Shown in pieces: positions 1-64,000 of a stretch of 64,000 nucleotides of DNA. A program made the position numbers and the translations under genes. Source of the stretch: Bacillota bacterium (GTDB lineage Bacteria > Bacillota > Clostridia > Christensenellales > UBA1242); NCBI GenBank assembly GCA_009784185.1, contig WRCD01000003.1:1-64000 (forward strand), read 5' to 3'. Position 1 is the first letter of the stretch; each line of letters starts with the position of its first letter. The notes under the pieces are model-generated. The model worked only from the letters and a program-made list of their open reading frames with translations. It was not told the origin of the DNA and did not search any database.

Positions 1-118
<118 letters not shown>

Positions 119-142
119 CTTTTTTTTCTTCCTTTAAGCCAA

Positions 143-174
143 TATACCCCCCCCCCCCCCCTGACCAGTTGTCA
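143..174 (-). promoter_or_regulatory. Putative minus-strand promoter with a poly-G15 tract between -35 (TTGACA) and -10-like (TATATT)
   Basis: Reverse strand reads TATTGACA-ACTGGTCA-G15-TATATT; same layout as 22695-22724. Confidence 0.45.
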
Positions 175-242
175 ATAGGGAAAAACAAAATAATGCAAAA
201 ATTTTTGCTTCTACTCCCCACCCTTTGCGAATAAACTATCCC

Positions 243-1856
243 ATGGGGAAAATTGTAAAAATAAAGCACACGGTGGATTATTACATCAAGATTTCGGATG
301 ACCGCCTTGCCGAGGGTGATGCCCTGGGTGCAATATCCGCAATACGCAGCGGGATAGACGCCCTGCCTAAGAGCGAGAAGCGGGACAGCCTTTATATCGT
401 GCTGGGGCAATTATACTTTGGAATTGAGTTGTATGATATAAGCAATTATTACTTGTACAAGGCTTATCACATAGCACCGTTGCGGGCTTGTGCGTGTTTT
501 TGCATTGGCAGGAATTTAATTAAGCTAAAGCGCTATGATGTTGCCGACCTGTATTTTGCCAGGTGCTTAGATTACGACACCGCATACAAGTTTACCGATT
601 TTGTGGCGGAGTGGATTAGTTACGCCAAGCGTGAAGCACCCAAGCACAACCTGCAAACCTGCGAGGAGCGGATGCTGACGGAAGCTAAATTACACCTGTC
701 CGCCAAAGACTATCCTGCAGCATTGCAGGTTTTAGCTCAACTGCCCGGGGAGCATCCTTTTCTAGAAGAGACGTTGTATCTGGAGGCAAGTGCGTATTTT
801 TTAACAGGGGATTTATTAAGCGCGCGGGAATCTGCAAAAGCACTTCTCCGCCTTAATCCGGAAAGCGTGCTGGGCTATTGCCTGCTTATAAATATCTGCC
901 ATAACGAAGAGGACCAGCATAGCCTGGAGCAAAACCTAAACACCTTGCTCGAACTGCCTGCTGAAACTAAGCAAGAAATTTACCGTGTGGCGCTTACTCT
1001 GGCAAGGTGCGGAAAACACAAAGATTGCAAGCCGTATTTTGATAAATTGCTGGAGCTGGACGAATACAATGTTAAAGCCTTGTTTTTTTACTCCGTTGCG
1101 TGTTATCAGGCGGGCGAAACAGATAATGCACTGTTTCATATATCACGAGCAAAATGGATTGATTACGACAACAAGATACTGGACTTTTTTTATAACTTCT
1201 ATAGGCAAGGCATTGCAATTAACTTTCCCGAATATGTTTTCCAGCTGCCGGCGGATATTGCCCGGTCTAAGCTGGAAGAGCTGGAGCGCTGCCTTAAGCA
1301 AGGCGAGGCGGTAAATACACTGATAAATACCAGCCACTTTCTGCTGGATGATATTGAATGGAGCTTTAGTTTGCACAGTGCTGCCATTACTGCTTTTGTG
1401 GCTGAAAAGCTGGACGGCATTAAAAATAAAAAGACAGATTTGCTTATGCACCATGCCTTAATAAATAATTTTAACACCGACCGGCAAAAATATGAAGTGT
1501 TGAGGCAACGCTTTTTATCCGGCAGCGGCAAGACGATAGACTTTGTGGCGGATTACCGGTATCGCAGCTTAAAGCCAACGGTGCCGGGTGCAATCAGCCT
1601 TGGCTGCACCTACCGGCAAGCCTATATTGATGCCAGCTGTTTTACAGAGTGTTTTGCGCCCGACTACAATCTGGACAAAACGCACAAAAAGGTTTTTCCG
1701 CTGATTGCCGCTGCACCTTACTTAGATATAGGTCTTCCTGTACTTACCTGCCTGATTTTAAGTGAGCAAACTGCGGTGCTGGCAGCAGCCTGCAGGTTTT
1801 TTAAAAGCGAGGAGAGCAAAGTTGAGGAGTTACGTAAATTGCTGAAGATGTATTAA
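243..1856 (+). CDS. TPR-repeat protein
   Basis: Long ORF with repeated TPR-like helical pairs (LYIVLGQLYFGIELYDISNYYLYKAYHIAP, KALFFYSVACYQAGETDNALFHISRA); ATG at 243. Confidence 0.75.
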   Translation: MGKIVKIKHTVDYYIKISDDRLAEGDALGAISAIRSGIDALPKSEKRDSLYIVLGQLYFGIELYDISNYYLYKAYHIAPLRACACFCIGRNLIKLKRYDVADLYFARCLDYDTAYKFTDFVAEWISYAKREAPKHNLQTCEERMLTEAKLHLSAKDYPAALQVLAQLPGEHPFLEETLYLEASAYFLTGDLLSARESAKALLRLNPESVLGYCLLINICHNEEDQHSLEQNLNTLLELPAETKQEIYRVALTLARCGKHKDCKPYFDKLLELDEYNVKALFFYSVACYQAGETDNALFHISRAKWIDYDNKILDFFYNFYRQGIAINFPEYVFQLPADIARSKLEELERCLKQGEAVNTLINTSHFLLDDIEWSFSLHSAAITAFVAEKLDGIKNKKTDLLMHHALINNFNTDRQKYEVLRQRFLSGSGKTIDFVADYRYRSLKPTVPGAISLGCTYRQAYIDASCFTECFAPDYNLDKTHKKVFPLIAAAPYLDIGLPVLTCLILSEQTAVLAAACRFFKSEESKVEELRKLLKMY

Positions 1857-1857
1857 A

Positions 1858-1991
1858 AATTCCCCTCCTTGGAGGGGCGCCCGCAGGGCGGGGTGGTTTA
1901 AAAGGTTTTTGCGCCACCTTTGGCGGCGACTACCCCGTCTTCACTTCGCTTCTGCTCGTGAATCCACCCCTTCGCGAGGCAAAGGGGAATT
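1858..1991. repeat. Family A composite palindromic element (134 bp) with AATTCCCCT/AGGGGAATT terminal inverted repeats
   Basis: aattcccctccttggaggggcgcccgcagggcggggtgg...taccccgtc...ccaccccttcgcgaggcaaaggggaatt. Confidence 0.85.
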
Positions 1992-2008
1992 TTTACCAAA
2001 GGAGCATC

Positions 2009-3025
2009 ATGACTCTACCCCTCCCCAAAAGTTTTTTAATAGGCGCCCTTTTATTCGGCTCCGTAGTAGGCGCAGGATTTGCCTCCGGCAAGGAGATACT
2101 TTTTTATTTTGCCAGATTTGGCTATATAAGTTTAATATTTGTGGTGCTTGCGGTTGCATTGTTTACGTATCTCGGGTATGTGTTTCTTAGCCTTGGCCGA
2201 AAGTTTGGCCTAACCACCGTTAAAGAAACCAGCTCGGTGCTGTTTGGTAAATACGCTGGGCTTGCAGAGTTTATAATGCTGTTTGGCAACCTTGTGCTGC
2301 TAAGTTCCATGCTGGCGGGCAGCAACAGCTTATTTGCTATTATTCTGCCGTGGCTCCCCATACCGCTGGCAGGAATAATAACTGCCCTATGCTGCTTTTT
2401 AATTGTGCTTAAAGGCTTTAAATGGCTGGTGCGGATAAACGAGTTTATTGCGCCGGTTATGACGGTTATAATTGTGGCGCTTTTCTTTGTGGCGCTATCT
2501 CTTCCGCATGGAGCAGCTCCCGCTCCGGAATCAGGCGTATTTATGAGCCTGGTGTTTGCCATATTGTTTGTAACCGGCAATATGTTTTTTGTGGGATTTA
2601 TAATTGCCAAATACGGCAAGGACTGCACTAAAAAGCAAGCCATATGTGGCAGCGCAATTGCGGGCGGATTACTGCTGATTTGCATTGCGGCGGAAATACT
2701 AACTATCCTGCTTACAGCCGGCGGAACTGCAAGCGATATGCCGCTGGTTCTGGCAGCAAGCACTACAGGAGCATGGTTTCAGGCAATAACTTTATCCGCA
2801 ATCTGGCTTAGCATATTAACCACCGCTTGCATCATGCATTACACTGTTGTAAACTACTTTGGCGGATATATAAAAAACAAGGCGCTATGCGCCCTGCTTG
2901 TAATTATTGCTGCGTTTTTGCTATCACTGTTTGGATTCAGTAATATAGTCAGTTACCTATACCCAATCTTAGCCGGCTTTGGAGCCGTGTTTTGCATAGC
3001 GGCGGTTGCAAGAAACAGGAATTAA
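2009..3025 (+). CDS. YkvI-like (COG3949-type) integral membrane transporter
   Basis: Multi-TM, N-terminal FLIGALLFGSVVGAGFASGKEI motif; AAAGGAG RBS before ATG 2009. The ORF-track start at 1958 lies in the upstream repeat. Confidence 0.75.
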   Translation: MTLPLPKSFLIGALLFGSVVGAGFASGKEILFYFARFGYISLIFVVLAVALFTYLGYVFLSLGRKFGLTTVKETSSVLFGKYAGLAEFIMLFGNLVLLSSMLAGSNSLFAIILPWLPIPLAGIITALCCFLIVLKGFKWLVRINEFIAPVMTVIIVALFFVALSLPHGAAPAPESGVFMSLVFAILFVTGNMFFVGFIIAKYGKDCTKKQAICGSAIAGGLLLICIAAEILTILLTAGGTASDMPLVLAASTTGAWFQAITLSAIWLSILTTACIMHYTVVNYFGGYIKNKALCALLVIIAAFLLSLFGFSNIVSYLYPILAGFGAVFCIAAVARNRN

Positions 3026-3027
3026 TT

Positions 3028-4212
3028 TTACTCGCCTCTTGGCGCCATTTGTTTTTTTCCGCCAATATAATCATGTGCTGTTTGTAATTGCTTGTCGTGA
3101 AAATTGACATAATCCTCAAGTGTGCGTTTAACAACAATATCAGGATTAATGATACCGCCTGTTCCGAAGCTTTTTGATAAATCAAAGAACTTTTCTGACA
3201 TTTTATATGTAAAGCCTTCTGTTTCGTGCGTCATACTTGTATCTCCGTATTTCTCGGCAGGCTGACCAAGTGATTCACCAATCAGCGTTGCTCCAAAAGA
3301 ATCTTTGAAAGACGCAACCGCCCAAATGCCTGCCGAATATGTATTGTTGCCTCCTAAAACTACAGTATTTTCAGAATTTAACTTATAGCTTTTTAAGTAA
3401 GTTATTAATGGCTTAATTACTTCAGAATTTCCGCCCCCATTTTGCCTGACATCTAATATCACGCCTTTAAGCACCTGATTTCCTACTGCGGCTTTTATGT
3501 TTTCAACAAACTCTTCAAACGGATAATCTTCATAACTTTGGCATTTGTGATATCCGACATATAACTTTCCGCCCTCAGAAAAATGAAATTCATATGGCTT
3601 GTAGTTATTATTGGCTTGGGCCTTTGCGTTACTGTTTCTAATACCAACTTGTATTTTTGTTGTTTCATTAGCCTTGTTAAGCCCTTCAACAATAATTGAG
3701 TCTCCGGTTTCGTTTGCCATGTTTATCAGTTTATATGTTTTTGCTCTTCCCAAAATCAAGTTTGTGCTTGCAATCCGCCAGGGCTCAACCTCATATGAAA
3801 TAAGTTTTTCCAGTTCGTCAGTTATTTTATTTATTGGAAAACCATTTATTTTTTCTACTTTTACATAGTCTTTCCTGTCGTTGTTGCTAAACACATATAT
3901 TTCGTTATCAAAAGCAACAAATTTGCAATCCAGTATTTCCTCACCAATGCTGGCACGTCCAAAATATGTATGTGCATCTTTTAGCAATGCAAAGGTTCTT
4001 CGCATTGCTGCCTCAAACTGAAGTTCGGTTGTTTGGTTGTTAAAGGCGAACCATTCATCTTTGTACTTTTTTGAAAAGTCCGCTAAAGAAATATAGCGGA
4101 ATCTATCCATCTCTTTTCTATCGTCGGTGTGCCAATGCTTAACCTTTGATGAAATTAGTTCATTAATAATTTTGTCCGCTATTTTTTTATAGTTAACTTG
4201 CTTTGTATCCAT
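3028..4212 (-). CDS. S41-family (C-terminal processing/tail-specific) peptidase
   Basis: Motifs GVILDVRQNGGGNSEV and TYSAGIWAVASFKDSFGATLIGE typical of S41 proteases. Confidence 0.8.
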   Translation of the reverse strand: MDTKQVNYKKIADKIINELISSKVKHWHTDDRKEMDRFRYISLADFSKKYKDEWFAFNNQTTELQFEAAMRRTFALLKDAHTYFGRASIGEEILDCKFVAFDNEIYVFSNNDRKDYVKVEKINGFPINKITDELEKLISYEVEPWRIASTNLILGRAKTYKLINMANETGDSIIVEGLNKANETTKIQVGIRNSNAKAQANNNYKPYEFHFSEGGKLYVGYHKCQSYEDYPFEEFVENIKAAVGNQVLKGVILDVRQNGGGNSEVIKPLITYLKSYKLNSENTVVLGGNNTYSAGIWAVASFKDSFGATLIGESLGQPAEKYGDTSMTHETEGFTYKMSEKFFDLSKSFGTGGIINPDIVVKRTLEDYVNFHDKQLQTAHDYIGGKKQMAPRGE

Positions 4213-4267
4213 ACGGACATTATATCATATTTGACCTAAATACACAATATCCAAATAAAAAGACTTA

Positions 4268-5080
4268 CTAGTTTAGTAAATCTTTTTTCTTTCCTGATAT
4301 TGCTGGTCTGCCGCTTTTGTTTTCTATACCCAGTCTTGCAGTCTTTGCAATTCCGCCGCCTTCGCCGGCAATCTGCTTGCTTTCTTTAAAACTCTTTGGG
4401 TCGCGGGCGGAGCTTATTTCTTTTGTGGCTTGCTCTGCCAGCAAGTTTAATACCAGCTCCAGGTTTGTCATATTGTCGCGCAGGTTTTCTTTGCTGAGCC
4501 CCTTAAGGTCTTTATATTGCCGGGTCGTCATATCCGTCCATGCTTTGGTTATTTCATCTGTTAAAATTGCGTATTCTGCTCCGTCCTTAACACCAACCCG
4601 CTTCCACTCGTCGGTTAGTTCCTTTCGCATTTCAATAGTTTTAAGCCGTTGGTTTATCCAGTCTTCACTATAGCCCTTTTTGCGGTAAAAATTTAATGCC
4701 CGTTGTATCGCTTTCTCCGGGTCGTATATCTCGTCTATCCTGTCGTTGCCAACTTCGGCCAGCCACAGTTTAAACGGCTCTGCCCGAGGTGAAGGAATAG
4801 ACTGGATAAGGCGCAAAACACCCTTGGTGTCTAGTGTATCAGTTTCTCTGAGTTTGCCGTCAAAAGCAACCATTTTCAACTGGTGACAATTTGTCACCAG
4901 TTCACTTCCCTCCTCGCCCAAACGCTGTTTCAATTTATTCCAATATTTCCGCGCAGTGAGATAATCCGGCGATTCGGCCAGTATCCAACACACATCCACC
5001 ACGCTAAAGAACCACTCTTCTTTAGCGCTGTCCCAATGCGTACGGATTTTTTTATCATTAAATAATTTAATATTGCTCAT
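4268..5080 (-). CDS. BRO-N / DinD-like antirepressor-type protein (copy 1)
   Basis: N-terminal IRTHWDSAKEEWFFSVVDV...ARKYWNKLKQRL...HQLKMVAFDGKLRETDTLD; close paralogue at 31881-32702. Confidence 0.8.
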   Translation of the reverse strand: MSNIKLFNDKKIRTHWDSAKEEWFFSVVDVCWILAESPDYLTARKYWNKLKQRLGEEGSELVTNCHQLKMVAFDGKLRETDTLDTKGVLRLIQSIPSPRAEPFKLWLAEVGNDRIDEIYDPEKAIQRALNFYRKKGYSEDWINQRLKTIEMRKELTDEWKRVGVKDGAEYAILTDEITKAWTDMTTRQYKDLKGLSKENLRDNMTNLELVLNLLAEQATKEISSARDPKSFKESKQIAGEGGGIAKTARLGIENKSGRPAISGKKKDLLN

Positions 5081-5179
5081 TTACTTGCACCTCTCAGAAC
5101 AATTGTACCATAAACATTGAGCAAGAGCAAGCAAAAACCCGCCCTAGCTGGTTTTTTGTTTACGCGCATTTTTCTCGTC

Positions 5180-5225
5180 ACAACCCCCGGTGCGTTGCAC
5201 CACCCCCTTTGCTAAAGGGGGAATT
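5180..5225. repeat. Family A half-element
   Basis: acaacccccggtgcgttgcaccaccccctttgctaaagggggaatt. Confidence 0.8.
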
Positions 5226-5233
5226 TTGGTGGC

Positions 5234-6055
5234 TTACTTCCGGCGTTTCTTAACCCATGCTTCAAACCAGGCTACTAAGAGATACATTCCGCCCGCCAGG
5301 ATGCACAACAAGATTGTGCTTGTCATTACAAGGTCCAGTTTAAACACCGCACTGCCGTATACAATCAGGTAGCCCAGGCCGGCACGCGATACCAGGTATT
5401 CGCCTATTATTACGCCAACCCAGCTCATGCCCACGTTTATTTTTAGTACCGATATAAACGCCGGTATACTGCTGGGCAATACCAATTTGGTTAAAATCTG
5501 CCACTTGTTTGCGCCCATGCTTTTCATAAGTTGAATTTTATCCCGGTCACATTCCAGAAAGGCATTCAGCATAGATATTACGGTAATAATAATAAGTATC
5601 AAAACGCATATCATAACAATGCTTTGAAGCCCGGCTCCAATCCAGATGATAATTAACGGCCCGAGCGCAATTTTAGGCAGCGAATTCAACACCACGACAT
5701 AAGGGTCAAGAATTCTTCTGAGTGTCTGGCTCCACCAAAGTACAATTGCAATAATGCTGCCCAGCATCGTTGCTATAACAAACCCCAGGCAGGCCTCTAA
5801 TAGCGTGATGCCCATATGTTCAAACAGCTGTCCGGATTCAAACAGCATAACTATGGTATTAACTATCCGTGTTGGGCTGCTTGTAATAAAGGTGTCTATC
5901 AGTTCTGTTCTGGCCGCAAGCTCCCATATCCCTACAAACGCAACCAGAATCCCTATTTGTGCTAATCTGACTTCTGCGTTTTTCTTTTTAACCATTTGCA
6001 AAAACTTTTTATGCTCATTTGTCATTTGTTTCCAGCTCCTTCCAGATAGCTTCAA
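5234..6055 (-). CDS. ABC transporter permease (SsuC/TauC/ThiX type)
   Basis: Multi-TM with WVGVIIGEYLVSRAGLGYLI and ALGPLIIIWIGAG permease motifs; overlaps the ATPase gene. Confidence 0.88.
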   Translation of the reverse strand: MKLSGRSWKQMTNEHKKFLQMVKKKNAEVRLAQIGILVAFVGIWELAARTELIDTFITSSPTRIVNTIVMLFESGQLFEHMGITLLEACLGFVIATMLGSIIAIVLWWSQTLRRILDPYVVVLNSLPKIALGPLIIIWIGAGLQSIVMICVLILIIITVISMLNAFLECDRDKIQLMKSMGANKWQILTKLVLPSSIPAFISVLKINVGMSWVGVIIGEYLVSRAGLGYLIVYGSAVFKLDLVMTSTILLCILAGGMYLLVAWFEAWVKKRRK

Positions 6056-6782
6056 AATACCCGTTAAACTTAGGACTTCTGCGGCGCATAAACGGCGAGC
6101 CTTCGCCGCTTAGCTCAATCTTGAACTCGGCCTTAACCGTGCCGGGTCTGGCGGTCAGCACAATTACCCTGTCTGCCATGCTTATAGCTTCAGCCAGGTC
6201 ATGAGTTACAAGCACTGCAGTCTTCTGCTCTTCGGAGATTATTCTGCTGACATCGTTGCACACGTTCTGGCGCGTCTGATAATCCAGTGCCGAAAACGGC
6301 TCGTCTAAAAGCAATATGCCCGGTTGAAGCACAAGTGTGCGGATTAACGCAACCCGCTGTTTCATGCCGCCGCTAAGCTCGCTTGGATACTTGTCTTTAA
6401 AATCCCACAGCTCATATTTGTTTAACAATGCTTCGGCATATTCTAAATTTTGTTTGGTTTTTGTTCCTCTAACCTCCAGCCCTAATAAAACATTCTGCCG
6501 GATTGTACGCCAGCTGAATAAATGGTCGCGCTGAAACATATAACCAAAATGGTTTTTCTGTTCTCCCGCAGGCTGACCGTTAAGCAGCACTCTTCCGCAC
6601 GTTGGTTTAAGCAGTCCTGCAATAAGCGAAAGTATGGTTGTTTTACCGCAGCCGGATGGTCCGAGCACAGCAACAAACTCTTTTTTCTTAACATAAAGAC
6701 TAACATTTTTTAATGCCGGCGTTTCGCCGGATGCTGAGTGATAGATTAAATCAACGCCATCAAGCTCCAGAAACTGCTTCAT
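6015..6782 (-). CDS. ABC transporter ATP-binding protein (SsuB/TauB/ThiZ type)
   Basis: Walker A GPSGCGKTT, signature LSGGMKQRVALIRTL, Walker B ILLLDEPFSALD. Confidence 0.93.
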   Translation of the reverse strand: MKQFLELDGVDLIYHSASGETPALKNVSLYVKKKEFVAVLGPSGCGKTTILSLIAGLLKPTCGRVLLNGQPAGEQKNHFGYMFQRDHLFSWRTIRQNVLLGLEVRGTKTKQNLEYAEALLNKYELWDFKDKYPSELSGGMKQRVALIRTLVLQPGILLLDEPFSALDYQTRQNVCNDVSRIISEEQKTAVLVTHDLAEAISMADRVIVLTARPGTVKAEFKIELSGEGSPFMRRRSPKFNGYFEAIWKELETNDK

Positions 6783-6921
6783 TTGTGTTTCCTTTCATGT
6801 ATTATCGTTCTACCTACATTATAGTTTTTGAGGTTGGATTATGTGAACATAAAAATTACTATTTACAATCGCTAAACAATGTGATATACTTAGCACAACA
6901 AACAACAAGGAGAAAAGAGAA

Positions 6922-7851
6922 ATGAGTGCAAACCTAAGTATGCTGGACATGACAGAGAATGAATATGATAAGATATATGAATCCAACCCAGAACTGTTTT
7001 ATAATATAAGCAACTGGTTTTATTTTGCAAACGACAAAAAAGTTTCTCCGCGTGCGGGTCGGGTTTTCTATGGTCACTACCATGGCAATTGCTACGACCT
7101 CGACCATCCGAGGAGCAGGAGCGGCGCTGCTGTGCTGCTTTGCAAATCAAACGAAGTTAATCTCCCTAATCTCCGCACGAAGTGCGCAGGCGCTAAAGAT
7201 GGTTTGGTGTGGTTTGAGTTGGATGACGAGCAAAAAACAAAGGCATATTACGGAATAGTTAAGGATACGGCAGGCGCATGGGGTCCGAAAAATGCCGAGT
7301 ACCCGGTGGTTGTTATTCCAGACAACCCGCAAACAATGGAATGGCCGTATTCGCTAGAAGGCAACACAATTTTTGACAAAGCAAGCAAGGAAGAAGGCAC
7401 GCTGCCAAACGCTGTTGCAACCGGCGCAATAGAAAAGCTGATACCTGCCAACATTAAACAAGAGCTGGGTATTGCACAAGAGCAAGAAAGCGGGATAAAT
7501 TTTGATGACCTTGCTAAGGTGGCCGAGGGAGATGCTGATGCATTGAGAAAATTGATTAAAGTCAGCGGAGGCAGCGTTGAAAACGCTAACAAACTGGTGT
7601 TTGAAACCCTGATGACCGAACTTGGAGCCGACCCTAAAACCAATAAAATTGTACGGGAAATTTCTTTGGAAGACGCTGAAAAGGCAAGAGACGTAGAGGG
7701 TAAGTTGTATGCTAAAAACGAAGCGGATAAAATAACGTGGTTTAGTAATTACGAAGCCGCGTTGGTACTAGATAAAAAGACACAGGCAGATAAGATTCAA
7801 ACCGAGACTGTTTCGCAGTTGGTTAAACAGAAGCCAGCGGAAAGGAGTTAG
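6922..7851 (+). CDS. Hypothetical protein, family not recognised
   Basis: 309-aa ORF with upstream AAGGAGAAAAGAGAAATG and promoter-like TTTACA-N17-TATACT. Confidence 0.6.
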   Translation: MSANLSMLDMTENEYDKIYESNPELFYNISNWFYFANDKKVSPRAGRVFYGHYHGNCYDLDHPRSRSGAAVLLCKSNEVNLPNLRTKCAGAKDGLVWFELDDEQKTKAYYGIVKDTAGAWGPKNAEYPVVVIPDNPQTMEWPYSLEGNTIFDKASKEEGTLPNAVATGAIEKLIPANIKQELGIAQEQESGINFDDLAKVAEGDADALRKLIKVSGGSVENANKLVFETLMTELGADPKTNKIVREISLEDAEKARDVEGKLYAKNEADKITWFSNYEAALVLDKKTQADKIQTETVSQLVKQKPAERS

Positions 7852-7853
7852 TA

Positions 7854-7958
7854 ATGGATAAGAAAGCAGCAGAACTACAAAAACAAACCCTGGTTGCGCT
7901 GATAGCTCATCATGCAGAGTGCAGCAAGTATTTGAAAGATAAAAAAAGCGGGAAGTAA
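7854..7958 (+). CDS. Hypothetical 34-aa small protein
   Basis: MDKKAAELQKQTLVALIAHHAECSKYLKDKKSGK*, preceded by AAAGGAG directly after 6922-7851; absent from the ORF track. Confidence 0.5.
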   Translation: MDKKAAELQKQTLVALIAHHAECSKYLKDKKSGK

Positions 7959-7974
7959 TTCCCCCTTTTTTATT

Positions 7975-8964
7975 TTACTTCATCAGTTCCATAGCAATGC
8001 TGTTATCTACTACTGTGGCAAACGGAAGTTTCTGAGTAATCTCGCCTGCAGCAATCATAATATCCTGAAGCCTGTCCAGTGCTTCCGGTTTCATAACCGG
8101 CGTATCACACCATGCATCAATTGCAACATAACTTAAAATTGAGTTTTTAATACTGTTGTCCGATATTCCCACAAAATGCGGCTTAAGTGCCGCAACAATG
8201 TCGTTAATATCTGCTGTAACCAGATAGTTGTATCCTTTTAGCACTGCACGTAAAAACTTAGTTGCTTTGTCCTTGTTGTTCTTTAAAAAGCTGGCGTTTG
8301 CAGTAAATGCAGTATACGGAACTTCTCCCGCAGCCTGGCCTACACTGCCCACTATAAAACCTCTGCCGGTCTCAGCTACATCACTTGCGTTTGGTTCAAA
8401 CATGGTGCAATAGTCACCCTGCCCGCCCAAAAACGCACCTACCATGTTGGCAAATTCCACTTCGGTATTAAGATTTGTACCGTTCTGGTTGTGAACTACT
8501 CCATGTCCGCTCAGCATATAGCTGAATGTCATAAACGGCACTCCGCCCTTTCTGCCGGATAAAACCTCTTTACCCTTTAGGTCACTCCACTGGAAATGCG
8601 GCTCATCTGCCCGGCCCACCAGGAAACTGCCGTCACGCTTAGTAAGCTGGCCAAACACCTTTGGTAAATCTTTTCTGCCTTGCGCCGCTACATATATGTT
8701 GGCTTCGGGCCCCATTAAAGCAATATCTGCCTGGTTAGCTAGTAATGCCGCCATAGAGTTGTTTGCACCGTTACCCAAGGTTATTTCTACTTTTATACCT
8801 TCTTCTTCAAAATATCCCATACTATGAGCGATGTAAACAGGTGCATAAAAAATGCTATGCGCAACCTCGTTAAGACGCACAACATTGTTTGGGCCGCCGC
8901 AGCCGGATAATATTGAAAACGCCGCAACAATAACCCCAATCAATAAAAAAGCTAGTTTTTTCAT
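7975..8964 (-). CDS. ABC transporter substrate-binding lipoprotein (NMT1/THI5/SsuA-like)
   Basis: Lipobox-like ILSGCGG, HSIFYAPVYIAHSMGYFEEEGIKVEI. Confidence 0.88.
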   Translation of the reverse strand: MKKLAFLLIGVIVAAFSILSGCGGPNNVVRLNEVAHSIFYAPVYIAHSMGYFEEEGIKVEITLGNGANNSMAALLANQADIALMGPEANIYVAAQGRKDLPKVFGQLTKRDGSFLVGRADEPHFQWSDLKGKEVLSGRKGGVPFMTFSYMLSGHGVVHNQNGTNLNTEVEFANMVGAFLGGQGDYCTMFEPNASDVAETGRGFIVGSVGQAAGEVPYTAFTANASFLKNNKDKATKFLRAVLKGYNYLVTADINDIVAALKPHFVGISDNSIKNSILSYVAIDAWCDTPVMKPEALDRLQDIMIAAGEITQKLPFATVVDNSIAMELMK

Positions 8965-9031
8965 TTTTCCTCCTCTTTGTTAACTAGTTCTACTTATAAT
9001 ATTCTTTTTGCTAAACTTGTGTTAATTTGTG

Positions 9032-9059
9032 TTGACTGCCAAAAAATATATGCTATACT
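9032..9059 (+). promoter_or_regulatory. SigA-type promoter for the pgsA-like gene
   Basis: TTGACT-N16-TATACT just upstream of ATG 9066. Confidence 0.55.
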
Positions 9060-9065
9060 TTTTAT

Positions 9066-9635
9066 ATGCATAGGAAAATCATGCCGGGTTTCTGGAATAT
9101 ACCCAACACTCTCTCTGTTATAAGAATTGCGCTTGTGCCAGTATTTGTGGTAATGTTTTTTTTGTATTTCCCGGATTTGTTCTATATTCCGCTTACAATT
9201 TTTCTTATAGCCAGCCTGACCGATGTTGCGGACGGTATAATTGCACGAAAATCAAACCAGATAACTCCATATGGTATTGTCCTGGACCCTTTGGCCGACA
9301 AACTGTTGAAAATAGCAGTACTGCTAAGCTTTGGTATTGCGGGGATAATCCCCATCTGGATAAGCGCGGGCATTGTTACACTTGATATAAGCATGATAAT
9401 TATGGGCATTATTTTATATCGTAAAAAAATAACCATACCGAGCAATATATTAGGAAAAGCCGGAACGTTTATAACCAGCTGCGGTATTGTATTATGCTTT
9501 TTTGCGCCGGTGTTAAACGGCTGGAACAGATATATATTATACGCGGGGCTCATAACCGTGCTGTCCAGTTTCCTGGTCTATTTTATAGTGAACATTAAAA
9601 AAGTGTGGGGAAAGGTTTTTGGCAGTAACCGATAA
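9066..9635 (+). CDS. pgsA: CDP-alcohol phosphatidyltransferase, PgsA-like
   Basis: Motif DVADGIIARKSNQITPYGIVLDPLADK matches DG..AR...G..LD...D. Confidence 0.85.
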   Translation: MHRKIMPGFWNIPNTLSVIRIALVPVFVVMFFLYFPDLFYIPLTIFLIASLTDVADGIIARKSNQITPYGIVLDPLADKLLKIAVLLSFGIAGIIPIWISAGIVTLDISMIIMGIILYRKKITIPSNILGKAGTFITSCGIVLCFFAPVLNGWNRYILYAGLITVLSSFLVYFIVNIKKVWGKVFGSNR

Positions 9636-9653
9636 AAACTTTCTCTGCAGCTA

Positions 9654-9682
9654 TTGACAAACCGCGAATCAAATGATAAAAT
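9654..9682 (+). promoter_or_regulatory. SigA-type promoter
   Basis: TTGACA-N17-TAAAAT upstream of 9714 ORF. Confidence 0.6.
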
Positions 9683-9713
9683 GTATTCATAAAGTAAAAA
9701 GGAAAATAAAACA

Positions 9714-9959
9714 ATGTTTTCAAGTTTAATTTTGGCTGTGGACATATTAGCATATTTAGGCCGTACGCACGTAATTCTTGCAATGGTGTTTGCAGCGTTG
9801 GGTATTATTGTAGCAACATTGGCAACCAGGTTTGTAACCGCCGCAAATAAAGGGGAAAAACCTGCCGCCGGGGACACGCGCGTTATCGTGTTAAAGTCTG
9901 TAGGATTTGTGCTGATTGTAATTGGTCTTATCCTTGCCTGCATCCCGTTTGGAACGTAG
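9714..9959 (+). CDS. Small membrane protein with two predicted TM segments
   Basis: ORF with promoter and AAAAGGAAAA RBS; hydrophobic segments at both ends. Confidence 0.6.
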   Translation: MFSSLILAVDILAYLGRTHVILAMVFAALGIIVATLATRFVTAANKGEKPAAGDTRVIVLKSVGFVLIVIGLILACIPFGT

Positions 9960-9978
9960 AGGTACACAATTATTCATT

Positions 9979-10006
9979 AAAATAACAGGCATATGCCTGT
10001 TATTTT
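9979..10006. terminator. Bidirectional intrinsic terminator
   Basis: aaaataacaggcatatgcctgttatttt hairpin between convergent genes. Confidence 0.7.
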
Positions 10007-10701
10007 AAATATATAATCCGCCTGCAGTTTTCGCATTCCAAATATCCCGCAGCTTTAAGTTTATCTATTTTGTTGCTTGGCAGCTCCATGCTGCACCCGC
10101 CGCAGCTCTTGTCCATTATAGGAACATAAACCGGAAAGATTCGGTCACCGCGCAATTTGTTGTATTTGTCCAGAGCAGACTTGTCGGACAGCTTAGCTGC
10201 AATGCCGGCAAGTTCCTGATTTAGTTTATCTATTACCGGTTGTTTAACCGCCAAAAATTCGTTGTACGCTTTTACGCCTTCCGCATGCTTCTGCTTGGCC
10301 ATCATGCCTTGTTTTTTCTCGCCTTCAAATGCACCAAGCGCAGCAGCAATCTTGTGTGAAAGCTGCTCCATATTTTTCTCCAGGTTTAACAAACTGCCGT
10401 TTAAAGCAGTTGCATTTGCGCTAAGCGTTTTAAGCTCATCTTCGTTAAGACAGTCCTGATTCACTTTACTCAGCTTTTCAGCCTGAGTCAGTCCCGCATT
10501 GTATGCTTTTTCCAGCTGCTCAAACTCACCTACCAAATCAGCGGCGTTTTTTTCTACTTGCAAAACCTTAGCCTGGGCATCTTTTACAAGTTCAACCATT
10601 TTATTTACAATCTTTTTTATCTGACTGTTTGCAATATCGCGTTCAATTGCAATCAGCTCAGAGTCTTTTTTCTGGTATACCAGCATTTCGGTTATGTTCA
10701 T
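10000..10701 (-). CDS. C4-type zinc-ribbon coiled-coil protein (DUF164/CdsZ-like)
   Basis: CGGCSMELPSNKIDKLKAAGYLECENCRRIIY; AAGGAGAAAACAATG RBS at 10701. The longer ORF start (10851) lies beyond a repeat. Confidence 0.8.
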   Translation of the reverse strand: MNITEMLVYQKKDSELIAIERDIANSQIKKIVNKMVELVKDAQAKVLQVEKNAADLVGEFEQLEKAYNAGLTQAEKLSKVNQDCLNEDELKTLSANATALNGSLLNLEKNMEQLSHKIAAALGAFEGEKKQGMMAKQKHAEGVKAYNEFLAVKQPVIDKLNQELAGIAAKLSDKSALDKYNKLRGDRIFPVYVPIMDKSCGGCSMELPSNKIDKLKAAGYLECENCRRIIYLK

Positions 10702-10720
10702 TGTTTTCTCCTTACATATT

Positions 10721-10830
10721 AATTCCCCTCTTGAGAGGGGTGCCCGCAGGGCGGGGTGTGTTTTAGCAAACTCTCGTTTGGCTACCCCGTCTGCGCCTTT
10801 GGCGCATCCACCCCTTCGTAAAGGGGAATT
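10721..10830. repeat. Family A composite element (110 bp), overlapping the 3' end of trmK
   Basis: aattcccctcttgagaggggtgcccgcagggcggggtgtg...gctaccccgtctgcgcctttggcgcatccaccccttcgtaaaggggaatt. Confidence 0.85.
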
Positions 10831-11525
10831 TTTTGTAACAGTTTTAAGCACCTGCTTATCTGCTTTTTCTTGGTCTTGTCATTAGTTTTACTTAAAACAA
10901 ACTTTAGTTTTGTTTCCAGTTTTGCCAGCCATTCTTTATAATCAGCGGTCAGATATGCTGCAGTATCCGCTCCAAACAGCAGTTGTAATTCGGTTAATGC
11001 TTGCTTGCCGTGTATAATCTTAACTATATGATAATACTTATTACCCTCTTTTACAATCAAATCCGCAATGATTTTGTAATTGTTTTGATTCAAAAACCTG
11101 CGGAGTTCTACTATTTTGTTTTGCGGCTGAAGGATGAATGCCGGCTTTCTTGTCGCAATTCCCCCTTTAGCAAAGGGGGTGACAGGCAAAGCCTGTTGGG
11201 GGTTGTGTTCTGACAATATACTTACAATCTCCAATCCGCCCATGCCGGCAATTACTATTTGCTGTACATTGTCGCCCGGATAAATCACCTCAAGCCCATT
11301 GCCCGCTCTAAACTCTGCCGCACCAAACTCCGGCGCAATCAGCTTTTCGGCTTTAAGCAAGCACGCAGCACTAATATCGGTTGCAATCAGCTTTTGGGTT
11401 TTACCGGACTTAAGCAGTGCATAACCCAGCTTTCCGTGGTCACAGCCGATATCTGCGGTGACACTTGCTTTGTTGCACAAATCAAATATGACCTGCAGGC
11501 GTTTACTCAGTTTTGTGTTATTCAT
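10782..11525 (-). CDS. trmK: tRNA (adenine22-N1)-methyltransferase TrmK, containing repeat-derived peptides
   Basis: [34 protein letters not shown]; directly downstream of sigA; repeat-derived [16 protein letters not shown] insert and [16 protein letters not shown]-terminus. Confidence 0.85.
11157..11207. repeat. Family A half-element inside trmK
   Basis: aattccccctttagcaaagggggtgacaggcaaagcctgttgggggttgtg. Confidence 0.85.
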
Positions 11526-12573
11526 CTATAAAGTCTTTCAGGCGCTTGCTGCGGTTTGGGTTGCGGAGCTTGCGCAGGGCTTTAGCCTCTATCTGCCTGA
11601 TACGCTCACGGGTTACGTTAAACTCTCTTCCAACCTCTTCAAGCGTCCTGGGGTGGCTGTCATCCAACCCGTATCGCAATCGCACAACCTTTTGCTCTCT
11701 TGGAGTTAATGTATCAATAACGCTAAGCAGCTGCTCCTTTAAAATATTATGAACCACGGCATCTACCGGACTCTTTGCTTCAATATCCTCAACAAAGTCA
11801 TATATTTCACTGTCACCCTCTTCACCTGCGGGCGTTTCAAGGCTGGTAGGCTCCAGGGCAATACGCTGAATTTCGCAAACGCGCTCCTCGGTTATGTCCA
11901 TTTTCTCGGCAATCTCTGCTGTGGTTGGTTCCCGCCCCAGCTGCTGCCAAAGCTGACGGCTTACTCTGCCCAGCTTATTAATGGTTTCAACCATATGCAC
12001 GGGAATACGGATTGTACGTGCCTGGTCGGCAATAGCACGTGAAATAGCCTGCCTAATCCACCAGGTACCGTACGTGCTAAAGTGGAAACCCCTGCGGTAG
12101 TCAAATCTCTCCACTGCCTTAATTAAGCCCATATTGCCTTCCTGAATTAAATCAGAAAAGCTCATGCTGGTTTTGCCGACATATCTCTTAGCAATGCTTA
12201 CTACCAGCCTTAGGTTAGCCTCTACCAGCTTTTGCTTAGCAAACTCACTGCCCTCGGACATTTGCTTGCCCAGTATTACCTCTTCTTCGGGTGTAAGCAG
12301 CGGCACCTTGCCTATGTCCTTAAAATACATTTTAACAGGGTCGTTAAGGTTAGCCTGATTAATAAGGTTTTCAATAACGTCATCGTTTTCTTTGTTTGTC
12401 TCTTCTTTGGTGATTTTAACCCCGGCCTTAGTAAGTGCGGATATTATTGTGTTAATCTGGTCTTTTGTGGCTTCATATTTAAGCAAACGCAGGAAAATAT
12501 CCTCCTCGTTTATGCTGCCTTTTTTCTGTGCAAGTTCTTTTATTTTATCAATTTCGTAAGTAATAAAATCCAA
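11518..12573 (-). CDS. sigA: RNA polymerase primary sigma factor SigA/RpoD
   Basis: [60 protein letters not shown], region 4.2 [28 protein letters not shown]. Confidence 0.97.
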
Positions 12574-12575
12574 GT

Positions 12576-14381
12576 TTAATCCTCCCTTCTGTGCGCCTGC
12601 TGAACTTGCAGGTCATTTTTTAACTTTTGTAATTGTTTGTTTATTTCATTAAGTTGTATTATAATCTCTTTTCTTCTGCTCATATCACTGCTTGCTTCAA
12701 ACTCGGAATGCAGCTCAGCCTGAACAATTTGTAAGGTGCGCTGCTTGTTTTTAATCAAACATTCTTTAAAATTAAATTTGCTTGTTTCAAAATTGTAGTT
12801 AATTATATCCAAAACAATAGGCAAAGATTCGGCGTTACAAATATCAAACACCCCCGACACCCTAGGCGCATTGCCGGCCTCGGCAGTAGTTTTTACATAG
12901 TTAAAAACCGTTTTTATATCCGGATGGATAAACTCCAGTTCTTGTAAGTCATCCGGTTTTATCTCTTGTTTTTTATGCAACAGGCTTGCCACTATAAAAA
13001 TGTCTGCTAAAGTGTAAGCATCTTTATGCGCTGCTGTACCGGGTTTGTCCGTTTCGGCCGCAGGTTCAGGGGATTTCTCCGCATTTAAGTCTTTGCGTAA
13101 TACATCCAAGCTTATCCCGCTGTATCCGCTTACAACTTTCAGGTAAATTTCCCGTTCACTATCCAGATTCATGCCTTTCAGCATTTTAATTGCTTCGGTT
13201 ACAAACCTTGCCTTCTGTTCGTTGCTGGACAAATCAAATTTTGCTGCCAGCATTTTAAGCTTATAATCGTTTGCTTCAATTGCTTCACCCAGAAGCTTAG
13301 TAAAGGCTTCTTTTCCGTGTCGGTTCAGGTAATCATCGGGGTCAAACCCATCAGGCAGAACTGCCACTTTGCAGCTAAGGCCCTCGGCCAGAATTATATC
13401 TATACTTCTCTGCGCCGCCTTTTTGCCCGCCTCATCACCGTCAAAGCAAAGCACAATATTGTTGCTGAACCTTTTAAGCTCTTTAACGTGCCCGGGGGTC
13501 AGTGCAGTGCCCAAACACGCAACAGCCGACCTGAATCCCGCCTGGTGCAGGGTGATTACGTCAATCTGGCCTTCAACAACCAAAATACTGTCTAAGTCGT
13601 TTTTCTGTTTAGCCTGCTTGATTAAGTTAATTCCGAAAACAGTTTTGCTTTTATCAAACGTAAGCGTATCACGGGTGTTTTTGTACTTTGCAAGCTCCTT
13701 ATCCTCCAAAAGCCTGCCGCTGAACCCAACAACATCGCCGTAACTGTTTATAAGCGGAAATATCAGCCTGTTTGAATATGAGTCGTAGAAGTCACCTTTA
13801 TCGTTTTTGTCAAGCACGCCGGCATCCAAGCAGTCCTGAAGCTTATAGCCCAGCGCAAGCAGGTGCTCATTAATCTGATTAAAGCCAATACTTGCTCCTA
13901 TACCAAACCGGGCAATTGAACCCTGATTTATCTTGCGTTTATCCAAATATCCGGCTGCGGCTTTGTTTCTGCCGGCTGCAAGATTATCACGGTAATGCCT
14001 GGCTGCTTCTTTAAGTATCTTTAAATACAAGTCTTTTTTTGCCGCCTTCTCGCGTATGGCATCACTTGAAACCATCATTGGCAGCTCCATGCCGGCCGAC
14101 TTAGCTAAAATCTTTACCGCTTCCCAAAAATCCACAGATTCCTGTTTTTCCACAAAGCTGATTACATCTCCGCTGGCACCGCAGCCGAAACAATGATAAA
14201 ACTGCTCCGCTTCGTTAACTGCCATGCTCGGCGTTTTTTCAAAGTGGAACGGACACGCACCCCAATATAGCTTTCCTTTTTTGGTAAGCGGAATATAACG
14301 CGATACCGTTGTTACAATATCGTTTCTCGATTTGAGCTGCTCCAGCCATTCGGTTGGAAAGCCCCTGTTATGTATACTCAT
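12576..14381 (-). CDS. dnaG: DNA primase DnaG
   Basis: N-terminal zinc finger [53 protein letters not shown]. Confidence 0.96.
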
Positions 14382-14441
14382 TTCTATTTAACGCCCTATA
14401 AGACTAATATACTACACCCGTATGAGCTACTCCTTTGTTTT

Positions 14442-15167
14442 CTACAAAATTGTTAAACTTTTTAAGGTGCAGGAAAACCGCTCTTTTATGTTTTCTGTTA
14501 AAAATCTCTCCAGCTCCGTTACAAAGCCTGAACCGGCAGAATAGTTTTCCAATTGCTCCAAACTCAGCTCTATCAGGTTTCTTAGCACACCAACCGCTCC
14601 GCGGCCAATCTCCGTGCTATACGGAGTTTTGCATAGCGGGCAGGTTATTGCGCCTGTTTCGGCGTTAAAAAAACTCCTGTCCAACAGCGGTGCATTGCAA
14701 CATGAACAGACTTTTGCCGACAATCTGTAGCCGCTTAAATTAAACAGCTCTATGCAGAACTTTAAAAACACTAACTGCGGCACCGCTCTGCCATAAGCAA
14801 TTGCTTTAAGTGTTTTTACAGACAGCAAAAACAATGACACATTCTGCTCGGACAAAACGCTTGCCTTGTCGGCCAGCTCAACCACGGCAGAAGCATATTT
14901 CAATTTTTCGGCACTTTGGCTTATTGCATAAAAACTTTCTATTTCATTAGCGCCGGTTACCAGCCACATATCACCTGTTTTTGCAAGACAGTATTCGGCA
15001 AAGCAGAATACACCCGCCGCAAACTTCATTTTGGCCTTTTCGGCTCGTACTCCGCGCATAATCAGGCTGATTTTGCCCAGCTCCGGGCAAATAACAGTCA
15101 ATATTTTATCTCTATCCCCGTAGTTGATTGCGCGCAGCACCAACCCCGATATCTTTTGCTCGCTCAT
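14442..15167 (-). CDS. recO: DNA repair protein RecO
   Basis: GLVLRAINYGDRDKILTVICPELGKISLIMRGVR; CSCCNAPL...CPLC zinc site; syntenic position. Confidence 0.9.
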   Translation of the reverse strand: MSEQKISGLVLRAINYGDRDKILTVICPELGKISLIMRGVRAEKAKMKFAAGVFCFAEYCLAKTGDMWLVTGANEIESFYAISQSAEKLKYASAVVELADKASVLSEQNVSLFLLSVKTLKAIAYGRAVPQLVFLKFCIELFNLSGYRLSAKVCSCCNAPLLDRSFFNAETGAITCPLCKTPYSTEIGRGAVGVLRNLIELSLEQLENYSAGSGFVTELERFLTENIKERFSCTLKSLTIL

Positions 15168-15285
15168 TTTCTGCCTTTATTAAATAATCTTTAAACCTTC
15201 GGTATTTTAAATATTTTATTATTTTACCTGTTTTTGTAAAATCGTTCCATAATAAAATGGTTGTCAAATCCTGTTCTTTTTTCAT
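15112..15285 (-). CDS. yqzL: YqzL-family small protein
   Basis: 57-aa ORF MKKEQDLTTILLWNDFTKTGKIIKYLKYRRF... with GGGGAGGAAAATTATG RBS, between era and recO where yqzL is expected; overlaps the recO start. Confidence 0.65.
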   Translation of the reverse strand: MKKEQDLTTILLWNDFTKTGKIIKYLKYRRFKDYLIKAENERAKDIGVGAARNQLRG

Positions 15286-15335
15286 AATTTTCCTCCCCTA
15301 TTGTTTAAGGTTAGATTGTTCATATATGAAAGTAT

Positions 15336-16217
15336 CTATTCATAACCCAAGTCTTTTAGTGTGCCGGTTTTGCTGCGCCAGTTTGGCACTACTTTTACAA
15401 AGAGCGTAAGACAAACCCTTTTGCCCGTCATTTTTTCTATTGCCAGCCGGCTTGCCATACCAACCTCTTTTATTTTGCTTCCGCCCTTGCCTACTATAAT
15501 AGGCTTATGACTTTCCTTTTCGCAAAATATGGTGGCCTCAACATTTATTGTCTTTGCTTTTTCTTCAAGCACGTCCACGCTGACACCTGCTCCATGCGGT
15601 ATTTCCTTTTCCAGCTTCCATAGCAGCTTTTCGCGCACTAATTCCGAAACCGTAAATTTCAAATCTTTATCGGTATGCTGATTTTCATCAAAGTATCTGG
15701 TTGTGTCTGTAAATTTGCCTAGGATTGCTGCCAGCAGCTTATCCAGATTTTTGCCTTTCTCTGCAGACACACAAAATATTTCCTCTATGCCCTTAATATC
15801 GTTCAGTTTGTTTAACTCTGCAAACAATTTTTCCGGTGCGGCAATATCCAGCTTGGTTACAACCACATACAGCGGCGCGGCAGATGCCGAGTATTTGTTA
15901 ATTAAAGCAATATCCGGCTCTGATATTAATTTTGTTCCGTCTAAGAGCAGCAGAATAACATCCACATCTTTCACCGCAGAGTCCACGCTTTTCTGCATGA
16001 ATTTGTCCAACTGGTTTGCGCCGGAGTGTATGCCCGGCGTATCGCAAAACACTACCTGATAATCTTTATGATTCAGCACACCCAGAATTTTGTTTCTTGT
16101 GGTTTGCGGCTTGGGCGAAACTATTGAAACCTTTTTGCCTACAAGCGCGTTAATAAGTGTGCTTTTGCCTGCATTCGGCTTACCGATTACTGCTGCAAAA
16201 CCCGATTTAAAACTCAT
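15336..16217 (-). CDS. era: GTPase Era
   Basis: GKPNAGKSTL, DTPG, KH domain PIIVGKGGSKIKEVG. Confidence 0.96.
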   Translation of the reverse strand: MSFKSGFAAVIGKPNAGKSTLINALVGKKVSIVSPKPQTTRNKILGVLNHKDYQVVFCDTPGIHSGANQLDKFMQKSVDSAVKDVDVILLLLDGTKLISEPDIALINKYSASAAPLYVVVTKLDIAAPEKLFAELNKLNDIKGIEEIFCVSAEKGKNLDKLLAAILGKFTDTTRYFDENQHTDKDLKFTVSELVREKLLWKLEKEIPHGAGVSVDVLEEKAKTINVEATIFCEKESHKPIIVGKGGSKIKEVGMASRLAIEKMTGKRVCLTLFVKVVPNWRSKTGTLKDLGYE

Positions 16218-16696
16218 AGCGCCAACCCCTTACATATCTTTTGTTCCAGTTCGCGCATTTCATCTGCCTCAGCCCCGGTTTCGTGGTCATATCCAAGCAA
16301 ATGCAGCAGCCCGTGCACAAACAACTCGGCCAACTCTTGGTTTAAGCTATGTTTGTATTCACTAGCCTGTGCTTTGGCTATTTCCACACAAATAAAAACC
16401 TGCCCTATTTCTATTAATTTTGCGGCCGGGTCATAATCTAAATAGTAATTTGCCTTGTTAATTTTCTTACCTTTCCATGCACCTATGCTTCTAAACGCAA
16501 GCACATCGGTCGGTTTATTGTTGTTCCGGTGTTCTTTGTTCAGTTTTTTAATCTTGTCCTCAGCAACCAAGCTAAGCCCCGCAACAATACCTTTAACCGG
16601 CTGGCCGGCCGACTTTAAAACTAAACCGGCAATATTAACAAACACCTCTTCAGGCGGAATCTTGTATTTGGTTTCATTTGTGAAATATAGTTTCAT
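16214..16696 (-). CDS. ybeY: rRNA maturation RNase YbeY
   Basis: ELFVHGLLHLLGYDHE zinc motif. Confidence 0.95.
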   Translation of the reverse strand: MKLYFTNETKYKIPPEEVFVNIAGLVLKSAGQPVKGIVAGLSLVAEDKIKKLNKEHRNNNKPTDVLAFRSIGAWKGKKINKANYYLDYDPAAKLIEIGQVFICVEIAKAQASEYKHSLNQELAELFVHGLLHLLGYDHETGAEADEMRELEQKICKGLAL

Positions 16697-17838
16697 TAAC
16701 TACCTCGGATGCTTATTGTTTGACTGGTTTTTAAGTAAACTGTTACATAAAATGTGTTTTCCACCTGCTTTACGCTGAACCGCTCTTCAAGCACCGGCTG
16801 ATTTACGGGCACCTGCTCCAAAGCCATGAGTTTAGCTTCGTACTTATATATTTCTGCGGTCTTTTCGGGGTTGAGCTCAATTACCTCAGGCTTAGTTTCA
16901 TAAAAGTACGTATAAGTGATTTTTGCCGGAAAAAAGTTGTTGCCGAAAGCATAAATCGTTCTGGTTTCTGTTTCAAAGTCAGCAAACGGATTATCGGGCA
17001 TACGCAACACAACTTCTTTACCGAATATGCCGGCTACAGCTTGTACTACATTTCTGCCGGTCCGCACATACACTTTCCGGCGCTCTGTAAAGCTTGTAGA
17101 GTATGTATACCAGGTCTGCGCCGTAATCTCACCCCTTGCTCCGGTTGGAATAACTGTTCCGTTTATATCCGTGGTATAGGGCGCAATTAAAGTCTGCCCG
17201 GCCCGCACACTGTCGCCTACTCTTACCATTGGCGTACCTTCAAGCACTAAAATATGGGTTATCAGCCCGTCAGCCGATGCCACAACCGGTTTGCTTATAT
17301 CCTCCTGCACAATCGGAAGCCGTACTTTCTCCAGCAGATTTACGACAGCAGTTGAGCCGCGGAACGAAACACTGACGGTGCTTATTTCGTTTATCTGCAT
17401 TTTAATTTTTAGTTCAATTTCATCCGGATTAATGCCCGGCAAAAAAGCCCCGGAGTACAGCCCCGCTTTTGCAAGCTGGACTCTTAACTCTCTCTCGCTC
17501 AGGTTTTCAAGCCCGGTAATATCAAGCCGCCAGACAAACAACGACAACACCATAACCGCAGCACACGCCAGCCCCAGCCCAACCGGCACACCTATGTGAG
17601 CCTTCAGGTAATTTAATACAACAATTTGAAGCGGGAGCTTAATTACGGTTAAAGTATAGCACGAACCACGAAAAAGCGCAACCAACTTCCTATAGTTGCC
17701 AAACTCTACAGAGAAAACCATGCTGATATGGTCAAGCCTGACACAGTTATGCAGCTCAAATCCGGCGGCTGCTGCCCGGTTTAAAAAAGCATCCAGATTA
17801 GCACCTTTAACCGATAGCTTAATCAAACGCCACCTCAC
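16696..17838 (-). CDS. yqfD: Sporulation protein YqfD
   Basis: Repeated membrane/POTRA-like layout; GDSVRAGQTLI; adjacent to YqfC. Confidence 0.85.
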   Translation of the reverse strand: MRWRLIKLSVKGANLDAFLNRAAAAGFELHNCVRLDHISMVFSVEFGNYRKLVALFRGSCYTLTVIKLPLQIVVLNYLKAHIGVPVGLGLACAAVMVLSLFVWRLDITGLENLSERELRVQLAKAGLYSGAFLPGINPDEIELKIKMQINEISTVSVSFRGSTAVVNLLEKVRLPIVQEDISKPVVASADGLITHILVLEGTPMVRVGDSVRAGQTLIAPYTTDINGTVIPTGARGEITAQTWYTYSTSFTERRKVYVRTGRNVVQAVAGIFGKEVVLRMPDNPFADFETETRTIYAFGNNFFPAKITYTYFYETKPEVIELNPEKTAEIYKYEAKLMALEQVPVNQPVLEERFSVKQVENTFYVTVYLKTSQTISIRGS

Positions 17839-18097
17839 GCTGCGCCACGCAAAGAATTTCTCCGGTTATTGAAATATCTGTACCGGACAAATGTGAAATT
17901 ATTAAATTTTTTCCGTATACATATAGTTTTGTCCGGCCTGCAGACAACACTATTTTAACTGCAGAATACGAAAAGACCTTGGTTTTTCCGTGTACAAAAA
18001 GCGCACGGTTGCCAAGATTAATAAATTTAAAGCCTTTTACATCTATCTCGCTTGGCAGCCTGACAGCGCCTGTAATTTCAGACCAGAACCCCAGCAT
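17819..18097 (-). CDS. yqfC: Sporulation protein YqfC
   Basis: Short YabP/YqfC-like ORF (LPSEIDVKGFKFINLGNRALFVHGKTKV) preceding yqfD. Confidence 0.8.
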   Translation of the reverse strand: MLGFWSEITGAVRLPSEIDVKGFKFINLGNRALFVHGKTKVFSYSAVKIVLSAGRTKLYVYGKNLIISHLSGTDISITGEILCVAQREVAFD

Positions 18098-18150
18098 AAA
18101 CTCACCTCAGCAGTACTAGTTTATGCTGAGCAATTATCAAATATCATTTA

Positions 18151-18174
18151 AAAACCGCCCGCAGGCGGCTTTTT
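18151..18174 (-). terminator. Intrinsic terminator
   Basis: Minus-strand aaaaagccgcctgcgggcggttttt-type hairpin at the end of the floA cluster. Confidence 0.6.
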
Positions 18175-18826
18175 ATTCTTCATTTTTAGGTTTAAGTACA
18201 TCCGCAAACAAAAGCGCTTTCATTTCGGGGGTCAGCTCGTTTATCTGCTCGCTTAACGATTTGTTGGCAGTTGTTTTGTTATAATTCGGGTTTTCCTTAG
18301 CCGTACTCTGGGTTGCGCGCCCGCCCATACCGCCTTCCTGGCTTGTCTGATTTCTTGAGCCTGTAATCTCGCTGTTAAATATTTCCGAGTTCCACATATT
18401 CTCAGACCTTAAACGCTGGCTTCGCTCATAACCGCCGCGCTGACCGTATATGGCTTGGCTGCTGTTTGCCCTGTTAAAATCTTCCCTGCTGGTAGCTTCG
18501 CTTTTTATTGCTTCGGCTTCCTGCTTAAGGAGTGCCGCCATACTGGTATTCCCTGAGGAATAAGTCTTGGTCAGCCAATCTTCATCACTGCCTTTTTCGC
18601 TTGAACGAACCGATTTTCCCTCTTTTACCTCTGCCCGTTTAGCTGACCTTCTGGTTTTTGAGGCAGGTTTTTTCTCTTCATTAATCTCAACCGGTTTAGT
18701 GCCGTCTTTTTTTGCCTTTTCATCTGCCCACTTAGCACGTTTTTTCCGGTCAGCAAGTACTAAAAGCACAACAACACCTATAAGCAGGAGTCCTACACCA
18801 ATAAAAATCCATTCGGTTGGAGTCAT
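18173..18826 (-). CDS. Hypothetical single-TM, charged cytoplasmic protein
   Basis: N-terminal TM (WIFIGVGLLLIGVVVLLVLADRKKRAKW) then K/R/E-rich region; follows floA. Confidence 0.6.
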   Translation of the reverse strand: MTPTEWIFIGVGLLLIGVVVLLVLADRKKRAKWADEKAKKDGTKPVEINEEKKPASKTRRSAKRAEVKEGKSVRSSEKGSDEDWLTKTYSSGNTSMAALLKQEAEAIKSEATSREDFNRANSSQAIYGQRGGYERSQRLRSENMWNSEIFNSEITGSRNQTSQEGGMGGRATQSTAKENPNYNKTTANKSLSEQINELTPEMKALLFADVLKPKNEE

Positions 18827-19875
18827 TACTTGTTCCCTCTTGAGTCGCCGTCAATGTTGTCGGCAAGAAGCCTGTTTTTATTGCCGCCCGCAAAACTGCT
18901 GCGCATAGTTGTATCTGCCTGAACGTTTTGCATTTTATAATAGTCCATAATACCAAGGTTGCCTTTAATAAACGCATCGGCCATAGCCTTTGGCACCGCA
19001 GCCTCAGCTGCTACAACCTGCGCTTTCATCTCCTGCGTGCGCGCACGCATTTCGTGCTCGTACGCAATTGCCATTGCACGGCGCTCTTCCGCTTTTGCCT
19101 GAGCAATGTGCATATCTGCCTCTGCCTGATCAATAAGCAGCTGCGCTCCAACGTTTCTGCCAATGTCAATATCGGCAATGTCTATAGACAAAATTTCGAA
19201 AGCAGTGCCTTCGTCAAGACCCTTTTCAAGCACAACCTTTGAAATAAGATTAGGGTCACGTAAAATTTCCTTATGCGTACTGGACGAGCCCAATGTGGTA
19301 ATAATACCTTCACCAACACGGGCTACAATAGTATCCTGCCCCGCACCACCAACAAGCTTAGCAATGTTTGCCTTAACGGTAACACGCGCCTTAACCCGTA
19401 ATTCAATACCGTCTTTTGTAATAGCCGAAACCACCGGCGTTTCAATAATACGCGGGTTTACACTAGAGCGCACCGCATCCAAAACATCACGGCCGGCAAG
19501 GTCAATGGCCTTAGCATCCTGGGTAGTAAGCGATATTTTTGCACTGTGCGCCGCAATTAAAGCGTCTACAACCTTAATAACGTCTCCGCCCGCCATGTAA
19601 TGCGTTTCAAGTTCGTCCACCGGAATACGTATGCCCGCTTTCTTACTGCTGATATACGCGTTTACAATCATTTCAACTTTAATTTTTCTCAGCTTCATAC
19701 CAAGCAGACGAATCATGGAAATATGCGCGCCCGATACCAGCGAACGGAACCACAGCTTTGTTGGCACCATTCCAAAAAACACCGCTGCCGCCACAACAAC
19801 CACACAAAGCGCCACTATCCATTCCCATGGAAAGCGGTCACCGTCAGCCAGAAGCATTGAGATTACATTCATCAT
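18826..19875 (-). CDS. floA: Flotillin-like protein FloA
   Basis: [35 protein letters not shown] and [31 protein letters not shown]. Confidence 0.93.
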
Positions 19876-19887
19876 AATTCTTTTCTC

Positions 19888-20403
19888 CTATATTGCCTTA
19901 ACCGTTATTGTGGCCCCTTCAACCTCAATTACCTGAACACGCGTACCTTTAATTAAAAAGGCCGTTTTGGTTGTTACTTCATATTCCAAGTCAGCAATCA
20001 TAACTCTGCCCACAGGCTTGCAATCTTTACTCAGCACCCCTTCCTTGCCCAGAAGTTTACCAAAGTTTTTTTCCGGACTGCCGTAATCGGCACTGACCGC
20101 CGTACCGCTTGTAATCAGCGGCGTTTTGCTGAGCAAACCCCTTTTGGCCGAGTATATTGCAATTAAAAACATAATTGCCAGTATTACCAGAATTATAAAC
20201 AACATAATAAAGAACTGGGTCACAGAGTTTCCGTACGCGATTAAAGCAATAAGTCCGCCCACAATGCTGATTGCGCCGGATATTCCAAACACGCCAAAGC
20301 CGGGCATACACATTTCAATTATACATAACGCAAGACCCAGCAGTAAAAGTACTGCAGGCAAAATATCAATCTCGGTAAAGAGCGTAACAATTTCTTCCCA
20401 CAT
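19888..20403 (-). CDS. NfeD-family membrane protein
   Basis: TM segments plus C-terminal OB-like domain; upstream partner of floA. Confidence 0.85.
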   Translation of the reverse strand: MWEEIVTLFTEIDILPAVLLLLGLALCIIEMCMPGFGVFGISGAISIVGGLIALIAYGNSVTQFFIMLFIILVILAIMFLIAIYSAKRGLLSKTPLITSGTAVSADYGSPEKNFGKLLGKEGVLSKDCKPVGRVMIADLEYEVTTKTAFLIKGTRVQVIEVEGATITVKAI

Positions 20404-20481
20404 ACATATGCCCTCCTTTAGTTTTTCTCACATATATGATACTATATGCCGGGTCAAATAGCAATAGCTTTTGTAAAAAAC

Positions 20482-21150
20482 CTATTCAGAACTTTTCAGT
20501 ATATCCAGCAGGCTCTGTAAGGATTCAAACATATCGTCTTCTTCGGCATCTGCGCCTTCATCCCTTGAGCTTAGTATTTCCTCAATTTCGGCTATAATCT
20601 GAGCACGCTGTTCAATGTAATTGTCATCGTCCTCGTTTAACGAAGCCGACCTGCTGGAAATATCTTTAAGCTTGCTGCTTAAATCCTTTTTGCTGATCCG
20701 GCTTGGCCGGGCATAGTCCACGTCCAGCACAATTTTATCTGAATACATATGGTCGTTTCCGTCCGGATTGTTTGTTTCAACCGTGATTAAACCCTTGCCG
20801 CCCGCACGCAGAAAACTAAGAAGCGAAACCATGTCGCCCTCACCTACCACAAAGCAAAAACTGTTTATATGCGGCCACGTGAAGTAGGCACGCATACTAT
20901 CTATTATTACACGCATATCAAGTTGACTTTTGCTGCGCTTTTTAAAACGCATTGTAGGTGCGCTGTCAAAGCCGTTTTCTTCAATAACTTCGCCAAACTT
21001 AATGTGCTTACGCTCGTTAAAGCCATATACCTTTACGTAAATAATGTCGCCTAGCTCAACCAGTTTATCAAGTATTGAGTTAAAAACCTCCAACGAGATT
21101 TTGGCATTGTCAATATCAATAAACAACGCAATGTTTTTTCTGTCTTCCAT
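20482..21150 (-). CDS. NYN-domain (PIN-like) protein
   Basis: NIALFIDIDNAKIS...SFCFVVGEGDMVSLLSFLRAGGKGLITV. Confidence 0.8.
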   Translation of the reverse strand: MEDRKNIALFIDIDNAKISLEVFNSILDKLVELGDIIYVKVYGFNERKHIKFGEVIEENGFDSAPTMRFKKRSKSQLDMRVIIDSMRAYFTWPHINSFCFVVGEGDMVSLLSFLRAGGKGLITVETNNPDGNDHMYSDKIVLDVDYARPSRISKKDLSSKLKDISSRSASLNEDDDNYIEQRAQIIAEIEEILSSRDEGADAEEDDMFESLQSLLDILKSSE

Positions 21151-21229
21151 AATTCCTCCAATTATAAATTATAAAATACTAAATATAAATTTTTGGTCGC
21201 TTGCGCTCCAAGCAGGAGTCTTTCGCCAG

Positions 21230-21363
21230 AATTCCCCTTTATTGAAGGGGTGGATTGCGAGCCGCTAGGCAAAGCAAGACGGGGTAGCCGACACCGAAGG
21301 TGGCGCAAAACTTTCTCACATACCCCGCCACTTCGTGGCACCCCTTTATCTTAAAGGGGAATT
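21230..21363. repeat. Family A composite element (134 bp), overlapping the 3' end of the glycosylase gene
   Basis: aattcccctttattgaaggggtggattgcgag...gacggggtagccg...accccgccacttcgtggcacccctttatcttaaaggggaatt. Confidence 0.85.
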
Positions 21364-22239
21364 TTTACTCTCCCGTATCCAGTAAAACAAGTATTGCTGG
21401 ATATATGCCGATTTATCTCCGAATTGCCTGCTTAGTTTATCGGCTATCTTTTCCCGCGGCAATTTCTCCGTTCCAAAGAATTTGTAATACACCTTTTCTA
21501 TCCAGGTGTCTACCGGAAATCTGTCCCGCCGCCCAAGCCCGAATATCAGTATGCAATCTGCAACTTTTGGTCCGACTCCTGGTAAGGTCATCAGCAGCTT
21601 GCGAGCCTGTGGAGTGCTTAACTTCGGCAGCTGCTCCAGTATATCGGTTTCGGCTAATTGCTTAATTGCTTTCACCATATATGGTGCTCTGTAGCCAAGC
21701 CCTGCTGACTTGAAAAACTGCTCGTCTGCGCCTGCAAGGGTTTGTAGGGTGGGGAAACACACCCCGTCCGCTACGCGTCCACCCCTCTCAAGAGGGGAAT
21801 TTTGCTCCGCTAGTTTGTTGCAGATATTCTCTACACTCTTTCGGATTCTTGGAATGTTGTTGTTGGCGGATATTATAAATCCAACAATCACTTCCGGCAG
21901 GTCCTGATTTAACAGGCGCACCCCATTGCTGTAACTAAGTACCTCCTGCAGGGCGGGATACCCGCCAAATCCTGCAATTATATTACCATAATCTGTGCTT
22001 AAGTCAAAGTAATTAACAAAGAATTTTGGATTTGTACACTCAATTATAACCTTGTCTTTTGCATTGTCAAAAACTTTAGCGTATTCCTTGCCAGCCCAAA
22101 CCTCGCAATACTCCGCCGTTTCGTTAAAACGAAAAGCTTGCCCGCTTTTAAGGCAACTGCGGGCATTAAAGTTTGTTGGGTTTGATATGACGACCAAATT
22201 GCCAGTAGTGGTTATTTGCATATATCCATTATAACACAA
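21346..22239 (-). CDS. 8-oxoguanine DNA glycosylase (HhH-GPD, OGG1 type) with repeat-derived insert
   Basis: LLMTLPGVGPKVADCILIFGLGRRDRFPVDTWIEKV HhH-GPD; insert AEQNSPLERGGRVADGV. Confidence 0.88.
   Translation of the reverse strand: MCYNGYMQITTTGNLVVISNPTNFNARSCLKSGQAFRFNETAEYCEVWAGKEYAKVFDNAKDKVIIECTNPKFFVNYFDLSTDYGNIIAGFGGYPALQEVLSYSNGVRLLNQDLPEVIVGFIISANNNIPRIRKSVENICNKLAEQNSPLERGGRVADGVCFPTLQTLAGADEQFFKSAGLGYRAPYMVKAIKQLAETDILEQLPKLSTPQARKLLMTLPGVGPKVADCILIFGLGRRDRFPVDTWIEKVYYKFFGTEKLPREKIADKLSRQFGDKSAYIQQYLFYWIRESKNSPLR
21757..21802. repeat. Family A half-element inside the glycosylase gene
   Basis: acaccccgtccgctacgcgtccacccctctcaagaggggaatt. Confidence 0.8.
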
Positions 22240-22248
22240 ACAAAAATA

Positions 22249-22275
22249 AAACCGCTAAAAAATCAGCGGTTTCCA
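22249..22275 (-). terminator. Intrinsic terminator
   Basis: aaaccgctaaaaaatcagcggttt hairpin following the 22293-22661 gene. Confidence 0.6.
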
Positions 22276-22292
22276 ATTCAAATTTATTTTAC

Positions 22293-22661
22293 CTATCTTG
22301 TATGCGAACGATTGAAAGTTGTTATCCTGTGGTCTAAATCAAATGCGCTGGGGATAAAAAACTCCGCAAACTCTTTTAGTTTGCCTTGCTCGTGCAATCT
22401 TACAAATTGCGAATACATATCAACGTCAAATATGCCTACTATCGTCGAAGATACACTGGTTTCGGAAGGGCCGGTTGCAAAGTATAATCTGCCCCCAAGA
22501 ATGTAGGTTCCGTCGGCCATTCTAGACTTTCCGCTTCGTGCGTCAGTTATGCTGTGACTCTTTCCGTCCGGCTGTTCTACAATAGAATAAGCGTTACCGC
22601 TTTTTGTTAGCAGTGATACCGATGCTTCAGCGTCATTGAAATTTAATTTAGCTAGTTTCAT
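22293..22661 (-). CDS. Hypothetical protein (122 aa)
   Basis: MKLAKLNFNDAEASVSLL...; AGAGGACAGAAAAATG RBS and strong upstream promoter. Confidence 0.7.
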   Translation of the reverse strand: MKLAKLNFNDAEASVSLLTKSGNAYSIVEQPDGKSHSITDARSGKSRMADGTYILGGRLYFATGPSETSVSSTIVGIFDVDMYSQFVRLHEQGKLKEFAEFFIPSAFDLDHRITTFNRSHTR

Positions 22662-22694
22662 TTTTCTGTCCTCTTTGTTTTTATAATCATACCT

Positions 22695-22724
22695 ATTATA
22701 CCCCCCCCCCAGCGCATTTGTCAA
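22695..22724 (-). promoter_or_regulatory. SigA-type promoter with poly-G10 tract in its 18-bp spacer
   Basis: Reverse strand TTGACA-AATGCGCT-GGGGGGGGGG-TATAAT. Confidence 0.8.
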
Positions 22725-22802
22725 TACTTAAATGTAAAATAATTTAAAAAGTTTTACAGCAAAAGATTCCCCTTTAAGATAAAGGAGAATTTTAGCACTT
22801 CT

Positions 22803-22858
22803 ATCTAGGGGATTGCTTCGCTTGCCCGTCTCCGCAGGCAAGGCTCGCAATGACAGTA
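22803..22858. repeat. Family B dispersed repeat
   Basis: ctaggggattgcttcgcttgcccgtctccgcaggcaaggctcgcaatgacag; second copy at 32798. Confidence 0.75.
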
Positions 22859-22863
22859 TACAT

Positions 22864-22915
22864 TTGGAGCGTAAGCGACCCGCCATTGTTCACTGTTACC
22901 TGTTACCTGTTCATT
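22864..22915. repeat. Family C repeat
   Basis: ttggagcgtaagcgacccgccattgttcactgttacctgttacctgttcatt. Confidence 0.75.
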
Positions 22916-22916
22916 A

Positions 22917-22943
22917 AAAAAAGCGCTATGCGCTTTTTTTGTT
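22917..22943 (-). terminator. Intrinsic terminator after rpmA
   Basis: aaaaaaagcgctatgcgcttttttt. Confidence 0.7.
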
Positions 22944-23216
22944 GTCTGTTATTACGCTTGCGTATTTCTTGTTGTCTTTGCCGCGCGTAAACTTAACCGT
23001 TCCGGTAGCGGTAGCATAAATGGTGTGGTCTCTGCCTACGCCTGCGTTTGCGCCCGCATTAACAGGAGTACCGCGCTGGCGCACAATAATACCGCCTGCC
23101 TGAATACTCTGCCCGTCACTTACCTTTACGCCAAGCCGCTTGCTCTCGCTGTCACGGTTGTTTCTGCTGCTTCCTAAGCCCTTTTTGTGGGCAAACAGCT
23201 GAATATTAATAAACAT
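22926..23216 (-). CDS. rpmA: 50S ribosomal protein bL27 with Firmicutes-type N-terminal extension
   Basis: [50 protein letters not shown]; start trimmed from 23288 to ATG 23216. Confidence 0.95.
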
Positions 23217-23544
23217 CCTTAACCTCCAATTCAATATAGTCTGAGTATGTATCCGCCAAATCCTGCAGCCCGCAAAGCATGGTGGCAAATATTACCTGCC
23301 CGTCACGCATTTTGCCCGGCTCAGAATCGGCGTCTAATTTTAAACTGAAAAATCCTTTTTTATCTTCCTGCTTTATTTCGGGCTTCAATTTGGCTACCTG
23401 AAGCAATCCGAGTGCCGCAGTTTGCACAATGCTGCTTGCAGCTGCACAAACAATGTCCTCGCCTTCTGCCCCGTAACCGGTGTGCCCGTCGCATTCGATA
23501 GATAAGTATTGGTTTTGTTTCTTTGTTATAATTATCTTTGTCAT
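23206..23544 (-). CDS. prp: Ribosomal-processing cysteine protease Prp
   Basis: [23 protein letters not shown]; between rplU and rpmA. Confidence 0.92.
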
Positions 23545-23556
23545 TTAGTTAATACC

Positions 23557-23763
23557 TTAAAACTCGTCTTTACTAACTCCAAGTAAAACAACCGTTGTGG
23601 AGCATACGGGGCATTTTATGTGAAATGGGTAGTATTCACCCTCTATGTCAAGTTTACCGTATTTTAATACCGAATTGCATCTCCTGCAAGTTGCTTCCTT
23701 CTTTTTGTCCCAACTCGGCTCACATCCTCTGCTTACTATTTCCATAAATTCATCCTTTATCAA
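23557..23763 (-). CDS. Hypothetical zinc-ribbon small protein
   Basis: Two CxxC pairs (CRRCNS, CPVC) in a 68-aa ORF. Confidence 0.55.
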   Translation of the reverse strand: MIKDEFMEIVSRGCEPSWDKKKEATCRRCNSVLKYGKLDIEGEYYPFHIKCPVCSTTVVLLGVSKDEF

Positions 23764-23776
23764 CTGATATTTGTTT

Positions 23777-24070
23777 TTACTTTATAGATATAATTTCAAG
23801 CTTCGTATACGGCTGTCTGTGGCCGGCTGCTCTGTGGTGTCCGTTCATTTTTTTGTATGTGCGTATATACAACTTGTCACCTTTGCCGTGCTCAATTACC
23901 TTAGCGGTAACAGCAGCTCCCGCAACCAATGGTGTACCCACTTTGCCGTTCAGCATAAGCACGTCCAGTTTTACAGTTGCGCCAACTTCTGCGTCCAGTT
24001 TTTCTACAATAATCAAGTCCATCTCAGCAACTTTATATTGCTTGCCGCCGGTAGAAACAATAGCGTACAT
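23777..24070 (-). CDS. rplU: 50S ribosomal protein bL21
   Basis: MYAIVSTGGKQYKVAEMDLIIVEKLDAEVG...KKMNGHHRAAGHRQPYTKLEI. Confidence 0.95.
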   Translation of the reverse strand: MYAIVSTGGKQYKVAEMDLIIVEKLDAEVGATVKLDVLMLNGKVGTPLVAGAAVTAKVIEHGKGDKLYIRTYKKMNGHHRAAGHRQPYTKLEIISIK

Positions 24071-24074
24071 AGTT

Positions 24075-24165
24075 TTCCTCCTCTCTACATATTCGATGGT
24101 TCAGGCGCCCTATACAGGAACTTGTATGCCTTGTCCAGTCGTTAACCTGCGTAGGATACCATAGT
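24075..24165 (-). ncRNA. L21 leader-like 5'UTR
   Basis: Minus strand ACTGGACAAGGCATACAAGTTCCTGTATAGGGCGCCTGAACCATCG directly upstream of rplU. Confidence 0.65.
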
Positions 24166-24245
24166 TTAAACCAAAAGTCAATAATCTTTAGGGATATTAA
24201 TGGCAAATACACATAAAATATGACATAGGCTGGAGCAAACAATAA

Positions 24246-24352
24246 AATTCTCCCTTAAGCTAAGGGAGTACCGCCACAGGCGGGGAGGGTTGTGTCTCGT
24301 TAATCATCACAACCCCCGGCACTTCGTGCCACCCCTCTTATAGAGGGGAATT
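24246..24352. repeat. Family A related repeat pair
   Basis: aattctcccttaagctaagggagtaccgccacaggcggggagggttgtg...acaacccccggcacttcgtgccacccctcttatagaggggaatt. Confidence 0.75.
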
Positions 24353-24368
24353 TATAGGAGGTACAACT

Positions 24369-24818
24369 ATGGACAAAGACCAAAACTGCGGCTTGCTGGA
24401 CGCAGTTTACCAAACAGCCCAGTCAGGGCTGAAAACATCGGAGTATGTACGGCCAAAAGCCAAAAGCTTTGCGCTGATTGATGATATTAACTCATTACGG
24501 GCCGAATACAACGACGTTTTGCGCAGTGCAGAGCGATTAAGCCGCGATTGCGGCGAGCAGCCAAAAGACAACAACCTGCTGAAAAAAGCCGGTTTATGGG
24601 CAGACGTAAACACCAAATTAATATTAGACTCCAACAGCGAAAAACAAGCAGAAACAATAATCCATAGCTGCTTTAACGGAGTGCTGGAAATGACTAAAGC
24701 CTTAACAAAATATCCGCTGGCAGAGCTGGAAAGCATAGAACTTGCCCGCAGGCTGAAAGAAGCCAGCCGCCACGCAATAGAAACCTTTATGGCATATTTA
24801 GAGCGCGGAAAGCAATAA
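24369..24818 (+). CDS. Hypothetical helical protein
   Basis: 149-aa ORF with TAGGAGGTACAACTATG RBS. Confidence 0.65.
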   Translation: MDKDQNCGLLDAVYQTAQSGLKTSEYVRPKAKSFALIDDINSLRAEYNDVLRSAERLSRDCGEQPKDNNLLKKAGLWADVNTKLILDSNSEKQAETIIHSCFNGVLEMTKALTKYPLAELESIELARRLKEASRHAIETFMAYLERGKQ

Positions 24819-24820
24819 AT

Positions 24821-27148
24821 TTACTTCTTTGCACCGGCAACCAGCTCGTACAGCACATTGCTGAAAAACCTGTCCGGCACACCAATTAGGCTAAGGCTTC
24901 TGGTCCGATCGTTAAGCTCGTCATGCTTGCTTAACTCGTTAATTTTGTAAAATCTAAGCTCACCCAAAACAGCCGTTTGCGTACCAGCATCCAGACTGAC
25001 AGGTGAAATGCTGATTTCCGCCGCAATTCCTAATTCATGGTTTTTACGCACGAAACTCAAAACAAGCCCCTCTTTGGTTCTGCTGCCGGCTTCCCAGCCA
25101 AAGTTTAAGATACGCGCAACAAAACTTTCTCCTTGCACAAAAAGCCCGTTAAACTTTAGTACAACCGAGCCCTGCGGCTTAAAATTCTCCTTATAAAACA
25201 CTTCTCTGTTCAACTGGTTGAAAGCAGTAGGCTGCTTTATATTGTTGCTTAAATATTCACTGCCTTCATATTCGGCAGGGTGCAAAACACATATGCTGCA
25301 GTTTTCGTCTTTTGCGCTTTCACGTATTACAACAGTTGTTGTTTTTGCCCCGTCAAGCTTGAATATGGCAATTAGTTTTCCGTCTTTATATCTGCCCCAT
25401 AACAACCGTTCGGCAAAAAACACAAACAGCGGGTTTTTTAAATCAGCTTCAAATTCTTTTAAATTCTGCATTTTCCCCGTTTCATATGCCGAGTACAGTT
25501 TGTTCAGCTGCTTAACCAGCTGTGCGTGCATCACCTGCTTTGCATATTCAATCTGTTGTTTGGTCTTTGTGTCCAATTCGTTTTCCGAAAGGCCGGCGGG
25601 AAACACCGTCTCTATACTTGTGTCCTCATTAATCCTTAACTCAATTGTGCCGCCAAGCGTTTCAATTTCGTAGGCAAGGTTCCCGTTTAAAACAAACTCC
25701 GGCAGCAGCCCGTCCTTAAAGGCCTCAACCGCGGCATGAGTATATTTACCGCAATTCTCCATTGCTCTTACCAAAACCGCATTAAGGGTTTTGTTTTGTT
25801 CATTATTCTTAGCAAATATTAACGGCAGACCGCTTACCAGTTCCGGCCTTATCAAGGCAATCAACGAAATAAACACCGCCACTCCGTCACTAAGGCTTTC
25901 ATCGTAAAGCTCAACCAGTTCGGATAAAATCAATTTTATCTGCTGCTCCGAGGTGTTTTGAATTATTAGCAGCATTGCCCACTCGTTGGATACGCCAAAA
26001 CCAACTGTAAGAATCCGTTCATACGCAAACTTACAAAAAGCATCAAGGCTGGCCTCATTAAACGCTTTTTTGAAATGTGCCGTTTCCATGTATGCCCGGC
26101 TTCCGGCTAAACCCGCGTAACTGTCCAGAATATAGGCGCTCACGCTTAATGGTGCGTCTTTGCCGCCGGCATATGTTAAACCCGGATACGCATCGTAATT
26201 CAGCCCCAAAAAGCTTTGAACGGGGTTTTTAATTAACCGCTCGGCATTTGCCGTCAGCAGATGTTCGGCTGCGGGCTTAATCTCTGCCGGAATGTCAATA
26301 TGCTCAATTATAGCTTTTTTAATTGCCTGATTCTTTTCTTTGTGATAAATACCGGATAATATACCTGCAACCTCCGGCTGCAATTTAAAGCCGATAAGCA
26401 TATCAACTATGTCTTTCTTTTCCCCGTCGTTAGCACTTAGCTTTTTATTAAGATACTCCACTACAGCTTTGGGCCGTTTGTTTAAGAGATTCCAGACATC
26501 ACGGGTCTTAAACTCCGGATTGGTTAAATAGTTTTCGGTTAAAACCTCGGTTACGCCTTCTATGTTGCGTTCATAAGCAAAACCAAACGCTCCGGCACCA
26601 TACGCTTTAAATCCGCTTGTTATCTTTTTTATAAACTCACGCTCGTTGGAGTGTGCCAGGTCCGTAAGGTAGCCATAGGCAGGGCGCTTCCATTTGCTGA
26701 CAGTTTCTTTGCTATCCATATCCAATACGGCAAAAAGCATGGTTTCATACAGCACGGCGTCGATATTACAAGCACGCACTGCTTCAATAAACCGGTCAAA
26801 TGTGCGCTCTGCCATATCAAACTGCGATGCGTTTTTACTTACATATGCAAGAGTTCCGATACGCGAAATAAAGGCTTTGTGAAAAAACCCAAAAATAGCG
26901 CTGTATTGCTTAACACCTAAAAACACATTAAGAAAATTGCCCAGAAGCGGCAGATAGTCAGGATAGCTAAAAACAGCATTGGCTAAACTGCTTAAGTCCT
27001 GAGCAGTAAACTGCGCTTTTGCTAAGGCTTCTTTCTGGTCATCCGACAAAACACCGGATAGCATATCCGCTTCGGCACTTATTCCGGCACTGACAAACAG
27101 GTTTTTATATGCAGTTATTACCGGTTCGTTTGAAATTGTTGTTATCAT
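24821..27148 (-). CDS. DUF4132-like large protein
   Basis: C-terminal FFAERLLWGRYKDGKLIAIFKLDG-type motif; helical-repeat N-terminal region. Confidence 0.55.
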   Translation of the reverse strand: MITTISNEPVITAYKNLFVSAGISAEADMLSGVLSDDQKEALAKAQFTAQDLSSLANAVFSYPDYLPLLGNFLNVFLGVKQYSAIFGFFHKAFISRIGTLAYVSKNASQFDMAERTFDRFIEAVRACNIDAVLYETMLFAVLDMDSKETVSKWKRPAYGYLTDLAHSNEREFIKKITSGFKAYGAGAFGFAYERNIEGVTEVLTENYLTNPEFKTRDVWNLLNKRPKAVVEYLNKKLSANDGEKKDIVDMLIGFKLQPEVAGILSGIYHKEKNQAIKKAIIEHIDIPAEIKPAAEHLLTANAERLIKNPVQSFLGLNYDAYPGLTYAGGKDAPLSVSAYILDSYAGLAGSRAYMETAHFKKAFNEASLDAFCKFAYERILTVGFGVSNEWAMLLIIQNTSEQQIKLILSELVELYDESLSDGVAVFISLIALIRPELVSGLPLIFAKNNEQNKTLNAVLVRAMENCGKYTHAAVEAFKDGLLPEFVLNGNLAYEIETLGGTIELRINEDTSIETVFPAGLSENELDTKTKQQIEYAKQVMHAQLVKQLNKLYSAYETGKMQNLKEFEADLKNPLFVFFAERLLWGRYKDGKLIAIFKLDGAKTTTVVIRESAKDENCSICVLHPAEYEGSEYLSNNIKQPTAFNQLNREVFYKENFKPQGSVVLKFNGLFVQGESFVARILNFGWEAGSRTKEGLVLSFVRKNHELGIAAEISISPVSLDAGTQTAVLGELRFYKINELSKHDELNDRTRSLSLIGVPDRFFSNVLYELVAGAKK

Positions 27149-27204
27149 TTGCACTCTCTTTTGTTTTTATTTCTTTCTTAACTCGCAATGAGACAGTACT
27201 GCAC

Positions 27205-28926
27205 TTATCTCTTCTCACCCACAACCGCAATTGCCATTTCACCGCTTTTATCAAAGAATTTAACATCAAAATTCTGTTCAAGCGCTTGCTTAAACCGCTG
27301 GAGGCTTGGCTTCCAGCTGCAGACCACCTCAAACACCGCGCCTGCCTCAAACGATTTGCCCAATGTGATTACCTTGTTTTTTAACTTAAAGGTGCAAATA
27401 TTGCAGTCGTTTTTAATCATTGGCCGTATAATCAACTTAGTATCATCAGGGTTTGGTTCAAAATCAGATTTAGCAAATCCGAAATGCGCAAACGGACCAA
27501 AGCACATATCTTCCAGCACCATGCTTGTATATGCCCTCACCACAGCAGCCTCGTCTAATTTCCCTTGGTAAACAGGCATTGTTATTACAACAAGATTATC
27601 ACTGCCCGCTACCAGTTTTTTAAGCTCGGCATTAATCTTAGCGTTTTTAAAGTTGCCGTATGTGCCGCCAAAAAAGATATAAATCTGCTGCCGGTCTTTA
27701 ACATTTCTTAATGGCAATCTGGTATACATCTTTTCTATATCTATCACAATCGGCTTTATGGCGTAGTGCATATCTTTATGTTCATGCGTAGCCCGGTTAA
27801 TTTCAGTCATCTGTATATCAATCGGAAAATATGCTTCAATTTTGTCTGCACCAAGCAATTGATTAAATGCCAACCCCTGCTTACCGTTGCCGCAGCCGAT
27901 ATCGCAAACCTGAAATTTTTTATTGGGGTAATTAACATTTACGTAGTCGGTTGCAAGCTTGTAAGCAGCCTGGTTTGCATTTTTCATCTTAGCTGCATAA
28001 ATTGGTTCATCATCAACCCCCATATAAGCTTCGGCACTCAACTCGGTTGCATACCACAATTTGCTGTTTTTTAGGTCAATTACGCTTCCGCTTGCGTTAA
28101 TTAAGGATTCTTTTATCTCATTCAGGTTTGCTGTTTTGCTTACCGGCAGCTGGTCGGACACAAAATAATCCATATCATATATAAACTGACAGTCAGAAAA
28201 CCCCGACACCAACTTTTGTGCATCACTCAAACTCTCGGCCAGATACTCAAACTCAAAATCGTATTTAGATATACTCTCACAGGTGTATATGCAGTTTGGG
28301 CTTGCAGTTAAGTATGTGCGTAACTCTGTTTCTGCTGTAGCGGTTTTTGCTGTTTGGGTGTTTACAAACACTTTAAAATAATGCCCGGGGAAATTAACCC
28401 GCTCCCTGTACCCAACTATGATTCCGCGCCCTGTTAACTCCTGCTCAAGTTTATTTACATTGCTCTCGCTTGTATTCAGCATTTGCGCAACTTCCTGAGG
28501 TGAAAAACCGCCGTTTATTGTAATCAGCTTGAGGTAATCCAGTTCTAACACGCTTAACTCGGTTGGAGTAACAACCGGGTCAACAATACTCAGCGGCTCA
28601 CAGGTGTTTTCAAACGGCCGTTTGTTCCAAAACAAAATACTTACCGACTGGCAAATAATTTTAATCTCATCTGTCAGCAGCAGCAATCTGTTTATATTAT
28701 GCAGCACGGTTTTAAGTTCTAAGTTGTCCTTATAAATTATAGACACGCAAAAGTTGGACCACCCCTTTGTGGTAAGCGCATACATAACATTCGGATGGTT
28801 CATTAAAAACAGCTTCATGCGTTCTATCGTGCTGTCCGCTGCATTATAAAACGCCTTTACATAATTGTAGCCAAGGCGGGATATATTAAGCACTGCACAC
28901 GGCGGTCCAAAAACTTTAGTTTTCAT
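27205..28926 (-). CDS. Lrp/AsnC-like winged-helix region fused to EgtD-like SAM methyltransferase
   Basis: HTH-like LDYLKLITINGGFSPQEVAQMLNTSESNVNKLEQELTGRGIIVGYRERVN; methyltransferase FQVCDIGCGNGKQ...IYIFFGGTYGNF. Confidence 0.6.
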   Translation of the reverse strand: MKTKVFGPPCAVLNISRLGYNYVKAFYNAADSTIERMKLFLMNHPNVMYALTTKGWSNFCVSIIYKDNLELKTVLHNINRLLLLTDEIKIICQSVSILFWNKRPFENTCEPLSIVDPVVTPTELSVLELDYLKLITINGGFSPQEVAQMLNTSESNVNKLEQELTGRGIIVGYRERVNFPGHYFKVFVNTQTAKTATAETELRTYLTASPNCIYTCESISKYDFEFEYLAESLSDAQKLVSGFSDCQFIYDMDYFVSDQLPVSKTANLNEIKESLINASGSVIDLKNSKLWYATELSAEAYMGVDDEPIYAAKMKNANQAAYKLATDYVNVNYPNKKFQVCDIGCGNGKQGLAFNQLLGADKIEAYFPIDIQMTEINRATHEHKDMHYAIKPIVIDIEKMYTRLPLRNVKDRQQIYIFFGGTYGNFKNAKINAELKKLVAGSDNLVVITMPVYQGKLDEAAVVRAYTSMVLEDMCFGPFAHFGFAKSDFEPNPDDTKLIIRPMIKNDCNICTFKLKNKVITLGKSFEAGAVFEVVCSWKPSLQRFKQALEQNFDVKFFDKSGEMAIAVVGEKR

Positions 28927-28947
28927 GAAACAACTCCTCTTGCCGGA

Positions 28948-29823
28948 TCATCTGCTTTCAATCTTACCATATTCCAATAGTCTGCCGCAACTAAAATAGT
29001 GCTGAAGCGGCAAACTAAGGTCAGCAGTTTCAGATAGACTCTGCAGCTCAAACTCGTTTAGTAAACCAACAACTTTATTATCTGAACTGTAAATTATAAA
29101 ACCGGTTAATGAGTAGTTGTTTATATGGCGCAGCAGTTTGTAAACCGGGGTTTGCCCGCTTACCGCAATCTGCCGCACTGCAATGCCACTTTTTAAACTC
29201 TTTTGTTTTTTGAGCCTAAACAGATTATGTGTATAGTAGCTTGCCGGAGTTTCAAATATCACAGATATTAAAACAAACAGCCCCAGCAATAAAAAACTAT
29301 AATTTGCCGCAAAAAATGTGCTGGCTGTAAATGCCGCAATCAGGCAAACCGAGATGACAATTCCAACCATCTTAAGTATTCGTAAAACTTTTTTACGCGG
29401 TAACTTTTTGCCTAGCAGGCTAAGAGCCACACGCCCGCCATCCAGCGGAAATACGGGCAAAAGATTAATTGCGGCCGTTACAAAATTTGCTATAGCAAAG
29501 TATTCCAGATAGTAGTATGTGGTTGGGTATATCCACCACAGTGCAACGGTAAGCATGCCCAGCAGCAAGTTAAACGCAGGGCCTGCAACGGCAACCAGAA
29601 TTTCATGGTTGGTAAGCATACCCTCCGCACTGCCGCTTATTCCCGCTCCATACGGCATAAGAGTAAGCTTGTTAAGCCTGTACCCCAGCCGGCGGGCAAC
29701 CAGCCAGTGCGCCAGCTCATGCAAAATAAGCACAACCACATAGCTTAGCATAAGCCAAAACCAGCCCGACAGGGCTGCAATTAGGACTATGAGGATGAAG
29801 AGGGGGTGAATGCTAAATTTCAT
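28948..29823 (-). CDS. M50 site-2 protease family metallopeptidase (SpoIVFB-like)
   Basis: VLILHELAHWLVARRLGY and INLLPVFPLDGGRVAL; ATG 29823. Confidence 0.85.
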   Translation of the reverse strand: MKFSIHPLFILIVLIAALSGWFWLMLSYVVVLILHELAHWLVARRLGYRLNKLTLMPYGAGISGSAEGMLTNHEILVAVAGPAFNLLLGMLTVALWWIYPTTYYYLEYFAIANFVTAAINLLPVFPLDGGRVALSLLGKKLPRKKVLRILKMVGIVISVCLIAAFTASTFFAANYSFLLLGLFVLISVIFETPASYYTHNLFRLKKQKSLKSGIAVRQIAVSGQTPVYKLLRHINNYSLTGFIIYSSDNKVVGLLNEFELQSLSETADLSLPLQHYFSCGRLLEYGKIESR

Positions 29824-29860
29824 GCTTATTATAATGAAGTCAGCTCCGCAATTATTCACT

Positions 29861-29967
29861 AAGGAACAAGGAACAGGTAACAAGTAACAACGATGGGTCA
29901 CTCCGTTCCAATTTATAATTTGGAGCGCTAGCGACCAACAGTTGTTACCTGTTCCCTGTTACCTGCT
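29861..29967. repeat. Family C inverted-repeat element
   Basis: aaggaacaaggaacaggtaacaagtaacaac...ttggagcgctagcgaccaacagttgttacctgttccctgttacctg; outer arms pair. Confidence 0.75.
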
Positions 29968-30214
29968 AGGGTAAAATCCCCATAATCTTTACCCTGTTGC
30001 TAACGGCTTTTATTCGTATAATATAGTTCCCGTGCTCGTCAAAGGCAATATCTGCCGCCACCTGCTCAGGGGCTAACTCAAAATAGTTGTTTAACAGTTT
30101 ATGCGCATCATTGCTTAAAATTGCGTTCAGCCGCTCGGGGTTAAAATGCTTATCGTTAATCAGCACCTGCTTCAGCCTAGCCATACCCACGCTGTTCGGA
30201 GTTCCGTATTCCAT
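29966..30214 (-). CDS. minE: Cell division topological specificity factor MinE
   Basis: ARLKQVLINDKHFNPERLNAILSNDAHKLLNNYFELAPEQV; overlaps minD. Confidence 0.8.
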   Translation of the reverse strand: MEYGTPNSVGMARLKQVLINDKHFNPERLNAILSNDAHKLLNNYFELAPEQVAADIAFDEHGNYIIRIKAVSNRVKIMGILP

Positions 30215-31014
30215 CAGTTTAATCTCCTTTTTAAGCTGCGCTTAATATTCCCCCATATCCCCCTGTATTGCTCGGTGCAATCAAAAACAAAATCTGTTCC
30301 GTTTGCTAAATTATGAGCAAGCACCGCGTAAGCCTGATTAACTTTAGCTTCTCTTGCGGTAACCGCGCCTCCAAGGCTAGAAAACCGGGCAATGCCGTCA
30401 TCGTCCGGAATAACGCCTATAAGTTTTAACCTCAGCATTTCACTTATGCTTGCCGCATCAATCATCTCACCGCCCGCAATCAGGTCACCCCGCACACGGT
30501 TTACTATCAGATTAATGCCGGTCATGTTATAGCTGTTTAAGATTGAAACAACTTTATCTGCGTCACGAATTGCCGAGATATGCGGCGTGGTTACCACAAT
30601 TGCCTCGCTTGCGCCAAACACCGCACGGTGAAAACCGAGTTCTATGCCCGCCGGACAATCTATTAATATGTAATCAAAGGTTACGCCGAGATTAGCAATT
30701 ACTTGCTTTATGTTTTCGCCGGTGACTTTGCCTACATTGTAACTATGTGCGCTTGGCAATATGTAAAGGCTGGGAATCCCGTCATATTGCACCAATGCCT
30801 GCCTGGGGCGGCATTTGTTTTCAATAACATCCACAATATCGTATACAATGCGGTTTTCAATACCTGCCACCACATCCAGGTTGTTAAGGCCAATGTCTAC
30901 ATCCAGCAACACCACCCGGAATCCCATCATAGCCAGTTGCGCACCAAGATTAGCGCAAACGGTGGTCTTGCCCACCCCGCCCTTACCGCTTGTAATTACA
31001 ATTTTACGCGCCAA
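30214..31014 (-). CDS. minD: Septum site-determining ATPase MinD
   Basis: MARKIVITSGKGGVGKTTVCANLGAQLA deviant Walker A; membrane-targeting-like C-terminus GNIKRSLKRRLN. Confidence 0.95.
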   Translation of the reverse strand: MARKIVITSGKGGVGKTTVCANLGAQLAMMGFRVVLLDVDIGLNNLDVVAGIENRIVYDIVDVIENKCRPRQALVQYDGIPSLYILPSAHSYNVGKVTGENIKQVIANLGVTFDYILIDCPAGIELGFHRAVFGASEAIVVTTPHISAIRDADKVVSILNSYNMTGINLIVNRVRGDLIAGGEMIDAASISEMLRLKLIGVIPDDDGIARFSSLGGAVTAREAKVNQAYAVLAHNLANGTDFVFDCTEQYRGIWGNIKRSLKRRLN

Positions 31015-31056
31015 TATGTTCCTCCAATAATTCCCTTGCAGAGACTATCCCGAACA

Positions 31057-31188
31057 AATTCCCCTTTTGCGAAGGGGTGGATTCGGAGTCCGAAGGACGA
31101 ACGAAGACGGGGTAGCCAAACGAAAGATGGACTCAAGCCCTTTTCCACACCCCGCCACTCCGTGGCACCCCTCTTATAGAGGGGAATT
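31057..31188. repeat. Family A composite element (132 bp)
   Basis: aattccccttttgcgaaggggtggattcgg...gacggggtagcc...cacaccccgccactccgtggcacccctcttatagaggggaatt. Confidence 0.85.
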
Positions 31189-31262
31189 ATTAGTTAGCAT
31201 ACCAAAACTCAACACAAAAACAAAGCAGGGTTTACCCCAAACCCCGCTTTCGGCAAAACCTA

Positions 31263-31894
31263 TTAAAAATCTCCATGTTTTTGCAGGAGAATCCATCTGC
31301 TGCCCCGTTGAACATAGTTGCCCTTGTGAGGAATATCTATTTCAAAATCTCCCAAATCTCCCTTTATTGTAAGCTCAAAATCTTTATCAAAAACAATTTC
31401 ATTTGATAAATATTTATACTTATTCCCGCTGCCGTCGCCGGTTTCGCTGCCGGCAAGCATTTCCTGCAAAAGCCCGCTTCTGTCACAGCTGGCAAAAAAC
31501 ACTTCCTTTTTAATAGAGTTATTTTTCTGTTGTAAATCCGTTTTTTCTATTGCCATTTTCCCTTCAATCAGCAGGTCGTTTATGGATTTATCCCCCGGCA
31601 GACATTTTGTTGAAAATGCCATTTTCAGCCCCCGCTCAAAGTCAATCTCTCCCAAAAAATATATTCTCACCGGTCTGTCGTCATTTAAAAACAGCACGGT
31701 GTTTTCATATGTGTTTATTAAGGCATTGCCCTGATAATACTCAATGTTGGAATTCTTGTAAACCTTTATCCTGTTATAGAGTTGCTGCCCCCCCCCGTGT
31801 CAAATCCGTCTATAATTGCCGAAACAAACAGCCCTAAGCCGAAAGCGTCGTTATAATCCATGCTCCATAAATCAATTGTTTTAATTGTTTTCAT
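31263..31894 (-). pseudogene. Hypothetical protein interrupted by a 1-nt frame difference at a poly-G9 tract; possible phase-variable gene or sequencing error
   Basis: ATG at 31894 opens MKTIKTIDLWSMDYNDAFGLGLFVSAIIDGFDTGG, shifts at G9 (31788-31796) and hits TAA; one extra G joins it in frame to the 31263-31697 ORF. Confidence 0.7.
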
Positions 31895-32702
31895 AGTTAA
31901 TTCCCTTTGCATTTTTACCCGTAATTATCGGGCGTTTTATTTCTTTTTCGGCTAGTTCTCGGGCTCCTTTTGCAACCGAGCCTCCCCGCTTTGCAATACT
32001 CTTGCTTTCATTAAATGTTGCAGGATTCTCGGTTATGCTTATTTCTTTTGTGGTCTGCTCCGCAAGCAGATTTAGCACCAGCTCCAAGTTAGTCATATTG
32101 TCCCGTAGGTTTTCTTTGCTTATCCCCTTAAGGTCTTTATATTGCCGGGTCGTCATATCAGTCCATGCTTTAGTCATTTCATCTGTTAAAATTGCGTATT
32201 CTGCTCCGTCTTTTATGCCAACCCGCTTCCATTCGTCGGTTAGTTCCTTACGCATTTCAATGGTTTTCAGCCGTTGGTTTATCCAATCTTCAGAATATCC
32301 CTTTTTGCGGTAAAAGTTTAGGGCGCGCTGTATTGCTTTCTCAGGGTCATAAATTTCGTCTATCCGGTCGTTTCCCACTTCCGCCAGCCACAGTTTAAAC
32401 GGCTCGGCCCGAGGTGAAGGAATAGACTGGATAAGGCGCAAAACACCCTTGGTGTCCAGTGTATCAGTTTCTCTAAGCTTGCCGTCAAAAGCGACCATTT
32501 TCAACTGGTAACAAAATGATACCAGTTCACTGCCCTCGTCTTTAAGACGCATTTTTAATACTTTCCAGTATTTTCTGGCATCGTCATAACCTTTTTCAGT
32601 TAAGATGCCCACCACATCCACCACACTAAAGAACCACTCTTCTTTTGCGCCATCCCAATGTGTGCGGATTTTTTTGTCGTTAAAAAGTTTTATGTTGCTC
32701 AT
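31881..32702 (-). CDS. BRO-N / DinD-like antirepressor-type protein (copy 2)
   Basis: Near-identical to 4268-5080 over the central region. Confidence 0.8.
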   Translation of the reverse strand: MSNIKLFNDKKIRTHWDGAKEEWFFSVVDVVGILTEKGYDDARKYWKVLKMRLKDEGSELVSFCYQLKMVAFDGKLRETDTLDTKGVLRLIQSIPSPRAEPFKLWLAEVGNDRIDEIYDPEKAIQRALNFYRKKGYSEDWINQRLKTIEMRKELTDEWKRVGIKDGAEYAILTDEMTKAWTDMTTRQYKDLKGISKENLRDNMTNLELVLNLLAEQTTKEISITENPATFNESKSIAKRGGSVAKGARELAEKEIKRPIITGKNAKGINYENN

Positions 32703-32717
32703 TGTGCTATCTCCTTT

Positions 32718-32764
32718 TCCACACCCCGGCTACTGGTGTGACACCCCTCTTGTAGAGGGGAATT
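32718..32764. repeat. Family A half-element
   Basis: ccacaccccggctactggtgtgacacccctcttgtagaggggaatt. Confidence 0.8.
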
Positions 32765-32797
32765 TTGTTCTGTGCTTTCACTTCCCTTTTATTTCTA

Positions 32798-32850
32798 CCT
32801 AGAGGATTGCTTCGTTTGTTGGTCTCCGCCAGCCAGGCTCGCAATGACAG
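32798..32850. repeat. Family B dispersed repeat
   Basis: ctacctagaggattgcttcgtttgttggtctccgccagccaggctcgcaatgacag. Confidence 0.75.
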
Positions 32851-32858
32851 GATTTGCT

Positions 32859-33824
32859 TTAATTCTCCTCTATCACTTTTTTCAGCAGCGTTGGGTTGTT
32901 GAGGAGCTTTTGCAGGCCTATTGCTACGCACAGTTCGGGCTCAGCCGCCAGAACCGCCGGCACGCCAAGCCGTGAACCGAAAAACTTTTCTATGCCGTTA
33001 ATCTTAGCCGAGCCGCCGCAAAGAATGAGCCCCGATTTGACGCACTCTTCCAAAATCTCGTCAGAAACCTCAGCCAGCACGTTTTTAATTGCCGATATAA
33101 CTGTTAGGCAAAATCCTTGCACCGCGGCGTTGAGTTCGGCGGCGGAAATTTTTGTGCCGCTTGCTATACTGGTACTTATGTCGTTTTTGTATAAGCTGGA
33201 TATATCCTTTTTAATGCGCTCGGCACTCATTGTACTTACTTTCAGCCCTTTGGTGTTTGCCAGCATTTCGGCAGTCATGCTATCCATAAGCCCGCCGCCA
33301 ACGCTTATGCTGCAGCCCGATACTACCATGCCGCCGGATATTACCGCAATATCGGTTATGCCGCCCCCCAGGTTGGCTATTATTACACTTTTATCGGATT
33401 CAAGATTAAAATCCGCGCCAAGCGCCGCGGCCAAACTAGACGGTACAAACCTGACTGTGCTGATGCCCGCCATATAACTTGCGGCCTGCAAGGCATTGCG
33501 CTCCTCTGGGGCCGAGCCCAGCGGCACACTAAAAACCGCGTCAATTCTGCTTGGGGCAACTTCTGCCCACGACCTTCTTACAAAGGCTTTTAGCAGCAAA
33601 CTGCCCGCCTCGGCGTTAACCAAAACACCTTCCTGCATCGGAGCAATTATGTCTGTACCTGCCTTGGTTTTTCCAACCAGTTTTTTAGCGGCATTACCAA
33701 ACTCCACCGCCTTTTGTCCGGTTATTGCCACAACGGCCGCCTCACGCAAAACAATGCCTTTATCCGCACGAACCATTGTAATATTACTTGACCCGAAGTC
33801 AATTCCTAACTGTAGTTTTGGCAT
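32859..33824 (-). CDS. MreB/Mbl-family actin-like protein
   Basis: LGIDFGSSNITMV, ANLGGGITDIAVISGG, SGLILCGGSAKINGIEKF. Confidence 0.8.
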   Translation of the reverse strand: MPKLQLGIDFGSSNITMVRADKGIVLREAAVVAITGQKAVEFGNAAKKLVGKTKAGTDIIAPMQEGVLVNAEAGSLLLKAFVRRSWAEVAPSRIDAVFSVPLGSAPEERNALQAASYMAGISTVRFVPSSLAAALGADFNLESDKSVIIANLGGGITDIAVISGGMVVSGCSISVGGGLMDSMTAEMLANTKGLKVSTMSAERIKKDISSLYKNDISTSIASGTKISAAELNAAVQGFCLTVISAIKNVLAEVSDEILEECVKSGLILCGGSAKINGIEKFFGSRLGVPAVLAAEPELCVAIGLQKLLNNPTLLKKVIEEN

Positions 33825-34635
33825 TAGTCTTTGTCCTTTTTTATTTTCTTTGCGTAGATTATTGCTCTGTTGGTATTTTCACTAACTGGGTCTTGACTGT
33901 AATTTCCATACAACTTTTCAATTTCAAATCCAACCTCGCCTAACCAGTCTGTTACCTGCTGCAGCCTGACAAAATGCGTATGATTTGTCAGTGTTTTTTT
34001 AATAACACGCCCGTCCTGCATATTTATAGTTAAAACTCTTGTTTGATTGCCAGTGCGGGTGTCTGCATTGTATGTGCCTTAATTGTTTTGTATTCTCCAC
34101 TGTTGCCCATACGGTCTGTGCCGGCGTGTCTTACACTTGTCCGTGTTTTAACGCTTATGTCGCTATTATAAAAATACTTAAACGGGTCTTCGGGGCAATC
34201 AAAGTCAAGGTAAACATGACCGCCCGGCTTAAGAGAATTGTATGCTTTTGTTATAAAAAGCTTTTGAGCCTCTTTCTGGTTCATGTCTGATTCAATATTA
34301 ATCATCAGGTTTCCGGCAAGTATTACAACATCAAAATTACTGCCCCACGATTCATGTACAGCATCGCACTTGCGCCAACTAATATTTGTTAAGTCTTTTG
34401 CTTTTGGGCCAATTCGTGCAAGCATACCATCACTGAAATCAATACCCGTTGCGTTAAATCCCGCTTTGGCCAGCGGCACAAGCAGCCGGCCGCTTCCGCA
34501 CGCTACCTCTAAAACTTGTTTGTTAACTCCGCCTTCCGAAAGAATTTTAAGCATTAAATCAACATCGTAGCTTTGTGTTTCCGTTTGGTCATAAACATCA
34601 GCATACCAGTTGGAGATTATTTCTTCGTCACTCAT
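33824..34635 (-). pseudogene. Class I SAM-dependent methyltransferase split into two ORFs by an apparent frameshift near 34025-34032
   Basis: VLEVACGSGRLLVPLAKAGFNATGIDFS in ORF 34030-34635; C-terminal domain RLQQVTDWLGEVGFEIEKLYGNYS in ORF 33824-34021, another frame. Confidence 0.65.
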
Positions 34636-34673
34636 CAGTCACACACCTCCCCCGCTTCGCGGGCAATCTTCTA

Positions 34674-34719
34674 TCCACACCCCGCCCCTAATGGGGCACC
34701 CCTCTTGTAGAGGGGAATT
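34674..34719. repeat. Family A half-element
   Basis: tccacaccccgcccctaatggggcacccctcttgtagaggggaatt. Confidence 0.8.
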
Positions 34720-34789
34720 TTTTATATTCTATCATTTTTGGCAGTAAAAATAAAGAAAAAGAAGCCACTAATAAGCAACTTCTTTGCTA

Positions 34790-34835
34790 TCCACACCCCG
34801 CCCCTAACGGGGCACCCCTCTTATAGAGGGGAATT
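34790..34835. repeat. Family A half-element, near-identical direct copy of 34674-34719
   Basis: tccacaccccgcccctaacggggcacccctcttatagaggggaatt. Confidence 0.8.
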
Positions 34836-34841
34836 TTTAGT

Positions 34842-36353
34842 TTACAACAGTTCCAAATTCTTTCGGTATGCTCGTTTAAAGTCGTGTGCGGCCGCTGCAG
34901 CGCATTTTATTTCAAAACTTACATCTGCCTCGGTAATGGTTTTCATAATAACCGAGTCACCAAGCACATCACAAACAATATCTTTTATGTATGCGTGCTG
35001 GGTTCTGTCTAGGCCTGACGCTATCCGCACAATTGCAGCAAGCTTACGTAAAGCGTCCAGGTCCTCTTCCAGTAAAATGTCTTTATATCTCACCCATTCG
35101 CCAAGGTTAAAGTCATCGGCATTCTGACTGGCAGCAATAAACGCGCCAATAACTATGTCTCTGTGGCTGGCACCGTAAATCTGCGAGTTAAGCACAACCG
35201 AATACGCCACCTTTGTGCTTCCGTTAAAGCCAATCCGGGCCCCGCACGCGTACATATACGCCGCAATTTTAAGCGGACGCACATAATGGCGCGAGAGCTT
35301 GTGCAACACCTTTAACTGCCTGAACAGAATTAAACACAGCTCGTATATATGCCTGGTGTTTTTTCTTGGGCTTGGATAAAATGTGTTAATGGTCTCTAAA
35401 CTATACCCCAACAAATCACTGATAGGCTTTTCGTTGGTGGATGAAATTACATAGTTGTAAAGCATACCCGTACTCATGCCGTAGTCTGATATAACCAGCT
35501 CATTCATTTTGTAATTATTAACAAACGCCGATACCATACTGAGCCCCGCAAGCAGTTCGTACGCATTAGTGCTTGTGCCTTTCAGCTTGGTCTCTTTATC
35601 CATTTCAAGCGCTTTTACGGCACCAAAAACATTGTTTATATCCGCACTGTTCATCCTATAGTTGTTAGCCAGGTCAAGCGGATATTTTTTGCCTTTCCGG
35701 CTTAATTTGCCCAAAGAGGCAAACGTTTTGCCTACTCCAACAAACTTAAATTCGTCTTCAATAGTTTTCAGCCAAGACAGACCTGCAAGCTGCTTAGCAA
35801 AAAACTCGGTCATTATTTTGCTTTGCGCCTCTGTGTTTGAACCATTTTCTAAAAACAACTCACTTAGGGTACCCGTTCCAAACGGAATAATCTCCTGCTG
35901 CAAAATATTTCTCCGGCTGTATTGAATCAACTGAGTGGTGTTTTCGTCTATGTAAACTATAACTGCCTTAGGCACATCAAGCGTGTTTATAACACCCGTG
36001 TAAATTGCCGAACCCTCTTCCTGCGGCGAAAGCACTCTAAATTTAAAGCCCGACACCATTTCCAGCTCCTCAATAAAGCTGCGCTGATTTTTAGCCTCCC
36101 TAACCGAATATGTAGCGTACGCAGTGGTACGTGTTACTCCTTCACTGTCGCATAGCTTACGAAACATTTTGAGCACGGTTATGGCCTCGGCTATCTGAGT
36201 GGGCTTTATAAACCCGTCCCGCTCTAAATCTCTGCCAATTTTCAGCGGCTCGCTAATCTCATCATACACAACAAAAGATTGCTCCATAACCGCATGAGCC
36301 AAAATAAGTTTTACATTATTAATTCCAAGTTCAATAAGAGCAACTTTTTCCAA
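34842..36353 (-). CDS. Ppx/GppA phosphatase family protein
   Basis: ELGINNVKLILAH, TTAYATYSVREAKN, C-terminal HD-like helical region. Confidence 0.8.
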   Translation of the reverse strand: MEKVALIELGINNVKLILAHAVMEQSFVVYDEISEPLKIGRDLERDGFIKPTQIAEAITVLKMFRKLCDSEGVTRTTAYATYSVREAKNQRSFIEELEMVSGFKFRVLSPQEEGSAIYTGVINTLDVPKAVIVYIDENTTQLIQYSRRNILQQEIIPFGTGTLSELFLENGSNTEAQSKIMTEFFAKQLAGLSWLKTIEDEFKFVGVGKTFASLGKLSRKGKKYPLDLANNYRMNSADINNVFGAVKALEMDKETKLKGTSTNAYELLAGLSMVSAFVNNYKMNELVISDYGMSTGMLYNYVISSTNEKPISDLLGYSLETINTFYPSPRKNTRHIYELCLILFRQLKVLHKLSRHYVRPLKIAAYMYACGARIGFNGSTKVAYSVVLNSQIYGASHRDIVIGAFIAASQNADDFNLGEWVRYKDILLEEDLDALRKLAAIVRIASGLDRTQHAYIKDIVCDVLGDSVIMKTITEADVSFEIKCAAAAAHDFKRAYRKNLELL

Positions 36354-36375
36354 GATTTTTGTTTCCTTTTATAAT

Positions 36376-36427
36376 AATTCCCCTTTGCTCGCGAAGGGGT
36401 GGCAGGCGTTTAGCCTTGCCGGGGTAG
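36376..36427. repeat. Family A half-element
   Basis: aattcccctttgctcgcgaaggggtggcaggcgtttagccttgccggggtag. Confidence 0.8.
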
Positions 36428-36448
36428 CAGACGTTGGCGCAGATGCCG

Positions 36449-36637
36449 TTACTTTCTGTTTTTTGCTACATCGCTTATGTCAATTGCGTTTGTCGGACAC
36501 ATCCCCACACATATTCCGCATTCAATACAGATGTTAGGGTCAATTTGAGCTTTGCCGTCTTTATCGTAGCTGATTGCGTTTACCGGACAGGCACTTAGGC
36601 AGACTCCGCACGCAGTACAAAGATTTTTATCTATCAT
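36449..36637 (-). CDS. 2[4Fe-4S] ferredoxin
   Basis: CTACGVCLSACPVNAI and CIECGICVGMCPTNAI. Confidence 0.92.
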   Translation of the reverse strand: MIDKNLCTACGVCLSACPVNAISYDKDGKAQIDPNICIECGICVGMCPTNAIDISDVAKNRK

Positions 36638-36703
36638 AAAACTTCTCCCCTCTCTCAAGATACCCTTGTTTACCATTATTTACGGCTATTGTCAATAGGT
36701 TAT

Positions 36704-37117
36704 TTAAATATTCTTGTAATTTTTTAGTGTTTTTTGTTTTTTGCTTTTCCCGGCTGAATTAATAATTGCAGCAATTAAAAGAGAAGCGCCTACAACCAGC
36801 AAAAAAATACCGAAATAAAGCTTCAGATTTTTTTCATTAATATCCGCCGCCAAAAACCCCGCACCAACAGCAACTCCAATTGCAGGAATTACAGTCAGCG
36901 CAAATGCCTTAAAATCTATAAGCTTGTTTTTAATATGAATAAACAGCACTATGATGCACATCGGTATAAAAACAATCAGGTTGGTGCTCTGCGCCATATG
37001 CTGGCTGATACCCAACATTAACGTAAGAATAGGTATCAACAGAGTCCCGCCGCCCATTCCCATTCCGCCAAGCAGCCCGCCGGCAAGCCCGGCTAAGATA
37101 AACCATAACCATTCCAT
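36704..37117 (-). CDS. TSUP family (TauE/SafE) half-size transporter
   Basis: GLAGGLLGGMGMGGGTLLIPILTLMLGISQHMAQSTNL. Confidence 0.8.
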   Translation of the reverse strand: MEWLWFILAGLAGGLLGGMGMGGGTLLIPILTLMLGISQHMAQSTNLIVFIPMCIIVLFIHIKNKLIDFKAFALTVIPAIGVAVGAGFLAADINEKNLKLYFGIFLLVVGASLLIAAIINSAGKSKKQKTLKNYKNI

Positions 37118-37154
37118 AATTCACTCCGTTCAATTATTGGTCGCTTCGCTCCAA

Positions 37155-37532
37155 TTAAAAAAACACAATACGAATTCCTGCTGCTATTACTACCAATGCA
37201 AACAGGTATTGGGTAACAAGCACATTAAGTTTTTTAAGTAAAACCGCCCCTATTATGCCGCCTGCAATGCACCCGGCCAGCACATAAAGCATTGTATTTA
37301 GGTCAAAAAATCCTTTTGTTATATAAATAATTCCGCTGGCAATACTAACCGGTAATATAACCAGCATTGCCGTTGCGTGCGCGCGCTTTGTGGAAAGGCC
37401 AATAAGAAGAAGCAGCGGCACACAAATCATTCCGCCGCCGCCTCCAAAAAAGCCGTTTGCAAAACCGATTAGTATACCTGCGCCCAAAGAAAGCGCAACT
37501 GTTTTAAAGGTTGTTTTCCGGGACTCTTCCAT
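37155..37532 (-). CDS. TSUP family (TauE/SafE) half-size transporter
   Basis: LIGFANGFFGGGGGMICVPLLLLIGLSTKRAHATAM. Confidence 0.8.
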   Translation of the reverse strand: MEESRKTTFKTVALSLGAGILIGFANGFFGGGGGMICVPLLLLIGLSTKRAHATAMLVILPVSIASGIIYITKGFFDLNTMLYVLAGCIAGGIIGAVLLKKLNVLVTQYLFALVVIAAGIRIVFF

Positions 37533-37645
37533 ATTGATATATTCTCTAAAAATAAACTATTAATACCAAAATGATTTGCAAATTGGCTAGATATGTATTA
37601 TAATATAAAAGTTAATTACTTGACATAAAAGGACTATTTTACCGA

Positions 37646-40600
37646 ATGACTAAATCAAAAACCAAACTAGTTAGAAACTTATTAATAAGCGTAGCTCTCG
37701 TGTTCTGTTTCGCGCTGCTTCAAAACGGTGTTTTGTTTCAGTTTGCGGGCTACAATCAATACAGCGAAAGAAACATAGTTTCTGCGGCTTATGAAAATGA
37801 TATTACAAGCGCACTGTCAAACAATAACTTTGCCAATTTCGGCTATAGCTCAACCTTTCCGTATAGCCCAAACAACTGGACAGCAAGCAACACCGGGGCA
37901 TCACTGGATTATCTTAAGCATGGCGTTGTTGATATGTCCAGGTCGGTTTTCGACACAAAACATACCGAATACGGTCTGCTGGCAAGCGACCATGCCAACC
38001 TGCCGGTTACAACCGATAATTTCTGCCTTATGATTAATGCGGGAACCGCTGCCGTTTCTTTTGGTTATACCACCAACTCAAGCGTAGCCTTAAGTGCAAA
38101 CTCATATTACAGGGTCTCTGTCTGGGTGCGCACTTCGGCCAGCGGCAGAGCTTCGGTTTATCTTATGGGCAACGCCTTTAACGACCTTGTGTCCGCCCGG
38201 CTGGAGTCCCGGAATACGGGCACCAACTGGGTAAACCACACCTTTATGATTGCTACAAGCGCTTTCTCTGCCGAAAACTTCAGCCTGGGGCTATGGCTTG
38301 GGATTAAAGGCGGCACCGGCAGCCAGGGCTTTGCAATGTTTGATGCTGTAAGAATTGCTCAGATTTCCGAAAGCACTTTTGCTGCGGCCAACGAGTCGAA
38401 CGTACTTAGCAAGGTTGACCTGCGCACTGCACCGGTTCTGGCCGGACAAGACGGTTTTGTAACAAACGGTGACTTTAAAGCAGGCAGTTCCGGCTGGACG
38501 CCTATAACTACAAATCCACCTCACCAATTTGCCGGCAACCCGGCTTATTCTGCATACAACGGTGTAATTAACGTAGCATCGTATTCCTCAAATACAGCCG
38601 GCACTCCGGATTATAGCGGCCCCGGCACAAACTTCAGGTCCGGTCACGAATTTGCATGGTTAATAAACAACAGAATGCCCACCACAGTTGGGGTTAAATC
38701 TGCTGATATCTTAATTAAACAACACGGAATTTACCGCCTTAGCGTATTTGTTAAGTCGGGCGAACTAACCGGCTCGGCTGCCGGAATCAAGCTTAGCGGC
38801 AAAGTCAGCGGCAGCGATGATGAACAGACATTCAGTTCTGAATTTACCGGCATCAGAGCCGGCTCCTCAACCGTTAATGCTACAAACGGCTGGACGGAAT
38901 ATGTGTTTTATGTTGTTGGAAACCCATTTGCAGACAGCAATGTTAATCTGGAATTCTGGCTGGGCTCATCGGATGTAAGTACGGCTACCGGTCATGTGTT
39001 TTTCAGCACCGTATCAACCCAGCGGGTATCCCACACACAAATGAAAGACGGCACAAGCCGTGACACAAACAACCGCACATTGAATATGTTTAACTCAACA
39101 AGCGAAAATTTTACAAACGGATACTTTAACTTTGTCAACAACCAAAACAATAGTATAAGTTATCCGCTGCTGCCGGCCAGCTGGACACACGACACAGACA
39201 ATGTTACTCAGTTGAACCAGATTAAAAGCGGAGTTATAAATACTAATGCGGCGCATTTTGAAGCCAATAAAGCAAACGGTAACTACCCTGCCAACCTAAC
39301 AAATCCGGGCAGGACTCCGATTCAGAGCGACACCTCGGTTAATGCCAGCAACAATGCGTTGCTGATTGGTAACCTTAACCCGCAGGCACAAAGTTTTGCC
39401 AGTTCGTCCGGCGGGCTGTCCGCAAACGAACATAAACTGGTAAGTGTTATGCTGCGCACCCAGCTGTCTAATTCCTCCGACGGTGCCTATATTCAGGTTA
39501 AGACCGATACGGGTATGATAATAACCGAGTTCCACAACATAAGTTCAAACGCATATTGGACCACGTATAACATATACGTGAGGGGAAATCTGTTTACCAA
39601 CAACCTTTTACTGACACTCGGGCTGGGAACTGCTGCTAAACCGGTTATGGGGTATGCTTTTTTTGACAACGCTACCATTGAGACTATAACTGCCGCCGAG
39701 TACCAGGCCGCCAATACGGGTAAAATTACATCATTAACTTCATGCACCGTAACCGCAAAGGCCGACTTCCAAAGCGGAAGCCTGTCGTTTAGTTCCGGCA
39801 TCGCAGACCCGTTAACCGGTCTGTTTGCATCAACTTCATATTCCGGTGAATTCCATGCCTCAAACGGAAGCCAGGTTACTCCGGCAAACGGTGTATTAGA
39901 CACCGCGGCAACCACTCACCCGGATTATCAGAAAGTGGGCGTGCCTGCGGTTACAAACGACCCCAGGGTGCTTATGATAAGCAGTGCAAACGATGTTTAT
40001 TTCTCTTACACCAGCAATACCAGCTATTCGTTAAGTGCCAATTCATATTACAGGCTTTCGGTCTGGGTCAGAACCGTTGGTGTGCGCCAATTGCATGATG
40101 ACAGTTTCAGTTATGACGAAGACGGAAACAAACTTACAACCTGGGGAGCAAGCATATCTGTTTTGGGAATCGATCAGATGTTTACAGCCATCGACACAAA
40201 AGATTATACCCATGAATTCCACAACAACAATCCGTGGGCAGAAAATGAATTTAAAGAATATGTATTTTTAATTAGTACTACCGAGTCTGTTAATGCTAAA
40301 ATCATGCTGGCATTAGGCAGCAGCAACGGACTCACTACGGGAATGGTGTTTTTTAGCAGCGTTGCCTTAACCAGTATGTCCGAACTGGAAATGTTAAATG
40401 CGCTTAGCGGCTACGGTGACAATCTGCCGGATAATGTTATTCATATTGCAAACACCGACACAAAAGACTCACCGGACACCGGACCAACCGACCCTATTCC
40501 GTTTGACTGGCTGTTACTTCCAACAATAATCTTTGGTGTAGCTTTAATAGTTGCAATTGCCGGATATGCTGTACGAAGGTTGTCCAAATTGCGTAAAAAC

Positions 40601-41032
40601 AGGACGTACGTAAGCACAAAGTACGACAGAGCCCAAACCCTGCTTAAAGATGTTGAACGCAGGGATATGCGTGCAACCATTGAGCATAAACTAAAACTTC
40701 TGCGCCGTGATTTAACAGACTCTAAAGATTATCTATTGCAGGAAGAGGCGGAATACTTCAGACAGATGGAGGCTTACAACACCGCTAAGGAGATTGCAAA
40801 ATCCGACCCGGAAATTACTCTTGAAAAGCTGGAAGACAAATACGTTAAATTTGATAAATACAAGCTTCAGCTGGAAGACAAGATTGCAGGAATTACCGAC
40901 GACATTGCCGCGTTAGAGTATGAGCGCGACAGATTGAAGCGCGAAACAGATAAGGCAATTAAGCATGCTGCAGAAATTGAAAAACCGCAAACAGTAAAAA
41001 AGAAACCGACTTACCCGGCTAAGAAAAAATAA
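37646..41032 (+). CDS. Large single-pass surface protein with repeated beta-rich modules and cytoplasmic coiled coil
   Basis: N-terminal signal segment, repeated LSANSYYRVSVWVRT-type modules, late TM (WLLLPTIIFGVALIVAIAGYAVRRL), then ~130 charged helical residues ending KKKPTYPAKKK. Confidence 0.7.
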   Translation: MTKSKTKLVRNLLISVALVFCFALLQNGVLFQFAGYNQYSERNIVSAAYENDITSALSNNNFANFGYSSTFPYSPNNWTASNTGASLDYLKHGVVDMSRSVFDTKHTEYGLLASDHANLPVTTDNFCLMINAGTAAVSFGYTTNSSVALSANSYYRVSVWVRTSASGRASVYLMGNAFNDLVSARLESRNTGTNWVNHTFMIATSAFSAENFSLGLWLGIKGGTGSQGFAMFDAVRIAQISESTFAAANESNVLSKVDLRTAPVLAGQDGFVTNGDFKAGSSGWTPITTNPPHQFAGNPAYSAYNGVINVASYSSNTAGTPDYSGPGTNFRSGHEFAWLINNRMPTTVGVKSADILIKQHGIYRLSVFVKSGELTGSAAGIKLSGKVSGSDDEQTFSSEFTGIRAGSSTVNATNGWTEYVFYVVGNPFADSNVNLEFWLGSSDVSTATGHVFFSTVSTQRVSHTQMKDGTSRDTNNRTLNMFNSTSENFTNGYFNFVNNQNNSISYPLLPASWTHDTDNVTQLNQIKSGVINTNAAHFEANKANGNYPANLTNPGRTPIQSDTSVNASNNALLIGNLNPQAQSFASSSGGLSANEHKLVSVMLRTQLSNSSDGAYIQVKTDTGMIITEFHNISSNAYWTTYNIYVRGNLFTNNLLLTLGLGTAAKPVMGYAFFDNATIETITAAEYQAANTGKITSLTSCTVTAKADFQSGSLSFSSGIADPLTGLFASTSYSGEFHASNGSQVTPANGVLDTAATTHPDYQKVGVPAVTNDPRVLMISSANDVYFSYTSNTSYSLSANSYYRLSVWVRTVGVRQLHDDSFSYDEDGNKLTTWGASISVLGIDQMFTAIDTKDYTHEFHNNNPWAENEFKEYVFLISTTESVNAKIMLALGSSNGLTTGMVFFSSVALTSMSELEMLNALSGYGDNLPDNVIHIANTDTKDSPDTGPTDPIPFDWLLLPTIIFGVALIVAIAGYAVRRLSKLRKNRTYVSTKYDRAQTLLKDVERRDMRATIEHKLKLLRRDLTDSKDYLLQEEAEYFRQMEAYNTAKEIAKSDPEITLEKLEDKYVKFDKYKLQLEDKIAGITDDIAALEYERDRLKRETDKAIKHAAEIEKPQTVKKKPTYPAKKK

Positions 41033-41053
41033 CAGGCGCTGCCTGTTATTTTT
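41029..41053. terminator. Intrinsic terminator
   Basis: aataacaggcgctgcctgttattttttt. Confidence 0.7.
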
Positions 41054-42176
41054 TTAATTGTTTAATATAACATCTTCTTCTTCTGTGGCGTCTTGTTTCG
41101 TAATTTCCAAACAATGCGTGCATCTTGTAATTGGTTTCCATCTGCGGATTACTTTCGCCGAACTTCAGGTTGGGGTTTTTAATTAGTCTGCTAGTCATAT
41201 TATTAAATATAATTGCAGGCGCACCGCTGTTTGCATACTCAGGCACAACTCCTATTAAACAAAAATCTATTCTATTGTGGTTTTTTAAGGCGTGTAATAT
41301 TCTAAACGCCCCAAGCGGAAACAATTTACCGCGGCTTTTCTGCACGGCTTTTGCAATTGAGGGAACGGCCAGCCCGAATGCAACAACCTTGTCGTCTTTA
41401 TCAATCAGTACCGAAATATAGTCGATGTTCAGCACAAGTTTAAATTGGCTTATTATCCCCTTACGGGCCTTTTCCGACAGCGGAATTGCACCATATATGT
41501 TTTCATACGCTTTATCCAGAACATCTAAAATCTGACTGCCGTACCGTTTTATCAACTGCCCTTTGCTCAGCCCCTGAACTTCCCGCAGCCCTGTACGCTT
41601 CATAACCGCCTGAGACAGGCGTTGGTGACGCTCGGGCACCTTATCGGGGACCTTAATTTCATATTCTATCCAGTCATTGTCTTTAACAAAATCCAGCCGT
41701 TCAAAATGCTTCTGGTAATATTCAAAGTTGTAATATGTTTCAAAGGTAGACAACTCATTAAAGCCTTCAATCAACAGCCCTTCTTTATCAAGGTCATTAA
41801 ATCCAAGCGGCCCGTAAATGGTGTCCATGCCTTGTGATATACCCCAGTCACTTACTGCCTGAATCAGCTTTTCAGACACCTCGGTGTCATCTATAAAATC
41901 TATGCGGGTCAGGCGCACGCGTTTTTCGTTAAACTTTTTATTTGCCGGGTGCAAAATAATGCCCCCCGCCCTGCCGGCCAGCTTTCCGTCCTTGTACGCT
42001 AAAAACAGTTTAACGTCCGCCTGGTCCAGATACGGACTTTTTTTGGGCGTAAAAATATTCAGCTCATCACCAAAAAGCGACGGCACATAATACTTGTTAT
42101 CTTTGTATAAATCCACCGGAAATTGTATGTATTCCTTCAGCTCTTTTCCGGAGCCTACCTCTTTTATTGTAACCAT
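41046..42176 (-). CDS. GNAT-like acyltransferase family protein
   Basis: FLAYKDGKLAGRAGGIILHPANKKFNEKRVRLTRIDFIDD, YGPLGFNDLDKEGLLIEGF. Confidence 0.65.
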   Translation of the reverse strand: MVTIKEVGSGKELKEYIQFPVDLYKDNKYYVPSLFGDELNIFTPKKSPYLDQADVKLFLAYKDGKLAGRAGGIILHPANKKFNEKRVRLTRIDFIDDTEVSEKLIQAVSDWGISQGMDTIYGPLGFNDLDKEGLLIEGFNELSTFETYYNFEYYQKHFERLDFVKDNDWIEYEIKVPDKVPERHQRLSQAVMKRTGLREVQGLSKGQLIKRYGSQILDVLDKAYENIYGAIPLSEKARKGIISQFKLVLNIDYISVLIDKDDKVVAFGLAVPSIAKAVQKSRGKLFPLGAFRILHALKNHNRIDFCLIGVVPEYANSGAPAIIFNNMTSRLIKNPNLKFGESNPQMETNYKMHALFGNYETRRHRRRRCYIKQLKK

Positions 42177-42218
42177 AACAAGATTTTACTCTTTTTTAAT
42201 TAAAAACACAAACGAATT

Positions 42219-42527
42219 TTATTCGATGTTTAAAAGCTGTCCTATAAAAACATTGTTAAGATTGTTTTTCTTCTTAAGCGACTCTGTTGTTACGCCATGT
42301 TTCTCTGCAATAGAGTTTATTGTATCCATGGGCTTTACCACGTAGAATGTTTGATTTATGTTGGTAATAAAAACACAATCCCCCGCCTGCAAAGTTTCAG
42401 CCTCGGCTTCTATATTTTTAACAGATGTATTATAGTCACTTGCAATGCCGGCAGCAGTCTCCCCCGGCTGCACCTGATGCATAATCTTACTGCAGAACAT
42501 ACGGTTTGGTTTTAATAATTCAATCAT
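42219..42527 (-). CDS. LysM-domain protein (two LysM)
   Basis: HQVQPGETAAGIASDYNTSVKNI and YVVKPMDTINSIAEKHGVTTESLKKKNNL. Confidence 0.8.
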   Translation of the reverse strand: MIELLKPNRMFCSKIMHQVQPGETAAGIASDYNTSVKNIEAEAETLQAGDCVFITNINQTFYVVKPMDTINSIAEKHGVTTESLKKKNNLNNVFIGQLLNIE

Positions 42528-44118
42528 GTATTATTTCTATGCTGACAAAAATAGATATAGTATAGGGAGTTATCTAATCTTGGGTTCGTTATTTCGTGCC
42601 GTTACAATCATTGCCTTATTTGCTATCATTACGCGCATAGCCGGGTTTCTGTTCCGTATCTATCTGGCTCAGGAACTGGGCGCTGAAATGCTGGGCATAT
42701 ACCAGATAGCATTTTCGGTTTTTATGGTGCTGATTGTAATTGTTTCAAGCGGACTGCCGCTGGCCGTGTCAAAACTGACCGCCGGTTACAGAGCTAAAGG
42801 AGATAAAAAAAGCGAAAACAAAACCACAACTGCGGCGTTTATAGTCGGGCTTACCGTAAGCGTGTTTTTATGCGGCGTGTTGTTTGCCTTTCAAAACCTG
42901 TTTGGTTTACTGTTTACCGATTTCAGGTGTATGCTGATTTTAATCACCTTGCTGCCTGCGGTAATTGCTTCGGCGGTTTATGCCGTTTTTAGAGGCACGC
43001 TTTGGGGGCAGCGAGATTACTTCAGCGTGGGCTGGACAGAACTGGCCGAACAGCTTTTGCGGATTTTGTTTTTTGTAATTATTATTAATTTCGGATGGCT
43101 GAGCCTGGACGGGGCAATGGCAGCAGGAGTATCATTGTCTATTGCCTGCACCATATCAGCAATACTGGTTTTTATAGTTTACTTAAGGCACGGCGGAAAA
43201 ATAAAACCGCCTAAAGGGCATTTCGGCCCGGTATTAAAATCTGCTGTACCGGTGACCGGAGTACGAACTGTAAGCAGCCTTATCCAACCGGTTATAGCAC
43301 TATTATTTCCGCTCAGCCTGATTCTGGCAGGTTTTACAAACGAACAGGCACTAAGTATGTTTGGGGTTGCCATGGGCATGACATTTCCACTGCTGTTTCT
43401 GCCCGGCACTTTAACCGGCGCACTGGCATTTACGCTGATACCGGAGCTAAGCTCTGCTGTAACGCAAAAAAACACCGGGTTGATTGAAAACCGTATAAAA
43501 TCAGCATTTGCTTTCAGTGTGTTTGTTTCCATGCTTTGTGTGCCGCTGTTTATGGGGCTTGGTAAAGAAATAGGTGTGTTTCTGTACGGTCCGGAAAACA
43601 TAACCAGCGGCGTGTATCTTGCCCGGGCAGCGTGGATAATGGTGCCGCTGAGTCTGGCCAATATAACAAGCAGTATACTCAACTCACTTAATCTTGAAGT
43701 TAAATCGTTTATACACAACATAATAGGCGGAGCAATATTATTATTGTGCGTTGGATTCCTGCCGCAATTTATGGGCGTAGATGCTCTGATACTGGGCATG
43801 GGATTATGCATGACCATAACCACGCTCTTAAACGTGCGCATGATTAAAAAACACGTTCCGATTAAATTAGGCGCCATAAAACCAATAATCGGAATGGGCC
43901 TTATTGCGCTTGGCTGCGCATTACTGTCGGGCCTGCTATATCCATTGCTGGAGCGCATATTCCCCGCTGTTATCAACTTGGTTTTGTCGGGCGGAATAGG
44001 GCTTGCAGCTTTTATTGGATTATGCATGGCGTTCAAACTTGCAGATGTATTAACTTATGCCGTAATAGTCACTTCCCGGTTTAAAAAGAAAAGCAAAGGT
44101 ATAAAACAACCGGTTTAA
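42526..44118 (+). CDS. SpoVB/MurJ-like polysaccharide flippase
   Basis: MOP-family multi-TM; RIAGFLFRIYLAQELGAEMLGIYQIAFSVF. Confidence 0.85.
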   Translation: MYYFYADKNRYSIGSYLILGSLFRAVTIIALFAIITRIAGFLFRIYLAQELGAEMLGIYQIAFSVFMVLIVIVSSGLPLAVSKLTAGYRAKGDKKSENKTTTAAFIVGLTVSVFLCGVLFAFQNLFGLLFTDFRCMLILITLLPAVIASAVYAVFRGTLWGQRDYFSVGWTELAEQLLRILFFVIIINFGWLSLDGAMAAGVSLSIACTISAILVFIVYLRHGGKIKPPKGHFGPVLKSAVPVTGVRTVSSLIQPVIALLFPLSLILAGFTNEQALSMFGVAMGMTFPLLFLPGTLTGALAFTLIPELSSAVTQKNTGLIENRIKSAFAFSVFVSMLCVPLFMGLGKEIGVFLYGPENITSGVYLARAAWIMVPLSLANITSSILNSLNLEVKSFIHNIIGGAILLLCVGFLPQFMGVDALILGMGLCMTITTLLNVRMIKKHVPIKLGAIKPIIGMGLIALGCALLSGLLYPLLERIFPAVINLVLSGGIGLAAFIGLCMAFKLADVLTYAVIVTSRFKKKSKGIKQPV

Positions 44119-44132
44119 GCAAGACTCCTGTT

Positions 44133-44849
44133 ATGTTAGTAATTTTTGTAAGAGCCGTAATAATCTTTTTAATAGTACTTGTGTTTATCCGCCTTATGGG
44201 AAAGCGGCAGATAGGCGAAATGCAGCCGTTTGAACTTGTTATTACCATAATCATAGCCGACCTGGCTACAACACCAATGGCACAAAACTCAATACCGCTG
44301 CTGCACGGATTGATTCCCGCACTTACGCTTGTTGTGCTGCACTTCGGGTTGTCGCTTATTTCACGCAAAAGTATAATAATGCGCCGGGTTATCAGCGGCA
44401 AGCCCGTTATTGTCATTTCCGGAGACGGAATAGATTATGCGGCGCTGAAAAGCCTTAATATGAATTTTGACGACCTAAGCGAGGGGCTGCGCACCTGCGG
44501 ATATATCAATATTGAGGATATTCAATATGCCGTTGTTGAAACAAACGGCACTTTTACCGCTATCCCCAAAGCGGAAAAAGCACCGGTTGTAAATGAGGAT
44601 ATGGATATAAAGCTGGAGGAAGTAAGTCTGCCGGTTAACCTCATAACCTCCGGTAAAATTATGAACGCTAACATGAAACTTATGCAGGTATCTATGGACG
44701 ACATAAAACACCAGCTGGCTAAAATGGGCAATTTTGTGTTAAAAGACGTTATGCTGCTTAGTTTAGATAACAACGGCAAAATCTTTATGCAGCCGTTTAG
44801 AGGCAAATACCAGGTTTTAAATACCAACCTGAAAGGAGGCAGTGCCTGA
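44133..44849 (+). CDS. DUF421 (YetF/YrbG-like) membrane protein
   Basis: FIRLMGKRQIGEMQPFELVITIIIADLATTPM. Confidence 0.88.
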   Translation: MLVIFVRAVIIFLIVLVFIRLMGKRQIGEMQPFELVITIIIADLATTPMAQNSIPLLHGLIPALTLVVLHFGLSLISRKSIIMRRVISGKPVIVISGDGIDYAALKSLNMNFDDLSEGLRTCGYINIEDIQYAVVETNGTFTAIPKAEKAPVVNEDMDIKLEEVSLPVNLITSGKIMNANMKLMQVSMDDIKHQLAKMGNFVLKDVMLLSLDNNGKIFMQPFRGKYQVLNTNLKGGSA

Positions 44850-45232
44850 TGATGAAACGAGGCATTATCATCCTTGTGCTTTTTGCGGCAATGCTGGGGC
44901 TTTTAGTCTGGCTGCAGATTTATATGAGCGATACAATGAACACCATGCTATATAAAACCGAGATGCTGGAAAAGGCGCTTGCGGAGGAGGACTACGAACT
45001 TAGCCTGGCTTTATGCAAAGAGCTTGAGGCATATTGGGAGCGGCAGGAAGCGGTTCTTGCCATGTTTATTGAGCATAACGAGATTGAAGATATTGGCAAG
45101 CAGCTGAGATATACCTTGGCACACATAGAAAAAGGCGACCTTCCGGTTGCCTTAATCGAATGTAAAATGCTTGCCCACCGCATAATTATGGGGTTGTATC
45201 TGTTTAACTTTGACCTGCAGAATATTATTTAG
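44849..45232 (+). CDS. DUF4363-like membrane-anchored protein
   Basis: N-terminal TM, helical remainder, overlaps the DUF421 gene. Confidence 0.7.
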   Translation: MMKRGIIILVLFAAMLGLLVWLQIYMSDTMNTMLYKTEMLEKALAEEDYELSLALCKELEAYWERQEAVLAMFIEHNEIEDIGKQLRYTLAHIEKGDLPVALIECKMLAHRIIMGLYLFNFDLQNII

Positions 45233-45265
45233 TACGCACCTAAGCCTTCTGGCTTTAAAATGGAA

Positions 45266-47005
45266 TCAAGCTAAATTCGTAGTCGGTCGCAAAAATAAAG
45301 TCCAAGTCTGGTTGCTGGAAAAATCGAAAGTAATCGTTCTGTCTATTACAGTACTTTGTTCATACTTAGTCTCTGTATTCCCTTCCCAAGTTTTGAGATA
45401 CATTATTCTAAAGTCAATGCCGTTGTAAGTTATTATGTCGTTGTTCAATAGCGGTTGCCTTCTGGGAAGTATGTAGCTAAACGCATTATCGCCCGGCACA
45501 CCCGAAATTATCGTTGAGCCACCGTAAACATACGCGCTGTCGGGTGGCTCGGAAGCATTACTTAAGCAATACACTACATTAAACGTAAGCGTGCGGGCAG
45601 CGGTTTGGGCAACAAACACTGCGCGTATGTCAACCGCCTTAGCCAGCATGGGAAAAGATATTTGTGAAGAGTGCCCCATTACCTGACTATCGGTAAAATT
45701 GTACCAATTGGAAAACACATATCCGGTATTAGGTGTTGCTGTTAAAGTAACCGCGGTTCCGAATGCAATAGCTGTAGTGTTTGGCAGGCGTGTAACAGTT
45801 CCGCCGCCGGCGGTTCCGCTAAAAGTGCCTTGCCTGGCAGAAGTAGTTAAAGTATAACTTATCCTGTTAAAAGTTATGATTATACTATTAGTTGTAGCAA
45901 CATTAAAGTTAATTGGGTGGCCGGAGTAGGCTGTGTTGTTGATAGTTGTTGTAAAGTTAAATCCGGCGGCGGGCGTAACAGTTAACTGTACCGTTGTAGC
46001 AAAGTTTCGGTCAAATGAAAAACCTGTTATAAACCCGCTGCCCACACCGGCTGCGGCAACACTGTTTCCGTTGCCGCCGTTATTCACGGTTACGTTAATA
46101 GTGCGTGGAAGCGGTTTAAATACAGCCTTATACTCAGTGTTTATTGTGTAATAAAAACCCAGGCTTAGGTTCGACGAATCTACCGGAACCCTGCCACACG
46201 CCACGGTAGCTACTTCTGCGTTTGTGACCTCAGTAGTTATCAGCGGCGTGGAAGAATTAACTAAGCCGTGAACCGTCCTGCCCCGCACATCCCAGCGCAC
46301 AAATTCATATCCGGGGTTGGCACGAGCGGTTATCGTGCCTATGTTTGCGGAGTAACTAGCAGGGCTTCCGTTTGCGGTAGTTGCTGGTACTTTCACTGTA
46401 GTGGTTGCTCCCCCGTCTACATATCCGCCGATACCTGTGCCTTCCGTTAAGCTGGTCATTATGGTAAGCGTATATGATTCCCTTATAAAGAAAGCTCTGA
46501 AATGGTAATCTCCAGGATTGCCGTTGTTCGGGTGATTAATAGGATTTGAGCTATAACCCTGTTGAATCGTATGACTATTTGTTTGATAAATAGGAGTAGG
46601 AGCAGAAATAGTAAGCGTCCACTCATTGGCATAATATACTTCCCAGCGGACAAATTTCCAGCCGTGGCCCGGAATGGCAGTGGCTTTGTGAACATGTGTC
46701 TTAAACCCCGGTATCACGCCGTCTGTCCACTGCTCCATTTTGATAGAATTTACACCGTACGATACCGTTTTGTTGCCCGAAAGCGCCGCGCCGCTTATTG
46801 CGGGTGTGGGGCCTTGCTGCCCCTCATTATTATCAATGGTATACCTAACCCAGCCGGCTGCCTCTGCATTCTCTTTTGCGCTGCTTGCAAACCATAATGT
46901 GCCTGCAAGCACAAGGCCGGCAGATACAAACGTAAGCCCCACAATAAGGACAACAAGTTTTTTCATGCTCCGTATGTTGTTAATAAACTTAAAGCTCATA
47001 TACAC
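45266..47005 (-). CDS. Secreted InlB-B-repeat-like protein
   Basis: Signal peptide; repeated GYEFVRWDV / GHGWKFVRWEV / GYVFSNWYN modules. Confidence 0.75.
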   Translation of the reverse strand: MYMSFKFINNIRSMKKLVVLIVGLTFVSAGLVLAGTLWFASSAKENAEAAGWVRYTIDNNEGQQGPTPAISGAALSGNKTVSYGVNSIKMEQWTDGVIPGFKTHVHKATAIPGHGWKFVRWEVYYANEWTLTISAPTPIYQTNSHTIQQGYSSNPINHPNNGNPGDYHFRAFFIRESYTLTIMTSLTEGTGIGGYVDGGATTTVKVPATTANGSPASYSANIGTITARANPGYEFVRWDVRGRTVHGLVNSSTPLITTEVTNAEVATVACGRVPVDSSNLSLGFYYTINTEYKAVFKPLPRTINVTVNNGGNGNSVAAAGVGSGFITGFSFDRNFATTVQLTVTPAAGFNFTTTINNTAYSGHPINFNVATTNSIIITFNRISYTLTTSARQGTFSGTAGGGTVTRLPNTTAIAFGTAVTLTATPNTGYVFSNWYNFTDSQVMGHSSQISFPMLAKAVDIRAVFVAQTAARTLTFNVVYCLSNASEPPDSAYVYGGSTIISGVPGDNAFSYILPRRQPLLNNDIITYNGIDFRIMYLKTWEGNTETKYEQSTVIDRTITFDFSSNQTWTLFLRPTTNLA

Positions 47006-47017
47006 CCCCTGGATTAG

Positions 47018-47490
47018 TTAATAATGAATAGTGAATAATGAATAATGAATAATTATTGGTCGCTTTGCTCCGATTGCACGTTCTTTGCAGTTTTAACAGA
47101 TGCGGTTAACAACTTAAGCAGTTCATCAATTTCACTCCGTATCGAGTCAAACTCTTTTTGACTAATATAACCTGTTTCGCTCAACAGCAACAGCCAATAT
47201 TTGGTTTCGCTGGCTTCTTTGAGCGCAATGCTTAACTTGTTGGTAAAATCTGACCTTGAAGAGGCATAAAGACTTTCTGCAACATTTGCGCCAATGCTTG
47301 TCCCGCTTCTTAATATTTGATTGCTCATAACAAATTCATGCTTGCTTTCTTTTAAGTGCTTGTATAAGTTAATAATCCTAATTGCAAAAGCTTTGCTCTT
47401 ATCAAAAACCTTGTTATCTTTCATATTCCATCCTTTGGAGCGTATGCGACCCGCAATTATTCATTATTCATTATAAATTATTCATTATAA
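47018..47490. mobile_element. Putative miniature mobile unit: four-helix-bundle gene with family C inverted ends
   Basis: Left tgaataatgaataattattggtcgctttgctccga; right ttggagcgtatgcgacccgcaattattcattattca, inverted. Confidence 0.5.
47053..47424 (-). CDS. Four-helix-bundle protein, 23S rRNA-IVS (S23) family
   Basis: SKAFAIRIINLYKHL...QILRSGTSIGANVAESLYASSRSDFTNKLSIALKEASETKYWLLLL. Confidence 0.88.
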   Translation of the reverse strand: MKDNKVFDKSKAFAIRIINLYKHLKESKHEFVMSNQILRSGTSIGANVAESLYASSRSDFTNKLSIALKEASETKYWLLLLSETGYISQKEFDSIRSEIDELLKLLTASVKTAKNVQSEQSDQ

Positions 47491-50400
47491 TATAATCGTA
47501 CTGCCTACATATGTCTGCGTTTCGTCAAAGTCCTTTGACAGGAAGTTAAACACTGCACCCGCATTTCCAAGGTTAACAATAACGTGATTAGATAGCGTGG
47601 TTGTGCCGCCGCCGTCTGTAAACTTTGCTTCATAATAAACGTTGGTTATAAGGGTTATTGTATAGCCGGAATTGGCAGGAATTAAAACACGGTAATCTGC
47701 GCTTCCGCTGATTAAATAAGCGTATGAAGCCCCGGACGGAGCGGTAACAAGCAAGATGGACCCTGCAAGCGGACTCAGCCCCGGCGGAGATGGTGCGCTG
47801 GCCGCCGACAATGTAATTGCCCCTTGCATACTGTATCGTGCCTCAATGTCCCAGTTAGCTTCAAGCCCGGTTATATAATACAACGGAGACACAGTGAGAC
47901 GCGTGTTTGTATCTTTAATGAAATAACCTACAAACTGCAGATAGTTAACACCATAGAAAGCTGAAGCCGTATTGTATCTGCCTATATATTGCTCACTCTT
48001 AAGTTCAAGGCTTTGCCCAAGCGCAAGTGAAGCAGAAATGTTGTACACATAATTGCCGCCTGTAATCTGTCGTGTTATGGCACCTACGTCATCAAACCTT
48101 CCCGAAACTTCCTGCTTAAGCGTTATCCTTCCGTCAACAGTAGTGTTTGCGGTTATAGGCGGCTGAGTCCCGTACTTGTATGCCAGGTCATGCAGATTTG
48201 TGCTTAAGTTTACCATAAACGACTGTCTGTTAAAAGTAAACTCAAAGTTTATTGCCGAGGCCTGGTTGGTTGGATTGGTGCTGAATGTAAAGTCTGCTCC
48301 AAACTGCCACGGCTTGCCATAGCATACAACGGGCGTAACCTGAGGAGACGACAACACAACGCCGTTTAGCTTAATGCTTGCAAGCGTAAACGCAGTGCCG
48401 TTTTTCGGCCGCAGTGTAACGTTAAAGGTGCTGTCCTTGGTTATAAACTTTTTGCCTGTCATACTTGTAGCAGGAGTTGGGGCGGTTCGGTTGACGGTAA
48501 ACAAAATGTCGCCAACCTCTCCGGTAGTGCCGTTCCATGCGTAATCGGTGTCGGAGGCAATAGTAATATTGCTAGGCGCAAATGCCTTAAAATTTAACCT
48601 AACAGCATTGTACTCAAACAAGTAATGTATGGTTATTATATCATGCGTAAGGCTTCTGCCCATAAGGTTAAACAAACTTATTACATCCATGCCTTGTACA
48701 AACTTATATATAATTGTCTGCCTTCCGCCATATAACGAATCAGCCCGTTGAGCGTAGCCGTAGTTTGGCGAAGTGGTTGTTGTTGACATCATATAAAGCG
48801 GATGACCTGAAACAAGCCCAAGCCCGGCAGACAGCAATAAACTTGTTGAAACTCCGGCAGTAGAATAATACTGATTATCGTTAAACTGTATCACAAAACC
48901 CTTAAACAAATACTCGTTAAGGTCAAGGGCTATCAGCTTTGCATGAACATCAGTGTCATTACCCGTAGCCATTCCACGGTTGATGTCAGCTGTGTGGTTA
49001 GCATCAAGTGTGTTTGGAGGTCTTGCAATCTTTTTGTTAGAAAAACCGCGCGGGCTGAAGTTGTCAATATGCTCTGCACGATTCAATCCAGCATTAGTAA
49101 ACTCTATGTTAGCGTTGATAGTTACCTCACGATAAAAGTACCGTACGTTGATTGCCGATGTTGAATTAGGCATACTTAATGTAGTAGACGTAGTGCTTGC
49201 TTTCGTGTTATTGTCAGTAAGCGCAGCGGTTAAAACAGTAGTTCCCATCACAATGGGCGGCGCGTTTGGGGGAGGAGTTGTTGAGTTTGTAAACTGAACT
49301 ATCGAAGCAAATCCGCTGGCAACTGTGGCATTTATTTCAATGTTGTAGGTGTAAGGCACGTTTACAATATTTGTGTTTGTTACCGTTACAGCATCATTTG
49401 TATCATTTTTGTTAAAGCGCCAATATGTTACGCTAACATTGCCCCAGGTGCCAAGCGCAACTCCGGATTGCGTGTGTGTTCGCTCCTCAAGCGTCTGGGT
49501 AAAGGTCAGGTTAAAGCTTTTTACCTGATAGTAGCAATATATTATGAGGTGGCTGTCAGTATACTTGGCATCTAACAGTATAGTATCATGCGTACTATCA
49601 AGGCTCTGGTGCTCTTTTAGCGCTTCTTCGCCAACATGCCATACGGGAGACAAATAGTTGCTTACGGTGTTGGTGGTGGTTTGTCTGGTTAATCGTAGTG
49701 GCGTGCCCGCATCCATTACATACTTTGCCGAAGCATAGTTGCCCGCAGTGTTTGCTGCAAGTGCCTCAACGGTACCGATTGTGACTCCGCTTCCGTTAGC
49801 CAGAATTCCTGACGGCAATGATGTTGCAGTAGAGTCGGTGCCTACCACAAGCGTAACTTCCACTTTACGCACAATAATTGCACGCAAAAATACCTGTCCA
49901 TTGGCGTAAGCAAAATTGGTACCGTTTGCGCCCCAGACAGTACGTAAAAAGTGCAAGGTAAATGCGCCGGTACTTACGTTATATTCAATCCTTTGTCCGG
50001 TTCCTCCGCTTGCAACAGTGGTTAAAGTAGTCCACACACCACTGCCAATGCTTATTTCAAACCTTACGTGGCTGTATATATAATTGGCAGATGTAGCAAT
50101 ACTGTACGTACCGGAAATCGACATAGGAGTAGCATCTGCAGCCTTCACGTCGTCAGTAAAAATGTTGGTAGGTAAGAGCACGGTGCCAAAATTTATTCCG
50201 CTACCACCCTCGGCAGGGCTACTGTTATAAGCGTCGAAAACAAAGCCTGTTGCCGTATATCGGGCTGTCCATAAGCTGGTTCTGGTGGCATTTGCAGTTG
50301 GAACATCATATGGCTCAGTAGGAGTTGTCATAGAATAAAAACTGTTGGCTGAATATGAAGTAACCGAAACAGTGGTACCCACCAACAGAGACATAGTGGA

Positions 50401-52608
50401 GCCGGCATCTACTTTTGTGCCGTTTACTGTTACGTAATATGCCGTGCCACTAAGGGCACGCCCCCATGTTCCCGCAACCTCTGCATGAGCAAAGATTATA
50501 TCTACGCTTCTGCGCTGAAACCTGGCAGTAATAGTTTGGTTTTTATAAGTTATTGCGGGCACATAAAGTGTAAGTGCGGTTGAAATTGGGTTAGTGTTAC
50601 CTTCTACAAACCAGCCCAAAAACTGAAATGTAGCGGCTTGGGCTATGTCTTGCTTTAAGGTTGCGTTTGTGTTTTGGGTGATATATAATGTTTGAACAGC
50701 ATTATTATCTGTTAATGCAGGGTTGCCCGTTATATCAGCTGGAGTTCCGTCACTGTTTGTAATCTGACGCGCATAAGTCACTGTAAATGCCACAGGGGCA
50801 TAAACTGCGTACCTGTTTACGTTGGCAATTACTGACCATGTAAGTGGATTGGGATACGTCGTAGCGGACAAAACAGTAGCCCCGGTAGCAACTTCTGACC
50901 AGCCCACAAAACTGTACTCCTGCAACGGTGTAGCGGTTAATGTCTGGCTGTCTCCATAATAACTATTTAAAGTAAGCGTAGAAGTTAACACCCCAGTAGT
51001 ACTGTTTGGCAGCCTCAGAATTATACCGGTGGTTATGGTTTGTAATAACGGCCGGTATATGGCAAAATATTTAATGCCGTTTATTGGCACACTATTGTGT
51101 GGAGAAGGAAGGGTTGTGGCTGTGCTTAGAGCAGTTCCTGTGCCCTGCGCATTGGTAAACCAGCCTGCAAAGTGCCTGCCGGTTGTGTTGGCACTTACCG
51201 TAAAGGTTGAAGCATAAGCGAGTGATAGTTTTGCAAAGCCTACCGGACTGCCCCCCGGTGTTGTGTCCGCACCTGTGTTATCGCTTGATGCCCCGCCGGT
51301 AAGCGTAACTACACCGGGCGCCAAATTAGGGTGTTTCGTGGTAGACGGGCTAAATCCTAGGCATATTGCTTCTATTTCAATGGTATAATTTATTTGCACA
51401 AAAACCACCTGAATAGTCATAGCTCTTGCAGGCATGTTAAATGTAACCGAGCCGGTGCCGGTGCCAATACCACTAATCCCACTACCTGCAATGCTTGTTA
51501 CAGGAGCACCGCCATCTGTCCACCTGTCTATTCTGTATCCATTTGCCACAGTAACTGCAGCATTAAGCGTTACCGATGTGCCAAAAGGCACATCTGTTAT
51601 TGTAGGCGTTCGTGAAACCGTACCCATGGTTGTATTATTGGAAGTAAACCCTAAGGTATACGTCTGCAAATCAAACCTTGCCTGCACCTGGGTAGTTATT
51701 ACGCCTGTTTTTATATCCAGAGGCCCTAGAAGCATGACACCACTAAAACTGGAGAGTACGTAAACATTTGAATAATTGCCGGATATGCCGTCGGTTCGAC
51801 AGCCCGAATGTGTAATTGTTTCGGCAGTTGAATCCTGTACCCATGTCTGTGCCGGTGTACCCTGAGCAGGCGGGAATGGCGATGATCTTTGCACCCACCA
51901 GCCAACAAATTTGTATCCGGGGTTTGCTTTAGCGGTAACGCTTATTTTTGCCAAACCATTCAGAACTGTTACATTAGGTGTAGGGGTGCTTATTGTGCCC
52001 ATGGCAGTATTGGCTGCGCCTGATGCGTTTGTAACAGTGTGTTGCAGTGAGAAGTGACGATATTCTATGTATATGTCAACCGTTCTGCCATGGTTATTAT
52101 TTCCTCTCCAATCTTCTGTATATATTACACCGCCCGCAGCAGCGGGAATCGTTAAATTTTGACTGCTACCTTTTTCGTTCCAATTATCAGGATGTCGGTG
52201 ATACATTGTTGCGCTTTGAATATAAAAATGCGGGTTCAAACTAGTCAGTGTCATTGTTATTCCGAAAGTGCTGGTGCCCAGAAATCCTGGACGCCAAGTG
52301 AGCCAATAATTAGTTGAAATTGTAAACATATCCGCAACTGTAAAAGGGTTTGTATGACTGCCGCCTCCCCAAATACCTCCTTCTTGACGGTGATGGTCAT
52401 AACCACCACTCTGATTTCGTACAAAAACATCTATTCGCAGGTTAACCCCGTCGGCCGCAACCATGTTTTCGGGGGTTTTTTCGGGTGCAACATGGTTGCC
52501 GAAAACCATTATGCCCATTGCAGAAAGAGATACCATCATGAGAATGCCGCACAGCATTACGCTGCTTAGTGACTTAAAGCGTATTAAATCACTTAAAAAC
52601 TTTCTCAT
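47485..52608 (-). CDS. Giant (1707 aa) secreted InlB-B-repeat-like surface protein
   Basis: Signal peptide; repeated GYKFVGWWVQ, HFAGWFTNAQGTG, FQFLGWFVEG modules. Confidence 0.75.
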   Translation of the reverse strand: MRKFLSDLIRFKSLSSVMLCGILMMVSLSAMGIMVFGNHVAPEKTPENMVAADGVNLRIDVFVRNQSGGYDHHRQEGGIWGGGSHTNPFTVADMFTISTNYWLTWRPGFLGTSTFGITMTLTSLNPHFYIQSATMYHRHPDNWNEKGSSQNLTIPAAAGGVIYTEDWRGNNNHGRTVDIYIEYRHFSLQHTVTNASGAANTAMGTISTPTPNVTVLNGLAKISVTAKANPGYKFVGWWVQRSSPFPPAQGTPAQTWVQDSTAETITHSGCRTDGISGNYSNVYVLSSFSGVMLLGPLDIKTGVITTQVQARFDLQTYTLGFTSNNTTMGTVSRTPTITDVPFGTSVTLNAAVTVANGYRIDRWTDGGAPVTSIAGSGISGIGTGTGSVTFNMPARAMTIQVVFVQINYTIEIEAICLGFSPSTTKHPNLAPGVVTLTGGASSDNTGADTTPGGSPVGFAKLSLAYASTFTVSANTTGRHFAGWFTNAQGTGTALSTATTLPSPHNSVPINGIKYFAIYRPLLQTITTGIILRLPNSTTGVLTSTLTLNSYYGDSQTLTATPLQEYSFVGWSEVATGATVLSATTYPNPLTWSVIANVNRYAVYAPVAFTVTYARQITNSDGTPADITGNPALTDNNAVQTLYITQNTNATLKQDIAQAATFQFLGWFVEGNTNPISTALTLYVPAITYKNQTITARFQRRSVDIIFAHAEVAGTWGRALSGTAYYVTVNGTKVDAGSTMSLLVGTTVSVTSYSANSFYSMTTPTEPYDVPTANATRTSLWTARYTATGFVFDAYNSSPAEGGSGINFGTVLLPTNIFTDDVKAADATPMSISGTYSIATSANYIYSHVRFEISIGSGVWTTLTTVASGGTGQRIEYNVSTGAFTLHFLRTVWGANGTNFAYANGQVFLRAIIVRKVEVTLVVGTDSTATSLPSGILANGSGVTIGTVEALAANTAGNYASAKYVMDAGTPLRLTRQTTTNTVSNYLSPVWHVGEEALKEHQSLDSTHDTILLDAKYTDSHLIIYCYYQVKSFNLTFTQTLEERTHTQSGVALGTWGNVSVTYWRFNKNDTNDAVTVTNTNIVNVPYTYNIEINATVASGFASIVQFTNSTTPPPNAPPIVMGTTVLTAALTDNNTKASTTSTTLSMPNSTSAINVRYFYREVTINANIEFTNAGLNRAEHIDNFSPRGFSNKKIARPPNTLDANHTADINRGMATGNDTDVHAKLIALDLNEYLFKGFVIQFNDNQYYSTAGVSTSLLLSAGLGLVSGHPLYMMSTTTTSPNYGYAQRADSLYGGRQTIIYKFVQGMDVISLFNLMGRSLTHDIITIHYLFEYNAVRLNFKAFAPSNITIASDTDYAWNGTTGEVGDILFTVNRTAPTPATSMTGKKFITKDSTFNVTLRPKNGTAFTLASIKLNGVVLSSPQVTPVVCYGKPWQFGADFTFSTNPTNQASAINFEFTFNRQSFMVNLSTNLHDLAYKYGTQPPITANTTVDGRITLKQEVSGRFDDVGAITRQITGGNYVYNISASLALGQSLELKSEQYIGRYNTASAFYGVNYLQFVGYFIKDTNTRLTVSPLYYITGLEANWDIEARYSMQGAITLSAASAPSPPGLSPLAGSILLVTAPSGASYAYLISGSADYRVLIPANSGYTITLITNVYYEAKFTDGGGTTTLSNHVIVNLGNAGAVFNFLSKDFDETQTYVGSTIIL

Positions 52609-52624
52609 AACAGCACCTCTTTAT

Positions 52625-52677
52625 TAATTAATAATTAATATTGAATAATGAATAATTGTGGGTTGCTTGCGCTCCGA
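52625..52677. repeat. Family C repeat in the 5'UTR of the giant surface protein gene
   Basis: attgaataatgaataattgtgggttgcttgcgctccga. Confidence 0.7.
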
Positions 52678-52714
52678 ATGAATCAATACAAAACTTATAC
52701 CCACCCTCAATAGA

Positions 52715-52743
52715 ATTATAAAGAAAAGTACCGTTTTTGTCAA
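52715..52743 (-). promoter_or_regulatory. Strong SigA-type promoter for the giant surface protein gene
   Basis: Reverse strand TTGACA-N17-TATAAT, ~107 nt upstream of ATG 52608. Confidence 0.75.
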
Positions 52744-52887
52744 TAATTTAAACGATATTGTTATATTGTGCAACAATTAATATTTTAAGCAATCGGCACA
52801 ATAATTCCCCTTCTTAGAAGCGGTGGATGCGAAGAGTGGCTAGATAGCCAAGCCGGCTGTCAGGTTAAAGTTAAGCAACACAATAAA

Positions 52888-53392
52888 AATTCCCCTCTAT
52901 AAGAGGGGTGGCAATCCGTCAGGATTGACGGGGTGTGGCTAGAGATTATAAAACCTCCTCCAAAAACCTCATAACCCCGTCAAGATTTTGTTTAACATCA
53001 ACATCTAATATGTGTATTATCCTCAACCCCAAGCTTTTTAAATACGCTTCCCGCTTTTTGTCATGCTCCTCTTTGTAATCATGCGTTGCACCATCCAACT
53101 CAACAATCAGTTTCAACTTTGGACAATAAAAATCAACTATGTAGTTGCCTATAATTAATTGCCTGTCAAAGTTTAAGCCTTTAAATTGTTTATTTTTAAG
53201 TTGCAGCCATAGAAGTGCTTCCGACAGATTGCCGGCCTTTCTTAACTCTGCAGCACGCTTTCTAAGCGCCGGATTATACGGCAAATCATAGTTTTTGTGT
53301 TTATACGTCAATTTATCTCCAATATTCCTTTTACTAGCCACACCCCGTCTGCTCCCCATGGTCGCATCCACCCCTCTTGTAGAGGGGAATTT
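52888..53392. mobile_element. Putative miniature mobile unit: DUF559 gene with family A inverted ends
   Basis: Left AATTCCCCTCTATAAGAGGGGTGG...GACGGGGTGTGGCTAG; right end reverse-complements to AATTCCCCTCTACAAGAGGGGTGG...GACGGGGTGTGGCTAG. Confidence 0.6.
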
Positions 53393-53398
53393 TGCCAA
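52946..53398 (-). CDS. DUF559 endonuclease-domain protein; upstream start codons lie in a family A repeat
   Basis: EALLWLQLKNKQFKGLNFDRQLIIGNYIVDFYCPKLKLIVELDGATHDYKEEHDKKREAYLKSLGLRIIHI. Confidence 0.85.
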   Translation of the reverse strand: MAKFPSTRGVDATMGSRRGVASKRNIGDKLTYKHKNYDLPYNPALRKRAAELRKAGNLSEALLWLQLKNKQFKGLNFDRQLIIGNYIVDFYCPKLKLIVELDGATHDYKEEHDKKREAYLKSLGLRIIHILDVDVKQNLDGVMRFLEEVL

Positions 53399-53460
53399 TA
53401 TGCCCTTTTAATCATACACCCCGTCAGGCTACGCCTGCCACCTCCTTTAGGAAAGGAGGC

Positions 53461-56283
53461 TTACCCCAGAACCTTCTTTAAAAACTTACCTGTAATGCTG
53501 TCCGCGTTGTTTGCAATCTGTTCCGGCGTGCCGCTAGCCACCACCAGCCCGCCACAGTTACCGCCCTCCGGCCCAAGGTCAATGCAGTAGTCGGCTACCT
53601 TAATCACATCCAGATTATGCTCAATTACAATCACCGTGTTGCCGCTGTTTACCAGCCGCTGCAAAATGGTTATCAGCTTATCAACGTCGTACATATGCAA
53701 CCCTGTAGTAGGCTCGTCCAATATATACACGGTTTTGCCTGTGCTGCGCTTACTTAGCTCGGTGGCCAGTTTTACCCTTTGAGCTTCTCCGCCGGAGAGG
53801 GTAGTGGCGGGCTGCCCAAGTCTGATATATCCTAATCCTACATCGTATAATGTCTGAATCTTAGCCGCAATTGCGGGGATTGCACTAAAAAACTCCAGCG
53901 CTTCAGTCACCGTCATATGCAGCACATCGTATATGCTCTTGCCTTTAAACTTAACCTCAAGCGTCTCAATTGTATAGCGCTTGCCGCGGCAAACCTCGCA
54001 TGGCACGTAAACATCCGGCAGAAAGTACATTTCTATTTTCTTAATTCCGTCTCCGCTGCAGGCCTCGCACCTGCCTCCGGATACGTTAAAGCTGAACCGT
54101 CCGCTGGCGTACCCACGTTGCTTGGCTTCGGGAGTTGCGGCAAACAGGTCACGAATCAGCGTAAACACGCCGGTGTACGTGGCAGGATTGCTCCTTGGAG
54201 TCCTTCCAATCGGGCTCTGGTCAATTAAAATGGCTTTATCCAGGTGCTCGGTGCCCTTAAGCCTTTCGTACCGCCCTTCGGTCTGGCTTGCTCCGTTCAG
54301 CTTGTTGGCAAGCGCGGGATGTAAAATCTGGGTTACAAGGCTGCTTTTTCCGCTGCCGGATACACCCGTAACCACATTAAGCACTCCAAGCGGAAAGCTT
54401 ACGTTGATATTCTGCAGATTGTTTTCCTTGGCTCCCATTACCTGTAAAACCTTATCACCCGCCGGCCTGCGCTTGTTTGGAACCTCAATTTTACAAACTC
54501 CAGCCATATATTGCCCCGTAATGCTCCGCTTTTCGGCAATAATGTCGTCTAAAGTCCCCTGGGCCACCAGTTCTCCGCCGTTTACACCGGCAAGCGGCCC
54601 AATGTCAATTATATGGTCACCTGCCCTGATTGTATCCTCGTCATGCTCAACCACAATCAGCGTGTTGCCAAGGTCACGAAGCCTTTTTAATGTGTACAGC
54701 AAGCGCTCGTTGTCACGCTGGTGCAGCCCGATACTCGGCTCGTCCAGGATGTACAGCACGCCGGTAAGCCCGCTGCCTATCTGGGTAGCCAAACGAATCC
54801 GCTGCGCCTCGCCGCCGCTAAGAGAGCCCGCGCTTCTGCTTAAAGTCAGGTAATTAAGCCCCACATCACACAAAAACTGCAGCCTTGCGTTAATTTCTTT
54901 TAAAATCGGGGTGGCTATCTCGCTTTGCGCCGCTGTAAACTTAAGCTCGTTTGTTAATTTCAACAGCTCGGATACCGCTAAATCGGCAAACTGGGTGATG
55001 TTCTTACCGTCTATTTTTATGCCAAGCGCCTCGGGTTTTAACCTGAATCCGCCGCAAGTTGGGCAGGCAATGTCGTTCATATACTTGCCTATTTCCCACT
55101 TGATATACTCGCTTGTGGTTTCGTTGTATCTGCGCTGCAGATTGTTTACAATACCTTCAAACGAATTGGTGATTTTGCCCGAAAATTTGGCTGTTTTCCA
55201 GTCAATGTCTACTGTATCGCCCTTGGTTCCGTATAAAAGAATGTCCAAAACACCTTTAGGCAGGTCGCGTAAAGGCGTATCAAGGCTGAACTTGTATTTA
55301 TCGGACAGCGCAACAAAATAATTGTGGCCAAACAAGCCGCTGTCTATATTCCAGCCGGACACATTAAGCCCGCCCTGATTTATGCTTTTTGTGCCGTCCT
55401 TAATTATTAAATTGGCATCAATCTGGCTTTTAAAGCCCAAGCCGTGACAGGCAGAACAAGCTCCAAACGGGCTGTTAAAGCTAAACAGCCTGGGCGTAAT
55501 TTCTTCAAAACTCACATTGCAAGTATCACAAGCAAATTTAGTGCTAAACATCAAGTCTGTTCCGCTCTCGGTAATGATATTTACAGTACCGTCTGATACC
55601 TTTATGGCGGTTTCAATACTCTCACTCAGGCGCTTGTTTATATCGGGTTTCATTATAAGCCGGTCAACCACCACTGCAATATTATGCTTTTTGTTTTTAT
55701 CAAGTACGATTTCCTCATCAAGATTATACATATGCCCGTCTACGTTAACGCGCACATATCCGCTTTTTCTGAATCCCTCCAGCAGCTTGCTGTGCTCGCC
55801 TTTCTGTCCGCGTATAACCGGTGCCACCACGCTGAACTTTGTGCCCTCGGCCACCTCTGATGCAATCCGCCCGGTAATCTGGTCTATACTCTGCTGGGCA
55901 ATAATTTTACCGCAAACCGGACAATGCGGAGTACCCACGCGTGCAAAAAGCACCCGCAGATAGTCGTATATCTCGGTTACGGTGCCCACGGTTGAGCGCG
56001 GATTGTTGTTGGTGGTTTTCTGGTCAATGGATATAGCGGGGCTAAGCCCGTCTATGCTGTCCACGTCCGGCTTTTGCATCTGCCCCAGAAACTGACGGGC
56101 GTAGCTAGACAGCGACTCAATATACCGCCGCTGACCTTCGGCAAAAATGGTGTCAAAGGCTAAGGTGCTTTTACCCGAACCGCTGACGCCGGTAAACACC
56201 ACCATCTTTTCCCGCGGGATTGTTACATCCAGGCTTTTCAGGTTGTTTTCCTTAGCACCTTTAATTACAATGTCTCTTAGCAT
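53461..56283 (-). CDS. uvrA: Excinuclease ABC subunit A
   Basis: [38 protein letters not shown]; two ABC domains and zinc motifs. Confidence 0.98.
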
Positions 56284-56310
56284 ATTTACTCCTTATAGAT
56301 TTGCCGCCAG

Positions 56311-56447
56311 AATTCCCCTTTTTCGAAGGGGTGGCGCACGAGCCGTAGAGGCGAGTGTGACGGGGTAGCCGCTTGGCATCGCCAAGCGCAAAAACTTTTA
56401 AGCTACCACACCCCGCCCTTCGGGCACCCCTCTTATAGAGGGGAATT
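56311..56447. repeat. Family A composite element (137 bp) between uvrA and uvrB
   Basis: aattccccttttt cgaaggggtggcgcacgag...gacggggtagccgcttggcatcgccaagcgc...cacaccccgcccttcgggcacccctcttatagaggggaatt. Confidence 0.85.
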
Positions 56448-56451
56448 TTGT

Positions 56452-58407
56452 CTATCCCAGTTGTTTGCGCAACTGCGCAATTTCATCCCGCAACTCTATA
56501 GCCTGTTCAAAATCTAAACTTTTGCTAGCTATACTCATAAGCGCCTTCAGCTTTTCAATCTGCTCAATAATCTGTTTTTTGCTCATGCCCTTTATTTCAG
56601 CTTTTTCAAGCTTTGTGGTTACTTCTAAGGTATTTTTAATATTTTTGACAATTGTTTTTGGTATTATGCCATGCTGCAGATTATATTCATGCTGCAGCTT
56701 TCGCCTGCGCTCGGTCACATCCATTGCCCGCCTCATGCTGTCTGTAATTCTGTCGGCATACATAATTACTTTGGCCTCACTGTTTCTGGCAGCGCGGCCG
56801 ATAGTCTGAATTAACGAACTTTCGCTTCGCAAAAATCCTTCCTTGTCGGCATCCAGAATAGCAACCAAGCGCACCTCAGGTAAATCCAACCCCTCACGCA
56901 GCAGATTTATGCCTACAATCACATCAAAATCCCCCGCCCGCAGACCGTTTATTATCTCCACCCTCTCAAGTGTAACAATCTCCGAATGCAGATACTTTAC
57001 CCTTATTCCATGCTCACCAAGATAGGTGGTCAGGCTTTCGGCCATTTTTTTGGTTAAGGTGGTTACAAGCACACGCCCGCCGGCTTCCACCGCTTTATTA
57101 ATCTCACAAATTAAATCGTCTATCTGCCCGGTAATCGGGCGCACTTCAATTTCGGGGTCCAGCAGACCTGTTGGTCTTATTATCTGCTCCGCTATATTGC
57201 CGGACCGCTCAAGTTCATATGGGCTTGGAGTTGCCGACACATATATAAGCTGCCCGGTTTTATCATTAAATTCTTCAAAGCGCAGCGGGCGGTTGTCATA
57301 TGCCGCCGGCAGCCTAAAGCCGTAATCAATAAGCTCCCGCTTTCTTGCCCTGTCACCGTTGTACATTCCTCTTATTTGCGGCAAAGTGATATGTGATTCG
57401 TCTATAAAAACCAGAAAATCTTTAGGGAAATAATCCAGCAGCACATACGGAGGCTCACCCGGCTGCCTGCCGTCAAAATAACGGCTGTAGTTCTCTATTC
57501 CGCTGCAATAGCCCATTTCCTGCATCATCTCAACGTCATATGCGGTGCGTTCCCTTATGCGCTGAGCTTCAATCAGCCTCCCCGCTTCTTTAAGTTCCTG
57601 CTCACGCGCTTCCGCATCAGCCTTAATCTGTGCAATTGCGGTTTTTACCGTTTCCCCGCTTGCTGCAAAATGCGTTGCGGGAAACAGCAGCATATGGCTG
57701 AGATTAGTTAACTTTTTGCCGGTAAGTGCGTTAATTTCGCTTATGCTTTCTATTTCATCGCCGTAATACTCTACTCTGTACGCCGTTTCGGTTGCATACG
57801 CAGGAAAAATATCCACCACATCGCCTTTTGCCCTGAACGTTGAGCGTTTAAAATCAATATCATTGCGTTCATACCGCATTTCAACCAGCCTGCGCATTAA
57901 AGCGTTGCGCTCCAGATTGTCTCCGGGCCTGAGCGAAATACTTGCGGTTGAATAGGTTGCGGGGTCACCCAAGCCGTAGATACATGAAACCGATGCCACC
58001 ACAATTGTGTCTCTGCGCTCAAACAAGCTGCAGGTAGCAGAATGGCGGAGCTTATCTATCTCCTCGTTTATATCCATTTCTTTTTCTATATAGGTATCGG
58101 TTTTGGCAATGTACGCTTCTGGTTGGTAATAGTCGTAATAACTAACAAAAAACTCCACCCTGTTCTGTGGAAAGAATTCTCTAAACTCATTGCAAAGCTG
58201 AGCCGCTAATGTCTTGTTGTGCGCAATTACAAGCGCCGGACGGTTACTCTGGGCAATAATATTTGCCATGGTAAACGTTTTGCCGCTGCCGGTTATACCA
58301 AGCAGGGTTTGCTCTCTCAGCCCGTCGGAAAGCCCCGCCAGCAGGCTTTGAATGGCTTGCGGCTGGTCGCCGGTGGGTTTATACTCGCTTTTTAACTTAA
58401 ACTCCAT
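56452..58407 (-). CDS. uvrB: Excinuclease ABC subunit B
   Basis: [19 protein letters not shown]...[17 protein letters not shown]-terminal UVR motif. Start trimmed from 58437. Confidence 0.98.
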
Positions 58408-58449
58408 ATAAGGGTAGTATACCACAAAAACGAACAAATGTACAACAAT

Positions 58450-58809
58450 TTAAAAATAAATCTGTCTGATTAGCAATGAAATTACGCCGCCCAGAACCGC
58501 CAATGCCACGGTAATTATAATCCGGTTCCTCAAGTTCTTTTTAGCTGCCAGACGATTGCGGTCGTACGCCTCGCCTTTAGCTTTTAATATAATGCAATAA
58601 ATTACTTCCCCTTTTTTGTCGCTTAACACAACCTCTATGTAGTCATCAAGCTCAAGCGAATCAAGTGTCCGCTTTATGTCATCTGTTGTAAGCACATAGT
58701 CGGGCAAGCCGGCAACAATTAAGTCGCTTGCGGACATAAGGCACGACCCTTTTGAACGTGCCTTTTCGTATATAAATCCCATTAACAGTTTTTCTTTTTT
58801 ATTTAACAT
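58450..58809 (-). CDS. Small protein: winged-helix-like N-terminus with C-terminal TM
   Basis: Helical/strand layout then IIITVALAVLGGVISLLIRQIYF; related layout in the next gene. Confidence 0.5.
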   Translation of the reverse strand: MLNKKEKLLMGFIYEKARSKGSCLMSASDLIVAGLPDYVLTTDDIKRTLDSLELDDYIEVVLSDKKGEVIYCIILKAKGEAYDRNRLAAKKNLRNRIIITVALAVLGGVISLLIRQIYF

Positions 58810-58818
58810 TTTCCTGCC

Positions 58819-59181
58819 TTAAGTAAAAATAAACACCGCAAGCGCAGCACCTGCAAACGCTGCAATGCCGGCACCGATTATTGTATACAAAACGCCTCTT
58901 AAATCCTGCCGCTTGGTGGATTTTACTTCCTGCTCTTTTTCGTTGTACAGCCTGCCTTTAGGCAGCGGACTGACCATGATTTCATTGTCGTCTGTGTATT
59001 TCACGTCTATAAACTCACGTGAAGTAAGGTAGCTTATCATCTGTGCCAAATTATCTTTATCTATCTTGTACTTTGCAGGCATTTCAGAAAGCAATGCCGA
59101 CCATTCTATCAGTTTATACGAGCCTTCTGCACAGAATTTGTTTATAGCGTTTAACAGCAGCGACGTGCGCTTATCCAGCAT
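58819..59181 (-). CDS. Small protein: winged-helix-like N-terminus with C-terminal TM (related architecture)
   Basis: MLDKRTSLLLNAINKFCAEGSYKLIEWSALL...GVLYTIIGAGIAAFAGAALAVFIFT. Confidence 0.5.
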   Translation of the reverse strand: MLDKRTSLLLNAINKFCAEGSYKLIEWSALLSEMPAKYKIDKDNLAQMISYLTSREFIDVKYTDDNEIMVSPLPKGRLYNEKEQEVKSTKRQDLRGVLYTIIGAGIAAFAGAALAVFIFT

Positions 59182-59242
59182 GGGCTTACTCCTTTAACAA
59201 TGTTAGTATAGCACTTGTTTGGGGATTTAACAAATAAAAAAT

Positions 59243-59275
59243 CATAGCATCTGCTATGATTTTTTATTTAACTTT
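59243..59275 (-). terminator. Intrinsic terminator
   Basis: aaaaatcatagcatctgctatgatttttt hairpin. Confidence 0.7.
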
Positions 59276-59277
59276 AA

Positions 59278-62200
59278 TTATTCTTTTTTGCTTTTTGGCT
59301 TTCCTTCGCCTTTGCTTCCCCTAACCGGCTTAACAAAGTAGAATATTACTCCGCCAAGCGCAAGCAGCGATACAACCAGCAGGATTGTTCCCCATATAAC
59401 AGTCGGCATAACAGGATTGTTAGGCTCGTCTGATATTGTAAAGGTAAACTCCCTTGGCTCGGCCTTATTACCCGCATCGTCGGTAGCACTGTACGTTATT
59501 CTTACTTTGCCGGCTGAGTTAAAGGTAAATTTGACTGTTGTAGTATCAGAAGTTGCATCCGGAGTAACGGTAGCACCGTCCAGGGTAACAGTTATTGTTA
59601 TTCTGGTGTGGTCTTGCGTAACTCCATCATCTATGAGCTTAAGGTCGTTTCTGTTAATTGAAAGCTCTGTTCCAATAGGTTTGTTAACGTTGTTTGGCGC
59701 ATTTCTGTCCATGTTGTTGATTTGAATCAACGGCTGAGTAATTTTACCAACAACCATTTCAAACGAAAGGCTTGCTACATTGCCTGCTTTATCAGCCACC
59801 GAGTAAGTTATGTCCAAAACTCCGTTTCGGGTAGCCCTAAATTTGTGTGAAGCAAGGTTTGAAGTAAAGGTTGCAAGTGCAGACGAACTGTCTCTGTACT
59901 TAACCACAATCTTTGTCGAATTCTCATCTACTCCGCTGCCCGCATCACTCATACTGGCAAAACCGGGAATAGTAATGTCATTTTCTGTAGTTCCGTTAAC
60001 TGTAAACGGATGACTTCGGTCAGGACCGCCGTCAAGAATACTTATGGCCGGCGCAATAGTATCTGCCGCAACAACAAGCCTTTCAACATAATTAGAAGTT
60101 ATGTTGTTGTCGGCATCCTTAGCCCAATATCTGATTGTATACGTGCCGGTTTCAGCAACCAGGCTGGTCATGTCAAACCTTGGAACAACCTTGTCGTTGC
60201 TTACACTTACCACAACCGTTTCATCATCCCAGTCGTCTCCGCCGTTTATTGTACCGTCCAGCTCACCTGTTTCAATATTTCCGTCCGGAGTACCAAACAC
60301 CATGTCAAAGTCCATCAAGTCACCGTTTGTAGTAACAATAATGCCCTTTATATCAATCAGGTCGCCCCATTCTGCGGTTGGTTTAATGTTTTCCGGGTTG
60401 ATGGCCGGAGGAGTACGGTTTGCAACACCAAAATTATATGCAAAACAGAAAATGTTTCCTGCCGTATCATTTGCCGTGTAGGTAATTGTATACAAGCCGG
60501 CCGTAGCGGCAAAGAACTGCAGGTTCTGAATAGTTCTTACAGTTCCCTTGCCCGCAACAACTGTATCCACAAGGTGGCTGATTGAGCTGTTTACAGCCGT
60601 AACAGGAACCACGGCCCCAAAAACGTCGGTTACAACCACTTTAACGTTGATATTCGGGTCAAGCTCAATGCCCATAGCAGCCGGCACGGTATCTAAGAAA
60701 CTCAGTTCGGGCAGCTTAATGTTTTTGTTCTGGTCAAGGTTGCTCGGAATCAGTTCGTCCGCGCCCAGAATATAATCTGTAAGACTGTGTGTTTCACCTG
60801 TCTCTAACGGACGTTCGACACCGGCTTTGGTTACCACAATCGGAGCGCCTGTATCAGAAGTTGTGTCTATAACGGTAACGTGCCTTGGTAATGTTGCCTT
60901 GTTGCCTGCGTCATCAATAGCAGTTACCCTGATTGTCATTTTGGTAACCGGTTCTTCTCCGTTTTCGCTATGAATAAACTTTGACGGAATCTTAAACTCA
61001 AAGAGTGACTTGTCACTTTCAAGCTCCTGTGCCTTCTCGGCACTGTCTTCATCATCATTAAAGAAGAATTCGGTAACAACAAACACTCTTGCATCCGCAA
61101 TTTCAAGACGGTCTGTGGTAAGGTAGTCGGCCACACTTGGCTTACGAACCGTAAATTTGTCACCGTGTCTCTTCTGACTTGGCACACCGGTAAACTCAAT
61201 AACCGGCGCAAGCCTGTCTTCATACTTGTCGGAATCAACAATAATGCTAAACTCTCTTGTTGAAGGAAGGTTGTTGGCAACGGTGTCATATGCTTTGTAT
61301 CTTATAATCCATTCACCCTCATCTCCCGGTTTAAACGGGTGGGTTACTTCATCCCACGAGTTTTTACCCGAGTCCAGCTGGTGTACTGTGCCGCCTGTTT
61401 TGCGCACAAGTTCACGTATAAGCTTTAGTTCGGAATGCGGGTCAACATTATCTTTAGCAAAAATTCCGGGCAGCGTTATGGTTGGTCCCAGCACCTGTGG
61501 GTCTCCGGCATCTTCAACCAGACCAATTCTGCTTGGAATAAGCCAGCTTGCGTCTTCAAAGTCATCCAGTTCCCATTCATCAATCGGCTTGCCGTTAAGC
61601 TCTGTAAGTTTATCTACGGTGCCGCCCTTGCCGTCATCTACAGCAATAACCGTCTGCGTAAACGCACTAAAGTCAACAACCTTAACGGTTGGAGAAATGT
61701 TGTCTCTTACATCTCTTATAAAGAAACTCTGTTCCGCAGTATTTTTAAAAAAGTCGGTAATCACATATGTTACCAGATAATTTCCGGCTGTTGGGAATGT
61801 GTATTTAAAGCCGGTTTCGGTAAACTTGTCGGTTATATCCACCGCAGTAGTGTTGGCTGTATGGTTTTGAACCTCAACCTTGGTGTGTACGTTAATGCGC
61901 TCGTCATTGGCAAGAGTATTCCGTCCTGTAGCTAAAGGCAAGGTTGTTTCTACACCAAGACTTGCGGTACCCGGCATTGCACTGGCCAATGTCATTGCAA
62001 GCTTAATGTCGGAGTTGGCACCGGGGGCAGGCTTGTACAACTGGTCCGAAACTACCGAAATGTCGTGGAAAAACCTTATGCTCTCCGTACCTACGGCAGC
62101 ATAACTGTAAGTAACTACATACTTACCAAACACATCGGGAGCAGGCGTAAATGTCAAGAAACCGTCCGTGTCCAACTCAAGGTCCTGATTATCGTGAGAA

Positions 62201-62817
62201 GGCTTCTTTACGTTTATAATCGGCTTAGGATTTCCCGGAACCGGTTCGCCTTCCGGGTCTAAAATTTCGGGCCATGGCAAGGTTATAAGTTTGCCCGGAA
62301 TTGTTTTAATAGGCAAAATATGCTCTGAGTTGGTGTTAAAGTTAAACCTTGGAGTAATCCCATTTATTTTAATAGTAATGCTCTGGCTGGTTTTTACCTG
62401 ATTGGCTGCGGTTACAGAATAGTTAACGGTAAAGGTGCCTATTCTTCCTGCCGGCAGTTCAAAGTAGTTAAAAAATCCTGTGTTGTCCCACAATATTCCG
62501 CTATTCTCATTTACACTGCTGCCATACTCATCATCGCTTCCTATTACGCGGAACGCGCTGTCACGAACCTCGGTAAAAAGAATACCGCCCGAAAAATCCA
62601 CGTCCGGCAGTCTTATTTTGTGTTCAGCATCTATTACATCCTCATACTCATATTCCGAAATGTAATCCTTGCTTATAGTAAGCCACTCGCCCACGGCGGG
62701 AGGCTGATAAGTGCTGCTTGCGGCGGACACAGTGCCGAATGGATTTGCCAGCCCCAGCGAAAGCACAATTGCAAGCGCTACTACTGCTCCGGTAATTTTG
62801 CTTAAAAACTTCATCAA
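59278..62817 (-). CDS. Large surface protein with Ig-like/cadherin-like repeats and C-terminal TM
   Basis: Signal peptide; recurrent Y..TDDAGNKA / YSVADKAGNVA / YTANDTAGNIF motifs; C-terminal TM and KPKSKKE tail. Confidence 0.75.
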   Translation of the reverse strand: MMKFLSKITGAVVALAIVLSLGLANPFGTVSAASSTYQPPAVGEWLTISKDYISEYEYEDVIDAEHKIRLPDVDFSGGILFTEVRDSAFRVIGSDDEYGSSVNENSGILWDNTGFFNYFELPAGRIGTFTVNYSVTAANQVKTSQSITIKINGITPRFNFNTNSEHILPIKTIPGKLITLPWPEILDPEGEPVPGNPKPIINVKKPSHDNQDLELDTDGFLTFTPAPDVFGKYVVTYSYAAVGTESIRFFHDISVVSDQLYKPAPGANSDIKLAMTLASAMPGTASLGVETTLPLATGRNTLANDERINVHTKVEVQNHTANTTAVDITDKFTETGFKYTFPTAGNYLVTYVITDFFKNTAEQSFFIRDVRDNISPTVKVVDFSAFTQTVIAVDDGKGGTVDKLTELNGKPIDEWELDDFEDASWLIPSRIGLVEDAGDPQVLGPTITLPGIFAKDNVDPHSELKLIRELVRKTGGTVHQLDSGKNSWDEVTHPFKPGDEGEWIIRYKAYDTVANNLPSTREFSIIVDSDKYEDRLAPVIEFTGVPSQKRHGDKFTVRKPSVADYLTTDRLEIADARVFVVTEFFFNDDEDSAEKAQELESDKSLFEFKIPSKFIHSENGEEPVTKMTIRVTAIDDAGNKATLPRHVTVIDTTSDTGAPIVVTKAGVERPLETGETHSLTDYILGADELIPSNLDQNKNIKLPELSFLDTVPAAMGIELDPNINVKVVVTDVFGAVVPVTAVNSSISHLVDTVVAGKGTVRTIQNLQFFAATAGLYTITYTANDTAGNIFCFAYNFGVANRTPPAINPENIKPTAEWGDLIDIKGIIVTTNGDLMDFDMVFGTPDGNIETGELDGTINGGDDWDDETVVVSVSNDKVVPRFDMTSLVAETGTYTIRYWAKDADNNITSNYVERLVVAADTIAPAISILDGGPDRSHPFTVNGTTENDITIPGFASMSDAGSGVDENSTKIVVKYRDSSSALATFTSNLASHKFRATRNGVLDITYSVADKAGNVASLSFEMVVGKITQPLIQINNMDRNAPNNVNKPIGTELSINRNDLKLIDDGVTQDHTRITITVTLDGATVTPDATSDTTTVKFTFNSAGKVRITYSATDDAGNKAEPREFTFTISDEPNNPVMPTVIWGTILLVVSLLALGGVIFYFVKPVRGSKGEGKPKSKKE

Positions 62818-62987
62818 TAAGTCTCCTTAAATTGTTAGATAATACACTCTATAATATACCAAACCACCCGGTCTTGTCAAGAAATAAACAGTATAATTCG
62901 GGTTAAAAACCTAAGATTTAATTTAATTTTTGTTTTCGTCACAATCTTATGCTAAGTAGTTTTGTCGAAATATGGTTATATTGCGTA

Positions 62988-63020
62988 AAAACAAAACCCC
63001 GTACCCGGGGTTTTGTTTTA
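62988..63020 (-). terminator. Intrinsic terminator
   Basis: aaaacaaaaccccgtacccggggttttgtttt. Confidence 0.75.
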
Positions 63021-63033
63021 AGCAGCCTGATTA

Positions 63034-63255
63034 TTAGCAGGTGTGACAGTGCTTTTTGCTTCTGCAAACACAGAAGAACAACAGAAGTATTGCAATTGTG
63101 CAAAGGTCAATGCCGCAGAAACAGTCAAGCAATCCGCAGTTGAACAATACAAACAATAAAACAAGAAGTATAAGCACGTCGCAGCTTGAGTTGTGTCCAA
63201 ACAGACCGCAGCCGCAGCCGCCTTCTCTTCCCATACCGAATAATTTGTCAAACAT
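63034..63255 (-). CDS. Small cysteine-rich hydrophobic protein
   Basis: 73 aa, MFDKLFGMGREGGCGCGLFG...CGLLDCFCGIDLCTIAILLLFFCVCRSKKHCHTC; AGGAGG RBS and downstream terminator. Confidence 0.6.
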   Translation of the reverse strand: MFDKLFGMGREGGCGCGLFGHNSSCDVLILLVLLFVLFNCGLLDCFCGIDLCTIAILLLFFCVCRSKKHCHTC

Positions 63256-63400
63256 CTTTAGGACCTCCTAAATTTTTAATGTAACGTAAACCTGATGGAT
63301 ATGTAAAATCCTTTTACAATGTGTTTTTGGTTTTTCTTTTGTGTTTGTAGAATACACCTACCTTACCATTGTATTCCCTGCTTAAAAAAATGTGTCATTT

Positions 63401-64000
63401 TTAAAGCTTTTTTGCTGCTATATTGCCGCTGCTCGGATCAATGATTACCGACAGTTCTGCACCCTGCGTGTTTATAAACGACACAAACCAGTAATGGACT
63501 CCGATTGCTTTTTCGGGGTCGCTGATTATTTTTACATAACATTCTGCAGTAGTTTTATCGCCAGAAAGCAATGTGTTAAGCTGCGGCTCAACTGCCGCTA
63601 CCGCCAGCTGCAAAGCCTTAGTGCTGTTTATTACAAACCCGGATGATACACAGACCAGCTCTGCCTGCTGGCTTTGTCCGTTTAATGTAACAATGACCAC
63701 AATTGTGTCCGCATCGCTTACGGTTGTGCCTATATCAGCCGACTGGGTGGTATCAAACGGGCTTTGCTCCAATCTGCCGTTGTAAGCCTTAGCGTTTACT
63801 CTAACCTCATATTCCAGGCTGCCGGCAAAAGCCAGATTCTTGGGAAACACCGAAACAATGCCAAAGTTTGTTTTTTTGCCGCTGATTCCGTCTAAAACAT
63901 AGTTTGCCTCACGCTGTCCGCTTGTAAAGGTAATAAGATAGTCGGTAGTCTGCCCCTCAAAAATATTATGCCGTATTTCAGACAGGTTGTTTTCAAAATA
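63401..64000 (-). CDS. Hypothetical protein, 5' end beyond the window
   Basis: Reading frame of ORF 63401-63850 stays open to base 64000. Confidence 0.55.
   Translation of the reverse strand, partial: YFENNLSEIRHNIFEGQTTDYLITFTSGQREANYVLDGISGKKTNFGIVSVFPKNLAFAGSLEYEVRVNAKAYNGRLEQSPFDTTQSADIGTTVSDADTIVVIVTLNGQSQQAELVCVSSGFVINSTKALQLAVAAVEPQLNTLLSGDKTTAECYVKIISDPEKAIGVHYWFVSFINTQGAELSVIIDPSSGNIAAKKL

Follow-up and report, generated by a model that had tools for sequence, protein, structure and literature searches.

A solitary Vsr-like nuclease gene bounded by inverted hairpin ends, a probable autonomous copy of a REPIN/RAYT-like mobile system

Introduction

Does a nuclease gene that lies between two inverted copies of a dispersed repeat belong to that repeat, or was it merely caught there? 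The question is raised by a locus in the window (the whole stretch of 64,000 nucleotides that was analysed), in which one DUF559 (PF04480) nuclease gene and inverted copies of a two-part hairpin repeat together form a 504-bp unit. The source genome is represented by an assembly of 1.16 Mb in 19 contigs that is 94% complete. We found no link between DUF559 and these repeats in the literature searched, outside which most subscription journals and preprints lay.

Results

A nuclease gene between inverted ends

The layout is the same when read inward from either side of the unit: AATT, a C/G-rich hairpin, an inner part and GGGGTGTGGCTAG. The left flank, AATTCCCCTCTATAAGAGGGG-inner-GGGGTGTGGCTAG, occupies 52888–52942 and its inverse copy 53334–53391. 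A preliminary description made from the sequence alone had claimed near-identical inverted flanks around a DUF559 gene, and this held, position included. The unit and its precise ends are shown by the following features.

52888–53391, no strand: whole unit, 504 bp, AATT...AATT
52888–52938, plus strand: left triplex end, from sequence, single-stranded DNA (ssDNA) fold and genome-wide three-arm covariation
52892–52898: Y arm of the left end, CCCCTCT
52902–52908: R arm of the left end, AGAGGGG
52909–52929: inner hairpin of the left end
52930–52938: third arm of the left end, GGGGTGTGG
52946–53311, minus strand: DUF559 (PF04480) Vsr-like nuclease gene, 121 aa from TTG
52946–53398, minus strand: mechanical open reading frame (ORF) of the DUF559 gene, 453 bp, 150 aa
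53334–53337: right-side copy of the CTAG common to both ends
53338–53391, minus strand: right triplex end (inverted), from sequence and inverted repeat I14
53338–53346: third arm of the right end
53347–53370: inner part of the right end
53371–53387: outer hairpin of the right end
52797–52843, plus strand: degenerate extra end just beyond the unit, AATTCCCCTTCTTAGAAGCGGTGG..AGAGTGGCTAG, repeat family D6

As ssDNA, the left end (52888–52945) folds with z = -4.4 and the right end more weakly, with z = -1.6. No Rfam family scored above threshold at the locus, and PADLOC returned weak, partial matches and nothing more.

The 453-bp ORF noted in the preliminary description exists, but it begins outside the unit. 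The probable start is the TTG at 53311, behind GGAGAT, which gives a 121-aa protein encoded entirely within the unit. The unit holds no other ORF, and thus neither an HUH/Y1 nor a DDE transposase. The protein matches Pfam PF04480 with E = 2.4e-30 and 105 bits, against a curated cut-off of 20.6. The best PDB matches of its AlphaFold (AF2) model (pLDDT 80) are 3hrl (Neisseria NGO0050) and 3r3p (homing endonuclease I-Bth0305I), the latter through the catalytic domain (E = 1.6e-4, target TM 0.74); Vsr itself (1vsr) is a later and poorer match. Sequence-profile comparison agrees with these structure matches, and the model predicts a Vsr-like PD-(D/E)XK fold. E, D, H and R/Q residues are invariant in alignment A2. 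The coding copies have dN/dS values of 0.03–0.20 (0.10 for a within-genome pair), showing that they are under purifying selection. A Caulobacter DUF559 protein (VsrA) raises the SOS response in vivo and acts on chromosomal DNA (PMC12907096), and members of the family are therefore able to act on the chromosome.

The ends obey a three-arm rule

Three arms make up each end: a pyrimidine (Y) arm, the R arm complementary to it, and a third that repeats the purine arm in mirror order, with G answering G and either A or T answering A. The outer hairpin predicts the letters that define the class of the end: AGAGGGG occurs with GGGGTGT, GAAGGGG with GGGGTAG, GGAGGGG with GGGGTGG and TAAAGGGG with GGGGTAT. 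Across 172 ends, third-arm position 2 obeys the R arm in 166 of 169 cases (shuffled mean 85, maximum 110 in 2000 shuffles) and position 3 in 149 of 163 (shuffled mean 81, maximum 103). These counts treat related copies as independent. The same arm rule, with other letters, was found in other phyla, and we regard the rule as shown. Hairpin pairing alone fails to explain the third arm, because a Watson–Crick partner needs the reversed order. The pattern is the base-triplet code of a purine-motif intrastrand triplex (R.R:Y); that these sequences form such a triplex is inferred. The inner part is palindromic beyond shuffles (mean stem 4.6 versus 2.9) and highly variable, with 118 kinds in the 172 ends.

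Coding and non-coding pairs in the source genome

The ends are dispersed throughout the genome. One pattern finds 288 of them and its reversed form finds 0, so their abundance is not due to chance. Of 41 neighbouring ends less than 200 bp apart in the 777 kb that were read completely, 34 are convergent. Most of the genome's ends lie in gene-less convergent pairs, typically of 108–137 bp. Five such composites, of 134, 110, 134, 132 and 137 bp, had been reported in the window, and all were located.

1858–1991, no strand: non-coding convergent pair, 134 bp
10721–10830, no strand: non-coding convergent pair, 110 bp
21230–21363, no strand: non-coding convergent pair, 134 bp, ssDNA fold z = -5.3
31057–31188, no strand: non-coding convergent pair, 132 bp
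56311–56447, no strand: non-coding convergent pair, 137 bp

Hairpin ends adjoin every one of the seven DUF559 matches in the genome. Six are intact copies bounded by convergent ends of the same family, two of which (L005 and L006) meet a contig end on one side; the seventh (L007) is truncated between such ends and is clearly a deletion remnant of a gene-bearing unit. The letters that follow the inner G-run are the same on the left and right of each intact copy and differ between copies (TGTGG, TAGC, TGGTTTAAA, TATGTGAAAA). When ends were grouped by class (TGT, 63 ends; TAG, 47; TGG, 23; TAT, 19; TTG, 13), the four largest classes each had coding copies (TGT, L001 and L002; TAG, L003; TGG, L004; TAT, L005 and L006), and TTG, the fifth, was seen at a remnant only. 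Left and right classes match in 6 of 6 coding units versus 10 of 35 non-coding pairs (p = 0.002), and mixed classes are usual in the non-coding pairs, as they are in pairs of E. coli. Because the two ends of the short composites often differ in class, most of these composites are not plain deletions of a gene-bearing unit.

The genome has a single Y1 (IS200-like) transposase gene (L269, C2:101461-101790), which is bounded by an unrelated inverted repeat, GTCACGGGGACGGAGGTGTTGACA; neither the AATTCCCC nor the GGGGAATT core occurs within ~1.4 kb of it. A RAYT/Y1 enzyme as mobiliser of the ends is disfavoured, as the Y1 gene carries other terminal repeats. The L269 repeat resembles published TIRtrons with a GGGGWSAS motif.

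Two further observations concern other elements of this genome. A second repeat family, GGATTGCTTCG..CTCGCAATGACAG, is present at 22799–22859 and 32793–32853 of the window and recalls CGTC/TGTC-tagged REPs. A reverse transcriptase (RVT_1) gene lies beside a small helical ORF (L270, C1:276640-277257) and, judged from the neighbouring genes, probably represents a diversity-generating retroelement.

Ends accompany DUF559 genes across phyla

A scan of GTDB genomes gave 80 DUF559 loci, and relatives and plasmid records gave more; we tested 122 loci. The set favours stand-alone DUF559 proteins like that of the window, and large fusion proteins were left out. To call a triplex end, the detector required both Y and R arms plus a third arm in mirror order, with the whole oriented inward. 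At least one end was found at 112 of the 122 loci (92%), compared with 38 of 634 control positions in the same stretches (6%), and ends on both sides at 74 loci (61%), compared with a single control position (0.2%). A stricter detector found both ends at 43 of 122 loci and at 0 of 647 controls, and block-shuffled flanks, generated for a first set of loci, gave none. No end was detectable at 10 of the 122 loci. By record titles, the loci span more than 20 phylum-level groups, among them Chloroflexota, Nitrospirota, Nitrospinota, Desulfobacterota, Bacteroidota, Cyanobacteriota, Patescibacteria, Bacillota, Pseudomonadota, Rickettsiales, Planctomycetota and Deinococcota, and this recurrence across phyla is shown. 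Among distant proteins (<45% identity), end type correlates only weakly with protein (Mantel r = 0.06, not significant).

Within the order of the source genome, DUF559 is patchy (69 of 396 genomes). It is carried by 21 of 28 repeat-rich genomes versus 48 of the 368 others (p = 3e-12). Repeat-rich here means at least 8 extra copies of one end class over the reversed control; this cut-off was set manually, and the genomes compared are related to one another. The remaining 7 repeat-rich genomes had no DUF559 match; their repeats may have outlasted the gene or may be served by another enzyme, and draft assemblies may miss the gene.

On three cyanobacterial plasmids (L108, L201 and L202), the DUF559 gene is near a DUF1156 gene each time, and DUF499 is also near DUF559 in the two Picosynechococcus plasmids. 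The DUF559/DUF1156 neighbourhood could perhaps be a defence locus.

Units at unrelated sites and inside genes

Homologous units occur in unrelated surroundings. In locus-to-locus alignments, identity stops at the outer arms for L144/L153 (Chloroflexota), L140/L143 (Desulfobacterales), L228/L229 (two genera of the order of the window's genome) and L005/L006 (same genome). The last pair is 94% identical over 477 bp, with its left border at AATTCCCC and its right side cut by the assembly. The gene and outer arms of these two copies are near-identical and their left inner hairpins are wholly different, a contrast that hints at fast exchange of the inner part.

Some units sit inside genes. In L182, a whole unit lies in frame within Mfd and adds ~285 residues; Mfd homologues of Sinorhizobium, Sphingomonas and Citrobacter run uninterrupted through the insertion point. 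In L114 and L116, a unit is found in frame at the same place, the central linker of HsdS; between matched halves this linker has 5 residues in Bacillus versus 212 in L114.

We also observed whole DUF559 units in frame within conserved ORFs at L113 and L141 (methylase or restriction–modification ORFs) and at L170. In-frame ends translate to strings such as SPPLEGCPKGGVV and HPALRAPLQRRG. Several other units sit at HsdS C-termini; together with the in-frame insertions, this makes restriction–modification genes look like a preferred neighbourhood. On a plasmid of Sphingomonas parapaucimobilis (L106), a DUF559 unit lies between sufB and sufC of the suf operon.

We saw no target duplication of 3–8 nt outside AATT (0 of 39 pairs). 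A 4-bp duplication is not excluded, because AATT is palindromic and a duplication of it could not be distinguished from the end. The first bases outside AATT in this genome are mostly T, and these flanks suggest no shared recognition sequence beyond this T-rich trend. A clean empty site at the nucleotide level was not found on Azospirillum, Sphingomonas and Synechocystis plasmids, at the E. coli ycjD locus, among E. coli BoxC pairs or in two genera of relatives; in these cases the flanks had been replaced, were too diverged or were filled with repeats, or, for a single E. coli variant, there had been a collapse between the arms of the pair. There is no second genome for comparison from the genus of the window's genome, and empty sites are visible at the protein level only (Mfd, HsdS). 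In the E. coli variant, the alx–sstT intergenic region (L236/L237), the BoxC inverted pair of K-12 is cut to one outer hairpin in strain 998, which we read as collapse between arms and not as a clean empty site.

A tentative link to BoxC/PIT/TM repeats

The TM_ECO motif (BoxC, PIT) of E. coli reads CCCTCNCCC-loop-GGGNGAGGG-N3-GGGNGAGGG (Holder et al. 2015, PMC4666352). It forms a triplex in vitro by CD and NMR, and in vivo footprinting gave no support for one; K-12 has 23 copies, including five inverted pairs, and no mobility gene was reported near them (PMC4666352). Ends near-identical to TM_ECO occur in several lineages of DUF559 units (L174, L190: CCCTCTCC..GGAGAGGG..GGGTGAGG). In E. coli itself the DUF559 gene is ycjD, whose locus is present in full-length form in 3363 of 5426 genomes, and the sequence downstream of it (L109) is that of TM_ECO number 9. 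The right side of ycjD in strain KE47 directly adjoins a BoxC third arm and hairpin, whereas the left side lacks a matching end; the E. coli copy has therefore decayed or been altered. DUF559 could be the partner enzyme that the BoxC/triplex repeats have long lacked.

Discussion

These observations are best explained if the locus is, as we think likely, the autonomous copy of a REPIN/RAYT-like mobile system in which a solitary Vsr-like PD-(D/E)XK nuclease takes the place of the HUH transposase. Once exposed as a single strand, for instance during replication or through extrusion, each end would adopt a C/G-rich hairpin joined by a purine-type third arm, giving an R.R:Y intrastrand triplex, along with a variable inner hairpin. 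The DUF559 nuclease would read this folded structure and cut at its outer base. The cut or copied unit would then enter new sites, A/T-rich spots and sometimes positions in frame within genes, via host repair or replication and without target duplication. Gene-less convergent pairs would be non-autonomous and depend on the enzyme in trans, the relation thought to hold between REPINs and RAYT. No experiment supports DUF559 as the mobilising enzyme, its recognition of a triplex or the steps of folding, cutting and insertion, all of which are inferred. Strand joining is the weak point of this mechanism: a PD-(D/E)XK nuclease is not known to join strands on its own, and integration would therefore have to be borrowed from the host or from another enzyme.

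How did the preliminary description fare on origin and movement? Its proposal of a coding unit with non-coding derivatives is supported by the genome-wide and cross-phylum data, with the correction on plain deletions given above. Its suggestion of nuclease-driven movement fits and is not proven. It had proposed looking for matching flanks at DUF559 genes of this genome and its relatives, and these were present at 7 of 7 genomic copies and, as at least one end, at 112 of 122 loci. Repeats in genomes without DUF559, and DUF559 without the repeats, were to count against it; each is partly met, by 7 of 28 repeat-rich genomes and 10 of 122 loci, respectively. Of the insertion traces that it had named, empty sites were seen in proteins only and target duplications of 3–8 nt outside AATT not at all among the 39 pairs.

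A bolder reading, towards which we lean without much margin, is that these units belong to a superfamily of transposable elements found throughout bacteria, which solitary Vsr-like DUF559 nucleases would mobilise by recognising intrastrand-triplex ends; E. coli BoxC/PIT/TM and many unnamed C/G-rich palindromes would be its non-autonomous members.

Among the rival explanations, the first is that mobility belongs to the ends themselves, driven by a different enzyme (a RAYT/Y1 transposase or a recombinase) or by replication slippage, with DUF559 as a passenger caught between two of them. Non-coding pairs far outnumber coding units, seven repeat-rich genomes have no DUF559 match and this genome has one Y1 transposase, all of which speak for it. 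It is nevertheless unlikely, as the same gene family recurs in more than 20 phylum-level groups, the gene is under purifying selection, end classes are matched in coding units but mostly unmatched in non-coding pairs, and the Y1 gene has other terminal repeats.

A second rival holds that DUF559 serves maintenance: it would resolve triplex or hairpin DNA at the repeats, with selection for proximity to its substrate, and the repeats would spread by recombination. The Vsr-like fold, the chromosomal action and SOS effect of the Caulobacter protein (PMC12907096), and the greater variability and rearrangement-proneness of BoxC/TM loci (PMC4666352) favour this view. We doubt it, because the patchy distribution of the gene, its multiple copies in a genome, the recurrence of exact units in unrelated places and the mfd and hsdS insertions fit a mobile unit better than a housekeeping gene.

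Homing, in which the nuclease would cut an empty allele and the unit would be copied in by recombination, as with intron homing endonucleases of the same fold, has in its favour that I-Bth0305I is the nearest named fold relative and that the HsdS linker insertions of L114 and L116 are at the same place. It is very unlikely, as the copies of one genome occupy hundreds of unrelated sites, which fixed-site homing would not lead one to expect. The flanks in this genome, which suggest no common recognition sequence, also speak against homing. The idea that the repeats act as terminators of transcription or as RNA hairpins and flank DUF559 by coincidence, although they are G+C-rich hairpins and mostly intergenic, is all but excluded by both ends at 74 of 122 loci versus 1 of 634 controls, a third arm that a terminator does not need, units in frame inside ORFs and the lack of promoter or terminator activity of PIT elements (cited in PMC4666352).

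We return to the REPIN/RAYT-like reading and what it would mean. Should DUF559 prove to be the mobilising enzyme, the unit would represent a new class of mobile element, one without DDE, HUH, serine or tyrosine recombinase chemistry in its own gene, and a common nuclease family of unknown function would gain a function. With a partner gene that recurs, is under selection and has matching ends, the origin of the repeats becomes directly testable. In-frame copies also distort gene models such as those of hsdS and mfd.

Comparison with known systems places the unit apart from each. With REPIN/RAYT systems it shares short palindromic ends that are present in many copies and form convergent pairs, a related copy that bears a gene between such ends, the absence of target duplication and occasional insertion into genes (PMC3733652, PMC3116915). 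It fails the RAYT test, however: the enzyme is a DUF559 Vsr-like PD-(D/E)XK nuclease without an HUH or Y1 domain, and in place of a GTAG tag the ends follow the triplex code, with third-arm letters (TGT, TAG, TGG, TAT or TTG) set by the stem. It likewise fails the DDE test. Insertion sequences and MITEs with a DDE transposase also have terminal inverted repeats and short non-autonomous copies, but the unit has no such transposase and no target duplication was seen, and its ends are structured and variable. I-Bth0305I (PDB 3r3p) shares the catalytic-domain fold and lacks both inverted ends and dispersed derivatives; it is a homing enzyme of a phage intron.

CGTC-tagged REPs and Rickettsia palindromic elements are also palindromic dimers, some of them within repair genes (PMC3733652), but have other stem sequences. 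REPs of the CGTC type 'apparently lack a dedicated transposase' (Di Nocera et al. 2013, PMC3733652). Many of our inner parts contain CGTC (CCCCGTC), yet the stems are unlike those of published CGTC-REP families, an AT-starting stem of 8–9 bp.

Structurally, the repeats are of the BoxC/PIT/TM kind. These share the form CCCTCxCCC-loop-GGGxGAGGG-xxx-GGGTGAGGG, the Y-R-R order of arms, G, A or T in the third arm, and inverted heterodimers; the membership rule of Y-R-R arms with a mirrored third arm (G to G, A to A/T) is met. Two differences remain. The ends of DUF559 units usually have an inner hairpin where BoxC/PIT/TM has a 3-nt second loop, and BoxC/PIT/TM are known as orphan repeats only, whereas here repeats of this kind are the ends of a nuclease-bearing unit.
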